48,118 bases of DNA from Anaerolineae bacterium (lineage in GTDB: Bacteria; Chloroflexota; Anaerolineae; Aggregatilineales; J027), in NCBI GenBank assembly GCA_021463865.1, contig JAJTXY010000031.1, positions 1 to 48,118 of the forward strand, given 5' to 3'. Position 1 is the stretch's first letter, and every line of letters begins with the position of its first letter. The notes below the pieces were generated by a model. That model searched no databases, was not told where the DNA came from, and saw only the letters and a list, made by a program, of their open reading frames with translations. The position numbers and the translations under genes were made by a program. Positions 1 to 48,118 of the stretch are shown here, piece after piece.

Positions 1-127
1 CATAGCTACTTTCGCTATCCCCAACGTCTCTTCCCTTGTCTTGCGGTACTCCCTTAATTTACCATCTGCCATTCCCCCGCGCAAGGGTTAAATTTGGGAA
101 AAATTTAAAATTACCTAACCATTCGCC

Positions 128-156
128 CAAAACCCTCTATTTAAGCCAAAACCCTC
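128..156. repeat. Two direct copies of CAAAACCCTC
   Basis: The 10-base unit CAAAACCCTC occurs at 128-137 and again at 147-156, a period of 19 bases, just upstream of the thiamine operon promoter. A period near two helical turns would suit a DNA-binding protein, but no regulator is known here and chance cannot be excluded. Apart from this repeat and AT-rich runs, I see nothing in 1-173. Confidence 0.35.
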
Positions 157-173
157 GTTTGATCAAAATTTGT

Positions 174-202
174 TTGACAAATACTTGGCCCTATGTTAAT
201 GT
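174..202 (+). promoter_or_regulatory. Likely sigma70-type promoter of the thiamine operon
   Basis: A perfect -35 TTGACA lies at 174-179, followed by a 17-base spacer and a weak -10 TAATGT at 197-202. Transcription would start near 209-212, shortly before the TPP aptamer at about 226, which is the expected arrangement for a riboswitch leader. The -10 is only a 3/6 match, so the exact hexamer is uncertain. Confidence 0.5.
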
Positions 203-225
203 CGTTTAACTACAACTGATCGTTA

Positions 226-315
226 CAGGGGAGCTTGAGATAATCAGGCTGAGAGGGCATTTTAAGACAATGCCGACCCTTGAACCTGAACCGGGTAATT
301 CCGGCGGAGGGAGTT
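226..315 (+). ncRNA. TPP riboswitch aptamer (THI element)
   Basis: The conserved core is readable: GGGG at 228-231, CTGAGAGGG near 249-257, ACCCTTGAACCTGAACC near 276-292, and GGGTAATTCCGGCGGAGGGA at 293-312. These match the THI-box consensus that binds thiamine pyrophosphate. The aptamer lies in the leader of a thiamine uptake and phosphorylation operon, which fits exactly. The outermost helix P1 looks weak here. The 3' end of the aptamer (307-314) is perfectly complementary to the 5' arm of the following terminator, giving the switch its two states. Confidence 0.95.
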
Positions 316-336
316 CGCAAGAATATACACATTCAG

Positions 337-366
337 CCACTCCCTCAAAGGAGTGGTTTTTCGTTT
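337..366 (+). terminator. Riboswitch expression platform: intrinsic terminator
   Basis: CCACTCC (337-343) pairs with GGAGTGG (350-356) around the loop CTCAAA, followed by TTTTTCGTTT. The segment 339-346 is also a perfect 8-base complement of aptamer bases 307-314, so an antiterminator can form when TPP is absent. The 3' arm GGAGTGG lies 10 bases before the ATG at 367 and is the only Shine-Dalgarno-like sequence there, so the same hairpin would also hide the ribosome binding site. Confidence 0.85.
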
Positions 367-1029
367 ATGTCTGGTTTCAAAAAAGCCATCGTCGTGGCAA
401 ATGGAACCCCCCAAATGGGCCAAGCCGTGCGGAATGTTCTCGAACATGCGGCGGACGCACTGGTTATCTGCGCTGATGGAGGGGCAGAGGTGGCCTTAAA
501 AATGGGCCTATATCCCCATATCGTCGTCGGTGATATGGATTCCGTTGACCCTAATACACTAGACACCCTCGAAGTCGCCGGCGCTGAACTGCTCCGTTTC
601 CCTCCCGATAAAGATGAGACGGATTTGGAACTTGCCCTGCTGGAAGCGGCTGAACGCGGGGCCACTGATATTTTTATTTTAGCGGCGATGGGAGCGCGGA
701 TTGACCATACTCTCAGCAACCTTTACCTATTAACGCTCCCAGCCCTGCAAAACTGCATTGTCTATCTGGTGGACGATAATCAATCCGTATGGGTCGTCCA
801 GCCGGGTACACATCCCTTAAGAGGAGCCATTGGCGATACGGTTTCCCTGATTCCCTTTCAAGGAGATGCACAGGGAATTACGACACATGGATTGCAGTAT
901 CCTCTGTCCGACGAAACGCTCTATTTAGGGCCAGCGCGGGGAGTTAGTAATGTCATCATTTCACCAGAAGCAAGTGTAACTTTCAAAAGTGGCACACTTC
1001 TGATTATCCATACAATGGGTCACGCATAA
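367..1029 (+). CDS. thiN: Thiamine pyrophosphokinase
   Basis: This 220-residue protein transfers pyrophosphate from ATP to thiamine, making the cofactor TPP in the cytoplasm. The N-terminal catalytic half shows ADGGAEVA and VVGDMDSVD, then DETDLELAL and the MGARIDHTLSN motif, in the order typical of the TPK family. The C-terminal half is the beta-sandwich thiamine-binding domain. Length is normal. A reading frame continues upstream to 280, but that part lies in the riboswitch; the ATG at 367 follows the GGAG of the terminator arm by the right distance and begins with the family's usual short N-terminus. It is the first gene under TPP control, so the product represses its own operon. Confidence 0.93.
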   Translation: MSGFKKAIVVANGTPQMGQAVRNVLEHAADALVICADGGAEVALKMGLYPHIVVGDMDSVDPNTLDTLEVAGAELLRFPPDKDETDLELALLEAAERGATDIFILAAMGARIDHTLSNLYLLTLPALQNCIVYLVDDNQSVWVVQPGTHPLRGAIGDTVSLIPFQGDAQGITTHGLQYPLSDETLYLGPARGVSNVIISPEASVTFKSGTLLIIHTMGHA

Positions 1030-1042
1030 AGGAAAAACACCT

Positions 1043-1333
1043 ATGTCTAGTTCTCGGACAACTGTCGTTGGGGTTCAGGTACTGCCGTTTGTCAATGACC
1101 CCTATCCCGTCGTCGATAAAGCCATTGCCGCAATTCAAACATCGGGTATTCGCTGTATCGTTACTCCAATGGAAACGGTGATGGAAGGGCCGTTGGAAGA
1201 TTGCCTAAAAGCCGCTCAAGCCGCTCACGAAGCCTGCTTTGATGCGGGTGTACAAAAGGCTGTCACGATTATCAAAATCTCGGACGCGGTAAACGGCTCT
1301 ACGATTGACGACAAACTTGCCAAGTACCGCTAG
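1043..1333 (+). CDS. Thiamine-binding MTH1187/YqgV-family protein
   Basis: A 96-residue ferredoxin-like alpha/beta protein of the MTH1187 (PF01910) family, members of which bind thiamine. The family features seen are the N-terminal VVGVQVLPF strand, the AIAAIQTSGI helix, TPMETVMEG, and the C-terminal KISDAVNGSTIDDKL. It lies 13 bases after thiN with AAAGGA at 1028-1033 as ribosome binding site, and directly before the importer permease. Context and family together suggest a cytoplasmic thiamine or pyrimidine carrier or sensor that works with the ABC importer. The precise ligand is inferred. Confidence 0.85.
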   Translation: MSSSRTTVVGVQVLPFVNDPYPVVDKAIAAIQTSGIRCIVTPMETVMEGPLEDCLKAAQAAHEACFDAGVQKAVTIIKISDAVNGSTIDDKLAKYR

Positions 1334-1349
1334 AAGCAGGTCGCCAATT

Positions 1350-2231
1350 ATGAATACTCCGTCGTCAAAAAGGACTCTCTTAAGGATGCCATTGGAAATT
1401 GGGCGAATTATCGTTCTGATTATTCTGATGCTCCTGTTGTTGGTGTTTTTGACCGGGGGAATGGCCCAATTGTATGTAGATTCCAATACGGTGAGCCGCG
1501 ATCAACTAGGGCAGCTCATCCCATCGGCAAACGAGGTATGGCAGGCTTGGAAAACCTATCAAGATGACCTGATGGAAGTCCAAATTCCGAATACGATGTG
1601 GGCTACCTTGACCGGTTTAGCCATTGCGACAGCGATTGGACTTGGTTTGGCCTCGATTATGGATATATTTCCACCGCTGCGCTGGATTCTCTATCCACTG
1701 TTGGTTCTGACCCAGACCATACCGACCTTTGCCATCGCCGTCATTTTGATTTTGTTGTTCGGGTTCGGCTATGGGCCAAAAATCGTTGTCGTAACACTGT
1801 TCTGTTTTTTCCCCATTATGGTCAACACGTTGGATGGCCTCCGCAGCACTGACCCACTGCATATGCGTTTGCTGCGGGCGATGGGCGCGAATAAATTGCA
1901 GACATGGTGGAAAGTTCGATTACCAACCGCCATGCCCTCCTTTTTTAGCGGCCTACGGTTGGCGGCTACCTACAGCGTCGTTGGGGCGGTCATTGGGGAA
2001 TATGTTGGTTCGGGTGAGGGCTTGGGGAAATTTTTGCAGCGTTCCTATCGCTCATTCAATACCGATCAAGTTTTTTTGGTTGTGATTGTCATTGCCGTGT
2101 TGACCGTGCTGCTGGTCTTGCTGGTGACCTTGGTTGAGATGTTGGCGCTGCGCTGGCTGTTGGTAGGCCGTCAATCAAATTCGCTCTCGCAAAAAATTCG
2201 GGCCGTACAGTTGAAGTTTTCGAATCTCTAA
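1350..2231 (+). CDS. thiX: ABC transporter permease, ThiX-type
   Basis: A 293-residue inner-membrane permease of the BPD_transp_1 superfamily. Hydrophobic helices are visible near residues 13-35, 83-100, 110-138, 140-150, 205-225 and 245-275, and the coupling EAA-like loop follows RLLRAMGANKLQTWWKVRLP. Related permeases include those for sulfonates, nitrate and pyrimidines; the riboswitch, the ThiY-type binding protein and the ATPase next to it point to a thiamine-pyrimidine precursor. The frame is open back to 1305, overlapping the previous gene; the ATG at 1350 is preferred because AGCAGG at 1335-1340 precedes it by nine bases. The symbol is by context. Confidence 0.85.
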   Translation: MNTPSSKRTLLRMPLEIGRIIVLIILMLLLLVFLTGGMAQLYVDSNTVSRDQLGQLIPSANEVWQAWKTYQDDLMEVQIPNTMWATLTGLAIATAIGLGLASIMDIFPPLRWILYPLLVLTQTIPTFAIAVILILLFGFGYGPKIVVVTLFCFFPIMVNTLDGLRSTDPLHMRLLRAMGANKLQTWWKVRLPTAMPSFFSGLRLAATYSVVGAVIGEYVGSGEGLGKFLQRSYRSFNTDQVFLVVIVIAVLTVLLVLLVTLVEMLALRWLLVGRQSNSLSQKIRAVQLKFSNL

Positions 2232-2245
2232 AGGATACAAATCTC

Positions 2246-3307
2246 ATGAAAAGGATAGTTATTCCAAAAGCAATCATCATTGCCCTGATTATTGTTGCCC
2301 TACTTCCGGCGGCGGTCATGGCGCAAGACAATGGTTCTAAACCCGACCCTTTAGGTGGGGCAACCGAGTTTGCTAAAGCCAATGAACGTACCTCAGTCAA
2401 ATTAATGCTGGACTGGACACCGAATACCAACCATACCGGATTTTATGTCGCCCAAGCGATGGGGTATTACGATGAAGCCAATCTGGATGTAGAAATCATC
2501 GAGCCGGTGGATACATTGGTCGAAGCCGCTTTGGATGCGGGGATTGTCGAATTTGGGGTCGGCTTCCAAGATTTTACCACCTATGCGTTGGTAGATGGCT
2601 CAGAGGTAATTTCCGTCGCCGCCATTATTCAGCATAACACTTCGGCTTTTGCAACGATTGCCTCCAATGACCCCGTTGAAGGGCCTACCGATTTGGCGCC
2701 TTTGATGTATGGCGGTTTCAGCCAACCCGATTTGGAAAACGCGATTCTATCCCGGTTATTGGAATGCAATGGTGCAACATGGGACGAAAGTCACTATATA
2801 GATGTGGGATATACTGACCCAATCGAACTCATGAATGCTGACCGCATTGACTTTTCTTGGATATTCTATGGCTGGCAGGGGATTCAAGCGGAGGTCGCCG
2901 GGACGGAATTGGATACGGTTATGTTCCAAGACTATCTGGACTGCGTGCCGGACTACTACACGCCAATTTTGCTGACCTCCCAGACCATGATTGACGATCA
3001 TCCTGATGTCGTGGCCGCTTTTGTCCAAGCCACCGCGAGGGGTTATGCTGAAGCGATTGAAAATCCCGCCGATGCAGCCGTGATTTTGTTGGAGGCGGTA
3101 CCGGAATTGGATGCCGATTTGGTTAATACCAGTACCGCATGGCTGGCCGATCAATATATGGCAAATGCACCGCGTTGGGGACAACAAAGCGCCGAAGTGT
3201 GGCAGGGCTTTACAGATTTCTTGATTGAAAACGGCATCATTGAAGGGCCATTTGATACATCTGAAGTCTTCACGAATGAGTTTCTGCCGGGTACAGTTGT
3301 GGAGTAG
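2246..3307 (+). CDS. thiY: Periplasmic binding protein, ThiY/NMT1-THI5 family
   Basis: A 353-residue solute-binding protein with a signal peptide (basic MKR, hydrophobic core to about residue 22, cleavage near AVMAQ at 23-27). The family hallmark LDWTPNTNHTGFYVAQ follows at about residue 54, as in ThiY and THI5-like proteins that bind formylaminopyrimidine. Downstream are the two alpha/beta lobes typical of NMT1 proteins. Ribosome binding site AAGGA at 2231-2235. The TPP riboswitch supports a pyrimidine ligand over sulfonates or nitrate, which related proteins bind. It is the extracytoplasmic capture component of the ThiXYZ importer. Confidence 0.88.
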   Translation: MKRIVIPKAIIIALIIVALLPAAVMAQDNGSKPDPLGGATEFAKANERTSVKLMLDWTPNTNHTGFYVAQAMGYYDEANLDVEIIEPVDTLVEAALDAGIVEFGVGFQDFTTYALVDGSEVISVAAIIQHNTSAFATIASNDPVEGPTDLAPLMYGGFSQPDLENAILSRLLECNGATWDESHYIDVGYTDPIELMNADRIDFSWIFYGWQGIQAEVAGTELDTVMFQDYLDCVPDYYTPILLTSQTMIDDHPDVVAAFVQATARGYAEAIENPADAAVILLEAVPELDADLVNTSTAWLADQYMANAPRWGQQSAEVWQGFTDFLIENGIIEGPFDTSEVFTNEFLPGTVVE

Positions 3308-3317
3308 TCTGATTCCG

Positions 3318-3372
3318 CCTCTCTCTTTGACCTGCTCGACTGAGGGGTGGGAGGGCAGGTCAAGGAGAGAGG
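3318..3372 (+). promoter_or_regulatory. Long hairpin covering the thiZ ribosome binding site
   Basis: Bases 3318-3335 and 3355-3372 are complementary over 18 pairs with one G-U wobble, with a 19-base loop. The 3' arm contains AAGGAG (3362-3367), the ribosome binding site of the ATPase gene starting at 3377. No T-run follows, so it is not a classical terminator. It sits exactly between the binding-protein gene, whose product is usually needed in excess, and the ATPase gene. An mRNA-stabilising and translation-damping role is inferred. Confidence 0.65.
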
Positions 3373-3376
3373 TTTG

Positions 3377-4132
3377 ATGTCCAAACTAGAGATAGATCGC
3401 ATTACCTATACTTACTGGGAAGCTGGTAAACCCGTTCTGGCCCTGCAAGATTTGAGCCTCGCGCTTGCATCCGGTGAATTTGTGACTTTGATTGGCCCCA
3501 GTGGGTCTGGCAAAAGCACTCTCCTCGAACTGATTGTGGGCCTCCTCCAACCCGACAGCGGACAGATTCGGATTCATGGACAGGCGATTGCCAAACGTTT
3601 GGGCAAGGTCGCCTATATGCCCCAACAAGATGCTCTTCTTCCGTGGCGCACGGTTTTGGAGAATGTCATTTTAGCCCCTGAAGTACAGCGCAAGAATCGC
3701 CGTCAAGCGAAGGCCCGTGCCCGTGAATTGATGCCGCTGTTTGGATTAGACGGATTTGCGGACGCTTTTCCGGCCCAGCTTTCCGGCGGGATGCGTCAAC
3801 GGGCCGCATTTTTACGGACGGTTCTGGCGGGTCAAGATATTTTGCTGCTGGATGAACCGTTCGGGGCATTGGACGCCCTGACCCGCCGCGAACTGCAAGA
3901 TTGGCTGCTCAATATCTGGCAGCATTTCAACTATACCATCCTGTTTGTAACCCATGATGTTGAAGAGGCGATCTATCTGGCTGACCGCGTGTTGGTCTTG
4001 AGTCAGCGTCCGGGGTGCATTGTGCAAGAATTGGTAGTTCCCCTACCGCGACCCCGCCAAGAATGGATTACTACGTATCCAACTGATATGATTGCGCTCG
4101 AAACGCAATTATTGACGGCCTTAAGGGGATAA
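3377..4132 (+). CDS. thiZ: ABC transporter ATPase, ThiZ-type
   Basis: A 251-residue ATPase that powers the ThiX permease. Visible motifs: Walker [11 protein letters not shown]-loop PQQDALLPWRTV, signature LSGGMRQRAAFLR, Walker B ILLLDEPFGALD and the H-loop VTHDVEEA, all in usual order and spacing for the SsuB/TauB/ThiZ subfamily. An in-frame ATG at 3347 lies inside the preceding hairpin loop; the start at 3377 is chosen because AAGGAG lies nine bases upstream and the protein then begins at the first beta strand. Its last codons carry the AAGGGGA ribosome binding site of the next gene. Confidence 0.88.
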   Translation: MSKLEIDRITYTYWEAGKPVLALQDLSLALASGEFVTLIGPSGSGKSTLLELIVGLLQPDSGQIRIHGQAIAKRLGKVAYMPQQDALLPWRTVLENVILAPEVQRKNRRQAKARARELMPLFGLDGFADAFPAQLSGGMRQRAAFLRTVLAGQDILLLDEPFGALDALTRRELQDWLLNIWQHFNYTILFVTHDVEEAIYLADRVLVLSQRPGCIVQELVVPLPRPRQEWITTYPTDMIALETQLLTALRG

Positions 4133-4136
4133 TTTC

Positions 4137-4613
4137 ATGGGGCAGACCATCACCGTTCACAAATTGAACCATCAGGGACAGGAAGTTTTGTGGTACACCG
4201 GGGTTGAATTGGAGCGTTCCCCCACCAGTATCCTGCTAGAAGCCTATTTTGCCCGCAACGATTACCCGACGGCGTATCACACCTTTAAAAAGGGTGATCG
4301 CATGGTGGAATGGTTTTTTTCAGACCGTTGGTACAATATTTTCACCTTACATCATCGAGATAGTGACACGCTTGAAGGTTGGTATTGCAATATCACCCGC
4401 CCGGCCCGTTTTGAGAATCATGCGATTTATGCGGATGACCTCGCTTTGGATGTGATGGTCTATCCCGATGGTCGCACACTGGTGCTGGATGCAGATGAAT
4501 TTGCGACCCTCGACCTAGATGAATCAACACGCCAACAAGCTCAAGCTGGCCTTGCTGAGTTGTTGCATCTGGTTGAGACACATTGGGGGCCTTTTGCGGC
4601 GATTCAATCATGA
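4137..4613 (+). CDS. DUF402-domain protein
   Basis: A 158-residue protein with the DUF402 fold: an N-terminal beta strand region, then the core WYCNITRP, a short acidic strand with DDLALDVMVYPDG, and LDADEFATLDLD, followed by a C-terminal helix. Known members are divalent-metal nucleoside di- and triphosphatases (Ntdp type) and the FomD hydrolase. The conserved aspartates and glutamate are present. It starts four bases after thiZ and shares its ribosome binding site region, so it is part of the riboswitch operon. A role in thiamine nucleotide turnover is an untested inference. Confidence 0.8.
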   Translation: MGQTITVHKLNHQGQEVLWYTGVELERSPTSILLEAYFARNDYPTAYHTFKKGDRMVEWFFSDRWYNIFTLHHRDSDTLEGWYCNITRPARFENHAIYADDLALDVMVYPDGRTLVLDADEFATLDLDESTRQQAQAGLAELLHLVETHWGPFAAIQS

Positions 4614-4644
4614 TAACTATTGGATGATTTAGGGAGAAAGCGTC

Positions 4645-5238
4645 TTGTTACTCGATTTTACCCGTCTCAACAACAAAGAAGTTACGATTTTCGAGTTTTC
4701 CAAACATCTCACATTGGATGACTTACACACTGCAACTAATGGGTCTATTGACCGCATGGTGGATTTATTAAAAGATACCGACGATGAGCAGATCACCTTT
4801 ATTCCTCACGACCCCGACGCGGATGATCCCTTTGCGCCTGCGGATGAACGCTATCAGGGGTGGAATTTGGCTCATCTGGTACTGCATGTCACGGCTTCGG
4901 CTGAAGAATCAGCGACCTTTGGCTCACTATTGGCGCGGGGGGTGGTGCTGCCACAAGGGGTGCGAGTGCGCTATGAACCAGATTGGCATCTCGTCAAAAC
5001 CAAAGCCGAAGTGATGCACCGTTTGGAAGAAAGCCGTCGTATCCGCCTGAGTTATCTCAACACATGGCCCGATCAACCACATTTGGATACCTTCCGCGAA
5101 TTTTCACCAGAATCCCATTCATATCGCCAGTTGAACGCAGTGGCCTCAGTGGTGAGTGGCCTGCGTCATGAAAATAATCATTTTGAGCAGATGCGGCGTA
5201 CCCTCGAACAAGCCTTGAATGTCGTCTATACAGGCTAA
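4645..5238 (+). CDS. DinB-like four-helix protein
   Basis: A 197-residue protein that looks like the DinB/YfiT superfamily: a first helix with ATNGSIDRMVDLL, a second helix with WNLAHLVLHVTASAEE and a fourth helix with LRHENNHFEQMRRTLE. These histidines match the positions where the family binds a divalent metal. Members are thiol-dependent transferases or stress proteins; the substrate here is unknown. The start is TTG at 4645 with AGGGAG at 4631-4636 eight bases before it; there is no ATG nearby. As the last gene before a terminator it probably belongs to the thiamine operon, 31 bases after the DUF402 gene. Confidence 0.72.
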   Translation: MLLDFTRLNNKEVTIFEFSKHLTLDDLHTATNGSIDRMVDLLKDTDDEQITFIPHDPDADDPFAPADERYQGWNLAHLVLHVTASAEESATFGSLLARGVVLPQGVRVRYEPDWHLVKTKAEVMHRLEESRRIRLSYLNTWPDQPHLDTFREFSPESHSYRQLNAVASVVSGLRHENNHFEQMRRTLEQALNVVYTG

Positions 5239-5240
5239 AT

Positions 5241-5279
5241 CAAATAAAAAGGGCGAGTTTTGACAATCATGACTCGCCC
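5241..5279 (-). terminator. Intrinsic terminator of the uspA operon
   Basis: GGGCGAGT at 5251-5258 pairs perfectly with ACTCGCCC at 5272-5279. Read on the minus strand the hairpin is followed by TTTTTATTTG, an ideal U-tract for the uspA transcript. On the plus strand the tail CCTTCC is poor, so termination of the thiamine operon here would be weaker. Confidence 0.82.
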
Positions 5280-5302
5280 CCTTCCATGTTTTCATGTAGC
5301 GG

Positions 5303-5803
5303 CTATATATCTTCACCCATGCTCAGATCACTCGTATCCTCGGCCATTTCTTCGGGTTTGTCCGGGTGAATCAATAGCACTGGAATATCGAGGCTTTTCA
5401 TCACCTTGCTGGCAACGCTGCCAAACAAAAACTTTGCTAGTCCGGTGCGTCCATGTGACGACATCACCACCAAATCCGCCCCTTCACCGCGCACATAATT
5501 GATGATGTTGTGGGCGGGGTCACGCCCGTTGATGATATGTCCACGTACCTTGACACCCTGACTGCGAAGGTCATTCCGCAGGGCTATCAGATAGCGTTTC
5601 ATCTCATCTCGTTCAGTGTTGACCATATCGGCTTGGTTGGATAAAGCTAATGTGTCGGCATATTCGGCTAACGGCGAATGATAGACGTGCAGCAAAACTA
5701 ATTCTGCGTCATTCTCAAGCGCGATTTTAGCGGCGTGGGTCACGGCTCGTTCTGACCAACCAGAGCCATCTAGCGGTACAATAATTTTCTGATAGGTAGC
5801 CAC
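5303..5803 (-). CDS. Universal stress protein
   Basis: A 166-residue UspA-family protein, single domain. The N-terminus IIVPLDGSGWSERAV is the usual first strand and helix; the C-terminal ATP-binding loop reads MSSHGRTGLAKFLFGS, followed by IPVLLIHP. The spacing S-x2-G-x9-G-S matches the nucleotide-binding G-x2-G-x9-G-S/T with serine in the first place. A short acidic tail follows. Start is GTG at 5803 with GAGGGG upstream. It is the last gene of a three-gene minus-strand operon with two membrane proteins. Its client process is unknown. Confidence 0.88.
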   Translation of the reverse strand: MATYQKIIVPLDGSGWSERAVTHAAKIALENDAELVLLHVYHSPLAEYADTLALSNQADMVNTERDEMKRYLIALRNDLRSQGVKVRGHIINGRDPAHNIINYVRGEGADLVVMSSHGRTGLAKFLFGSVASKVMKSLDIPVLLIHPDKPEEMAEDTSDLSMGEDI

Positions 5804-5830
5804 GTTTTTCTTTTCCCCTCAAGTGTTGTG

Positions 5831-6418
5831 TCAGACTAATCCACGTTGACGCAGCATATCTTTGCGCTGACGCTCCCAAATCCACCATAAAATGAGTCCC
5901 ACAAAACTTGCCATGAAAAACACGACGAAAAACGGAATCAATAGCGCTACCAATGAGATAAAGATAGCGAGGATATCCTCAAGGACACTGACGACCATAT
6001 TGCCCATCCCCGCTGTCGAAAGGGTAACGGCTGGACGGGCCGTCGCTTTGGCGGCATGAACCGACCCTGCCGAAGCACTTCCTGCCAACAGGCTCATGAT
6101 GGTTAATACTTCAGGGTCAACCTGACCACTCATGCCGCTGGTGCTGACAACCATCATCAACGCGCCCGCCGTCGGACGAATAGCGGTATTGATAATGTCG
6201 TTGACGCTATCCACTGCCGGGATTTTGTCGGCGACGGTTTCGATTACCAATAGGATGAGAAACACTACAAGGGCTGGTTTGGAGGTCAACACCTCGGCAG
6301 GTACGCCTTTGGTATCTATGATGCCTGCTTGTGCCGCCAGATTCATCAAAATCAGTGGCAGATAGGCGTTAAGCCCTGCGCTGGTGGATAACCCCAAGCC
6401 GGAAAGAATCGCTTCCAT
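5831..6418 (-). CDS. DUF4126 membrane protein
   Basis: A 195-residue integral membrane protein. The N-terminal GLSTSAGLNAYLPL and the ADKIPAVDSVNDII loop are characteristic of DUF4126. Hydrophobic segments are visible near residues 12-30, 48-60, 80-95, 100-115 and 145-180. The C-terminus is basic and probably cytoplasmic. The ribosome binding site GGAGAG lies inside the end of the upstream DUF2085 gene, so the two are translationally close. Function is not known for the family. Confidence 0.78.
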   Translation of the reverse strand: MEAILSGLGLSTSAGLNAYLPLILMNLAAQAGIIDTKGVPAEVLTSKPALVVFLILLVIETVADKIPAVDSVNDIINTAIRPTAGALMMVVSTSGMSGQVDPEVLTIMSLLAGSASAGSVHAAKATARPAVTLSTAGMGNMVVSVLEDILAIFISLVALLIPFFVVFFMASFVGLILWWIWERQRKDMLRQRGLV

Positions 6419-6422
6419 AATC

Positions 6423-7298
6423 TCATACTCTCCAGACTAAAAAGGCCGATGTGTCTATATTGAAACCTTCCCATGTACCGGTGAACATATAACGTAAGAA
6501 ATCAATGCCCCCGATCATGGTGATAGCGATGGTTAAACCAATCAAGAGTGGCAGCCACAGTTCCCGCCATTCAACATAAGTTTGGTTACGCTGCATCAAG
6601 GCCAGTGCCATAACACTGCATATCATGGTCAATACTGTCACCACTCCCAATGCACTCAACACCCCAAAAATCAGGAGAATGCCGGAACGCTCACTCAACG
6701 CGGCGACGATTACCAAGCACGCGACCAAACACATGCCCGCTAATTCTTTGAAATTTTCCAGCGGGGCGTGGTTATCCACTTTGGCCCACACTGCGCTGTT
6801 AAAAATCGGCAGAAGCAAATTGATAAAGGTTAAGCCAGTGAACACTCCGGTAATCAGACGGAGGGTATTATTGGGGGAATAGATACCTTTGAATCCGGGG
6901 AATAGATGAAAATAGCTGTTAAAACCATCAATTCCCACCACCACCACAAATAGTCCTAGCACAATCAAAATGCGCCAATTGGGGAGTCGCATCGCTTTGG
7001 AGCGTCCGCCTGCAATCAGCAGCATCAACCCGGAGACCACCCCCAAGTAAATGCCAGTGCAGCGAGCACAAAGGGGCAGTTGGCGATCAAAGGCTTCAAA
7101 CGAGCGGACGGTGATGCGGTGACAGATGGCATAGCCCACCGCATCGGCTTTCCCTAAAACACCTGCTGGGGTCGCCAACAGCCACGCTCCTATGATGATA
7201 ACGGCAAAAAACAAAGCAATCCAAACACTCGTTTTGGAATAGGTATTGGGGTGGATGACCACCTCCACTGATGGCGTTTCTGTCGAGCTAATACCCAT
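6423..7298 (-). CDS. DUF2085 membrane protein
   Basis: A 291-residue membrane protein with the DUF2085 signature CHRITVRSFEAF followed by LPLCARCTGIYLG, i.e. cysteines in the CH...CARCTG pattern that may bind metal or heme. Several transmembrane helices surround it: residues 24-45, 95-115, 120-140, 150-175, 190-215, 220-240 and 255-275. DUF2085 proteins are usually about 120-170 residues; here the C-terminal half adds extra helices. It is the first gene of the operon, with AGGAAAAG as ribosome binding site. No function is assigned. Confidence 0.75.
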   Translation of the reverse strand: MGISSTETPSVEVVIHPNTYSKTSVWIALFFAVIIIGAWLLATPAGVLGKADAVGYAICHRITVRSFEAFDRQLPLCARCTGIYLGVVSGLMLLIAGGRSKAMRLPNWRILIVLGLFVVVVGIDGFNSYFHLFPGFKGIYSPNNTLRLITGVFTGLTFINLLLPIFNSAVWAKVDNHAPLENFKELAGMCLVACLVIVAALSERSGILLIFGVLSALGVVTVLTMICSVMALALMQRNQTYVEWRELWLPLLIGLTIAITMIGGIDFLRYMFTGTWEGFNIDTSAFLVWRV

Positions 7299-7437
7299 TA
7301 ACTTTTCCTGAGAAGTAATCGAATATCATGTGTAAAGCCTTATAATAAGCAAAGACACGCCTATCATCCGACCTTTGTTGATTTTATTATAACACGAGGG
7401 CCGTTCCAAAATGGTGATATGGCAAAGAGGATATGCA

Positions 7438-7665
7438 ATGGCAAGCCAAGCACTCGATAATTTGACATTTGAAGAAGCCTATGCCCAATTGGAAACGATT
7501 GTGGCAAAACTGGAAGGCAGTAATTTGGCATTGGATGAATCATTGGCCTTATTTGAACAAGGCCAAGCCTTAGCCGCCTACTGTCAGAAATTGCTGGAAG
7601 GGGCTGAACTGCGGGTCACGCAGTTAACGGGTGATACCACCGGATTTCAGGCACTTGAAGAATGA
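7438..7665 (+). CDS. xseB: Exodeoxyribonuclease VII small subunit
   Basis: A 75-residue, mostly helical protein with the XseB pattern LTFEEAYAQLETIVAKLE, then LALDESLALFEQGQALA and a final helix with CQKLLEGAE. XseB forms long helical tethers on XseA to make the nuclease that degrades single-stranded DNA. The frame is open back to 7411, but AGAGG at 7426-7430 favours the ATG at 7438. No xseA lies next to it, and its stop codon overlaps the start of an ABC transporter ATPase gene (ATGA at 7662-7665), an unusual partner. Confidence 0.9.
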   Translation: MASQALDNLTFEEAYAQLETIVAKLEGSNLALDESLALFEQGQALAAYCQKLLEGAELRVTQLTGDTTGFQALEE

Positions 7666-8387
7666 CCCCCTCTGATAATTCTAATCACGCGAATGTTGCC
7701 ATCCGAGCAGTTGAAGTCCATAAAATCGTTCGAGTAGGCGAGGGTTCTTTGTCTATCATCAACGGCGTTACCCTTGATGTCCCTTGCGGGCAGATGTTAG
7801 CGATTGTTGGGCCGTCTGGCAGCGGCAAAAGCACCCTGATGGGTCTGCTAGGTGGGCTGGATACCCCATCCAAAGGCCGCATCTATTTGGACGGCATTGA
7901 TATTTCCGATATGAATGAATTTCATCTGACCCGTGTACGCAATGAAAAAATCGGCTTTGTTTTCCAGTTTTTTCACCTCATTCCCACACTGACAGCTCTC
8001 AAAAACGTCGCTCTACCAGTACGATTCGCTGTCCATCCGAAATATGACCCTAATGAACGGGCACGCGAACTGCTGACGCTGTTAGGCATGGCAGACCGAA
8101 CCCACCATCTACCCCGCCAATTATCAGGGGGGCAGCAGCAGCGGGTGGCAATTGCACGGGCGCTGGCTAATGCCCCACCCATTTTGTTGTGTGACGAACC
8201 AACAGGCAATCTGGATAGGAAATCTGGTCAGCAGGTCATTGATGCCCTCAAAGAAATCCGCCGCACGCTGAATACCACCGTGATTGTCGTGACGCACGAC
8301 CTCACGATTGCCGAACAAATGGATCGCGTGGTGAGTTTGGAAGATGGACAGTTGACCGAAGACCGCTTGATTGAGTTGGAAAGGTAA
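7662..8387 (+). CDS. ABC transporter ATPase, MacB/LolD type
   Basis: A 241-residue ATPase with Walker [11 protein letters not shown]-loop [18 protein letters not shown], signature [15 protein letters not shown], Walker [13 protein letters not shown] and H-loop VVTHD. The phrase [14 protein letters not shown] and DEPTGNLD are typical of the type VII (MacB, LolD, FtsE) group, which work by mechanotransmission instead of passing substrate through the membrane. It is coupled by overlap to xseB and is followed after five bases by the large FtsX-type permease, clearly its partner. Confidence 0.9.
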
Positions 8388-8392
8388 TCGGA

Positions 8393-11300
8393 ATGCAGCG
8401 GCTCCTGTTTTATACGGAACATTCACTTAATGATTTACGCATAGGCCGACTGCGTACCCTATTCGCAGTCTTGTGTATCGCTGCGGGGGTGGCGGTGGTC
8501 GTCAGCTTGCAGACGCTCGGCGATATGATGATGGAAAAATTGACCACCAATCTGCAAGAACTGAATCGCGGCGACATCAACATCATCCCGCCGATGCCGG
8601 GTGTGGAGCGTCAAGGGGATACCGAACCTGCCAAAAATGCGGGGTTGATTGAGCCAGCAGGCGCGGGAGCCTTTGTTTTTACGGATAAGGGCATCCGCGA
8701 AATTGAACGCTGGATTAAAGAGCGTGACCCCGATGCCGTCGTGAGTTATCGTCACCAATTTGCCCGCAGTCCCCTTGCCAACGCGGGTCTATCGAAAGAG
8801 GGACAAGACGAAACGGAGCCAGTCATTGGCTTGGTGATTGAAGTCAAGGATGCGCAGGGCAACTCGGTCTATCCGATTTATGGCGAAATCCGCACCGAAG
8901 ACGGCAAATTGTTAAGCGATGTGATGCGCGAACCGACGGATATTGTGGTCAGCGACAACGCGGCAGATGAACATGATCTCAAGATTGGGGATCAAGTCAA
9001 TTTGGGTGGGGCTGGGGATACGTTATTTACCATTCGCGGGATTGTGCCGATTGAAGCCGAAGCTCTGACCGATAACTTTGTAACAACGATTTTTGGTTTT
9101 TATTATGTGGATTTAAGCGCCGTCCCGCTCTATACCGATTATGATCCCGGTTTGGTAACGGATGCGGGCGACGGCAATCGTTACGCAGGCCAGTTGTATG
9201 TACGCCTATCGGATACCGACCCCGAACAGGTGCGTCTATTTGCCCAACAACTTCAAAATCGTTATCCCTTTGTGAATGCCCGTACTACTGCTGATTTACG
9301 TGACCGCAATTCCCAAATTGCCACCGCGCTCAAAAATTTGATGCTGATTATGGGTCTCGTATCCCTCTTAATTGGTGGCGTCGGCATCATCAATACCATG
9401 TTAGTCGTGGTGGCGCGGCGCACGGTTGAAATCGCGGTGCTGAAAACGATTGGCTTGCAAGCCCGCCAAGTGACCCTCTTGTTTATGATCGAGTCGGTTA
9501 TGATGGGTATTTTAGGCGGTGTGGTTGGCGTGCCATTCGGCTTATTTGCGGCGTGGGCGTTGCGTGGTTTTGCGGGGCAGGTTTGGGGCACAGAATTGGA
9601 TTGGATGTTTTCCAGTGGAGCGGTCATTCGGGGTTTCTTATTGGGCATCATCATCACCACCATTTTTGGATTTCTGCCGACCCTCATCGCCGGACAGGTG
9701 CGCCCCGGTAATGTTTTGCGCCCCAATGATACCCAACTCCCCAGTACGGGCATCTGGCAGTCGCTTTTAGTCATGACGGTGATTTTTGTGACGCTTGGCC
9801 TGATTGCGTGGACAATTTTGGGCAATGGCATTAGCCCTGACCCAGCCAGTCGTTGGAGTATCGTGAGTGTCGGGGCAGTGCTGGCCCTCTCGTTGGGGAT
9901 GGGTGGAGCAGCCGTCGCAGCCGGACGACCATTTTTGAAACGGCGTCCCCACGAATTAGGCACGATGGGCAGGATAGGGCGTTATTTATTGTTGACCATC
10001 GGAACCCTGTTTCAAACTGGGCTGCAAGGGGTTCTATTTTTTGCCATCGGGATTATTCTCATTGCCCTTGTCACAACCCATTTGACCGTGCCAACCGTGC
10101 TGGGGGCATTGATTGTTGGTGTCTTGATAGGCCTATTGTTAAGCCTACACGGATTACGTACCCAACCCAGCTTGGCAATGACAATGGGGGGCGGGCTAGT
10201 CGGTTTCGTAGCAATGGCAGCGGTTGGTGGTGCGATTGGCGCGGCAATGGGTTGGCCTGCCTATGAATGGCTGTACAAGTCCAGCCCGGATACATGGCAG
10301 ACAATCGTGGACGTTTCCATGAATATCGCGCTGGTCGAGGCGGCGCTGATATTGGTGGCTCTATTGTTTGCAGTGTTGTGGCTGCTGGTCGAATTAACCG
10401 CACGTTTTCCCAGTATGGGCCTACCGGATGTCAAGGTATCGCTGCGGGCCTTGTCCTCGAATCGCTGGCGGGTGTCCTCTACCCTGCTCGGTTTTATCAT
10501 CGGGGTCTTGGCGCTCAGTTTGGTCACTATGTTGGCAATTGCCGTAAAACGCCTTTTTGAAATTTCGTTGGAAGATACGCTCGGCGGCAATGTATTCGTG
10601 GCAACCGGATTTACCTCGGAGGAAACCCAGAATAGCTTGGTGAATGTGTTGGAGACCACCGATGGCGTTCATAGCTATACGTTGGTGACTAACTACATCA
10701 CTGATTTTGTGGAACTCCGCAAAGCCGATGGGCGGGTGCTGAAACGCACGGATTTGATTGCGGTAATCGGGCGTAGCGCTGGGGGTGACCTGAAACGAAC
10801 CCAACACCTGACCAATTTCTTTGATTTAACGGTTGGGCAAATAGATGGTCGTTCCGTCACCAGCACGCTGCCCGATAAAAATTTCAATGAAGGCAATCGC
10901 CAACTCAACGCGGGTGATGCTGGTGAACGAACCGTCGTTGTCACGGGTAATGAGGCAGTCCTAGCGGCGGGTATCGAGGCAGGCGATATTTTGGTGTTAG
11001 AATTTCCATCCTCTGGTGAAATCCTGAAGTTTCGGGTGGTGGGGGTATCTGATGAGCGATTAGGCGATATTCAATCGGCAGCAGGTAGCCCGATTTATGC
11101 CCCGATTGATGCCTTTAGCCAAACCCGCCCGAATGCCATTGGTGCAGTGGTGGATATTGATGAAAACCAGATAGGTCGTCTGCGCCGCCGCCTATCCACC
11201 GAAGTGGACTATACCTTTGTAATTGAAGCTAAACGTCTGAGTGAATTAGCCCAACGCCTGATTGACCAATTTACGTTGCTGCCTTTCTTGGTCTCGATTT

Positions 11301-11662
11301 TGACCTTGATTACCGGTGGGGTGGTTATTGCAAACTCGGTGGCCCTTAGTACGATGGAACGCCGCCGGGAGATCGGTATCATGAAATCACTGGGGGTACA
11401 GCGGGAACGGGTCTTGAGTATGCTGCTGATCGAAAATGGGCTGATGGGTTTTCTCGGCGGATTGATTGGCGTGGGGGCGTCGGTGCTGCTGCTTATTCAA
11501 ATCTGGGCGTGGATTTTTGAGGGTGACTTAACCGATGCCATCCCGATTGGCACAGCGTTGGGGTTAATGGCCTTGTGTATTGGAATTTCAGTGGTCGCCG
11601 CCATGTTAACTGCGTGGGGGGCAAGTGGCGAAAAACCGCTGAATGTGCTGCGGTATGAATAA
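8393..11662 (+). CDS. Duplicated FtsX/MacB-type ABC permease
   Basis: A 1089-residue permease that looks like two MacB units fused. Unit one: a first helix near residues 18-45, an extracytoplasmic MacB-like domain to about 300, then an FtsX core near 310-430 with TVEIAVLKTIGLQARQV. A block of extra helices spans about 455-645. Unit two: a helix near 700-720, a second extracytoplasmic domain to about 930, and an FtsX core near 960-1080 with RREIGIMKSLGVQRERV. Single MacB-type permeases are about 400-650 residues. The cargo is unknown; lipoprotein or peptide extrusion is typical of the family. Gene ends at a strong hairpin terminator. Confidence 0.85.
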   Translation: MQRLLFYTEHSLNDLRIGRLRTLFAVLCIAAGVAVVVSLQTLGDMMMEKLTTNLQELNRGDINIIPPMPGVERQGDTEPAKNAGLIEPAGAGAFVFTDKGIREIERWIKERDPDAVVSYRHQFARSPLANAGLSKEGQDETEPVIGLVIEVKDAQGNSVYPIYGEIRTEDGKLLSDVMREPTDIVVSDNAADEHDLKIGDQVNLGGAGDTLFTIRGIVPIEAEALTDNFVTTIFGFYYVDLSAVPLYTDYDPGLVTDAGDGNRYAGQLYVRLSDTDPEQVRLFAQQLQNRYPFVNARTTADLRDRNSQIATALKNLMLIMGLVSLLIGGVGIINTMLVVVARRTVEIAVLKTIGLQARQVTLLFMIESVMMGILGGVVGVPFGLFAAWALRGFAGQVWGTELDWMFSSGAVIRGFLLGIIITTIFGFLPTLIAGQVRPGNVLRPNDTQLPSTGIWQSLLVMTVIFVTLGLIAWTILGNGISPDPASRWSIVSVGAVLALSLGMGGAAVAAGRPFLKRRPHELGTMGRIGRYLLLTIGTLFQTGLQGVLFFAIGIILIALVTTHLTVPTVLGALIVGVLIGLLLSLHGLRTQPSLAMTMGGGLVGFVAMAAVGGAIGAAMGWPAYEWLYKSSPDTWQTIVDVSMNIALVEAALILVALLFAVLWLLVELTARFPSMGLPDVKVSLRALSSNRWRVSSTLLGFIIGVLALSLVTMLAIAVKRLFEISLEDTLGGNVFVATGFTSEETQNSLVNVLETTDGVHSYTLVTNYITDFVELRKADGRVLKRTDLIAVIGRSAGGDLKRTQHLTNFFDLTVGQIDGRSVTSTLPDKNFNEGNRQLNAGDAGERTVVVTGNEAVLAAGIEAGDILVLEFPSSGEILKFRVVGVSDERLGDIQSAAGSPIYAPIDAFSQTRPNAIGAVVDIDENQIGRLRRRLSTEVDYTFVIEAKRLSELAQRLIDQFTLLPFLVSILTLITGGVVIANSVALSTMERRREIGIMKSLGVQRERVLSMLLIENGLMGFLGGLIGVGASVLLLIQIWAWIFEGDLTDAIPIGTALGLMALCIGISVVAAMLTAWGASGEKPLNVLRYE

Positions 11663-11663
11663 T

Positions 11664-11714
11664 TACAAGGGCAGGCATTCATAACCTGCCCTTGTACAGT
11701 TTTTGGGTTTATTC
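11664..11714. terminator. Bidirectional terminator at a convergent junction
   Basis: TACAAGGGCAGG (11664-11675) pairs perfectly over 12 bases with CCTGCCCTTGTA (11685-11696), loop of nine. On the plus strand CAGTTTTTGGGTTT follows; on the minus strand the tail is ATTATTC. It lies between the permease gene and the minus-strand ATPase gene and can serve both. Confidence 0.82.
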
Positions 11715-13091
11715 CTCGGGTTGCAACCGTCGGATGTTGGGATTGAAGTTAGGATTGCTGATGCCGCTACTTTGAACAAAATAGGCCTTACACGCATCGT
11801 CAATCATTTGAGGTGTCATACGCGGCTGGATACCTTCATATTCCGCCATTGCCACAATGATTTTCAGAATATCGCGGGGATGAACGGCCTGCAATTCACG
11901 TCCTGTCTCCCGATACCAGCGCTGGATCAGATGCAAAAAGCCCTCTTTTTCCATCGGCACATTCATCACCTGTGACATACGGGCGAAAATTTGGAAGAAC
12001 ATGCGCTCATCCGGGCTTTCGACCTCGACCTTCATTTGGATACGCCGTAGGAATGCCCCATCCACCAATTGATTTGGGTCAAGATTGGTACTAAACACGA
12101 TGAGTTGGCGGAACGGCACTTGCAAGGTCTGTCCCGTTCGCAGTCGTAAAAAGTCATACCCCGATTCCAATGGCACAATCCAACGGTTAAGCAGTTCCTG
12201 TGGGCTAACCATTTGCCGTCCAAAGTCGTCAATCAGGAACATGCCTCCATTGGCTTTAAACTGAAGAGGCGCTTCATAAAACTTGGCGATGGTGTCATAG
12301 CGAAGGTCGAGTGCTGCCATCGTCAATTCACCACCCACCATGACTGCCGGACGATCCCACAATCCCCAACGACGGTCAATATTGCGGACTTCATCTATGA
12401 CCGGATGCCCTTCTTGGGCGGGCACAAACAACAGCGGATCATAGAGATTGACGATAAAGCCAGCAATGGTGACAGCATAAGGAATCCAAATCGGATCAGC
12501 CCCGCTGATGAGTTTAGCAATCGCTTGGGCCACCGTCGTTTTACCATTACCGGGAGGGCCATATAAGAACAACGATGTGCCGGAGTTCACCGCAGGGCCA
12601 ATGCGCCGATGAAATGTTTCTGGCAAAATAAGATGGTTCAGCGAATCTTTGACCTGATCCACTGTCATCCGCAACTTGCGATTGGTTTGCAGCACAATCG
12701 CTTGGGTATATTTTTCCATCGGCACAGGGGCAGGGCCAATATACTGACTGCGCTCCATCGCCTCACGCGCCCGTTTGGTGCCTTCGTCACTCAGAGCATA
12801 GACATAGCTGAAACGCCCCATTTTGCCTGCGCTGGCAACCTCGACAAACTTGTCATATTGCAGTTTTTCAAGGATATTGTCGAGCGTCTGAGGCTCCAAC
12901 TTGATGATGTCTGCAAAGCGCTTGACACTCACTTGGCCTTCGTTAAACAGGATGCGTACGATGATGTCAATAACAATGGAAACTGGAATGTCCAGATCGC
13001 TCGCAGTTTCAGGTGCTTGCAAAATCGGGCTAAGTGGATGAGCATATTGAAGATTATTCTGCAAACGACCAGTGGTCAATTCTGCATCCAT
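11709..13091 (-). CDS. AAA+ ATPase with N-terminal winged helix
   Basis: A 460-residue protein. Residues 30-110 look like a winged helix (ILFNEGQVSVKRFADIIKL, then a wing ending in YALSDEGTKRA). Residues 145-460 are an AAA+ module: Walker A GPPGNGKT at 178-185, Walker B GMFLIDDFG, sensor-1 LIVFSTNLDP, and a helical lid near HPRDILKIIVAMAEY. An atypical acidic insertion follows the Walker A strand. The combination is known from uncharacterised proteins in Chloroflexota and cyanobacteria, some near pilus genes. It is 21 bases downstream of a Pro/Gln-rich membrane protein gene. Function unknown; a remodelling or regulatory ATPase is plausible. Confidence 0.75.
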   Translation of the reverse strand: MDAELTTGRLQNNLQYAHPLSPILQAPETASDLDIPVSIVIDIIVRILFNEGQVSVKRFADIIKLEPQTLDNILEKLQYDKFVEVASAGKMGRFSYVYALSDEGTKRAREAMERSQYIGPAPVPMEKYTQAIVLQTNRKLRMTVDQVKDSLNHLILPETFHRRIGPAVNSGTSLFLYGPPGNGKTTVAQAIAKLISGADPIWIPYAVTIAGFIVNLYDPLLFVPAQEGHPVIDEVRNIDRRWGLWDRPAVMVGGELTMAALDLRYDTIAKFYEAPLQFKANGGMFLIDDFGRQMVSPQELLNRWIVPLESGYDFLRLRTGQTLQVPFRQLIVFSTNLDPNQLVDGAFLRRIQMKVEVESPDERMFFQIFARMSQVMNVPMEKEGFLHLIQRWYRETGRELQAVHPRDILKIIVAMAEYEGIQPRMTPQMIDDACKAYFVQSSGISNPNFNPNIRRLQPEE

Positions 13092-13112
13092 AAAAGAAAC
13101 AGTCCTCCCTAA

Positions 13113-14006
13113 CTAGGATCGGCGGAAAATACCAGACAAAATCATGATACCGGCAGTGATGATACACGTACCTAAATAGTAAGCGACAAGGGTCAAAAAG
13201 CCATTGTCATCGTTCGTCCCCGCAATCAATTGGGTAATGCTGTAGGAAATGAGCAGGGTCGCCAGTAATTGGGTAAGCGGGCTAACTCGCCATCCCATGA
13301 TACCTTTTTGGAAAACAATTGAACCAAATAACAAGATACCACTGAACAAAGGCCAATAGGAAGTCAGCCAATCCGGATTGGAGGTAAGGGCTAGGATGAC
13401 TGCAAAACCTAACAAAATGACCACCACACCCCACACAAGGGCTTCGAACTGACCTTCGCTAAATATTCCACCTCCACCCGTGCGGCGACGAGCAGGAGGT
13501 TGGCCCAGCGTATCATAGTTATCATAGTTCCGGCCTCGGCGCAAATCTGGCGCATTCGCATCTTCCAATCCACTGGAACGAGGGGCACCTGTTGTGGATG
13601 AACCACGCTGACCCCCACGTCGCGCTGTCGGCACGGGGTCATCCCACTCGGGTTCTTGTGGGGTATATGCGGGTGGTTGCTGGCCCGGCGATGGATAGCT
13701 TGGTTGTTGAGGCGGTTGCTGTGGTTGGCGCGGTTGTGGCCGGGGCTGCTGCGGTGGTTGCGGCGGCGGGTTATAGCCGGGAGGCGGATAATTACCCTGA
13801 TTGGGTGGAGGATAGTTGGGCTGCTGGGGCTGTTGGGGTTGTTGACGTGGTTGCTGCGGTCTGGGCTGGTCCGGGGGCGGATAATTGCTGCCGGGTGGAG
13901 GATAGTTGTCGGAGTTTTGGGGTGGGTAATTGTTTTGTGCGTAGCCTTGATTTTGCTGACGGCGATTACGCAAATCCGGCGGTTCAACCGGAGGTAGATT
14001 CGACAT
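13113..14006 (-). CDS. Pro/Gln-rich protein with four C-terminal membrane helices
   Basis: A 297-residue protein. Roughly the first 110 residues are low complexity, built of NYPPP, PQQP and RQPQQP units; residues 115-180 are charged and disordered. The last 110 residues hold four hydrophobic helices, including ALVWGVVVILLGFAVILAL and LLATLLISYSITQLIAG. The long tail would be cytoplasmic or surface exposed depending on topology. The frame extends to 14021, but GGAGG eight bases before the ATG at 14006 sets the start. It precedes the AAA+ ATPase gene in the same transcript. I do not recognise a family. Confidence 0.7.
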   Translation of the reverse strand: MSNLPPVEPPDLRNRRQQNQGYAQNNYPPQNSDNYPPPGSNYPPPDQPRPQQPRQQPQQPQQPNYPPPNQGNYPPPGYNPPPQPPQQPRPQPRQPQQPPQQPSYPSPGQQPPAYTPQEPEWDDPVPTARRGGQRGSSTTGAPRSSGLEDANAPDLRRGRNYDNYDTLGQPPARRRTGGGGIFSEGQFEALVWGVVVILLGFAVILALTSNPDWLTSYWPLFSGILLFGSIVFQKGIMGWRVSPLTQLLATLLISYSITQLIAGTNDDNGFLTLVAYYLGTCIITAGIMILSGIFRRS

Positions 14007-14244
14007 GAGGTTGGCCTCCAATGGTAAAACATGTGGCGAAGTTTATACATTATACGTCAGTTTATTTCTTACGCATTGTAGCACGATGCAAGTTGGAGGT
14101 GAAACTCGGCTTGACATTTTTCATAATATCGCCGAGCAGTCAAAGGTTTTAGTTGCAGACCATCACTTCAGGCTCTACAATCATAGTCGTTTCGCCGCCG
14201 TGGAAGGGAACGGCATTAACGACCATCTTCACTGGAGTTTAATT
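14007..14244. other. Divergent intergenic region with a small hairpin
   Basis: This 238-base gap must hold promoters for the membrane protein (minus) and the lipoprotein (plus). CTCGGC (14105-14110) and GCCGAG (14131-14136) can form a hairpin whose loop contains TTGACA (14111-14116) and TAATAT (14124-14129). Those two hexamers are only seven bases apart, so they cannot be one promoter. No convincing promoter pair was found. Confidence 0.4.
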
Positions 14245-15390
14245 ATGAGGCACGGCAAGCAGCAGTCCATCAGGTCAACCCTGCTGATGATAATGATCTT
14301 AATGTTGGCGATGCTTGCCTGCAATTTGTCACGCAGCGAGGATGATGGGGGGAACGGCGGCCAAGCCAATTCCGGCAACCCTTCCGTGACCATCCAATCA
14401 CCTGCCTCCAATACCAGTGTTCCACGTAATTCAGCCGTCACATTGCAAGTGAAAGCCACTGACCCCAGCGGTTCCGGTATTACCCGGGTTGAGCTTATGG
14501 TGAACAACATTATCGTTGACCAAAAGCCTTCCGCTTCTCCTGCTGGTGATAAAGAACTGACGGTGAACCTTACATGGACGGCCTCATCTGTTCCGGGTAC
14601 TTATACCCTAACGGTGCGCCCCTATCGTGGATTTACGCAGGGGCTTGCGGCAACGCTGCAAATCAATGTCACCGATTCGGCGGTTGCCCCGACACTTGCT
14701 GTTACCAACCCCAGTGGCACCGGGGGCTTTCCGACAGGTGCGCCAACGGTTGATCCTACCTGTCGTGCCCGTGTAGATATCAACGGCTTGCGGATGCGCT
14801 CACAACCGGATACAACCCGTGACAACGTGATTACCGAATTTGTCGTCAATGAAACACCGGTTGTGTTGGCCCGTCTTTCAGATAGCAGTTGGTATCAGGT
14901 GCAAGATACAACCAGCCCGCAAATTGGTTGGATTTCGGCGGCCTATGTGACATTGACAGGGAATTGCAACAGTATTCCCGTCTTGGCAGCGCCTTCAACA
15001 CCGACTCCAACAGCGACGACTCCCAGTCAGCCACAGACACAGCCCACTGATTTGGTAGCCCTTAGCCCAAGTGGTCTATTGCAGGTGCAGCTTGGCTCGA
15101 ATGGTACCGCCACTGCCGTCTATACCCTACTAATCCGAAACGATGGGGGACGCGACAGCGGTTCATTTGATGTATTGATTGCATTACCGGGTGGGGAGCA
15201 ATTGACCGTAAATGTACCCAATCTTGCCCCCGGTGCGGCAACAACCGTGCCTCAAAATGGCTTAAACATTACCTTTAGCGCACCCGGAACCCAGCGTATC
15301 TTGTATCAGGTGGATTTTGATAACAAAGTGACCGAGGCGAACGAAGGCAATAATATCGCATTTTTGGATGTGACAGTTTCTGCTCCCTGA
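14245..15390 (+). CDS. Secreted lipoprotein with Ig-like, SH3b and CARDB-like domains
   Basis: A 381-residue envelope protein. The N-terminus is a lipoprotein signal: basic residues, hydrophobic core, lipobox-like LAMLAC with Cys26. Residues about 45-140 form a Big/Ig-like beta domain (VTIQSPASNTSVPRN), residues about 170-240 an SH3b domain (DINGLRMRSQPD to WISAAYVTL), a Thr/Pro linker follows, and residues about 265-380 resemble CARDB (LLIRNDGGRDSGSFDVLIAL). SH3b and CARDB suggest binding to cell wall or other surface polymers. The frame runs upstream to 14005, but TGGAG at 14233-14237 and the signal peptide fix the ATG at 14245. Confidence 0.8.
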   Translation: MRHGKQQSIRSTLLMIMILMLAMLACNLSRSEDDGGNGGQANSGNPSVTIQSPASNTSVPRNSAVTLQVKATDPSGSGITRVELMVNNIIVDQKPSASPAGDKELTVNLTWTASSVPGTYTLTVRPYRGFTQGLAATLQINVTDSAVAPTLAVTNPSGTGGFPTGAPTVDPTCRARVDINGLRMRSQPDTTRDNVITEFVVNETPVVLARLSDSSWYQVQDTTSPQIGWISAAYVTLTGNCNSIPVLAAPSTPTPTATTPSQPQTQPTDLVALSPSGLLQVQLGSNGTATAVYTLLIRNDGGRDSGSFDVLIALPGGEQLTVNVPNLAPGAATTVPQNGLNITFSAPGTQRILYQVDFDNKVTEANEGNNIAFLDVTVSAP

Positions 15391-15678
15391 CGATATTGCA
15401 GGGTGTATGAGTTTTTGTTGCAAAGAATGGCCGTTCCATTTATCATTGTATTAGGGATACTCAAAAAGCCAGTTAGTGACTTGCCTGAACATTTTTTACC
15501 TCATCGCAAATGGGCAGTCCTTGATCATGAAGGTACAAAAAATCTTTTTGGTTATTACGAGTTTTCTTCTTAAAACTACTTTGTCGATGATCAAGGAAAA
15601 TCCAATAGCGATATTTGGGAGAAATACACTGGGCAACCTCCCGTTGCAGTGGTGATAAGGCAGGCTAACACGACATAT
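15391..15678. other. AT-rich structured leader upstream of otsB, with a 48-codon frame
   Basis: This 288-base gap is more AT-rich than its surroundings. TCCTTGATCAT (15518-15528) and ATGATCAAGGA (15587-15597) are a perfect 11-base inverted repeat 58 bases apart; inside it AGTTTT (15560-15565) and AAAACT (15572-15577) form another hairpin. A reading frame of 48 codons starts at ATG 15427 and stops at TAA 15571-15573; the same frame then stays open into otsB. No good ribosome binding site precedes 15427. It could be a leader RNA, a small mobile remnant, or a decayed 5' coding part; I cannot decide. Confidence 0.4.
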
Positions 15679-16521
15679 ATGCAAACCAAGACATCTTCCC
15701 TTCACTGGCGATCTGTAACCAATACTCTGCTGCAACCTCTTTTTAAAGCCAAACGACTTGGCTTCATCACCGATATGGATGGCACGATTAGCCATATCGC
15801 TGAAACACCGGAAGCGGCAGTCGTTACACCACGCAATCGTGAATTATTGGGCACATTTGTGTTGATGCTGCCAATGGTGGCGGTGGTTTCGGGTCGTGCG
15901 GTGCGCGATCTGCAAGCACGGGTTGCGGTGCCGGGAGTTGTCTATATTGGCAACAATGGCCTAGAGCGTTGGGTGGGGGGTGGCCGTGTGCTGAATGAAA
16001 ATGTGCGCCAACATCGCAAAGCCCTTGCCGCCGCGCTCGATGAACTACGTCCTCATATGACGGTTGGCATGTGGATTGAAGATAAGTATGCGACAGCCTC
16101 AATTAATTATCGCTTTACGCCTCAACCGGAAGCCGCTGCGGAAAGTTTAGAGCCGATTGTCCGAGAAGTCGCTTCCCGACATGGCCTCATGGTTAAATTG
16201 GGTAAACGCCTCTTTGAAATTCGTCCTCCGCTGGAAGTCAACAAATCAACTGTTATTGCCCAAATTGTTGAAGAAGCGCAATTGGATGCCCTACTGTACA
16301 TTGGGGATGATCAAAGTGACCTTGATCCACTCCACATGGTTCAAAAACTGCGCTCAAGTGAAAATTGTTATGCGGTAGGCTGCGGTGTTTTGAATTCCGA
16401 ACCTGAGATGGCAGGCGTACTTCAAACATCGGCGGATGTGTTAATAAACGATGTCAACGATGTCGAAGCCTTTTTAGGGTGGCTGTCCGAAACCCTGTCC
16501 CTTGCGCGTGAGCGTAGTTAA
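15679..16521 (+). CDS. otsB: Trehalose-6-phosphate phosphatase
   Basis: A 280-residue HAD-superfamily phosphatase that releases trehalose from trehalose 6-phosphate. Motif I is ITDMDGTIS with nucleophile Asp32 and acid/base Asp34; motif II VVSGRAVRDL; the cap begins around YIGNNGLERW; motif III/IV is LYIGDDQSDLD with the metal-binding aspartates. The partner synthase OtsA is not in the window. GTG at 15649 is an alternative start in frame; ATG at 15679 is preferred, with AAGGCAGG at 15658-15665 as a distant ribosome binding site. It ends two bases before the convergent small membrane protein gene, without a visible terminator. Confidence 0.85.
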   Translation: MQTKTSSLHWRSVTNTLLQPLFKAKRLGFITDMDGTISHIAETPEAAVVTPRNRELLGTFVLMLPMVAVVSGRAVRDLQARVAVPGVVYIGNNGLERWVGGGRVLNENVRQHRKALAAALDELRPHMTVGMWIEDKYATASINYRFTPQPEAAAESLEPIVREVASRHGLMVKLGKRLFEIRPPLEVNKSTVIAQIVEEAQLDALLYIGDDQSDLDPLHMVQKLRSSENCYAVGCGVLNSEPEMAGVLQTSADVLINDVNDVEAFLGWLSETLSLARERS

Positions 16522-16522
16522 T

Positions 16523-16849
16523 TTACGAATAAAGCGCCATTAACCCGACCAGAAAAACGCTGATACCGGCCCGTATGCCATGATGTACCCAATTGGGGCC
16601 GTTTTCGTTGAGTGCATAGCCGTTTAAGATAGCGGCTATATCAATCGAAATAACGCCGATGCCTGCTGCCAGTGCGCCAAGTGTGACATCCTGCGTAGCC
16701 ATAAAAACCCCCACCAAGATATTCAATGCCCCTAACATACAGAGACCAAAATTGAGGAGTGGGATTTTATGCTCCCTAAAAGCCAATCCCATTGGGACAG
16801 CATGGATCAACGCAAAAATTGCCAGCAAAACCGCCGCCGCCACATTCAT
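16523..16849 (-). CDS. Small four-helix membrane protein
   Basis: A 108-residue protein consisting of four hydrophobic segments (about residues 3-20, 30-50, 55-75 and 88-107) with short loops and a conserved-looking ALNGYALNENGPNWVHHGIR. It resembles small DUF-type membrane proteins, but I do not recognise the family. Its ATG overlaps the stop of hrcA (shared ATGA at 16846-16849), so it is translationally coupled to the heat-shock repressor and probably made with it. Confidence 0.65.
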   Translation of the reverse strand: MNVAAAVLLAIFALIHAVPMGLAFREHKIPLLNFGLCMLGALNILVGVFMATQDVTLGALAAGIGVISIDIAAILNGYALNENGPNWVHHGIRAGISVFLVGLMALYS

Positions 16850-17961
16850 TCTGGAACATCTCCCGCTTGAGATTCTTCGATTTCCGGTGAAGATTCCCTA
16901 CTTTCTTCTTCTTTCCCTTCACCATGCAGGTCGTACAGAAATTCACTGACCTGTCCAGCGATATAGCTCACGGTAGAGATGGCATTATCGTAATGGAGGC
17001 GTGTCGGTCCAACGACACCAATCGCCCCCATCAGCCGGCTTGTGCCATAGCGACCTAGCACCAAGCTGAGATTACTAAATTGTTCCCAGCGGCCCTCTCC
17101 GCCGACAATAACCTGCACCCCGCCGATTTGTTTATCTGCCATCTCGCTCAGAATTTCATCCAGTCCCACCTGCCCCTCCAAAACTTGCAAGGCTTGTCGT
17201 ACCCCCTCTTCGCCTTGAAATTCCGGCAAAACATTACTTAATCCGGCACGATAGAGGATTTTGCTGCTCAATTCGCTGACCTGTTGCAAGGCATCCGCTG
17301 CTAACTCCCCAATTTCCTGCGCCAAGATACTCGATAACCCTCGACTGCGATCTCGTACCCCCTGCACGGGTTGATCTGTACATACCCGATTGAGCAAATC
17401 GGAGGCTTGAGTCAAAATGGGTTGTGGAATGGCTTCAGACATAACCAACATTTGTTGGTGTACGCTACCTGTTGAAAGTACCAAGACCATCAAAATGAGC
17501 CTGCCATGTGTGCTAATGAGTTCGATATGTTTAAAACGCTGCTCGGCCCATACACGCGGTTCCGTCACCAATGCCGCACTGCGTGTTTGTTTGGCAAGAA
17601 TAAGCGTCGCGGTCTGCAACCACGATTCCATTTCAAGTGGAGTCTCACGCAGTTGCGACTGGATGGATTCGACTTCCGGCAAGGGCAGGCTGGAGTTGTT
17701 CAATAAATACTGCACGAAATAGCGATACCCGTCCTCAGTGGGAATCCGTCCTGCCGAGGTATGGGGCGAATGGATATAGCCTTTTTCTTCTAATACCGCC
17801 ATTTCATTACGAATAGTGGCACTGCTGAGGTTGCGTTCAGTGGTCAGTGTCAGTGTCTTGGAACTGACGGGTTCGGGGCGGGCGATATAGGCCCGAATCA
17901 GCGAAGCCAGCAGTTGCTCTTGGCGTTCGGTAAGGTTTTTGTGCAGTGAAGCATCTGTCAT
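16846..17961 (-). CDS. hrcA: Heat-inducible transcription repressor HrcA
   Basis: A 371-residue repressor of class I heat-shock genes, which binds CIRCE operators as a dimer with help from GroEL. The N-terminal winged helix reads LTERQEQLLASLIRAY, PVSSKTL, LSSATIRNEMAVLEEKGYIHSPHTSAGRIPTEDGYRYFV; the rest is the GAF-like and dimerisation part with DLLNRVCTDQP and GVVGPTRLHYDNAISTVSYI near the end. The C-terminal tail is acidic. The frame opens from a TTG at 18012; ATG at 17961 gives the family N-terminus. It is divergent from trxA. Confidence 0.93.
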   Translation of the reverse strand: MTDASLHKNLTERQEQLLASLIRAYIARPEPVSSKTLTLTTERNLSSATIRNEMAVLEEKGYIHSPHTSAGRIPTEDGYRYFVQYLLNNSSLPLPEVESIQSQLRETPLEMESWLQTATLILAKQTRSAALVTEPRVWAEQRFKHIELISTHGRLILMVLVLSTGSVHQQMLVMSEAIPQPILTQASDLLNRVCTDQPVQGVRDRSRGLSSILAQEIGELAADALQQVSELSSKILYRAGLSNVLPEFQGEEGVRQALQVLEGQVGLDEILSEMADKQIGGVQVIVGGEGRWEQFSNLSLVLGRYGTSRLMGAIGVVGPTRLHYDNAISTVSYIAGQVSEFLYDLHGEGKEEESRESSPEIEESQAGDVPE

Positions 17962-18020
17962 AATATGACTCGAAACTACTTTTGCAAAATACGATTGGTA
18001 AAAATTTAACAAAAATACTG

Positions 18021-18049
18021 TTGACAGTCCAATTTTCCGACCTTACCAT
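18021..18049 (+). promoter_or_regulatory. Promoter of trxA
   Basis: TTGACA at 18021-18026, a 17-base spacer, then TACCAT at 18044-18049 (4/6 match to TATAAT). Transcription would begin near 18056, leaving a short leader before AGGAG at 18070-18074 and the ATG at 18083. Confidence 0.65.
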
Positions 18050-18082
18050 CATCCAATCAATCAAGTGTTAGGAGAAGTTGCA

Positions 18083-18412
18083 ATGGGTCAAAAGACCTTT
18101 GAGGTAACAGGCGACAATTTTCAGACTGAAGTCTTAAATTCAGAGACTCCGGTTTTGGTGGATTTTTGGGCGGAATGGTGCGGGCCTTGCAAGATGATCG
18201 GCCCGATTGTGGACGAGATTTCAACCGAACTTCAAGGCAAGCTGCGTGTGGGTAAACTAGATGCTGATCTCAATCAGGATATTTTGCAGCAGTATGGCAT
18301 CATGGGCATCCCAACCTTGATTTTGTTCAAGGGTGGTCAACCCGTTGAGCGTGTGGTTGGCTTCCAGAACAAAGACCGAATCCTAAGCAAGATTGAGCGC
18401 CATCTGAGCTAG
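18083..18412 (+). CDS. trxA: Thioredoxin
   Basis: A 109-residue cytoplasmic disulfide reductase. The active site is WAEWCGPCK with Cys33 and Cys36, the buried Asp27 lies in LVDFWA, and the cis-proline loop is MGIPTLILFKGG. Length and motif spacing are those of classical thioredoxin-1. AGGAG eight bases upstream supports the ATG at 18083; the in-frame TTG at 18065 precedes the ribosome binding site and is unlikely. It has its own promoter and a hairpin terminator and lies divergent to hrcA and upstream of the DnaJ-like gene, so this is a small protein-quality island. Confidence 0.95.
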   Translation: MGQKTFEVTGDNFQTEVLNSETPVLVDFWAEWCGPCKMIGPIVDEISTELQGKLRVGKLDADLNQDILQQYGIMGIPTLILFKGGQPVERVVGFQNKDRILSKIERHLS

Positions 18413-18441
18413 ACCCTAACCTTACCTCGCTCGAATACCCC

Positions 18442-18473
18442 AGATGCCGTTTTTACTGGAAGGCGGCATCTCA
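18442..18473 (+). terminator. Hairpin terminator after trxA
   Basis: AGATGCCG (18442-18449) pairs perfectly with CGGCATCT (18464-18471); loop of 14 bases. The following tail CAACAATTTCT is only mildly U-rich, so termination may be partial and some transcripts may run on into the co-chaperone gene. Confidence 0.5.
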
Positions 18474-18503
18474 ACAATTTCTAACAGTTTTCCATTGATT
18501 GTT

Positions 18504-18532
18504 CTAGCATTACTCTAACACTCCTATGCTAA
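18504..18532 (+). promoter_or_regulatory. Inverted repeat resembling a degenerate CIRCE operator
   Basis: CTAGCATTA (18504-18512) and CTATGCTAA (18524-18532) are imperfect inverted halves around a core TAGCAT/ATGCTA. Each half matches 6 of 9 positions of the CIRCE halves TTAGCACTC and GAGTGCTAA, but the spacer is 11 bases, not 9. A second half-like CTAGCACTT follows at 18541-18549 without a partner. It lies upstream of the DnaJ-like gene and near hrcA, so HrcA control is possible but unproved. Confidence 0.3.
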
Positions 18533-18595
18533 CCTCTAGACTAGCACTTATTCCAAATCCAAAGGAAAATTTTGTAGTGTGTGTAGGGGACAGCA

Positions 18596-19534
18596 GTGGA
18601 CTACAAGGACTATTATCAAATTTTAGGGGTATCGCGTAGCGCCGACGATAAAGAAATTAAAAAGGCCTATCGTCGTTTGGCCCGTCAATATCACCCCGAT
18701 ACAAATCCGAATAACAAAGAAGCCCAAGAAAAAATCAAAGAGGTTAATGAAGCCTATCAAGTGTTGGGTGATCCTGAAAAACGCGCCAAATATGATCGTT
18801 TTGGTCGTGAATGGGAGCGCTATCAACAGGCAGGTGGTGCGGGTGGCTTTGATTGGAGTACGTGGTCGAGGGCCGGAGGTGGCACTCCCGGTGGCTATAC
18901 CACCTATACCAATGTCGAAGACCTTGAAGATTTGTTTGGCGGCAATGGCGGGTTCTCAGATTTCTTTGAGACTTTGTTTGGCGGTAATGTTGGGGGCACG
19001 GGTCGCCGAAGCGCCCAACCCCGTCGCGGACAAGATATTCAACAGCCACTTCAGATTACGCTCAGTGAAGCCTATCACGGAACGACACGCCAAATCTCGA
19101 AAGATGGGCAAACCCAGCAAGTCAAAATTCCTGCTGGTGTCAAAACAGGCTCCAAAATTCGTCTGGCAGGTATGGGCCAGCCCGGTTGGAATGGCGCAGA
19201 ACGCGGCGATCTGTATCTCGTTATCGAAGTTTTGCCAGATGAGCGTTTTGAACTGCGCGGCGATGATCTCTATACCGAATTTGACCTGCCGCTCTACACG
19301 GCGATTTTGGGCGGAATTGCCAGTGTACCAACGCTGGATGGCCCAGTGAATTTGAATATTCCAGCGGAGACGCAAAACAGACGACGCTTCCGGCTGCGCG
19401 GCAAAGGGATGCCTAAACTGAAGAATCCTTCCGAAGCGGGTGACTTATATGCAACGGCCAATGTGCGTTTGCCAGAGCGATTGTCGGATGAAGAACGACA
19501 ACATTTTGAGGCGCTCCGACATCTGCGCTCATAA
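18596..19534 (+). CDS. DnaJ-like co-chaperone (CbpA type)
   Basis: A 312-residue J-domain protein. Residues 4-70 form the J domain with HPD at 33-35; residues 75-140 are Gly/Phe/Ser-rich; residues about 145-310 are the two beta-barrel client-binding domains ([20 protein letters not shown], then [12 protein letters not shown]). The cysteine-rich zinc finger of true DnaJ is missing, which defines the CbpA type. It stimulates DnaK ATPase and holds unfolded clients. The start is GTG at 18596 with AGGGGA at 18585-18590. DnaK and GrpE are not in the window. Confidence 0.9.
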
Positions 19535-19666
19535 GCGGGATGATTGTTAATAAATTGATGAAAGGGTACTCACAAAAGGATTGGAGTATCCTGTACTTGC
19601 TTATGGCTTAGATATAGCCTTTTGCAAGCAAAATCGTCAATTATCACCAAGTCAATGTAAAAAAGT

Positions 19667-19696
19667 TTGGGCATATTAGCACAAAGGTGGTACACT
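19667..19696 (+). promoter_or_regulatory. Possible promoter of the small disordered-protein gene
   Basis: TTGGGC (19667-19672), an 18-base spacer, then TACACT (19691-19696). Both hexamers are moderate matches, and the position suits the gene starting at 19761. The rest of 19535-19760 shows only a hairpin GGGTACTC/GAGTATCC (19564-19571, 19584-19591) after the co-chaperone gene, without a U-tract. Confidence 0.35.
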
Positions 19697-19760
19697 CATC
19701 TGCACGGTCATTTTTATTGGAAATGCAAGGTGACTGTTGCATATCTCAGGGGGCGATGTC

Positions 19761-20141
19761 ATGTGTGAAATAGTGAACTATCCACTGACCCCCGAATCCT
19801 CCGAGTCTAGTGAGGACATTTCGCTGCATCGTGAAACGACACAGCAGTTTAGGGATGTTGTTGCACCGGACCGGGAAATCGGGCAAACAACAAAGCGCTA
19901 TTTGGCTATGAATTCAGTCGAGGCAGAAACGGTTGATCCTACCAAGAAAAAAGAGTCGCAAGATCGTCCCAAACGGGCTACCGGCGTACATCCGACGATT
20001 CGTACTACCAGCACCGACGGCAATATCGTAACACCACCTGTCCCCTTACAAGACGACCCCGGTGAAGATATTCCGGGTGAAGGGGATAACCCCTATCACG
20101 AAATTAGTGATGATGATTATGACGCCCCCGAAGATGTTTAA
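19761..20141 (+). CDS. Small, probably disordered acidic protein
   Basis: A 126-residue protein without recognisable domain. It is rich in Glu, Asp, Ser, Thr and Pro, with no hydrophobic core, one Cys at position 2, a mildly basic middle (KKKESQDRPKRATG) and a strongly acidic C-terminus (DDDYDAPEDV). It is probably unstructured. AGGGGG at 19748-19753 supports the ATG at 19761 over an upstream TTG at 19737. It is a single-gene unit with its own terminator. The coding character is supported by the ribosome binding site and terminator fit, not by homology. Confidence 0.55.
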   Translation: MCEIVNYPLTPESSESSEDISLHRETTQQFRDVVAPDREIGQTTKRYLAMNSVEAETVDPTKKKESQDRPKRATGVHPTIRTTSTDGNIVTPPVPLQDDPGEDIPGEGDNPYHEISDDDYDAPEDV

Positions 20142-20154
20142 TTGAGGATAAATT

Positions 20155-20190
20155 TTAAAAGGGACATCCTGTCTGGGTGTCCCTTTCGTT
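20155..20190. terminator. Bidirectional terminator
   Basis: AAAGGGACATCC (20158-20169) pairs with GGGTGTCCCTTT (20175-20186) with one wobble and a five-base loop. Tail CGTTT on the plus strand; on the minus strand the tail is TAAAATTT after AAAGGGACA pairing. It separates the small acidic-protein gene from the convergent binding-protein gene. Confidence 0.85.
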
Positions 20191-20193
20191 TAA

Positions 20194-21879
20194 CTACTCT
20201 CCGCGATTAACCACCCAGCGATCCAATTGGAATGGGCCGTAACTGGCGACTCCACTCAACCATTTTTGCTGAACTCGGATTTGACTGTTTATGACAATTG
20301 GGATGACCGGAAAACTTCCGCTTGGCCCAAAAAATTCGGTTTCGGCACGGGTATAGGCATCCAAACGGCTGCGGATGTCGCTATTCAGACCTGCTTGATC
20401 AAATAAGACATCAGTGCTATCACAAGCCCGCCCCACCCGCAGATAGCCAAATTGACAGTGTAGCGCGTCTGCTGTCCACGCATTAGCATCAGGATAATCC
20501 GCACTCCATGTGATGAACCATAGGTGATGGCGGGTTTGTTCTTCGCCGAAATCTATATTGGCATGGACATTGTTAACGACCTCTTGGCGGGTCAGCACGA
20601 CTAATTCAAACGTTCCGTCAGGGCAACCAAGATTAATTTGCCACTGCTGAATGGTTAATTGGGCCACCAAAGTTGCAATAGCATCATTTTCCACTGCGAT
20701 TCGAAGGCGTTCCGAAAAAGCGCAACCTGCATGACCCGATTCTGCCAACAGACTTTGGGCAGTCGCGGGGTCGAAACCTGCACCGGGGGCGCTCGGAGCG
20801 GCAATCACACTGCGCGGAGTGAAACGGGTCGCCGCCAAGAGTTTCGCGTCACCCACTACCACATTTTGGGCGATATAGTCGTGGTCAATCGCAAGGGCCA
20901 GCGCACGCCGCAGCAGGGAATTATTTAAGTCAGGATATTCCATGCTGAAGCCGAGCAGGGTGAGTGTTTCGCCTTCGCCAATTTTGACGAGGGATGAATC
21001 AGGTGCCCCAATTGATGCGGCGGTGAGGGCGTCGGTACGCGCAATTGCTACGTCGCCACTGGCAAATTGACTTGGTAACACATCCGACCCAACGTCAAAT
21101 CGAATCGTTACGCTGTCCAGATTGCCCTCGCGCTCCAACGGCCAAAACGGATTCACATCCAGTGTCATTTGTAGGGCATCCCATGACGTCACTACCCATG
21201 CACCACTGGTCATAATATCTGTACCCAGAGGCCAAAGATTGCTACCAATGACCCGTTCCGGTGGCAGCGGGCGGAATTCGGGGAGTGCCGTCAGGGTCAA
21301 AAAATAGGCTGCCGGAAACAGCAGCCTAAATTCAACGGTCTGGTCATCTAGAGCCTTAACCCCGATGCGCTGGTCAAGGGCTTCCTGAGTGATTTCCCAG
21401 CTATCGAGAGCCGTCGCTACTTCTCGGCAGCCGACAATTATTGCCATGTTGCTGGTGACAGGGGAGGGCCGATTGGGGTCACAGGCTCGTTGAATGGCAA
21501 ACACAATGTCGCCCGCCACCACCGGACGTACCGCAGTAGGTTCGCCGTTTTGCACCTCGACCCACTGGATGTCATCACGCAGATTAAATGTCCATGTCAA
21601 ACCATCCGCGCTCACCGTCCAATCTTTTGCCAGATAGGGTTCAATTTGCCCACTGTTGGCATTAAAACGGGTCAGGCCAACCAATAGATTCTCTAGAATA
21701 TCGCGCTTGTTTTCATCAAACCGCGAAATCGTTGCTGCTTCCAAGTCGGCGGGTGGCTGCATAACAACCACAATGGTATTCTGATCTTCTTGGGCGCGGC
21801 TAACCATAACCATAGGCCAGAAAGATGTTCCCGCGACAATACACACTAGGATAAGGAAAATACTCCGCTTAATCACCAT
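20194..21879 (-). CDS. Peptide/nickel-type ABC substrate-binding protein (SBP_bac_5)
   Basis: A 561-residue secreted binding protein. An N-terminal signal (basic MVIKR, hydrophobic to about residue 25, cleavage near SRAQE) precedes the family-5 fold: LVGLTRFNANSGQIEPYLAKDWTVS, LTWTFNLRDDIQW, VVAGDIVFAIQRA, then the central region with LRRALALAIDHDYI and the C-terminal WSADYPDANAW, which is typical of oligopeptide-binding proteins. No permease or ATPase genes adjoin it, so it is an orphan that must use a remote transporter. The ligand cannot be told from sequence. A perfect minus-strand TATAAT lies at 21923-21928. Confidence 0.85.
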   Translation of the reverse strand: MVIKRSIFLILVCIVAGTSFWPMVMVSRAQEDQNTIVVVMQPPADLEAATISRFDENKRDILENLLVGLTRFNANSGQIEPYLAKDWTVSADGLTWTFNLRDDIQWVEVQNGEPTAVRPVVAGDIVFAIQRACDPNRPSPVTSNMAIIVGCREVATALDSWEITQEALDQRIGVKALDDQTVEFRLLFPAAYFLTLTALPEFRPLPPERVIGSNLWPLGTDIMTSGAWVVTSWDALQMTLDVNPFWPLEREGNLDSVTIRFDVGSDVLPSQFASGDVAIARTDALTAASIGAPDSSLVKIGEGETLTLLGFSMEYPDLNNSLLRRALALAIDHDYIAQNVVVGDAKLLAATRFTPRSVIAAPSAPGAGFDPATAQSLLAESGHAGCAFSERLRIAVENDAIATLVAQLTIQQWQINLGCPDGTFELVVLTRQEVVNNVHANIDFGEEQTRHHLWFITWSADYPDANAWTADALHCQFGYLRVGRACDSTDVLFDQAGLNSDIRSRLDAYTRAETEFFGPSGSFPVIPIVINSQIRVQQKWLSGVASYGPFQLDRWVVNRGE

Positions 21880-21922
21880 CTACCTCTTATCAAATTGGTT
21901 CATTCTTTGCAACGAGTGGGCT

Positions 21923-21928
21923 ATTATA
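21923..21928 (-). promoter_or_regulatory. -10 element upstream of the binding-protein gene
   Basis: On the minus strand TATAAT is perfect at 21923-21928, 44 bases before the start at 21879. No good -35 is visible 16-18 bases upstream, so only the -10 is called. Confidence 0.4.
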
Positions 21929-21977
21929 GTCGTCCCTTTTTATTAGGCGCTATGTGTTTGACCTACGCATCCTCGTC

Positions 21978-23180
21978 TTAGTGCATAATTTCCTGTACCA
22001 ACTGCCCGTCTGAATTAATTCGCACCCATGCAGCAGCCCGTTGACCATTCCAAATCAGGACACGCGGTTGGCTGGCATTGGCAGGCGGTTCGGACAAAAT
22101 TTCATAGCCGACGTAACCACCGTCTGCAAAATTAAGTAAGATGGCTGTCCACTGGTGCTCAAGAGAAGCCGTCAGCGGAAGTTGGGCACGCGGCTCATCC
22201 CAATTTTGCACTTCGCCGCCCCAACGTAATGGAATAGATTCATCATTCTCAACCAGCATTAGAGCAAAGGGGGCGACTTCTGGCAGAGGCACGTTAGGGC
22301 GAATATCGGATTTTAGGAATGGGCTGACCTCAAAGTTCGTCGCTTGCGGATTCCCAGCAGTATTTATCCCCCAAATCACATAGACCCATTTATCATCCAC
22401 CAAAATGCGTAAGGTATCTAGCCAATCGCTGGCGGGTAAAGATAAGTCAAAATGGCTGGCGTCCTCTATGTCGAGATTGCCAATCGCCTCCGTAGTAAAC
22501 GATAAAATCGAAATCTGCTGCTGTGTGGAAGCCCACGTTAGATAAAGTGCCCCCTTGCGATCCGCTGTGAGATCAAAGTGCGTGGCATTGGTGGTAATCA
22601 TCTGCTCGGCAATCTTTCGCCCTAATGCATCTACCCAAATAACGCCGAGTGCTTGACGTTCATTTTGCCAAATAATCACCAAATTCCCATCAAAAAGGCG
22701 GGTAGCAGTCATGGCTTGGACATTGCCAAACACAAGATTGAGTGCCAACAACTTTTTTGTACCATCGGGGTTTATCTGGCTATACCAAAGTTTGCCATCC
22801 GTATTTAGCCAAACCAGATGGGCGCTCTCGTCGCTGCTGCCTGTGAGAAATACGTCCCATTGGTGGGGAATACCCTCCATCCAGAACAGGCGGGTTGGCT
22901 CACTATCATCGTAAGGCTGAAATAACAGGGCATTATCGCCAACCGGATGCCAGATCGCAGCGTAGGGTAACAAGGCCGCAGGCTCAAACGCATGACTCTG
23001 GAGGATAAGATTTTCATTTTCAGATGGGGTGGAGTTCCGGTTGATAGCCAAGCCCGCCAAGCCTATCAAAATAAATAGTCCCAGCATCCAAACACTATAT
23101 TTTTTTAGAAAACCGTTTACATAAAGTTTGGAAATAGTTAGAATCATGCTGGTCATTACCCAACTTATATTGATTATCAT
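21978..23180 (-). CDS. Membrane-anchored, beta-propeller-like protein
   Basis: A protein of up to 400 residues with one N-terminal membrane helix (about residues 29-47, YSVWMLGLFILIGLAGLAI) and a long extracytoplasmic part. The latter shows repeated strand patterns of 40-50 residues with LVWLNTDGKLWYSQINPDG, LYLTWASTQQQISILSF, WVYVIWGINTAG and AAAWVRINSDGQL, which look like propeller blades. I do not recognise a family. The start is uncertain: ATG at 23180, 23156 or 23147 are all in frame and none has a clear ribosome binding site. It diverges from the FHA-protein gene. Confidence 0.6.
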   Translation of the reverse strand: MIINISWVMTSMILTISKLYVNGFLKKYSVWMLGLFILIGLAGLAINRNSTPSENENLILQSHAFEPAALLPYAAIWHPVGDNALLFQPYDDSEPTRLFWMEGIPHQWDVFLTGSSDESAHLVWLNTDGKLWYSQINPDGTKKLLALNLVFGNVQAMTATRLFDGNLVIIWQNERQALGVIWVDALGRKIAEQMITTNATHFDLTADRKGALYLTWASTQQQISILSFTTEAIGNLDIEDASHFDLSLPASDWLDTLRILVDDKWVYVIWGINTAGNPQATNFEVSPFLKSDIRPNVPLPEVAPFALMLVENDESIPLRWGGEVQNWDEPRAQLPLTASLEHQWTAILLNFADGGYVGYEILSEPPANASQPRVLIWNGQRAAAWVRINSDGQLVQEIMH

Positions 23181-23214
23181 CGCGCATGGTTTGTAGGTTT
23201 AGGGAGAGAATGCC

Positions 23215-23673
23215 GTGACTTCTGAACCCCGTCAACGCCAAACATCATTACTGGGCAAACCCACCGCTGAAATACCTGAACCGAATTTACATCCTAGTTT
23301 GACCAACCCCCATCTCGAACCAGCACCGCATTATCTGCTGCTGCAATTTGGTGGGCCGGGCAAGACCGTAACTACTCTTAGCTTTGAAGTCAAGGAAAAG
23401 ACACTGGTTGGCCGTTCGGATGTCGTCGCCAACTTTATGCCCGATCTGGATTTAACGCCGTTTGGAGGGCAAATTGCGGGTGTCTCCCGAAAACATGCCA
23501 ATATTATCAAGCACGAGGATGGATTGTATATAGAGGATTTGGGCAGCACCAATGGGTCATCCCTCAATCAAACTCCAATTGAACCTGATCAGCTTTACCC
23601 TTTGCGTGATGGAGATGAAATCGAGTTGGGTCGCCTAAAAATCGTGATGCGATTTGTTAACGACCCCCAATAA
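23215..23673 (+). CDS. FHA-domain protein
   Basis: A 152-residue protein with a Thr/Pro-rich N-terminal 40 residues and a forkhead-associated domain at about 60-148. The phosphothreonine-binding signature is intact: LVGRSD, GVSRKHANI and LEDLGSTNGS-like LGSTNGSSLN, then LRDGDEIELGRLKI. FHA domains bind phosphothreonine peptides and usually act with Ser/Thr kinases; threonines in its own N-terminus could be the partner site. The start is GTG at 23215 with AGGGAG at 23201-23206. The ATG at 23210 is out of frame. No kinase gene is nearby. Confidence 0.85.
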   Translation: MTSEPRQRQTSLLGKPTAEIPEPNLHPSLTNPHLEPAPHYLLLQFGGPGKTVTTLSFEVKEKTLVGRSDVVANFMPDLDLTPFGGQIAGVSRKHANIIKHEDGLYIEDLGSTNGSSLNQTPIEPDQLYPLRDGDEIELGRLKIVMRFVNDPQ

Positions 23674-23678
23674 CTTAA

Positions 23679-24539
23679 CTAAAGATCAAGTCGCATTTCA
23701 AATTGAGCCATTGTCTCGGTATAGCCAAGCGCTTCGAACGAAACAATTTCCGCATCATGTTCACCCAAATTGACAATCGCACCGGTTGCCATTGGGAGTT
23801 CATGGTGTACGGTTGCTAACAGGGCCGTGCCAATTTCCGTTCGTTGGCTGGCGTGGGGATCAATCGCAATATCCATCCACTGAATATGCTCGTCATTCGG
23901 CCAGCCCACCGCATACCCGACGACTTGGGTAGGATTGCTTTCCCGTGCGATTGTCCACCCTTCCAGATGCCCAAATGCAAAGGATTGTAGGGCTGGGAGG
24001 TTGCGCTGCCATGCGTTAGGGGTGTCGTGAAAACGCTCAAAATATTCAAGCGCCTCTAGTGCCGGGCATTCGCGGGCTACAAACCCCGACGGTATGACGG
24101 CATCCCCGGCTGGACGCTGCAAAATCAATAAACGGCGTTGGGTCATGAATCCCAAATCTTCATAGAGGTCATAGGCTTTGGTGTTTTGGGTAATGACTTC
24201 CAATTCAACGCTGGCAAGTCCTTTTTGACGGGCATTTTGAATCAAGGCTTGCATCATTTTGCGGGCGATTCCCCTTCGACGATGCTCCTCGACCACGCCG
24301 ACACCACCCACCCAACTGCGCGGCGGACGAATGGCTAACATCGCTACCCCAACCACACGGCCCTCCTCGTCAACACTGGCAACACTGGCGTCCAAATCAA
24401 TCGCATCTCGTTTGATTAATGACAATAGGTTGGCGGGGGTCAATTGAATATGTACAAAATAGTGCTCATAGGCTTCGTTAAAGGCTTGCACAAAGGCATC
24501 AAAATCAACTTCGGTTGCGGGGACGACTTGATAAGGCAT
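23679..24539 (-). CDS. Tandem GNAT acetyltransferase
   Basis: A 286-residue protein with two GNAT-like halves. The N-terminal domain is complete: VGVAMLAIRP, then the acetyl-CoA loop VVEEHRRRGIARKMMQAL (Q/RxxGxG/A pattern RRRGIA), and AYDLYEDLGF near residue 135. The C-terminal half (about 160-286) has strand and helix patterns of a second, degenerate GNAT domain ending in FEALGYTET. Such doubles are known for mycothiol synthase and several unassigned enzymes. The acceptor is unknown. It converges with the FHA gene with only five bases between the stops. Confidence 0.8.
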   Translation of the reverse strand: MPYQVVPATEVDFDAFVQAFNEAYEHYFVHIQLTPANLLSLIKRDAIDLDASVASVDEEGRVVGVAMLAIRPPRSWVGGVGVVEEHRRRGIARKMMQALIQNARQKGLASVELEVITQNTKAYDLYEDLGFMTQRRLLILQRPAGDAVIPSGFVARECPALEALEYFERFHDTPNAWQRNLPALQSFAFGHLEGWTIARESNPTQVVGYAVGWPNDEHIQWMDIAIDPHASQRTEIGTALLATVHHELPMATGAIVNLGEHDAEIVSFEALGYTETMAQFEMRLDL

Positions 24540-24557
24540 GGTCAGCGTCTTTCATGG

Positions 24558-24585
24558 TTGGTTGAGGGTATGTTTAAATTATACT
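24558..24585 (+). promoter_or_regulatory. Possible promoter of the histidine kinase gene
   Basis: TTGGTT (24558-24563), 16 bases, TATACT (24580-24585). The -10 is good (5/6), the -35 moderate. Transcription would start near 24592, about 57 bases before the ATG. Confidence 0.4.
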
Positions 24586-24648
24586 TCGAGCACGAGATGA
24601 GGGTTTATGAGTTGCTGCTTTTTCTGAATTTGAGTAGGATTTAATGCG

Positions 24649-25974
24649 ATGGGGGACAGGATTTTCAAAAACGCACGTGTTGCAGAAATGCAAAGGCACT
24701 GGAAAAAAGCTATGACTAATCAGGCACAATCGGTCGAAGATCGTCAAACCAGAGCGATGCGTAGCCTTAACCGCTTGGTTGAGGTCAGCCTCATCTTGAA
24801 TTCGAGCCTTTCTACAGAAGAAATCTTGACCCAACTGATGGATGCTTCGGCGGAAATCTTGAATGCAGAATCGGCCTCTGTTATTCTAATGGATCGTAAT
24901 ACCCATCAACTTCACTTTGTCGCCATGCCGACAGGAGCAGCCCAAGCTGAAAAATTGGTGCGAATTCCCGTCCCGCTGGAGGGCAGCATTGCGGGCCATA
25001 TCATCAAAGAAAATCAAGCGATTGTGTTGGACGATGTCAGCCAAGACCCCCGCCATTATCGCAACACCGATGACCAGAGCGGCTTCAAAACGCGCTCATT
25101 ATTGGGGGTACCTATGCGAATCAAAGATCGTGTTGTGGGGGCATTGGAAGCCGTCAACAAAATTGGCGACCATTGGGAAGCCGACGACCAAAATTATTTG
25201 GAAAATTTAGCATCCCAAGCTGCCATCGCGCTTGAGAAAGCCGAATTGGTCGATCAGTTACAAAAAGCCAATGCTGAACTGAGCCAAGTGGATAAATTAA
25301 AAAATGATTTTATTGCGATTGCCTCGCACGAACTCCGCACGCCGCTAGGGGTCATTTTGGGCTATGCCAGTTTCCTAAAAGATGAAGCACAGGGTGAACT
25401 CGGCGACCATGCCGATGCGGTGTTGAACAGCGCTCTCAAAATGCGTAATTTGATCGAGGATATGACCAATTTGCGTTTCCTGAAAATTGGCGATTCTGAA
25501 TTGCAGCGGGATGAAGTTTCATTGTCGAGCTTGCTACAATTGGTACGGGGAGATGTCTTGGCACTGGCCTCGGCCAATGACCAAGTGCTGACGTTGGGTC
25601 GTCCTGACCCGGATGTGGTTGTTTATGCAGATCGCGCCTTGCTGCTGATGGCCTTGACCAATATTGTGAATAATGCCATCAAATTTACGCCCCAAGAGGG
25701 CAATATCCAAATTAAGGTGATTGACCGCCCCCAAGAGGTTTGGATTTGTGTTCAAGATGATGGAGTCGGTATTCCTGAACGGGATTTGGAGAATATCTTT
25801 AAGCCGTTTTATCAAGTGGAAGATCACATGACCCGGCGTCATGGTGGGATGGGATTGGGCCTTTCAATTGCGAAGGCTGTCGTTGAAGCCCATCGTGGAC
25901 GCCTATGGGCCGAAAGCGCCGGAAAAAATCAGGGCGCGACTTTAACCATGAGCTTGCCAAAAGGATGGGTGTAA
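24649..25974 (+). CDS. Cytoplasmic GAF-domain sensor histidine kinase
   Basis: A 441-residue kinase without membrane helices. A GAF domain spans about residues 55-195, a short coiled coil about 195-215, HisKA about 216-282 with phospho-acceptor His227 in SHELRTPLG, and HATPase_c about 325-438 with N-box NIVNNAIKF, G1 DDGVGIP, F-box FKPFYQ and G2 GGMGLGLSI. It senses a soluble ligand or redox state through GAF. No response regulator lies nearby. ATG 24649 has AGGA at 24636-24639; an alternative is ATG 24712. Its end overlaps the start of the DUF4380 gene. Confidence 0.9.
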   Translation: MGDRIFKNARVAEMQRHWKKAMTNQAQSVEDRQTRAMRSLNRLVEVSLILNSSLSTEEILTQLMDASAEILNAESASVILMDRNTHQLHFVAMPTGAAQAEKLVRIPVPLEGSIAGHIIKENQAIVLDDVSQDPRHYRNTDDQSGFKTRSLLGVPMRIKDRVVGALEAVNKIGDHWEADDQNYLENLASQAAIALEKAELVDQLQKANAELSQVDKLKNDFIAIASHELRTPLGVILGYASFLKDEAQGELGDHADAVLNSALKMRNLIEDMTNLRFLKIGDSELQRDEVSLSSLLQLVRGDVLALASANDQVLTLGRPDPDVVVYADRALLLMALTNIVNNAIKFTPQEGNIQIKVIDRPQEVWICVQDDGVGIPERDLENIFKPFYQVEDHMTRRHGGMGLGLSIAKAVVEAHRGRLWAESAGKNQGATLTMSLPKGWV

Positions 25975-26882
25975 GGTTGGAAAAAGTGCAGTATGCAGGC
26001 TGGCCGAATTGTTATCGGCTGGCAAATCAAACAATTGAACTCATTGTCACCGGGGATGTTGGGCCACGTATCATCCGGTTTGGGTTCATCGGTGAAGAAA
26101 ATTTATTGAAAGAATATGCTCAATTCGTGGGCAAAACCGGTGGCGATGAGTGGCGTATCTATGGCGGCCATCGTTTGTGGCACGCACCGGAAGCCAACCC
26201 GCGTTCCTATGTCCCCGATAACGGCCCGATTCAAATCGAAGACCATACTGGTTTTGTGCGGGTCATTCAGCCCGTCGAACTTTCCACTGGGATTCAAAAA
26301 GAATTGGATATAACCCTTTCGCCCAATACGTCGCATGTCCAAGTGACCCATCGTCTCCGCAACACCACCCTATGGCCGATTAAGTTGGCGGTGTGGGCGC
26401 TTAGTGTGACGGCCCCGGGCGGAAAAATCATCATTCCTTTACCCCCCGCTGGTTCCCATTCAGGCAATTTGCTGCCGACGCGCCGTTTGGCTTTATGGGC
26501 CTATACCGATATGGCTGACCCGCGTTGGACATGGGGTTCGGAATATATTATGCTGCGACAGGACTCCAGTATTCCCCATTCTCAGAAAGTCGGAATATAC
26601 GTACCGCAGGGCTGGGTGGCCTATGTTCGTAATAACACCTTGTTGGTGAAGCGGTTTGATGTTGTCCCCGGCGCGGAATATCCGGATTTTGGGAGCAATG
26701 TCGAAACTTATACCGATGCGGATATGCTCGAAGTTGAGACACTTGGCCCATTGGTTGAATTAGCCCCAACCGCCACTGCTGAACATACCGAACACTGGTA
26801 TCTTTTCCATGATGTGCCGACGCCTATGAATGATGCGGATGTGGCGAAGTATATTTTGCCAAAAGTGGATGAAACCGCGTGA
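25965..26882 (+). CDS. DUF4380-like protein
   Basis: A 305-residue protein resembling DUF4380: it begins VEKVQYAGWPNCYRL-like (LEKVQYAGWPNCYRLANQ), followed by VTGDVGPRIIRFGFIGEENLL and GGHRLWHAPEANPRSY, then beta-rich repeats as in a galactose-mutarotase-like fold. The reaction is unknown; sugar or polysaccharide binding is implied by the fold only. The frame runs back to 25905 inside the kinase gene; ATG 25965 overlaps the kinase stop by 10 bases, and GTG 25986 with TAAGG at 25972-25976 is an alternative. The overlap suggests coupled translation with the kinase. Confidence 0.72.
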   Translation: MGVRLEKVQYAGWPNCYRLANQTIELIVTGDVGPRIIRFGFIGEENLLKEYAQFVGKTGGDEWRIYGGHRLWHAPEANPRSYVPDNGPIQIEDHTGFVRVIQPVELSTGIQKELDITLSPNTSHVQVTHRLRNTTLWPIKLAVWALSVTAPGGKIIIPLPPAGSHSGNLLPTRRLALWAYTDMADPRWTWGSEYIMLRQDSSIPHSQKVGIYVPQGWVAYVRNNTLLVKRFDVVPGAEYPDFGSNVETYTDADMLEVETLGPLVELAPTATAEHTEHWYLFHDVPTPMNDADVAKYILPKVDETA

Positions 26883-26887
26883 TGTGA

Positions 26888-26929
26888 AAAAAACAGGGCA
26901 GGTGATGAATCTGCCCTCGTTGTTTATTT
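26888..26929. terminator. Bidirectional terminator
   Basis: AGGGCAG (26895-26901) pairs with CTGCCCT (26911-26917), loop of nine. Tail CGTTGTTTATTT on the plus strand and GTTTTTTTC on the minus strand (from AAAAAAAC at 26887-26894), so it serves both converging genes. Confidence 0.75.
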
Positions 26930-27514
26930 ACTGATGACGACGCGATACCCTTTACCCACCAGTTGTTGAGCAATGTTGCGTATGGTCTCTGGTCTTGACT
27001 TGCGGCGTAATCCGAGTGCGATGGATTGCTCCAGCAACTTCTGGACGAAATCAATTTCCGGGTCAATTGGCTTTTCCGTCCATGCCGATACATACTGATC
27101 TTTGGCATCATAGTACCCCCAAACTTCAAAGGGTAGATCATAATCGTCCTCTTCAGAAGCCCGATAAAACCCTGTGGCTTCCCCAACAGCAAATTCTAAG
27201 AAACCCGCTCGCTTCATATCAAACGGTAGTTCAGCGGCTTTGATGATGGGGGTCGCGTCAATCTTGCTGCGGATCAGATAGGCACTAAAGGCATCGGCCT
27301 CTTCAATGGTGAACAGTTCTTTAACGGCGTTTTGGGCATGAATCGCATGACCAACCGAGGGATCATAATCATTGATGAGGATTTCATAGGGCGCGGGTGG
27401 ATCTGCTTTGCCCCGCACAAACCAACTGACATGGACGTTTTGGCATTTGATCCCCTTAACTTCCAATACAGGCAATGTTGAGTAGACATGATACAGCTTG
27501 ATACTATCGGCCAT
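26924..27514 (-). CDS. Hypothetical protein
   Basis: A 196-residue soluble protein that I do not recognise. It contains beta-strand stretches near the N-terminus (LPVLEVKGIKCQNVHVSWFVRG), a central acidic and aromatic section (ASEEDDYDLPFEVWGYYDAKDQY) and a helical C-terminus (VQKLLEQSIALGLRRK). No signal peptide or membrane helix. AGGAG eight bases before the ATG at 27514 supports the start. It is a single gene diverging from the nicotinamidase-like gene. Confidence 0.6.
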   Translation of the reverse strand: MADSIKLYHVYSTLPVLEVKGIKCQNVHVSWFVRGKADPPAPYEILINDYDPSVGHAIHAQNAVKELFTIEEADAFSAYLIRSKIDATPIIKAAELPFDMKRAGFLEFAVGEATGFYRASEEDDYDLPFEVWGYYDAKDQYVSAWTEKPIDPEIDFVQKLLEQSIALGLRRKSRPETIRNIAQQLVGKGYRVVISK

Positions 27515-27562
27515 TGGGTTGACTCCTACTCCGATGTTCTCTTATTTCACTTGCAAACCCGC

Positions 27563-27568
27563 TATAAT
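27563..27568 (+). promoter_or_regulatory. -10 element upstream of the nicotinamidase-like gene
   Basis: A perfect TATAAT at 27563-27568, 41 bases before the TTG start at 27609. The -35 region (CTTATT at 27541-27546) is poor. Confidence 0.45.
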
Positions 27569-27608
27569 TCTCACACAAAATCGCCCTGTTGGAAATGTGA
27601 GGTGAAGA

Positions 27609-28532
27609 TTGTCATTTCCGTCCTACTATCATCCTGAAAGTGTTGGCCGTTTGATGCCACCCAATACGGCCCAAGCGGTTTTAGATGGGCAAGTAGCAGG
27701 CTTTAACCCCGCCAAAGATGATGAGGTGAAAATTTTGCTGTTGTTGGTAGACCCGCAGGTGGATTTTATTCACCCGGATGGCACTTTAAGCGTTCCCGGT
27801 GCAGTCGAGGATACGCAGCGCACAGTGGAATGGCTTTATCGTCATGCAGCGCGTATTACGACCATTGCCGCTTCACTGGACAGCCATGTGCCAGTGCAAA
27901 TTTTCTATCCAACATGGTGGATGGATCGTGGTGGGGCGTATCCGGAGCCGTTTACCATCATTAGCAGTGCCGAAGCCAAAGCAGGTTATTGGACACCCCT
28001 CTATGAAGAAGCATGGTCAATGGAATATCTGGAGCAGTTGGAGGAGCACGCCAAAAAACAGTTGATGATCTGGCCCTATCACACCATGATCGGTACACCG
28101 GGTCATGCCATTACCCCCACCCTTTATGAAGCCATTGCCTATCATGCGGCGGCCCGCCAAAGCGCCCCAATATTCCTGACCAAAGGCTCGATTCCCAAAA
28201 CGGAACATTATTCCATCCTTGAGCCGGAGGTCAAAGTCTCCGAAACGCCGATGGGTAATCTCAATATCCCGTTTTTAGAGATGATCGCCTCGCACGACTT
28301 GGTATTTATTGCGGGGCAGGCTAAGAGCCACTGTGTTTTGGAAACGGTGAGTTCGATGATGCGTTTTTACGCCAATAGCCCGGAGATTGTTGCCAAACTA
28401 CGCATTTTGATGGACTGCACGTCGTCAGTGGCTCATCCTGAAATTGATTTTGATGCGATGGCGAACGAAGCATTTGCCCGATTTGCCAATATCGGTCTGC
28501 GTTTGGTGAAGTCAACCGATCCAATAGGTTGA
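27609..28532 (+). CDS. Nicotinamidase-like cysteine hydrolase
   Basis: A 307-residue isochorismatase-superfamily hydrolase. The catalytic aspartate is Asp48 in LLLVDPQVDFIHPDG; the nucleophilic cysteine lies in AGQAKSHCVLET; the metal-binding histidine in SLDSHVPVQI fits PncA. It is about 100 residues longer than typical PncA, with a 40-residue N-terminal arm and inserts, so a different amide is possible. The nearby nicotinate phosphoribosyltransferase-like gene supports nicotinamide deamidation for NAD salvage. The start is TTG at 27609 with GAGGTGA about five bases upstream. Confidence 0.78.
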   Translation: MSFPSYYHPESVGRLMPPNTAQAVLDGQVAGFNPAKDDEVKILLLLVDPQVDFIHPDGTLSVPGAVEDTQRTVEWLYRHAARITTIAASLDSHVPVQIFYPTWWMDRGGAYPEPFTIISSAEAKAGYWTPLYEEAWSMEYLEQLEEHAKKQLMIWPYHTMIGTPGHAITPTLYEAIAYHAAARQSAPIFLTKGSIPKTEHYSILEPEVKVSETPMGNLNIPFLEMIASHDLVFIAGQAKSHCVLETVSSMMRFYANSPEIVAKLRILMDCTSSVAHPEIDFDAMANEAFARFANIGLRLVKSTDPIG

Positions 28533-28535
28533 TGT

Positions 28536-28566
28536 AAAAAAGGGCAGGTTACATAGCCTGCCCAAT
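28536..28566. terminator. Terminator between converging genes, strongest on minus strand
   Basis: GGGCAGG (28542-28548) pairs with CCTGCCC (28557-28563), loop of eight. On the minus strand six T follow (28536-28541), an excellent tail for the DUF4236 gene. On the plus strand the tail is AATTTCC. Confidence 0.78.
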
Positions 28567-28571
28567 TTCCT

Positions 28572-29612
28572 CTACGCGCTGATGTTGAGCCGCTCGGCCA
28601 CATCCTCAAAATGGGGGTCAGAGGCGAAAATCGTTTCCAAATCCTTGCGGGCGGCGGCTTTTTGGCCCATCGCTTCCAGCAGGATGGCACGTTCATAACG
28701 CAGGGTATTCAACACTTCTGTCGAGCGGTCTTTGGTGCGTCGCAGGGCATCGCTGAGGGTTTTCTTGGCGATGTCATTCAACCCCACTTTTCGCAGCGCA
28801 CGAGCTTTGTAGAGCAGCAGCATGGTGTGGAACGGAGTCTCGTTAGGAATATCCCCGACCAGCGCGATGATTTCTTTGCAGGTCTCCACATCATCGCCTT
28901 TGCTGTCGGAGAGCATTTCGACCAACGACAATCGCGCCACAATATCCTCTGGCGGGATGAGTTTGAGCAATTCACGCATGGCGTCAGTGGCGCGTTCCAT
29001 ATTACCCGTGTGCTGATAGGCTTCGGCAAGGAGCAGAATTAGACCGCGCTCATCAGCTTCTTGCAGCACCGAAATCTCTTCGGTGATCGGGACTTCCACC
29101 TCTGATGAGACGCCATATTTTTTAAAGCGCTCGCCCAATTTCTCTTTATGAGCGGCGGCTTTTTCCAGATATTGTAGACTCTCGGTGTATTTTTCGAGGC
29201 TCAAAGCGACGGCCCCAGCCAAAAATGCGCCATCGGGAATATCAGTGGCTTGGCTTAGGTGGCTTAATGCAGTTTCTGCGTTGCCTGCTGAAAATTCCTT
29301 GAGTCCTTTGACGAACTGCTCTTCGTCCTCCGACATCCTAACACGGTCAAAAAAGTCGGTGTCTAGTTTTTTAGAAGCCACTTCGGCTGTCGGTGTTTCT
29401 TCAGTTTTGGATTCGGCGGTTTTTTCATCGGCGTCCCCATGCAATTTGGTGTAATACAGGCCGCCGGGAAGATCCGCCGTTGTGCGAATCCCCAGCTTGC
29501 TGTAATTCAGGGTTAAGCCACCCCCGCCAATACTAAGCGATGGCCCGGACTTGCTCAAGTTAACCCGTACTCCGGGCAAAATTTTGACGCTTTTGCGAAA
29601 TCGAACACTCAC
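28572..29612 (-). CDS. DUF4236 domain plus TPR-like repeats
   Basis: A 346-residue protein. The first 60 residues are DUF4236: FRKSVKILPGVRVNLSKSGPSLSIG and YSKLGIRTT, a small beta domain. Residues about 95-345 are helical repeats in TPR style: FSAGNAETALSHLSQATDIP, ALSLEKYTESLQYLEKAAAH, LAEAYQHTGNMERATDAMREL, and AILLEAMGQKAAARKDLETIFASDP. The frame opens at 29639, but AAGGAG eight bases before the GTG at 29612 sets the start, which overlaps the stop of the upstream FMN-barrel gene (GTGA). A scaffold role is inferred from TPR repeats. Confidence 0.8.
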   Translation of the reverse strand: MSVRFRKSVKILPGVRVNLSKSGPSLSIGGGGLTLNYSKLGIRTTADLPGGLYYTKLHGDADEKTAESKTEETPTAEVASKKLDTDFFDRVRMSEDEEQFVKGLKEFSAGNAETALSHLSQATDIPDGAFLAGAVALSLEKYTESLQYLEKAAAHKEKLGERFKKYGVSSEVEVPITEEISVLQEADERGLILLLAEAYQHTGNMERATDAMRELLKLIPPEDIVARLSLVEMLSDSKGDDVETCKEIIALVGDIPNETPFHTMLLLYKARALRKVGLNDIAKKTLSDALRRTKDRSTEVLNTLRYERAILLEAMGQKAAARKDLETIFASDPHFEDVAERLNISA

Positions 29613-30085
29613 GCGGTTTGCTCCTTTGCTACATGCCAAATTTGTCGGTTCGCCGGAAAATTAGCGATCTCAATACGCCAAGGTGTTAATTTTAATATCC
29701 CAAAATTCGCGTCTTGGACACTCCCAAAGATTGGGGCAGGATCATAACCCAGTGGTGGTGGGGTCGTTAAACAGCGATTCCAGACGTGTTCTTTGGCTGC
29801 CATCGTATCATCCCATTCTGCTTTGCAATCCACGTAGACGGGTTTGGCGACATCCGCGACATAGGCCAGCGATACATAGGGATTATGTTCAAGATGTTTG
29901 CCCTTAAAGCTGTTGCGCCGTATGGCAATCCATCCTACTGCATCTTCCCAAAGCGGGTGCAAAATTCGGGAACGGGGCCGCCCCTGTGTATCAATACTGG
30001 CGACGTTGCACCATACCATTTGGCTAATTCGCCGCCGAAATTCTTCTTGGATTTCGTCGAATAAGGCAACGTTTAGATTCTGCAT
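29609..30085 (-). CDS. Pyridoxamine-5'-phosphate oxidase-like FMN split barrel
   Basis: A 158-residue protein of the PNPOx-like split-barrel superfamily: NVASIDTQGRPRSRILHPLWED is the first pair of strands, VGWIAIRRNSFKGKHLEHNPYVSLAYV the flavin-contacting region, and LTPWRIEI the C-terminal strand. Such proteins bind FMN, F420 or heme; the ligand here is not clear. The frame extends to 30163, but GAGGAG just upstream selects ATG 30085. It lies between the nicotinate phosphoribosyltransferase-like gene and the DUF4236 gene, overlapping the latter. Confidence 0.8.
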   Translation of the reverse strand: MQNLNVALFDEIQEEFRRRISQMVWCNVASIDTQGRPRSRILHPLWEDAVGWIAIRRNSFKGKHLEHNPYVSLAYVADVAKPVYVDCKAEWDDTMAAKEHVWNRCLTTPPPLGYDPAPIFGSVQDANFGILKLTPWRIEIANFPANRQIWHVAKEQTA

Positions 30086-30107
30086 GGTACTCCTCGCAGT
30101 GATGATG

Positions 30108-31478
30108 TTAGGGGTGCATGTAATCAAAGGTAATAGCTTCGAGGTCAGGGTTATCGCAGACATGGCGGCCTATTTTTGCCATATCAATCCATTCGCCATG
30201 AATTTTGACCCGTACCACATCGGCGGTAAAGTCCGTATTGGTGCTGCTTTCATTGAGCATAAGGCTTGACCCCACGCCATAAATATCGGAGGGGACACCG
30301 AGAGCCTCAAAACTGCCAATTTTTTCCGGTGTGAAGCCTCCCCCCACAACGATTTTGATGCTTTGACAGTAGTGTTGGGCCTCCAATTCCCATTCACGGG
30401 ACAGTCCCCATTGTTCCCACGCGCTGTTTAATGCTTTGCGTACCATCACCACAAGACGTGGATTGACACCAAAATCCAGCTTGGGATCGCCAATAGGGTC
30501 AAGGGCAATATCGCGCATGTTGCCGCTTGTATCTAGCCGCACGCCAAATAATCGAAATTTATCGGCTTCGTGGTCGTTGCCAGCGGCCTTTAGGGCTTGA
30601 TAACGTTCAAACATGGCTTTGGCGACGGCTAGGGATGTACCCACCGAGTCGTTATTAAAATCCACCAGAGCGATACGCGGGACATGGGTTGGTTGGGTGG
30701 CCGCAAATTGCAGCATTGCTTCGGTGGTATTGCCCAAAAAACAAGCAATGACGGCATGAGGCACTGTTCCACCACCATCCCCACCCCACCAATCGCCCTG
30801 CGCGTCGGTGCTGACTAGGCTACGTACTTTTGCGCCATAGTCCATGTTATAGCGCTGCACTGCCAGATCATAGGCGTAACCATCAGCCGCCTGAACTTCG
30901 TGGACATCGAACCGGGCTGGAAAAAATAAGACCTGTTTACCCCGCGCCGCGACGAGTGTGTTATACACATTGGTGGCGATACGGCTGACCCGGGACAAGA
31001 TACCTAATGTTGGGGTTTCGAGCATAGCGAAGTAACGATATGGCCCACGCACTTTTAATACGGGTTCTACATTCGTCGAATCACCGTTGTAATGGGTAAA
31101 TACGCCGTCCTGTACCGCTTCAACTTCCAATTCCTGCCATGTGCGAGTGAATGTGCCATCTTCATTTGGATACCCCGCACAGTGATAGAGCATCGCCAGC
31201 GCCTTATCCACCCCACCAATTAACGTGGCAGGTTTGCGCCGATTGAACCATTGCATCTCGACTTCAATATCCCCCATCGGGAAGCCCCGATAATATTGAT
31301 TTTGCTCGGTGGTGAAGCGCGGACTCTCGGCTTGGAAGGTGTATCCTTGTTCATGGAGTGTGTTGAGCATGATGCTGATATTCTCGAAGTATTTATCGGA
31401 ATACCAGCCGCGCTGCATTCGTTCGATGTCCAATTTAAATGTTTGATTGGTGAGGCGACGGTTATTGAAGATGCTCAT
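30108..31478 (-). CDS. Nicotinate phosphoribosyltransferase-like enzyme
   Basis: A 456-residue enzyme of the NAPRT/NAMPT family, which makes nicotinate or nicotinamide mononucleotide from PRPP. Family stretches: MQRGWYSDKYFEN, IALVDFNNDSVGTSLAVAKA, FRLFGVRLDTSGNMRD, IVVGGGFTPEKIGSFEALGVPSDIYGVGSSLM. The last two are the phosphate-binding core. It has a strong promoter of its own and heads a three-gene unit with the FMN-barrel and DUF4236 genes. Whether it uses nicotinate or nicotinamide is uncertain; the adjacent nicotinamidase-like gene favours nicotinate. Confidence 0.85.
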   Translation of the reverse strand: MSIFNNRRLTNQTFKLDIERMQRGWYSDKYFENISIMLNTLHEQGYTFQAESPRFTTEQNQYYRGFPMGDIEVEMQWFNRRKPATLIGGVDKALAMLYHCAGYPNEDGTFTRTWQELEVEAVQDGVFTHYNGDSTNVEPVLKVRGPYRYFAMLETPTLGILSRVSRIATNVYNTLVAARGKQVLFFPARFDVHEVQAADGYAYDLAVQRYNMDYGAKVRSLVSTDAQGDWWGGDGGGTVPHAVIACFLGNTTEAMLQFAATQPTHVPRIALVDFNNDSVGTSLAVAKAMFERYQALKAAGNDHEADKFRLFGVRLDTSGNMRDIALDPIGDPKLDFGVNPRLVVMVRKALNSAWEQWGLSREWELEAQHYCQSIKIVVGGGFTPEKIGSFEALGVPSDIYGVGSSLMLNESSTNTDFTADVVRVKIHGEWIDMAKIGRHVCDNPDLEAITFDYMHP

Positions 31479-31515
31479 GGATTCCCACTGTTATTCGCTG
31501 GATAATTGCGGTCAA

Positions 31516-31545
31516 ATTATATCCCTGCTTTTCGATTTGTATCAA
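31516..31545 (-). promoter_or_regulatory. Strong promoter of the NAPRT-like operon
   Basis: On the minus strand TTGATA (31540-31545), 18-base spacer, TATAAT (31516-31521): 5/6 and 6/6 matches. Transcription starts near 31509, about 30 bases before the ATG. Confidence 0.7.
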
Positions 31546-31558
31546 AAACTGCTTCCAA

Positions 31559-31587
31559 TTGTGTAGAACCCGTGTTCGGATTATAAT
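31559..31587 (+). promoter_or_regulatory. Promoter of radA
   Basis: TTGTGT (31559-31564), 17-base spacer, perfect TATAAT (31582-31587). Divergent from the NAPRT promoter with only 13 bases between the -35 elements, so the two may influence each other. Confidence 0.65.
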
Positions 31588-31624
31588 GGCCCTTCTACCA
31601 CAAACATACAAGATTTGAGGACGC

Positions 31625-33016
31625 ATGGCGAAGAAAAAAGCCCAGACCTACTACGAATGCTCCGAATGCGGCTGGCGTTCGCTGCGTTATATGGGGAAAT
31701 GTACCCAGTGTGGCAATTTCAACACAATGGTGGAAGTGGTTGAGGAACCAGAACCCCTTCCATCGGCCCGTCAATCGCTAGGTGCAGCAACCCGTTCCAA
31801 AGCCAAACGCTTTCATGAAGTTGAGCAAGCCAGTACCAAACGCTGGCCCGTTCGTAATCAGGAATTTTCGCGGGTTTTGGGTGGAGGCTTAGTGCCGGGG
31901 AGTCTAGTTTTGGTCGGGGGTGATCCCGGCATTGGCAAAAGTACCCTTCTGCTGCAAATCGCGGCGGAATTAGCAACAGATTTGGGCAGGGTGTTGTATG
32001 TCTCTGGTGAAGAGAGTGAACAGCAGATTAAGATGCGTGGGGAACGCCTCGGCATTCAAGCCCAAGATTTATTCCTTGTCACCGAGACCTCGCTTGAAAC
32101 CATTGTCGAGCATATCCAAGAAGTCCAACCCTTGATGGTGATTGTAGACTCTATCCAGACCACCTATACCGAAGATAAAGCCTATTCAGCAGGCAGTGTC
32201 AGTCAGGTGCGCGAATGTGCGGCTCGACTGCAAATGTTGGCAAAAACCAGTGGGATTGCGATTATCTTGGTCGGGCATGTCACCAAAGAGGGTACAATTG
32301 CTGGCCCGCGTGTTTTGGAGCATATCGTAGATGTGGTGTTGTATCTTGAAGGCGATACCTTTCAGGTCTATCGGTTGCTGCGAAGTGTCAAAAATCGGTT
32401 TGGGGCGACCAACGAAACAGGTGTCTTTGAAATGCAGGGCAGTGGCATGGTCGAGGTCAGTAACCCGTCCGAAGTATTTTTGGCCGAACGAGTAGTGAAC
32501 GCGCCGGGGAGTGCCATTGCCCTAACGATGGAAGGCACACGTCCTTTATTGGTTGAAGTGCAAGCACTGACCAGTCAGACCGCCTATCCCAATCCGCGCC
32601 GCACCGCTAACGGGGTGGATTTTAACCGCCTGCAACTGCTGATTGCCGTATTAACCCAGCGGGTCGGCTTCCGACTTTACGAACAAGATGTATTTGTCAA
32701 TGTGGTGGCGGGCCTGACGATTGATGAACCCGCCGCAGATTTGGCGGTGGCGATTGCGATTGCTTCTAGCGCCCGTAATATCCCCGTTCCCGCAGATTTG
32801 GCGATTGTGGGTGAAATCGGCTTGAGTGGTGAACTGCGTGCCGTCAGCCAATTAACGACCCGACTGAATGAGGCGGCAAAGTTAGGCTTTCGGCGGGCGA
32901 TTGTGCCACGTTCTCGGCGGGGGGATGAGAAATCTGTTGGCAAAATCGAGGTCATTCCCGTCCGCTCACTTTATGACGCATTACGTATTGCCCTACCCGA
33001 CGATGAGCGCCGCTAA
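31625..33016 (+). CDS. radA: DNA repair protein RadA
   Basis: A 463-residue RecA-paralogue that drives branch migration in recombinational repair. It begins with the C4 zinc finger CSECGWRSLRYMGKCTQCG; Walker A is GGDPGIGKST; Walker B region MVIVDSIQT; the RadA signature KNRFG is in SVKNRFG; the C-terminal part is Lon-protease-like (DVFVNVVAGLTIDEPAADL) ending near ALRIALPDDERR. Length is normal. TGAGG precedes the ATG. It has its own promoter and ends 65 bases before the PAAR gene. Confidence 0.95.
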   Translation: MAKKKAQTYYECSECGWRSLRYMGKCTQCGNFNTMVEVVEEPEPLPSARQSLGAATRSKAKRFHEVEQASTKRWPVRNQEFSRVLGGGLVPGSLVLVGGDPGIGKSTLLLQIAAELATDLGRVLYVSGEESEQQIKMRGERLGIQAQDLFLVTETSLETIVEHIQEVQPLMVIVDSIQTTYTEDKAYSAGSVSQVRECAARLQMLAKTSGIAIILVGHVTKEGTIAGPRVLEHIVDVVLYLEGDTFQVYRLLRSVKNRFGATNETGVFEMQGSGMVEVSNPSEVFLAERVVNAPGSAIALTMEGTRPLLVEVQALTSQTAYPNPRRTANGVDFNRLQLLIAVLTQRVGFRLYEQDVFVNVVAGLTIDEPAADLAVAIAIASSARNIPVPADLAIVGEIGLSGELRAVSQLTTRLNEAAKLGFRRAIVPRSRRGDEKSVGKIEVIPVRSLYDALRIALPDDERR

Positions 33017-33017
33017 A

Positions 33018-33046
33018 TTGACCTGCTGTCTCATATACGGTAAAAT
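33018..33046 (+). promoter_or_regulatory. Promoter of the PAAR-mgtC unit
   Basis: TTGACC (33018-33023), 17-base spacer, TAAAAT (33041-33046): 5/6 matches both. It overlaps the end of radA by none and gives a start near 33053. Confidence 0.68.
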
Positions 33047-33081
33047 AAATTTAACGAACTTGGAAAGGAATTGAAGCACCT

Positions 33082-33372
33082 ATGTCATTTCCCGCCGCAC
33101 GTGTAGCTGATATGTCCGCCACTGGTGATGCAATTACTGGGCCGGGGGTTCCCAATGTGTTGATTGGTGGGATGCCCGCCGCTGTCGTTGGGGATTTGGT
33201 GGCTGGGGCAGCCATTTCAGGAGCAATTACTATGGGGTCAATGACGGTACTGATCGGGGGACGCCCAGCGGCTCGCTCGACTTCAATGGTCTCAGGGGTG
33301 AATAACCAATCCGGCGCACCTGTTTCGACAACGATCATTTCAGGCGCACCGACGGTCTTGATAGGTGGTTAG
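33082..33372 (+). CDS. Small PAAR-repeat protein
   Basis: A 96-residue protein made of PAAR-type repeats: MPAAVVGDLV, VLIGGRPAARSTSMV and PTVLIGG, preceded by TGPGVPNVLIGG. PAAR proteins fold into a sharp cone that caps the spike of type VI secretion systems, contractile injection systems or phage tails. No other spike, sheath or baseplate genes are in the window, so it is an orphan. A 17-base-spaced promoter precedes it, and the MgtC-like gene begins six bases after its stop, implying one transcript. Residue length is typical for a bare PAAR tip. Confidence 0.82.
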   Translation: MSFPAARVADMSATGDAITGPGVPNVLIGGMPAAVVGDLVAGAAISGAITMGSMTVLIGGRPAARSTSMVSGVNNQSGAPVSTTIISGAPTVLIGG

Positions 33373-33378
33373 AGCAAA

Positions 33379-33870
33379 ATGGAATATAGTTCCGAGCAGT
33401 GGAACGCCCTTGTAGTGGTTGCCATTGCTGGGGTTTTGGCAATTATCCCCGGCCTTGACCGTGAAAAACGTCAGCGCCCAGCAGGACTCCGTACCCATAT
33501 GTTGGTGTGTATGAGTTGTGCTTTGCTGACGATTATGTCCCGCATCATTTACGGCTCGGACAGCGAAGCCCGTATGACAGCTAACCTCCTGACCGGGATT
33601 GGTTTTTTGGGGGCAGGCGTGGTACTTCAGCGCAAAACGAGCGTTCATGGATTAACAACCGCGGCCAGTATTTGGATGGTGGCGATTGTAGGTATCGTCA
33701 TTGGTTATGAGTTATACATTTTGGCAATCGGCTCGACCTTGCTCTTTGCCTTTGTTCTAAGTGTCATTCCCCGCCTAGAATCAGGCAAAAATGGTCACAC
33801 AGTCAAACACGCTGTGGCGGACAAACACGATCGCCACGAAGAAGCTCCGGATCCCAAAGTGTTTTTTTAG
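33379..33870 (+). CDS. MgtC/SapB-family membrane protein
   Basis: A 163-residue protein with four to five helices: residues 8-26, 38-55, 68-85, 95-115 and 112-135. The family core is present: GLDREKRQRPAGLRTHMLV, ANLLTGIGFLGAGVVLQ and VHGLTTAASIWMVAIVGI. MgtC proteins support growth under magnesium limitation and in host cells, partly through ATP synthase. The C-terminal tail is rich in His and Lys. No strong ribosome binding site; translation may follow from the PAAR gene just upstream. Its stop overlaps the stop of the opposing methyltransferase gene. Confidence 0.88.
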   Translation: MEYSSEQWNALVVVAIAGVLAIIPGLDREKRQRPAGLRTHMLVCMSCALLTIMSRIIYGSDSEARMTANLLTGIGFLGAGVVLQRKTSVHGLTTAASIWMVAIVGIVIGYELYILAIGSTLLFAFVLSVIPRLESGKNGHTVKHAVADKHDRHEEAPDPKVFF

Positions 33871-34640
33871 TCGGCCTTACCTGCTACTACAATCATGCGT
33901 GGGCTGCCATCGGCATAGGGGCTGCCATCATAATCCCCGTGTACCTCAAATAATTCCAATCCACTTGCAGCCAACAACAGCTTGAGTTCGCTTAGGAATA
34001 CATAACGCAGCACCAGCGGGGCGACAGTACGTCTCACGGTGCCATCGGTGGTGACTTCATCATAGATCCATGTGATGTAAAGCAGTTGCTCGGCGCGGTC
34101 TAGCTGACTCACCGACTGCTGCATCACCAGATGGCCCGTTTCCGGTTCAATAAAAGTGCGCTCAAGTGAAATGGTATGGTCGTCTTGTGTACTAAAGGCT
34201 TCCCCGGCATTCGGCAAATCAAAAACGATGATCCCATCCTCGGCCAAATTTGTTTTTAGCTGTTGTAGAATGGCTAGCTGCTGTTCTTGCTCCTGAAAGT
34301 GCATAAACGCATGATAGGGTAGCAAAATCATGTTATACGTGTTGGGAGCGCTATAAGTAGCAATATCGCCTTCGACAAAACGGGCCAGTTCCGCGACATC
34401 TGCCCCTAATGCTTCAACTTTACGTTTACCTCGCGCCAGCATTTGGGGCGAAGTATCCACACCCACGCATTGATAACCCTCCTGTGCCAGATGCAGCATC
34501 ACCCGGCCCGTGCCACAGCCCACATCCAAAATGGGTTCGCCATATTCGGCGGCCAGTTCACTATAAAAAGCTAAATCATCGGTCATATCCAGATTTTCGG
34601 CGTCGTAAAAGCGTGCAATCGTATCGTAAAACTGGGTCAT
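33867..34640 (-). CDS. Class I SAM-dependent methyltransferase
   Basis: A 257-residue methyltransferase. Motif I is ILDVGCGTGRVMLHLA; motif II CVGVDTSPQML; motif IV region NMILLPYHAFMHF; the C-terminal half is beta-rich as in small-molecule or tRNA carboxymethyl enzymes. The substrate is not evident. AAGGA ten bases before ATG 34640 sets the start; upstream in-frame ATGs at 34649 and 34670 lie at or before the ribosome binding site. It may be read from the rplI-rodZ transcript, 73 bases downstream. Confidence 0.82.
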   Translation of the reverse strand: MTQFYDTIARFYDAENLDMTDDLAFYSELAAEYGEPILDVGCGTGRVMLHLAQEGYQCVGVDTSPQMLARGKRKVEALGADVAELARFVEGDIATYSAPNTYNMILLPYHAFMHFQEQEQQLAILQQLKTNLAEDGIIVFDLPNAGEAFSTQDDHTISLERTFIEPETGHLVMQQSVSQLDRAEQLLYITWIYDEVTTDGTVRRTVAPLVLRYVFLSELKLLLAASGLELFEVHGDYDGSPYADGSPRMIVVAGKAD

Positions 34641-34713
34641 GCCAGCCATTTCCTTCCAAGTGGGTATCAAGTAATGCGGGCTATTGTAATGAACGACAGC
34701 CGGAAAATGAACG

Positions 34714-36090
34714 CTATTTTGTAAGGGTGGGGGTTCGCGTAATTCTTTCGGGCAAAAATGGCGAGGGCGTCATGGTGATATTCGGCGTGGCGGATGGAGG
34801 CAGGGTATAGGTTGGAGTGCGCGAGGGGGTGTAGGTCGGCGAATTTAACACTAGTGGTGTCGGTGAAGAAACCTGCACCGTTGGGGGCAGTGTATTCGTC
34901 GTAACGGGGTTTTGAGGTGTCGGAGTCGGTGTGGTGCTTGATGTCGAAACCTCACCAATAGGGGGCAGCGGTGTTGGGGATACGACCCCCGGGCTTGGCA
35001 ACAATGCGGTCGTATTGCTTGGCGAAACTGGCGATAGTGTGCCAGTGGCATTGCTTTCTAAAGTTGGGGTTTCTGTCAATGTGGGGGTGATGGATGCACC
35101 CGGTGTGTTAGTCGCCGACGGGGTATAGGTGATTGTTGGGGTATTGGTCGGCGCAAAGGTCGGTGTAATCAAACCGTCAAGGGTAAAGGTTTGCTCAAAG
35201 GCTTGGCGCGGTTCGCCCAAACGGAATTCTTGTCCGTTAATCTTGACCTGTAGTCCACCTGCATTGGTGGTTTTTAAGGTTAAACTGTCGTTAGCCTCAA
35301 AAAATAGATAATCACCGTTTGCAATGCTGCTACTTGGCACGACGATGCCTTCAAAGATTGTTGTACCATCTGCAATAATTCGTACCCATGAGCGTTGGCG
35401 AGGTGTAATTTCAATTGTAAGGTTGCTTTCCCGACTAAAATCAAGCGTCTCATTGGGTGGCGGCAATAATACTCCCATCGTTGGGGTACTGGTCGCAATG
35501 ATGGCGGGTGGATTCGTGACGTTATTATTGATCTCCACTAAGGGTGATGGCTGCGTTGGTTGGTTACTTTTTTCTGCCAGATCATTGATAGCAACCAACA
35601 ATCCGCCAATAATCACCCCGGTCAGCACGGTTGCCACGATTACCGCGAAAATAGTACGAAGTGGGTTGCGGTTGCGAGGGGCATAGGTTGGGGCGGCTGT
35701 TACCTCAATATTGGAATGTGAGGCACGCGGTACAATGACAGGGGCGCGATAGGTTTCAAGGGTGTCGGGAATAACCGCCGACCCGTCAGGGGGGGGATTG
35801 CCAGAAATTGGGTCTTTTTTGAGTTTTTTCTGTCTACGGCTACCCGGATTCGTCAGCGCTTCTTCAACCTGCCCCAGCATCAAATCGGGGTCAAGCCCTA
35901 CAGCACGAGCATAATTACGCACAAAGCCGCGTAGCTGCACTGGCGATGGGATAACGCCAAAATTGCCTAGTTCAATGGCCTCTAGGTAATGGGCGCGGAT
36001 ACGTGTTTGACGCTCGATTTGATCAAAGGTCAGACGACGATCTTCCCGCGCCCGACGAAATTGCGCCCCCAGAATTTCCAGATCACTCAC
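34714..36090 (-). CDS. RodZ-like protein with helix-turn-helix and DUF4115
   Basis: A 458-residue membrane protein. Residues 1-75 are an Xre/RodZ-type helix-turn-helix (LGAQFRRAREDRRLTFDQIE to LRGFVRNYARAVGLDPD), a transmembrane helix lies about 145-170 (TIFAVIVATVLTGVIIGGLL), a DUF4115 beta domain about 215-300 (SWVRIIADGTTIFEG), and a Thr/Pro/Ser-rich tail follows to 458. RodZ couples MreB to the cell wall in rod-shaped cells; MreB is not here. The start is GTG at 36090 with a weak ribosome binding site. It follows rplI by 46 bases. Confidence 0.82.
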   Translation of the reverse strand: MSDLEILGAQFRRAREDRRLTFDQIERQTRIRAHYLEAIELGNFGVIPSPVQLRGFVRNYARAVGLDPDLMLGQVEEALTNPGSRRQKKLKKDPISGNPPPDGSAVIPDTLETYRAPVIVPRASHSNIEVTAAPTYAPRNRNPLRTIFAVIVATVLTGVIIGGLLVAINDLAEKSNQPTQPSPLVEINNNVTNPPAIIATSTPTMGVLLPPPNETLDFSRESNLTIEITPRQRSWVRIIADGTTIFEGIVVPSSSIANGDYLFFEANDSLTLKTTNAGGLQVKINGQEFRLGEPRQAFEQTFTLDGLITPTFAPTNTPTITYTPSATNTPGASITPTLTETPTLESNATGTLSPVSPSNTTALLPSPGVVSPTPLPPIGEVSTSSTTPTPTPQNPVTTNTLPPTVQVSSPTPLVLNSPTYTPSRTPTYTLPPSATPNITMTPSPFLPERITRTPTLTK

Positions 36091-36136
36091 TGAGTTGTTC
36101 TCTATCGTTTATTCCGAGGTCGGATGCGCGGCAGAA

Positions 36137-36700
36137 TTATTCAGCTGCTTCTTCAGCCACTGCTTCTTCTTCGACAGCCTCTTCAACTTCAATATATTCT
36201 TCCGCTGCATGGACTGGCACATCCACCTGTTGACCCGCTAGATATTTTTCAACATCTTCTTCTCGCAATATGACGACGTGAACGTTGGGAGACAGGTCAG
36301 TCCCCATGCGAACCGGAACTTCGAACTTGCCGATTTCGCGCAGGGTGCGGTCACTGATGCGGCGGCGGTCAATATCAATGCCAGTTTTGTCCAACAGTGC
36401 TTTGGCAATATCTACCGTCGTGACGGAACCATAAAGTTTATTATTGCGTCCGGCCTTGCGACCAAAAACGAGTTCCACCCCATCAATTTTCTGGGCGACT
36501 TCGACCAGCCGTGAATTCAGTTCTTTGCGACGCTGAACCGACAGTTCCATCAATTGTTGGTGTTTTTTGAGCGCGGCGGGGGTGGCTTTTTCAGCTTTAC
36601 CACGTGGAATTAGGAAATTACGCGCGAAACCATCCGCTACTTCAACCACGTCGCCCGCGACGCCGTGCATATAGACATATTCAGTGAGAATAACTTTCAT
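36137..36700 (-). CDS. rplI: Ribosomal protein L9
   Basis: A 187-residue L9 of the large subunit. The N-terminal domain reads MKVILTEYV, GDVVEVADGFARNFLIPRGKA, followed by the central helix and the C-terminal domain ELVFGRKAGRNNKLYGSVT to HVVILREE. Typical L9 is about 148-150 residues; here an extra tail of about 30 residues, almost only Glu, Ala and Val, is added. AAGGG precedes the ATG. L9 usually follows rpsR or rpsF; here it stands alone before rodZ. Confidence 0.95.
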   Translation of the reverse strand: MKVILTEYVYMHGVAGDVVEVADGFARNFLIPRGKAEKATPAALKKHQQLMELSVQRRKELNSRLVEVAQKIDGVELVFGRKAGRNNKLYGSVTTVDIAKALLDKTGIDIDRRRISDRTLREIGKFEVPVRMGTDLSPNVHVVILREEDVEKYLAGQQVDVPVHAAEEYIEVEEAVEEEAVAEEAAE

Positions 36701-36792
36701 TGCTACAAGCCCTTGTCAAGCCATTTCTGAAATTGGTGGGCGTTATCTTACCAGAAAGGCTCAATGAATACCAGACCACAACCCCACAGTTT

Positions 36793-36815
36793 TCTAACAC
36801 CTATCTTCTGTTAGA
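36793..36815. promoter_or_regulatory. Inverted repeat TCTAACA-N9-TGTTAGA
   Basis: A perfect 7-base inverted repeat at 36793-36799 and 36809-36815 in the gap between rplI and the acetyltransferase gene. TTGACA (36826-36831) follows 10 bases later, but no good -10 is visible after it. The symmetry and position suggest an operator for one or both genes. Confidence 0.4.
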
Positions 36816-36867
36816 CTTACAGCGGTTGACAGACCCGATTTATCTATCGTCAAAAATGAGGCATTTT

Positions 36868-37695
36868 ATGAATGAAGGCATTGTTGTAAAGCAAACCTCC
36901 TCTCCGAATACCCGTGCCACCCTGCACCGCGACTTTGAGCAACTCGGTATCCAACCGGGGATGGTGATTATTATGCACTCCGCCATGAGCAAACTCGGCT
37001 GGACGGCGGGCGGGCCTATTCCGGTGATTCAGGCGATGATGGACGTGTTGACTCCAGCAGGGACATTGGTGATGCCAAGTCACTCCTCGGATAACAGCGA
37101 TCCGGCTCATTGGCAAAACCCGCCCATTCCGCAGGCTTGGTGGCAGATTGTCTATGATGAATGGCCCGCTTTTGATCCAGCCACCACCCCCACCCGCCAA
37201 ATGGGGATTATTGCGGAGACTTTTCGCCGTTGGCCCGGTGTGGTGCGGAGCTATCATCCAACGGGGTCGTTTGCGGTGTGGGGTCAACGTGCCGAATGGA
37301 TTACCGCCGAACATCAACTGGATGCCCAATTTGGCGAACGTTCTCCCCTAGCGCGGATTTATGACCTAGATGGTCAGGTCTTGTTATTGGGAGTGGTTCA
37401 TGCCAATAACACCTCGCTCCATCTCGCCGAACATCGCAGCAATTACTGGGGCAAGGCGTCGGAAAAACAGGGCAGCGCGATTCTGGTTAACGGGAAACGT
37501 CAATGGGTAGCTTATGACATGTTGGCCTATGACGCCGATGATTTTGAGCAGTGTGGAGCGGATTATGAAGCCAGCATCGGGTATGTCCCCGGCAAAGTGG
37601 GCCAAGCGGAAGCCCGTTTGATTTCGCAGCGCGGGGTGGTGGATTTTGGTGTGCGCTGGTTGGAACAAAATCGGCGTCCCCAAGCATCAGCCTAA
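36868..37695 (+). CDS. AAC(3)-family N-acetyltransferase
   Basis: A 275-residue enzyme of the Antibiotic_NAT (AAC(3)) fold: HSAMSKLGWTAGGP, VLTPAGTLVMPSHSSDNSDPAHWQNPP, TRQMGIIAETFRRWPGVVRSYHPTGSFAVWG, with the catalytic histidine in SYHPTGSFAV, and LLLGVVHANNTSLHLAEHR. The family includes aminoglycoside 3-N-acetyltransferases and many enzymes of unknown substrate. The frame opens at 36700; ATG 36868 is chosen for GAGG at 36858-36861 and family length. The end overlaps the opposing molybdopterin-binding gene by four bases. Confidence 0.82.
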   Translation: MNEGIVVKQTSSPNTRATLHRDFEQLGIQPGMVIIMHSAMSKLGWTAGGPIPVIQAMMDVLTPAGTLVMPSHSSDNSDPAHWQNPPIPQAWWQIVYDEWPAFDPATTPTRQMGIIAETFRRWPGVVRSYHPTGSFAVWGQRAEWITAEHQLDAQFGERSPLARIYDLDGQVLLLGVVHANNTSLHLAEHRSNYWGKASEKQGSAILVNGKRQWVAYDMLAYDADDFEQCGADYEASIGYVPGKVGQAEARLISQRGVVDFGVRWLEQNRRPQASA

Positions 37696-38711
37696 TCCTC
37701 AGTGTTTTCGCGGGGCATGGGGCGGTCACTGATGTCATCTAACAAGCCGCCATGTCCCATCTCAATCAAATCGGCATGGGTGAGGCGTTCGCCTGCCAAC
37801 AAGCGCGGCAAGACCCAATCAATGATGTTGGTCTTGTACGATTTGATGCAACCGGGAGCACCAATCACGGGGATATTGCCCAAGTATCCCAACATCAACA
37901 GGCTGCCGGGGTCAACGGGCGCACCAAAATGGCTGACACTGCCCCCTGCTTGCCGTAATGCCGTCGGGACAACATCATCGCGGTCAATAATGGCCGAAAT
38001 GCCTGCCAGAATAATCAGCCCCGATTCGGCGGTTTGTTGGTCACACAGGGCTTGCGCAATCGCTTCGGCGGTGTGTGGGACAAAACTGACTGATTTAAGA
38101 GAACTGCCCAGCGCCTGAATCCGCTGTTCCACTGGTGAAGTAAAATCCCCCAACAAGCGTTCACGGGTGTGTTCGGGGCCGGAGATAATGAGGGAAACGG
38201 CTGTCGGTTGAAGAGGTCGCACCGACACCACCGGGCCAAATTCATGGGCGCTGGCCTCCACATCTTCGACCCGTGCGGCGGGAATCCCAAACGGGATAAT
38301 TTTGACGAGGGTGATCAAAGTGCGGGTTTTGACAGGGGTATGTTCGCGCAGGGTGGCTATCGTGATACCCTCATCAATGCTGTTGAGGCGGCGTAATAAT
38401 GGCACATTGATATACAGTGGCCCATCCACCTCCGCTGACAAATTGGCCCGACCCACACCGGGAGCAACCACCCGCACATTTGGCCCCGCAATCGCCATCC
38501 CGACGCGACGGGCCGCTTCATTTTCGCCTAAATCAGTGGGGTCAAGCGCCGCCACTACCACACTTGAGTATCCATTGGCCCGGAGGATTTCTGCATCTTC
38601 ATGGGTCAATGGATGCCCTTTGCTGAGTAATTTTTTGCCATCTAGCCCGACGAGATTATGCACCAGAATATTGCCAACCGCCGCCTCTATCTCCACCGGT
38701 CCAAATTTCAT
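37692..38711 (-). CDS. Molybdopterin-binding domain protein of the hydroxylase cluster
   Basis: A 339-residue protein. The C-terminal half is a MoCF/MoaB-like domain: LIISGPEHTRERL, then LIILAGISAIIDRDDVVPTALRQAGG and LMLGYLGNIPVIGAPGCIKSYKTNIIDWVLPRLLAGERL. The N-terminal half (about 1-150) carries GNILVHNLVGLDGKKLLSKGHPLTHED, as in cofactor-handling proteins next to xanthine dehydrogenase genes. It probably hands or modifies molybdopterin (cytosine dinucleotide) for the CoxL subunit. Its start overlaps the xdhC stop (ATGA). Confidence 0.82.
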   Translation of the reverse strand: MKFGPVEIEAAVGNILVHNLVGLDGKKLLSKGHPLTHEDAEILRANGYSSVVVAALDPTDLGENEAARRVGMAIAGPNVRVVAPGVGRANLSAEVDGPLYINVPLLRRLNSIDEGITIATLREHTPVKTRTLITLVKIIPFGIPAARVEDVEASAHEFGPVVSVRPLQPTAVSLIISGPEHTRERLLGDFTSPVEQRIQALGSSLKSVSFVPHTAEAIAQALCDQQTAESGLIILAGISAIIDRDDVVPTALRQAGGSVSHFGAPVDPGSLLMLGYLGNIPVIGAPGCIKSYKTNIIDWVLPRLLAGERLTHADLIEMGHGGLLDDISDRPMPRENTED

Positions 38712-39739
38712 TGGGCCACCCCATTCTTGACTGCGATAATTTCTGCCATGATAGCCAGTGCGATTTCTTCGGTTGTCTTCGCCCCGATATTGAGACCAAT
38801 GGGAGTATGAATTTGGTCAAATAGGCTGGTGTCTACCCCTTGTGCGGTGAGGCGCTCGATGCGCTTTTCATGGGTGCGGCGACTGCTGAGAACCCCGATA
38901 TAACGCACGCCAGCGGGCAGGGCTGTTATAAGGGCGGGGTCATCAATTTTGGGGTCATGCGTCAAAACAGCCAGATAGGTTTCGGTGGTCAGGCCAATTT
39001 GGGGCAGGGCCTTGTCGGGATAGGTGTGTAAAATTTGGGCGACATCGGGAAAACGTTCGACAGTGGCAAAGGCTTTACGTGGGTCAACCAGCATCACTTC
39101 AAACCCCAACTGGCGGGCAAATGCTTGCAGCGCTATTGCGATATGTGCGCCTCCGACGATGATGAGACGAGGTCGGGGCTGATGCACTTCAATCAAGACG
39201 TTCCATTCAGCAACCGTGCAGGCTTTGGTTTGGCCCGCTTGCAGGCTTTGATGGGCAGCATCGGCGAGAATGGCAGTTTGATTTGAGGCGAGGCCAGCAC
39301 TGGCATATAAAACCGCACCATCTGAACCGACCAACACCTTTTGTCCGGCCAAATCGCCCTCTAGGATGGTGACAGCGGCATGGGGGGTGTCTTGGCGTAC
39401 AAGGTCGGCGGTGATTTCGCAAAAAGCTATATCCAGCGGCTCGACATAGATTGAAATTTTGCCGCCGCAGGTCAAGCCCACATCCCACGCTGTATCATCG
39501 CTTACCCCATAGTGGAGCAGGCGCGGTTTGCCATCGTATAGACCATCCAAGGCCTCTTGGATGACGGCGTTTTCGACACACCCAGCACTGACGGAGCCAA
39601 TGATTGCCATATTAGCCGTGACGGCCATTTTTGAGCCAGCAGGACGTGGAGATGATCCCCATGTATGGACGACGGTGGCAAGCGCGATGGGGTGTCTTTC
39701 GTTTAACCAGTTTTGTACCGTATCCAGAATATCCAACAT
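38708..39739 (-). CDS. XdhC/CoxF-family maturation protein
   Basis: A 343-residue protein that binds the molybdenum cofactor and protects or sulfurates it before insertion into the large subunit. N-terminal XdhC domain: ALATVVHTWGSSPRPAGSKM, GSVSAGCVENAVIQEA, GLTCGGKISIYVEP; C-terminal Rossmann domain: LIIVGGAHIAIALQAFA, VLTHDPKIDDPAL and YIGVLSSRRTHEKRIERL. ATG 39739 is preferred over 39757 because GGTGG precedes it at suitable distance. It is followed by the molybdopterin-binding gene with overlap. Confidence 0.9.
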   Translation of the reverse strand: MLDILDTVQNWLNERHPIALATVVHTWGSSPRPAGSKMAVTANMAIIGSVSAGCVENAVIQEALDGLYDGKPRLLHYGVSDDTAWDVGLTCGGKISIYVEPLDIAFCEITADLVRQDTPHAAVTILEGDLAGQKVLVGSDGAVLYASAGLASNQTAILADAAHQSLQAGQTKACTVAEWNVLIEVHQPRPRLIIVGGAHIAIALQAFARQLGFEVMLVDPRKAFATVERFPDVAQILHTYPDKALPQIGLTTETYLAVLTHDPKIDDPALITALPAGVRYIGVLSSRRTHEKRIERLTAQGVDTSLFDQIHTPIGLNIGAKTTEEIALAIMAEIIAVKNGVAQ

Positions 39740-39769
39740 CTTTTTTCTACCACCCATAAACCAAATTTG

Positions 39770-41005
39770 TTATTTTGAACTGACAAGATGCTCGCGTCTT
39801 ATGCGGGTTGGACGATGCCAATTGACCTTCCACAGTTCTTTTGCCAAATTTTCAAGGCTGGCAAGGTTATGCACAGGCAAAAAATCATCCACATGGGGCA
39901 GCATGGCCTGAGCGCCGCGTGTCAGCGGTTCATAATTGGGCGAACCGAGCAGTGGATTAAGCCAAATGAGGCGGTGGCAGTTACGTTGTAGGCGTTCAAT
40001 TTCCGCCCGCAGTACATCTGGGTCGCCGCGATCCCACCCATCAGTAATCAGCAGCACCACCGCGCCGCGCCCTAGAACCCGTCTTGCCCATTGATAATTG
40101 AATGTGTGTAACGCCTCGCCGATTTTTGTACCACCCCCCCAATCTTTGACCGTCAGCCCGACTTCAGTCAGCGCACGATCCACCGCCTTGCGTCGAATAA
40201 TACGGGTAATGCGGCTGAGGCGTGTGCTAAACATAAACGATTCGACCTGATAGATGCTTTGCGATAGGGTATGAACAAAATGCAGCAGCAAGCGGGTATA
40301 ACGTTCCATGCTGCCGCTGATGTCACAAATCATAACCAGTGGGCGGGGTTTAAAGGTCGGCACGCGCGTCGGCAGATCAATTAATTCACCTGCGTAACGC
40401 ATATTTTCACGAAACAGATGGCGCAAATCCAGTTGATTGCCAGTGCCGGGGTGAAAACGCCGAGTTTGGCGCATCCCCAGTGACCACGCCAGCCGTTCCA
40501 CGATGCGTTTGGCGGCGAGGATTTCTTCACCTGTCATCTCCGCAAAATTTTTGGTACGCAGGGTTTCATAATCACTGTAGGTCGGGACAAAAGTAATCGT
40601 CTCGGTTTCGCTGGTCGCCTGACCATTTTTGGTGGTGGTAGGGGCGCTACCAAAGGTTGGATTGTGCTGCTGCCGTTGAACACGCCGTCCGGGGGATTTA
40701 AGCTCCATCGTAGCCCAATCTTCAACCGGAGTCTGCCAGAAAATATGGAAGGCTTGGTCAAATAATTCCAAATCGCGCTGGCGTGTTACCATCAAAGCGC
40801 GGCAGGCATGGTAGACGTCTTCCTGATGGCCTAAATCTACCAATTGCAGGGCGTGAGAAACATCCATCATGCAGTTGGGGGTGACATCCATGCCCAGCGC
40901 CTTGCACAATCGCCCAAACAGCAGCAGATTTTGCAGGAATTTGCCGCCATGATAGGGTGTATCGGCTGGCCCTAAATATCTGCCCCAACGGGCGCTATTG
41001 TTCAT
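39770..41005 (-). CDS. coxE: CoxE-like VWA-domain protein
   Basis: A 411-residue protein with a helical N-terminal part (QNLLLFGRLCKALGMDV) and a von Willebrand A domain at about 225-400. The metal-ion site is DISGSME in LVMICDISGSM, followed by VALLITDGWDRGDPDVLRAEI-like VVLLITDGWDRG. CoxE works with the AAA ATPase CoxD to insert or build the Mo-Cu site in aerobic CO dehydrogenase and related enzymes. It lies 11 bases after coxD. Confidence 0.85.
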   Translation of the reverse strand: MNNSARWGRYLGPADTPYHGGKFLQNLLLFGRLCKALGMDVTPNCMMDVSHALQLVDLGHQEDVYHACRALMVTRQRDLELFDQAFHIFWQTPVEDWATMELKSPGRRVQRQQHNPTFGSAPTTTKNGQATSETETITFVPTYSDYETLRTKNFAEMTGEEILAAKRIVERLAWSLGMRQTRRFHPGTGNQLDLRHLFRENMRYAGELIDLPTRVPTFKPRPLVMICDISGSMERYTRLLLHFVHTLSQSIYQVESFMFSTRLSRITRIIRRKAVDRALTEVGLTVKDWGGGTKIGEALHTFNYQWARRVLGRGAVVLLITDGWDRGDPDVLRAEIERLQRNCHRLIWLNPLLGSPNYEPLTRGAQAMLPHVDDFLPVHNLASLENLAKELWKVNWHRPTRIRREHLVSSK

Positions 41006-41016
41006 CCCTGCCTCGT

Positions 41017-41922
41017 TTACATTTGCGCCGTCATTTGCATTCGGGCACGGTCAAGCGCGGATTGGAGAGCCTCCCCAGTCAGCATTTGCACATCTTCTTG
41101 ATATTTCAGGATCACCCCCGCTGTCTGCTCAATAATTTCCGGTGAGAGTGTTTGCTGGTCTAGTGCGATGAGCGCCATTGTCCAGTCAAGCGTTTCAGCC
41201 ACCCCCGGCGCTTTAAACAATTCCATACGACGGAGTTCTTGAATAAAGGCCGTCACCTGTTTAGCAAGATTAACCTCGGCGTCGGGTGCTTTGGCCCGTA
41301 CAATGGCGAGTTCTTTTTGAAAATTGGGGTAATCAATCCAATAATACAGACAGCGACGTTTCAGGGCGTCGTGAATTTCGCGGGTGCGGTTGGAAGTGAC
41401 GACCACTACAGGAGGCACAGGCGCTTGAATTGTGCCTAATTCAGGAATTGTGACTTGAAAATCGGAGAGCAGTTCTAGCAAAAAGGCCTCAAATTCTTCG
41501 TCGGCCCGATCAATTTCATCAATGAGTAAGACGGGTGGGCGACCATTGGCGCTCATTTCAAGAGCTTGCAGCAGCGGACGGGCCTGCAAAAATTCGGGTG
41601 TAAATAATCCAGCCCGCATTTCTTCACGGGTCGCGCCGCTGGCCTCTAACAAACGCAGATACAAAAGTTGGTGGGCATAATTCCACTCATAGAGGGCCGT
41701 GTTGACATTCAGTCCCTCATAACATTGCAGGCGGATGAGGTCGGTATCTAAAATCTTGGCAAGCACTTTGGCGATTTCGGTCTTGCCGACACCTGCTTCT
41801 CCCTCCAAAAAAAGCGGCTTATTTAAACGCAGCGCTAAATAAATCGCCGTGACCAATCCCCGCTCGGCAATATAATTTTGAGACTCGAGGGCGGATTGCA
41901 CAGCATCAATATTTTGGAACAT
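41017..41922 (-). CDS. coxD: MoxR-type AAA+ ATPase (CoxD)
   Basis: A 301-residue AAA+ ATPase. Walker A: GEAGVGKTEIAKVLA; Walker B: VLLIDEIDRADEEFEAFLLELL; sensor-1: VVVTSNRTREIHDALKRRC; pattern typical of MoxR/CoxD. In CO dehydrogenase systems CoxD acts as a chaperone for metal centre assembly with CoxE. It is the first gene after an intrinsic terminator located in the 75-base gap behind coxM. AAAAGG precedes its ATG. Confidence 0.88.
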   Translation of the reverse strand: MFQNIDAVQSALESQNYIAERGLVTAIYLALRLNKPLFLEGEAGVGKTEIAKVLAKILDTDLIRLQCYEGLNVNTALYEWNYAHQLLYLRLLEASGATREEMRAGLFTPEFLQARPLLQALEMSANGRPPVLLIDEIDRADEEFEAFLLELLSDFQVTIPELGTIQAPVPPVVVVTSNRTREIHDALKRRCLYYWIDYPNFQKELAIVRAKAPDAEVNLAKQVTAFIQELRRMELFKAPGVAETLDWTMALIALDQQTLSPEIIEQTAGVILKYQEDVQMLTGEALQSALDRARMQMTAQM

Positions 41923-41939
41923 ACCGGTACCTTTTTGAG

Positions 41940-41965
41940 AAAAAAGGGCGATACCAAGATCGCCC
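41940..41965 (-). terminator. Intrinsic terminator inside the cox cluster
   Basis: On the minus strand GGGCGAT (revcomp of 41959-41965) pairs with ATCGCCC (revcomp of 41946-41952), six-base loop, followed by TTTTTTCTC. It lies between coxM (stop at 41998) and coxD (start at 41922). No promoter fits between it and coxD. Confidence 0.78.
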
Positions 41966-41997
41966 CTAGAAAATCCTGTGGAAGCGTCGAATCCATT

Positions 41998-42846
41998 TTA
42001 CCCCATCGCGCCACGGACAGCCCGTTTCAGATAGACCCCGGCCATCGCACGGCGGTAGTCTTCGGGTGCATAGACATCGCCCATCACATCGCTTAAATCA
42101 GCGGATAGGGCTTTCGCGGCGGTGTCAAGAGCAGCAGCGTCCAGCGCCGAACCGACTAGAGCATTGGCGGCAGCGGCGGAGAGTGTCGCTTTGGGGGTGG
42201 CCCCACCAACTGCGACACGGGCCTTGCTGCATTTGCCTCCGCTAACTTCTAGTACCACGCACACACCTACTACCGCATAACGGGAGGCGGGGTGGGCCAT
42301 TTTGACATAGGCGCTTTTGGCTTGACCGATGCTCGGAATTTCAACGGCGGTAATGAGTTCACCGGGGTGTAAATCGGTGGTGAATAGGTCTAGAAAGAAG
42401 TCCTCTGCTGCGACCACGCGATTTCCATCTGACCCCTGTAGATGGAGCTTGCCACCGAGGGCCAGTACAACCGTTGGCGGATCGGAGGCCGGGTCAGCAT
42501 GGGCCAGATTGCCACCCAATGTGCCACGATTGCGGACGGCTGGATCACCGACCTGACCGCAAGCACTTGCCAATGCCGGGGCGTGTTTTTTCACATCGGC
42601 GGAACTGGCAATTTGGGCATGGGTCGAAAGCGCCCCGATTTTGACACTGCTCCCACTGACGCTGATCCCCTTGAGTGTGTCCAAACGACCAATATCTACC
42701 AAAGATTCTGGTTCATTTAGACGTAGTTTGAGGGCAGGCAGCAGACTGTGACCACCCGCCAAAAATTTCGCCCCATCACTTGATCCTTTTTGGATGGCCT
42801 CAGCGACGGAAGCGGCCCGTTGATAGTCGAAGTTGCTAGGATACAT
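41998..42846 (-). CDS. coxM: FAD-binding medium subunit (CoxM-like)
   Basis: A 282-residue flavoprotein subunit that passes electrons from the FeS subunit to FAD. FAD motifs: KFLAGGHSLLPALKLR and TLGGNLAHADPASDPP; the C-terminal CO_deh_flav_C region contains KMAHPASRYAVVGVCVVLE. Length is typical. GGAGG, seven bases before the ATG, overlaps the coxL stop region, so translation is coupled. Confidence 0.92.
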   Translation of the reverse strand: MYPSNFDYQRAASVAEAIQKGSSDGAKFLAGGHSLLPALKLRLNEPESLVDIGRLDTLKGISVSGSSVKIGALSTHAQIASSADVKKHAPALASACGQVGDPAVRNRGTLGGNLAHADPASDPPTVVLALGGKLHLQGSDGNRVVAAEDFFLDLFTTDLHPGELITAVEIPSIGQAKSAYVKMAHPASRYAVVGVCVVLEVSGGKCSKARVAVGGATPKATLSAAAANALVGSALDAAALDTAAKALSADLSDVMGDVYAPEDYRRAMAGVYLKRAVRGAMG

Positions 42847-42849
42847 GAT

Positions 42850-45219
42850 TTAACCTCCGTTGCCTTGCAAAACGCGCCAAATCTTGGGCGGTGTGATGGG
42901 CATATCCATGTGTTTGACCCCAAACGGCGCGAGGGCATCCACAATCGCGTTAACGACAGCCGGGGTTGAGGCAATCGTGCCCGTTTCACCCGCCCCCTTG
43001 ACGCCAAGCGGATTGACCGGAGTCGGAGTCTCGGTGCGGTCTGTCTCAAAGGTGGGGAAAAAGTCAGCTTTTGGAATGGCATAGTCCATCAATGACCCGG
43101 TGATCAGTTGCCCATTGTCATCATAGACCGCCCCTTCCCACAGTGCTTGGGCCACGCCTTGCACAATGCCGCCGTGTACCTGCCCTTCAACAATCATGGG
43201 GTTAATCACCTTGCCCACATCGTCAATGGCGATATACCGCTTGATTTTGACCTCACCAGATTCTTTATCCACTTCGACCACGCAAATGTGTGTACCAAAG
43301 GGGAAGGTGCAGTTGGGTGGGTCATAATAGGAGGTGTTGTCTAGGAACGGTTCCATGCCGGGGGGTAAGCTGTAGGCCAATGCCGCTGCCCCTGCGATTT
43401 CCTGAATCGTTTTGGATTGGTCAGGTGAGCCTTTGACAAAGACCTTGCCATCTTCATACACTACATCTTCCGGCGCGGCTTCAAGCATATGTGCCCCTAG
43501 CAGTTTGGCTTTTTCTTTGATTTTTTGGAGCGAATTATAGACCGCCACTGTACCGACGGCGGTGCTGCGACTGCCATACGTTCCATAACCAAAGGGCGTG
43601 CCGAGAGTGTCACTGTGCTGGACGATGACATCATCCACTGAGATGCCTAATTCACCCGCCACGACCTGCGCGACGCTGGTTTCATGGCCCTGCCCGTGTG
43701 ATTGGGAGCCAGTGGTGACAACGACCTTGCCCGTCAAGTGAACACGAACATTGGCACTTTCCCATAGACCCGCACCCCAACCTTCACCGGGCAGGCCGAT
43801 CCATGCCGAGGGAGCGACGCCACAGATTTCGACATAGCTCGAAAAGCCGACGCCGAGATAACGCCCCTGTTTACGCGCTTCGGCTTGTTCCTTGCGGAAA
43901 TTTTCATAATCGAGCATCTTGAGCGCCAAATCGAGGGCCTTTGCATACTGCCCGCTGTCATATTTGAGGCCGTTCAAAATTACTGGATCATAGGGGAAGG
44001 CTTCTGGTGGGATAAAATTCTTGCGGCGGACAGCTACCGGATCGAGACCTAGTTCATGGGCGACCAAATCCACTGCCCGTTCAATGACGTAGGTTGCTTC
44101 AGGGCGGCCTGCCCCACGATAGGCGTCCACCATGCCCGTGTTGGTATAGACCCCATAGACATGACAGAAGATATTCGGGATGCGATACGTGCCGGACAGC
44201 ATACGCCCATATAGCGTGGTTGGGATGCCGGGAGCGATGGTCGAAAGCACCCCGCCGAGATTGGCATAGGTATTGACCTTCAGCGCCGTAATCGTGCCGT
44301 CTCGCTTTGCACCGACCTCGATTTCGGTAATATGGTCACGCCCGTGTGTGGTAGCGATGTAATTTTCGCTGCGGGTTTCCATCCACTTGACCGGGCGGCC
44401 TATTTTGCGCGATAGGGCCGCCATTAGGCAGTATTCGGGGTAGAGGAAAATCTTGGCCCCAAAGCCACCGCCGACCTGCGGGGAAATCACGCGCATCTTG
44501 GTTTCCGGCACACCGAAGACAAAGGCCGTCATCAGCAGGCGCATGACGTGAGGCGCTTGGGAGGTCATCCAGACCGTCCATTCCTCCGTCGCTGCTTGAT
44601 ATTGGGCGATGCAGCCGCGTGTTTCCATCGGTGTGGGGATGAGGCGTTGATTAATCATGCGCTGCTTGACCACCACGTCGGCTTCCTTTAAAGCCCGATC
44701 AGTGGTGTCCTGAGTGCCACATGTCCATTCGAGGGCGATATTGTTGGGAGCATTTTCGTGCAGTTGCGGCGCACCCGCTTTGGTGGCTTTTTCGGCATCC
44801 ACCACGGCTGGCAGCACTTCATAATCCACATGAATGAGTTCAAGGGCGTCTTGGGCCGTGTAACGATCTTCCGCGACCACCACTGCGATACCCGCCCCGG
44901 TGAAGGTCACACGGTCAATTTCCAGTACACGCGGGGTGTTGACGTTATTTTTGACCTTGCCTGCCTGCCACGCACATGGCATCGGGTTCACATCGCTAAA
45001 ATCTTTGCCCGTATAAACTGCCACGACGCCGGGATGTTTGGCGGCTTTGGAGGTATCAATACTTTTGATCTTGGCGTGGGCGTGTGGACTACGCAAAATG
45101 GCGGCGTGCAGCAGGCCCGGTAATTGAATATCTTCCAAATATTTAGCTTCACCTGTAATCAGGCGTGGATCTTCACGACGTTTAATTCTTGAACCAATAA
45201 TTTTTTCGGCAGCAGCCAT
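42850..45219 (-). CDS. coxL: Molybdenum hydroxylase large subunit, CoxL form II-like
   Basis: A 789-residue subunit that binds the molybdopterin cofactor. Domain order: Ald_Xan_dh_C a/b hammerhead at about 15-130, then the cofactor-binding domains to the end. Motif VDAYRGAGRPEATY has AYRGAGR at 366-372, the form II signature; form I CO dehydrogenase has AYRCSFR. QVGGGFGAK at 248-256 and the catalytic glutamate in GVKGAGETGT near the end are present. The substrate may be CO or another purine/aldehyde-like compound; form II alone does not prove CO oxidation. It lies between coxS and coxM. Confidence 0.9.
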   Translation of the reverse strand: MAAAEKIIGSRIKRREDPRLITGEAKYLEDIQLPGLLHAAILRSPHAHAKIKSIDTSKAAKHPGVVAVYTGKDFSDVNPMPCAWQAGKVKNNVNTPRVLEIDRVTFTGAGIAVVVAEDRYTAQDALELIHVDYEVLPAVVDAEKATKAGAPQLHENAPNNIALEWTCGTQDTTDRALKEADVVVKQRMINQRLIPTPMETRGCIAQYQAATEEWTVWMTSQAPHVMRLLMTAFVFGVPETKMRVISPQVGGGFGAKIFLYPEYCLMAALSRKIGRPVKWMETRSENYIATTHGRDHITEIEVGAKRDGTITALKVNTYANLGGVLSTIAPGIPTTLYGRMLSGTYRIPNIFCHVYGVYTNTGMVDAYRGAGRPEATYVIERAVDLVAHELGLDPVAVRRKNFIPPEAFPYDPVILNGLKYDSGQYAKALDLALKMLDYENFRKEQAEARKQGRYLGVGFSSYVEICGVAPSAWIGLPGEGWGAGLWESANVRVHLTGKVVVTTGSQSHGQGHETSVAQVVAGELGISVDDVIVQHSDTLGTPFGYGTYGSRSTAVGTVAVYNSLQKIKEKAKLLGAHMLEAAPEDVVYEDGKVFVKGSPDQSKTIQEIAGAAALAYSLPPGMEPFLDNTSYYDPPNCTFPFGTHICVVEVDKESGEVKIKRYIAIDDVGKVINPMIVEGQVHGGIVQGVAQALWEGAVYDDNGQLITGSLMDYAIPKADFFPTFETDRTETPTPVNPLGVKGAGETGTIASTPAVVNAIVDALAPFGVKHMDMPITPPKIWRVLQGNGG

Positions 45220-45231
45220 GTCTCTACCCTC

Positions 45232-45690
45232 CTATTTCGTTCCCGCAGCCGCTTTGACAGCCGCCACGATGTTTTGGTATCCGGTGCAGCGACAAAGATT
45301 GCCTTCCAGCCCATGCCGGATTTCTTCGTCGGTGGGGTGGGGGTTGCTTTTCAGCAGCGCGATAGAGGTCATAATCATGCCGGGGGTGCAAAAGCCACAT
45401 TGCAGGCCGTGTTTTTCCCAAAACGCTTCTTGCATAGGATGGAGATGGCCGTTGGATTTTAGCCCTTCAATCGTGGTGACTTCGCCCCCATCGGCTTGCA
45501 CGGCAAGGCAGGTACACGATTTCACCAACTGCCCGTTCAAATGGACATTGCAGGCCCCACATTGACTGGTATCACAGCCAACATTTGTGCCTGTTAGCCC
45601 AAGTTCTTCCCTTAAAAAATGAACAAGCAGCATTCTTGGTTCAACTTCACGCTCGTGCAGCGTGCCGTTGACTTTAATGGAGACTTTCAT
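45232..45690 (-). CDS. coxS: [2Fe-2S] small subunit (CoxS-like)
   Basis: A 152-residue iron-sulfur subunit. The plant-ferredoxin-type cluster is bound by Cys39, 44, 47 and 59 ([16 protein letters not shown]). The second, proximal cluster uses [10 protein letters not shown] and CRCTGYQNI. Layout is normal for the small subunit of xanthine/CO dehydrogenases. AGGAGG precedes the ATG at nine bases. It is 12 bases ahead of coxL and 117 bases after coxG. Confidence 0.95.
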
Positions 45691-45807
45691 AAAAATTTTC
45701 CTCCTAAAACTTCAAACTTTATCGCGTTGAGATACGTCAAATCGTCGAAGTTCGCAACCGCCTCCTTTCAATCAGGCTCCCTCAAATGGGCAAAAAGTTA
45801 AGAGTAG
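45691..45807 (-). other. Gap between coxG and coxS with a second AAAGGAGG
   Basis: Besides the coxS ribosome binding site, an extra AAAGGAGG lies near 45764-45771 on the minus strand with no gene following; the nearest frame (TTG) has six codons only. It may be a leader-peptide remnant. No terminator or clear promoter is visible. Confidence 0.35.
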
Positions 45808-46260
45808 TTATCGAGTAGGAAGTTGTTTTGCCAACTCATGAAAAAACTGCTTGCTCATGACATTCGCCCCTGCGCCGATGAGTCGCTGCCCAAGACTGGC
45901 AATTTTGCCGGAGATATTGGCGTGGGCATCCCAATGGACAAGGGTTTCATTTTTCTCAGCGTTATAGGTGAGTTTGATAAGGGCCGTACCGCCGATGACG
46001 CTTTGCTGACCCTCTCCATTGACGGTGAGGCGATATTGATTGGGGGCTTCGACCTCGCTCATCTTGATGATACCCGCATAATGACCACTCAGCGCCGCAA
46101 AACCCACTTTGGCAGCGGCCCGCCATGTCAATTCTTCGCCTTCGACAGGGATAAGTTCTTTTACGCCGGGGATGGCTTTAGCGATGGCGTCCGGGTCCAT
46201 GAGGAGTTTCCAGACGGTATCTTGGTCGGCCTCAAATACGTAGGAGCCGGTGAGTTCCAT
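45808..46260 (-). CDS. coxG: CoxG-like SRPBCC protein
   Basis: A 150-residue helix-grip protein of the CoxG/SRPBCC family: MELTGSYVFEADQDTVWKLLMDPDAIAKAIPGVKEL, WRAAAKVGFAALSGHYAGIIKM and LVHWDAHANISGKIASLGQRLIGAGANVMSKQFF are the family patterns. CoxG can anchor the enzyme to the membrane through its C-terminus; here the C-terminal helix is amphipathic and short. It is the first gene of the cluster, with GGGGGA before the ATG and a promoter at 46305-46332. Confidence 0.92.
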   Translation of the reverse strand: MELTGSYVFEADQDTVWKLLMDPDAIAKAIPGVKELIPVEGEELTWRAAAKVGFAALSGHYAGIIKMSEVEAPNQYRLTVNGEGQQSVIGGTALIKLTYNAEKNETLVHWDAHANISGKIASLGQRLIGAGANVMSKQFFHELAKQLPTR

Positions 46261-46304
46261 AAAAAATATCCCCCAAACAAAGTCTAAACTCTAATTAAAC
46301 TGTG

Positions 46305-46332
46305 ATTATATGCCGATTTAAAATAAGTACAA
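46305..46332 (-). promoter_or_regulatory. Promoter of the cox cluster
   Basis: On the minus strand TTGTAC (46327-46332), 16-base spacer, perfect TATAAT (46305-46310). Transcription starts near 46298, 38 bases before coxG. It lies in the folK-coxG gap. Confidence 0.6.
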
Positions 46333-46361
46333 ACTAAGAGAATGACCGGAGTCCGTTTCTG

Positions 46362-47096
46362 CTATAAATAGCGCACGGTATCCCAATCCGGGAGGGCATC
46401 CCACCAATCCTCATTTCGATCATCGCTTAGGACGGCTTCCACCTCAAGATCATGTGATTCATATAAAATGACCCTTTGACCGGGACTTAATATATCCAAA
46501 AGGAGCTTATGTATACGGGTGTTGATAAGCACCATGTTCCCATCGAGAGAACGTGAATTGAAATCAACGCCTATTCGAAGCAAAAATGGCAGATCAGCCC
46601 ACACATCATCGCGCCGAGCGATACCATTCATAGGTAATTTCTCAGCGATTTCAGCAAGGGTCTTATCCGAGCCGGGGTAGATATAATCCGGGGCAAGGTC
46701 GGCTAGTGGACGTGCCAGATGGATAAAACGCAGAATATCGGGATCAGGCACTTGCCAATTTTTATCCCCATACGTGAATACGGCTTTGTCCCACAGCGTA
46801 ATATCGAGGTCAATCGTGCGGGGGGCATTTTTGTTGTTGGGGTCACGCACCCGCCCCAACTGATTTTCGATATTCTGCAAAATCGTTTTGACGCTGGTGG
46901 GGTCAAGTTCGGTGATTACTTCGGCGGCGGCATTCAGAAATGGCGCTTGTTCGGTAAACCCAACGGGTGGGGTTTCATAAACGGGCGACAAATTCCATAT
47001 ATCAAAATTTTCCTGCAACAATTTGAGGCAGGCACGAAAATTTTCAACGGGATTGATATTTGAGCCAAGCGCCAAGAATACATGGTGACTAGACAT
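46362..47096 (-). CDS. folK: HPPK (FolK) with a C-terminal extension
   Basis: A 244-residue protein. Residues 1-165 are 6-hydroxymethyl-7,8-dihydropterin pyrophosphokinase: VFLALGSNINP, LSPVYETPPVGFTEQAPFLNAA, RVRDPNNKNAPRTIDLDITLW. It adds pyrophosphate to the pterin in folate synthesis. About 75 extra residues follow (DDVWADLPFLLRIGVDFN to DWDTVRYL), which typical HPPK (about 160) lacks. The start is ATG 47096, with AGGA upstream and an 8-base overlap with folB; the ATG-like start at 47123 lies inside folB. Confidence 0.9.
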   Translation of the reverse strand: MSSHHVFLALGSNINPVENFRACLKLLQENFDIWNLSPVYETPPVGFTEQAPFLNAAAEVITELDPTSVKTILQNIENQLGRVRDPNNKNAPRTIDLDITLWDKAVFTYGDKNWQVPDPDILRFIHLARPLADLAPDYIYPGSDKTLAEIAEKLPMNGIARRDDVWADLPFLLRIGVDFNSRSLDGNMVLINTRIHKLLLDILSPGQRVILYESHDLEVEAVLSDDRNEDWWDALPDWDTVRYL

Positions 47097-47463
47097 TCTG
47101 AAAATCCTCGGTAGTGCGTTCAATCACAATCGCCACACTGTCGGCAAAACGCAGTGCCCCCGGCTTTGCAACTTTCACGCGAATATGGGGCACACCACAA
47201 TCTATAATAGCAACACGGGCAATGGCGGTGGCAAGGGCTTCAAGCGTTTTGTAATGCGACGCCTCCACCATTTGAATGACGGCCTTGTTGACGGTTTTGT
47301 AATTGAGAATATCATCAGGATTATCGCTTAGGCCACCCTTACGAATATCGGTAAACAAGGTCATGTGGATGACTACATCTTGTTTTTTATCGAGTTCCCA
47401 TTCGCTAAATCCGATCAGGCAGCGCAGGCGTAGGTTTTCAATTTCAATCATATCACTGGACAC
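47089..47463 (-). CDS. folB: Dihydroneopterin aldolase
   Basis: A 124-residue enzyme that makes 6-hydroxymethyl-7,8-dihydropterin from dihydroneopterin. Family patterns: LRLRCLIGFSEWELDKKQDVVI, NYKTVNKAVIQMVEASHYKTLEALATAIA and HIRVKVAKPGALRFADSVAI. The start is GTG at 47463 with AAGGAG nine bases before; ATG 47451 is an alternative. It overlaps folK by eight bases. The product is the substrate of FolK, so the pair forms one step of folate synthesis. Confidence 0.93.
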   Translation of the reverse strand: MSSDMIEIENLRLRCLIGFSEWELDKKQDVVIHMTLFTDIRKGGLSDNPDDILNYKTVNKAVIQMVEASHYKTLEALATAIARVAIIDCGVPHIRVKVAKPGALRFADSVAIVIERTTEDFQNV

Positions 47464-47550
47464 GGATGGCGGCTCCTTGATGGTGATTCACTGTTCGATA
47501 TTTTACCTGATTTAAAGGGCCTTAATTTAACGATAATCTAAGACTCATTA

Positions 47551-47725
47551 TGCTATACTTAAGGTTACAGTCTCCACTTAAGCGCCAATTATGCTAGGCA
47601 ACTTGAGTGCGGATATGATAAGGCGTTTCTCTACACAATAGCGCAACCCTCCTTCCGCATTTCGAGTGCAAAAGTATCGGGCGTGATGTATCCAATCATC
47701 AGTGTAGAGAAGGAGACTGTGTTTT
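47551..47725 (+). ncRNA. Structured noncoding left end of the IS110 element, candidate bridge RNA
   Basis: An extended -10 TGCTATACT (47551-47559) has no -35 upstream, and CTTAAG occurs at 47558-47563 and 47577-47582. TTCTCTACAC (47627-47636) is a perfect complement of GTGTAGAGAA (47702-47711). GAGTGCGGA (47605-47613) can pair with TCCGCATTT (47654-47662), which crosses the first helix, so the two form a pseudoknot or alternate. TTGAGTGC and TTCGAGTGC are repeated at 47603 and 47661. IS110 elements carry a bridge RNA in this position; the assignment here is inference. Confidence 0.5.
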
Positions 47726-48118
47726 ATGCACGCCATCGGCATTGACGTTGGCAAGACCAGCATTGATTTGTGTGTGGCTGGCGACGGCGCACCGAAAAAG
47801 TGGCCCAGCGTCGAAATTTCCCTGACTGACCCCCTTTGGTATCAGACCCTCACCAATCTCACCGAGCAAGCCCTTGTGGTACTCGAACCCACCGGATGGC
47901 ACTTAAGTCGCCCGATTGTGATAACCCTACTCAGGGCAGGCGCGACGGTCTACCAAACCAATCCCCGCAACACCCGCCATATCCGCGAGGCCCATATTTC
48001 CGGTGTCAAAACCGATGCGATGGACAGCCGCGCCTTGGCCTACATCGCCCGTCTGATAGCCGAAGGCCATCCCCCACGTTCCACCTATCCGCTAGATTCC
48101 GAACGCGAGGCCCTTGTC
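47726..48118 (+). CDS. IS110-family DEDD transposase, N-terminal part
   Basis: The first 131 residues of a transposase, cut by the window end. The RuvC-like DEDD domain is intact: IGIDVGKTSID with Asp7, LEPTGWHL with Glu54, TNPRNTRH, and KTDAMDSRALAYIARL with Asp97 and Asp100. The full family protein is about 330-400 residues, so the serine-containing C-terminal domain is outside. AAGGAG at 47710-47715 is ten bases before the ATG and overlaps the 3' arm of the long-range helix, so RNA folding may limit transposase synthesis. Confidence 0.92.
   Translation, partial: MHAIGIDVGKTSIDLCVAGDGAPKKWPSVEISLTDPLWYQTLTNLTEQALVVLEPTGWHLSRPIVITLLRAGATVYQTNPRNTRHIREAHISGVKTDAMDSRALAYIARLIAEGHPPRSTYPLDSEREALV

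Follow-up and report, generated by a model that had tools for sequence, protein, structure and literature searches.

In the IS110 element IS621, the bridge RNA is encoded in the left end of the element, with the target-binding loop lying before the donor-binding loop (PMC11208160, PMC11208158). According to these reports, pairing on the left is between the 5′ half-loop and the bottom strand, and on the right between the 3′ half-loop and the top strand; the two loops are pseudo-symmetric (PMC11208158), and the left target guide, which is 9 nt long with the core at its end, is combined with an 8-nt left donor guide (PMC11208158). The core is CT, the T at the end of the 9-base left guide being almost invariant, and residue N84 of the recombinase has been reported to read this near-fixed and preferred dinucleotide (PMC11208158). 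Since the accessible part of the companion report indicates that element boundaries with a CT core were prioritized (PMC11208160), a clade with other cores could have been overlooked. The accessible text of a 2026 review also speaks of a conserved core dinucleotide (PMC13199778). The IS1111 group shares the DEDD recombinase family and the guide principle, but carries its RNA in the right end (PMC11208160). Natural retargeting via the target-matching part of the RNA is already described in the accessible text on the seekRNAs of ISEc21/ISMch6 and ISEc11/ISXne4 (PMC11187229).

The window, which is the whole 48,118-nt stretch analyzed here, is contig C25 of the 59-contig genome of an uncultured bacterium, and its last base (48118) falls inside an IS110 transposase gene. 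The element at this end resembles IS621 in the left-end position of its RNA, the order of the loops, the strand scheme, and the lengths of the left target guide (9 nt, ending in the core) and the left donor guide (8 nt). It differs in its core, which is TA here and varied among relatives, and in the 5′ part of its RNA: IS621 has a stem-loop before the target loop, whereas none was recognized in the window RNA, whose 5′ end pairs with the ribosome-binding site. Unlike the seekRNA cases, the differently guided copies here share a genome, and their differences extend to the donor guide and the right end. Natural clades with non-CT cores were not mentioned in the titles and abstracts searched; subscription papers lay mostly outside this scope, and the six-RNA figure of PMC11208160 may show other cores.

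Element and host genome

The transposase gene begins at 47726 on the forward strand, and the contig end cuts it after the first 131 codons (47726–48118). The encoded fragment matches the DEDD RuvC-like N-terminal domain PF01548 with 50.5 bits against a cut-off of 29 (E = 2.6e-13). Its residues D7, E54, D97, and D100 align to D11, E60, D102, and D105 of IS621, a very distant recombinase (phmmer E = 0.025 for the 131-aa fragment). In a comparison at the protein level, the best solved relative of the fragment was the ISCro4 transposase (PDB 9t56), with the four DEDD residues aligned at an E value of only 0.0076. The window gene is cut off at codon 131, and the C-terminal Tnp domain with the catalytic serine (PF02371) had no match in the genome of this bacterium; as a probe, PF02371 matched two of five relatives examined and missed the other three. 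The middle of the element, including the catalytic serine, was not found in this assembly, in which each copy is divided between contigs.

Searches of the same genome returned one other copy, on contig C9, likewise cut by a contig end. As in the IS110 group, a long noncoding end of 170 nt lies 5′ of the gene and is combined with a short right end, which extends about 64 nt past a putative stop codon (read by eye, the gene end being putative) on contig C33. Elsewhere in the window, a TPP riboswitch aptamer was found at 217–329 on the forward strand (score 61.3 bits, gathering cut-off 54.3), and three adjoining genes on the reverse strand (41998–45690) look by eye like molybdenum hydroxylase subunits of the CO- or xanthine-dehydrogenase type, beside AAA/VWA-type genes at 39770–41922.

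Layout of the left end

The left noncoding end occupies 47556–47725 of the forward strand, its outer junction being given by the empty site, and no Rfam family matched the bridge-RNA region up to E = 1. The 175-nt region folds at −54 kcal/mol (z = −3.0), a value reached by 1 of 200 dinucleotide shuffles; by itself, this score is modest evidence for a structured RNA.

A preliminary description of the locus had listed two helices and a pair of repeated loops, all of which are present. The 10-bp long-range helix of UACAGUCUCC (47566–47575) with GGAGACUGUG (47712–47721) belongs to the minimum-energy fold, in which AGTCTCC near the inferred RNA 5′ end (47569–47575) pairs with GGAGACT (47712–47718), the ribosome-binding segment of the transposase gene. 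The competing helix, formed by UUCUCUACAC (47627–47636) with GUGUAGAGAA (47702–47711) and read from the sequence, is the closure of the donor loop. The repeats TTGAGTGC (47603–47610) and TTCGAGTGC (47661–47669) contain two GAGTGC motifs; each forms the 3′ half of the apical hairpin in one of two similar loops, which fits the pseudo-symmetry described for IS621 (PMC11208158).

The target-binding loop (47582–47626) consists of a GCGC/GCGU stem, a 12-nt 5′ loop, the apical hairpin GCAACTTGAGTGC, and a 12-nt 3′ loop. The donor-binding loop (47641–47684), which was read from the sequence and parallels that of the second copy, has the same GCGC/GCGU stem, the 5′ loop AACCCTCCTTCC, the apical part GCATTTCGAGTGC, and the 3′ loop AAAAGTATCGG. 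About 13–16 nt separate the inferred RNA start from the target loop, and the fold contains no 5′ stem-loop in the window RNA.

The second copy likewise has its RNA at the left end, and neither of the outcomes named in the preliminary description as refuting it (loss of the helices in other copies, or an RNA at the right end) occurred in this copy. Both helices recur there, the ribosome-site helix with seven identical pairs and the donor-loop helix with six, which read CUACAC/GUGUAG in the window and CCACAG/CUGUGG in the second copy. The covariation that the preliminary description had proposed as a check was thus seen, by reading, as two compensatory changes in the six pairs of the donor-loop helix; AGTCTCC/GGAGACT is invariant between the two copies, showing no covariation, and was not seen by eye in distant relatives. 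Because the guides match DNA in two copies, and not on account of folding alone, we regard it as almost certain that the left end encodes the bridge RNA of an IS110-type recombinase, as had been suggested at the outset. The target loop that relatives have in common with the window element adds to this support.

Target loop and insertion sites

The decisive repeat had been overlooked in the preliminary description: ATTATGCTA stands in the left flank at 47547–47555 and again in the RNA loop at 47588–47596, where it forms the left target guide. The flank occurrence is host DNA and comprises the left target plus the core (ATTATGC-TA, core TA at 47554–47555). In both copies of this genome, the left target guide is identical to the left flank at nine of nine positions (ATTATGCTA for the window copy and CTACCAGTA for the second copy), and the flank nonamer recurs about 40 bases downstream within the loop.

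The right target halves, eight bases beyond the core per copy, were predicted from the opposite half-loops before any empty site was viewed, which gave (TA)TCATATCC for the window copy and (TA)TACGAGAC for the second copy. In the window copy, the right target guide ATATGATA (47613–47620) is the complement of TATCATAT, which was subsequently encountered at the empty site and at the right junction, and the two guide bases (GG) just before ATATGATA are unmatched. The empty site of the window copy, ATTATGCTATCATATG, was present in all four sister genomes of the genus, in which the uninterrupted folB-folE region reads ATTATGCTATCATATGT (4/4); of the eight predicted bases, the six nearest the core were correct and the last two differed. 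The uninterrupted sites of the second copy read CTACCAGTATACGAGAA, again in four of four sister genomes, and here the first seven of the eight predicted bases were correct. Left guide and right target together comprise 15 contiguous matching bases in the window copy and 16 in the second copy, so that the target loop matches both strands of the insertion site for both copies. No target bases were lost at the insertions, which lie within CTAT or GTATAC, and the guide overlap places the junction at TA. Used as a pattern in the same genome, the right target predicted for the window copy had 12 matches, one of which was the RNA itself; none was used.

Donor loop and element ends

The right ends were located on contigs C33 (window copy) and C22 (second copy), where they finish with CCCCCTCC-TA and CTACTCCC-TA, respectively. 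Each left donor guide matches its own right end, with 7 nt in the window copy (CCCTCCT, 47647–47653) and 8 nt in the second copy (ACTCCCTA). In the second copy, the right donor guide can pair over 11 nt with the core plus left end, whereas that of the window copy (AAGTA, 47672–47676, the complement of the left-end TACTT) pairs with five left-end bases and fails at the core, with TC where TA would pair. The left donor guide of the window copy ends in TT and thus departs at the second core base. Since both of its donor guides mismatch the core, the donor loop of the window copy is imperfect. Pairing of the donor loop with both element ends was accordingly found over 8 + 11 nt in the second copy and over 7 + 5 nt, with core mismatches, in the window copy, and sequence matches between guides and DNA exist for both loops in both copies.

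Comparison of the two copies

The left ends of the two copies are identical in 94 of 170 aligned columns (about 55%, a slightly low value, as the aligner shifted the GGAGACT segment), and the two loops are built alike, with outer stems of GCGC/GCGU in the window copy and GUGC/GCAU in the second copy, 12-base half-loops, and an apical hairpin. The coding fragments share 340 of 393 bases, the last 99 being wholly identical, and the first 99 bases of the right-end contigs are also identical, with differences in the last 16–17 bases before the core. The differing parts are thus the end of the right end, the left end with the RNA, and the first ~300 bases of the gene. Target and donor ends have both been re-specified between two copies within one genome, as their sequences demonstrate. 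Because the differing parts would adjoin in a circle, a single exchange between circles or a homogenized middle would explain the pattern, and one of these processes may have produced it.

Relatives and the core dinucleotide

Among 154 genomes of the order, 16 (including that of the window) had matches at E ≤ 1e-10, which yielded 17 related elements and, with the two copies described above, a set of 19. Among genome contigs, one relative was found, L005, whose contig has the same length as that of L015 (37,877); the two were counted once, as L015. Matches were also found in 45 genomes of a 400-genome sample of the phylum, whose loci lie outside the counts below, and in 20 plasmid records at 31–36% identity. 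Viral contigs contained no relative.

A direct repeat of at least nine bases at a spacing of 35–60 was present in 14 of the 19 elements, whereas the rate per shuffled element was 0.027 and 8 of 71 control windows of real sequence had such a repeat. A joint automated test required a 4-bp stem, 12-base half-loops, an apical hairpin, and an in-register guide matching the flank at 8 of 9 positions or more. It also returned 14 of 19 elements, whereas 20 shuffled sets of 19 averaged 0.10 hits with a maximum of 1, and a single hit came from the 71 controls. The core was mirrored in 13 of these 14 hits (L083 being the hit lacking a core complement), and in none from shuffles or controls; L007, L008, L013, L014, and L021 gave no hit. 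By hand, the target-loop architecture was recognized in 17 of the 19 elements, no such loop being recognized in L014 and L021, and the flank match was short (~5 nt, by eye) in L007 and L013. All four pairs of the outer stem form in 17 of 17 loops, counting G-U, and at three of these positions the type of pair varies among the loops. The left guide of L008, CCCCAGTAT, occurs once more in the apical part of its target loop, about 137 nt 5′ of the transposase start, as if duplicated.

Read in the IS621 register, the last two bases of the left guide take eight forms (TA, AC, AT, GC, GT, CA, GA, and CT). The core was mirrored as its complement in the opposite (3′) half-loop in 16 of the 17 hand-delimited loops (permutation mean 4.6, maximum 12 in 20,000), with L083 breaking the rule. 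These loops were delimited with the expected core known, and the complement was allowed to lie two or three bases from the stem. This count leaves out L014 and L021; an initial version with 14 elements, which omitted L080, gave 12 of 14, and L080, L007, and L013 were added to reach 17. In 14 of the 16 cases, the guide including the core agrees with the left flank as well, at no fewer than 8 of 9 positions, while the cores of L007 and L013 were read from the RNA alone. Furthermore, the right donor guide pairs with the core and left end over at least 6 nt in 11 of 15 elements, compared with 11 of 210 mismatched pairings; this count, for which the last two flank bases had to match the guide, also leaves out L007 and L013.

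The core dinucleotide in this clade therefore appears to be set by the RNA and not to be a fixed CT, with the cores of the relatives taken from left flanks and RNA. The contrary reading, in which all cores conform to a fixed NT like that of IS621 (CT and GT in the two copies here) while misplaced junctions account for the variety among relatives, seems unlikely to us, even though it draws on several observations. No IS621-type CT core was found in the two copies, for which the guide overlap gives TA, though the junctions alone also fit CT and GT, since CTAT or GTATAC is shared; IS621 itself tolerates GT, AT, and TT (PMC11208158), and the cores of the relatives were read with no right junction found. 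However, the register of the left guide is fixed by the stem, and in this register eight forms occur, which are mirrored both in the 3′ half-loop and in the right donor guide. At the position aligned with N84 of IS621, in a loosely aligned stretch, N is present in 4 of 17 aligned elements (both copies of this genome, L079, and L083) and other residues in 13; L015 and L021 could not be aligned there and were left out.

Right ends of the relatives were sought in three ways. A joint search with donor guide and right target in 10 elements gave true scores of 16 to 9 and mismatched pairings of 9 to 14, with no convincing junction; the scores above 14 of L080 and L079 were not counted, as the long matches fall by eye in the donor-loop apical hairpin. 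Predicted right targets (13 elements) and a core-anchored search (9 elements) also gave no convincing junction, one weak candidate being found in L079, 97 nt past the stop (AT-AATGTC, predicted AT-AATGCC). For L081, an empty site was sought at 11 loci of its genus, which were too diverged for use. In L005, a second ORF starts by eye about 35 nt past the transposase stop (from about 4137); it may belong to the element, which would explain the absence of right ends near the stop.

Promoter and ribosome-binding site

In the −10-like hexamer TATACT (47554–47559, forward strand), the core TA is followed by the first four left-end bases, so that the hexamer is present in the integrated and circular forms alike; it occurs at the same place in the second copy. 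The TA core common to both copies may be explained by this double use as the first two −10 bases. The extended −10 without a −35 that had been described earlier was confirmed insofar as TATACT is preceded by TGC and no −35 lies 15–19 bp upstream (best 3/6 to TTGACA), but the TG is host target DNA to the left of the junction, which is present in the four empty sites and absent from the second copy (CCAG-TATACT). For the integrated and the joined context of each copy, hexamers 15–19 bp 5′ of TATACT were scored against a TTGACA consensus that may not be that of the host. In the integrated contexts, the best scores were 3/6 for the window copy and 4/6 for the second copy (TTGTAA, in the host flank). 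In IS110 bridge RNAs, the circle promoter combines a −35 in the right end with a −10 in the left end, and the preliminary description expected the same here; neither right end offers a recognizable −35, however, and the best hexamer in either joined junction was again 3/6.

The target reads TGCTATCAT, an extended −10-like sequence 5′ of folE (window 47530–47560, L027–L030), and the folB-folE target block looks nearly unchanged in the four sister genomes. The apparent extended −10 may be partly inherited from a host promoter, and the element may have taken over the promoter of a folate gene.

It had also been suggested that folding restrains the transposase through its ribosome-binding site. 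The 3′ arm does pair with GGAGACT, but 23% of shuffles mask the site of the window copy equally well or better and the helix is invariant, which leaves such a restraint weakly indicated and only suggestive. A broader form of this idea, in which the region is mainly a 5′ leader that masks the ribosome site against read-through transcription and the loops are incidental, we consider improbable. It would account for the pairing of AGTCTCC with GGAGACT in the best fold, for the retention of both segments in the second copy despite ~55% left-end identity, and for strong hairpins over the ribosome site in L011, L015, and L022, which occupy the last ~50 nt before the start and were as closed in none of 60 shuffles. 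Yet masking at or below the 10% level was seen in only 5 of 19 elements and is thus not general (0.23 for the window copy and 0.17 for the second copy), and the identity of guide and flank as well as the predicted right targets are left unexplained. Masking of the ribosome site may exist alongside the bridge RNA. The hairpins of L011, L015, and L022 may act as a translation guard of their own, placed between the bridge RNA and the gene.

Discussion

The principle described here is that of the known IS110 bridge RNA, and natural retargeting is known as well from the accessible text of PMC11187229. As far as our searches go, the distant recombinase clade, the occurrence within one genome of two retargeted copies backed by empty sites, and the evidence of an RNA-specified core are new.

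In the proposed mechanism, the RNA would be transcribed and bound by the recombinase, and the element would be excised as a circle. The target loop would then pair with both genomic strands, its left guide with the bottom strand and its right guide with the top strand, while the donor loop would pair with the two element ends brought together in the circle, and strand exchange would take place at the common core. That the 9-nt repeats are target-site duplications or ordinary insertion repeats instead of guides is extremely improbable: a direct repeat between flank and element could come from duplication, and 8 of 71 control windows hold one at such spacing, but the second occurrence sits inside the element in a fixed loop register, the right target at each of the two empty sites matches the other half-loop as its complement and not as a repeat, and only 1 of 71 controls passed the stricter joint test.

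We assign a probability of roughly 0.6 to a more far-reaching interpretation, namely that in the IS110 clade of this order the core would be written in the bridge RNA and not fixed by the recombinase, and that the guides would be rewritten together when the core changes. The parts that determine specificity (the last ~16 nt of the right end, the left end with the RNA, and the first ~300 nt of the gene) would then form one cassette that is continuous in the circle and exchangeable as a unit.

Two copies in one genome, together with empty sites in four sister species, amount to a natural retargeting experiment. If the reading is true, variable cores would make it testable which protein contacts set the core. 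Since bridge recombinases are under development as genome editors, a clade with eight cores would, if true, be a source of enzymes with a free choice of the joining point.
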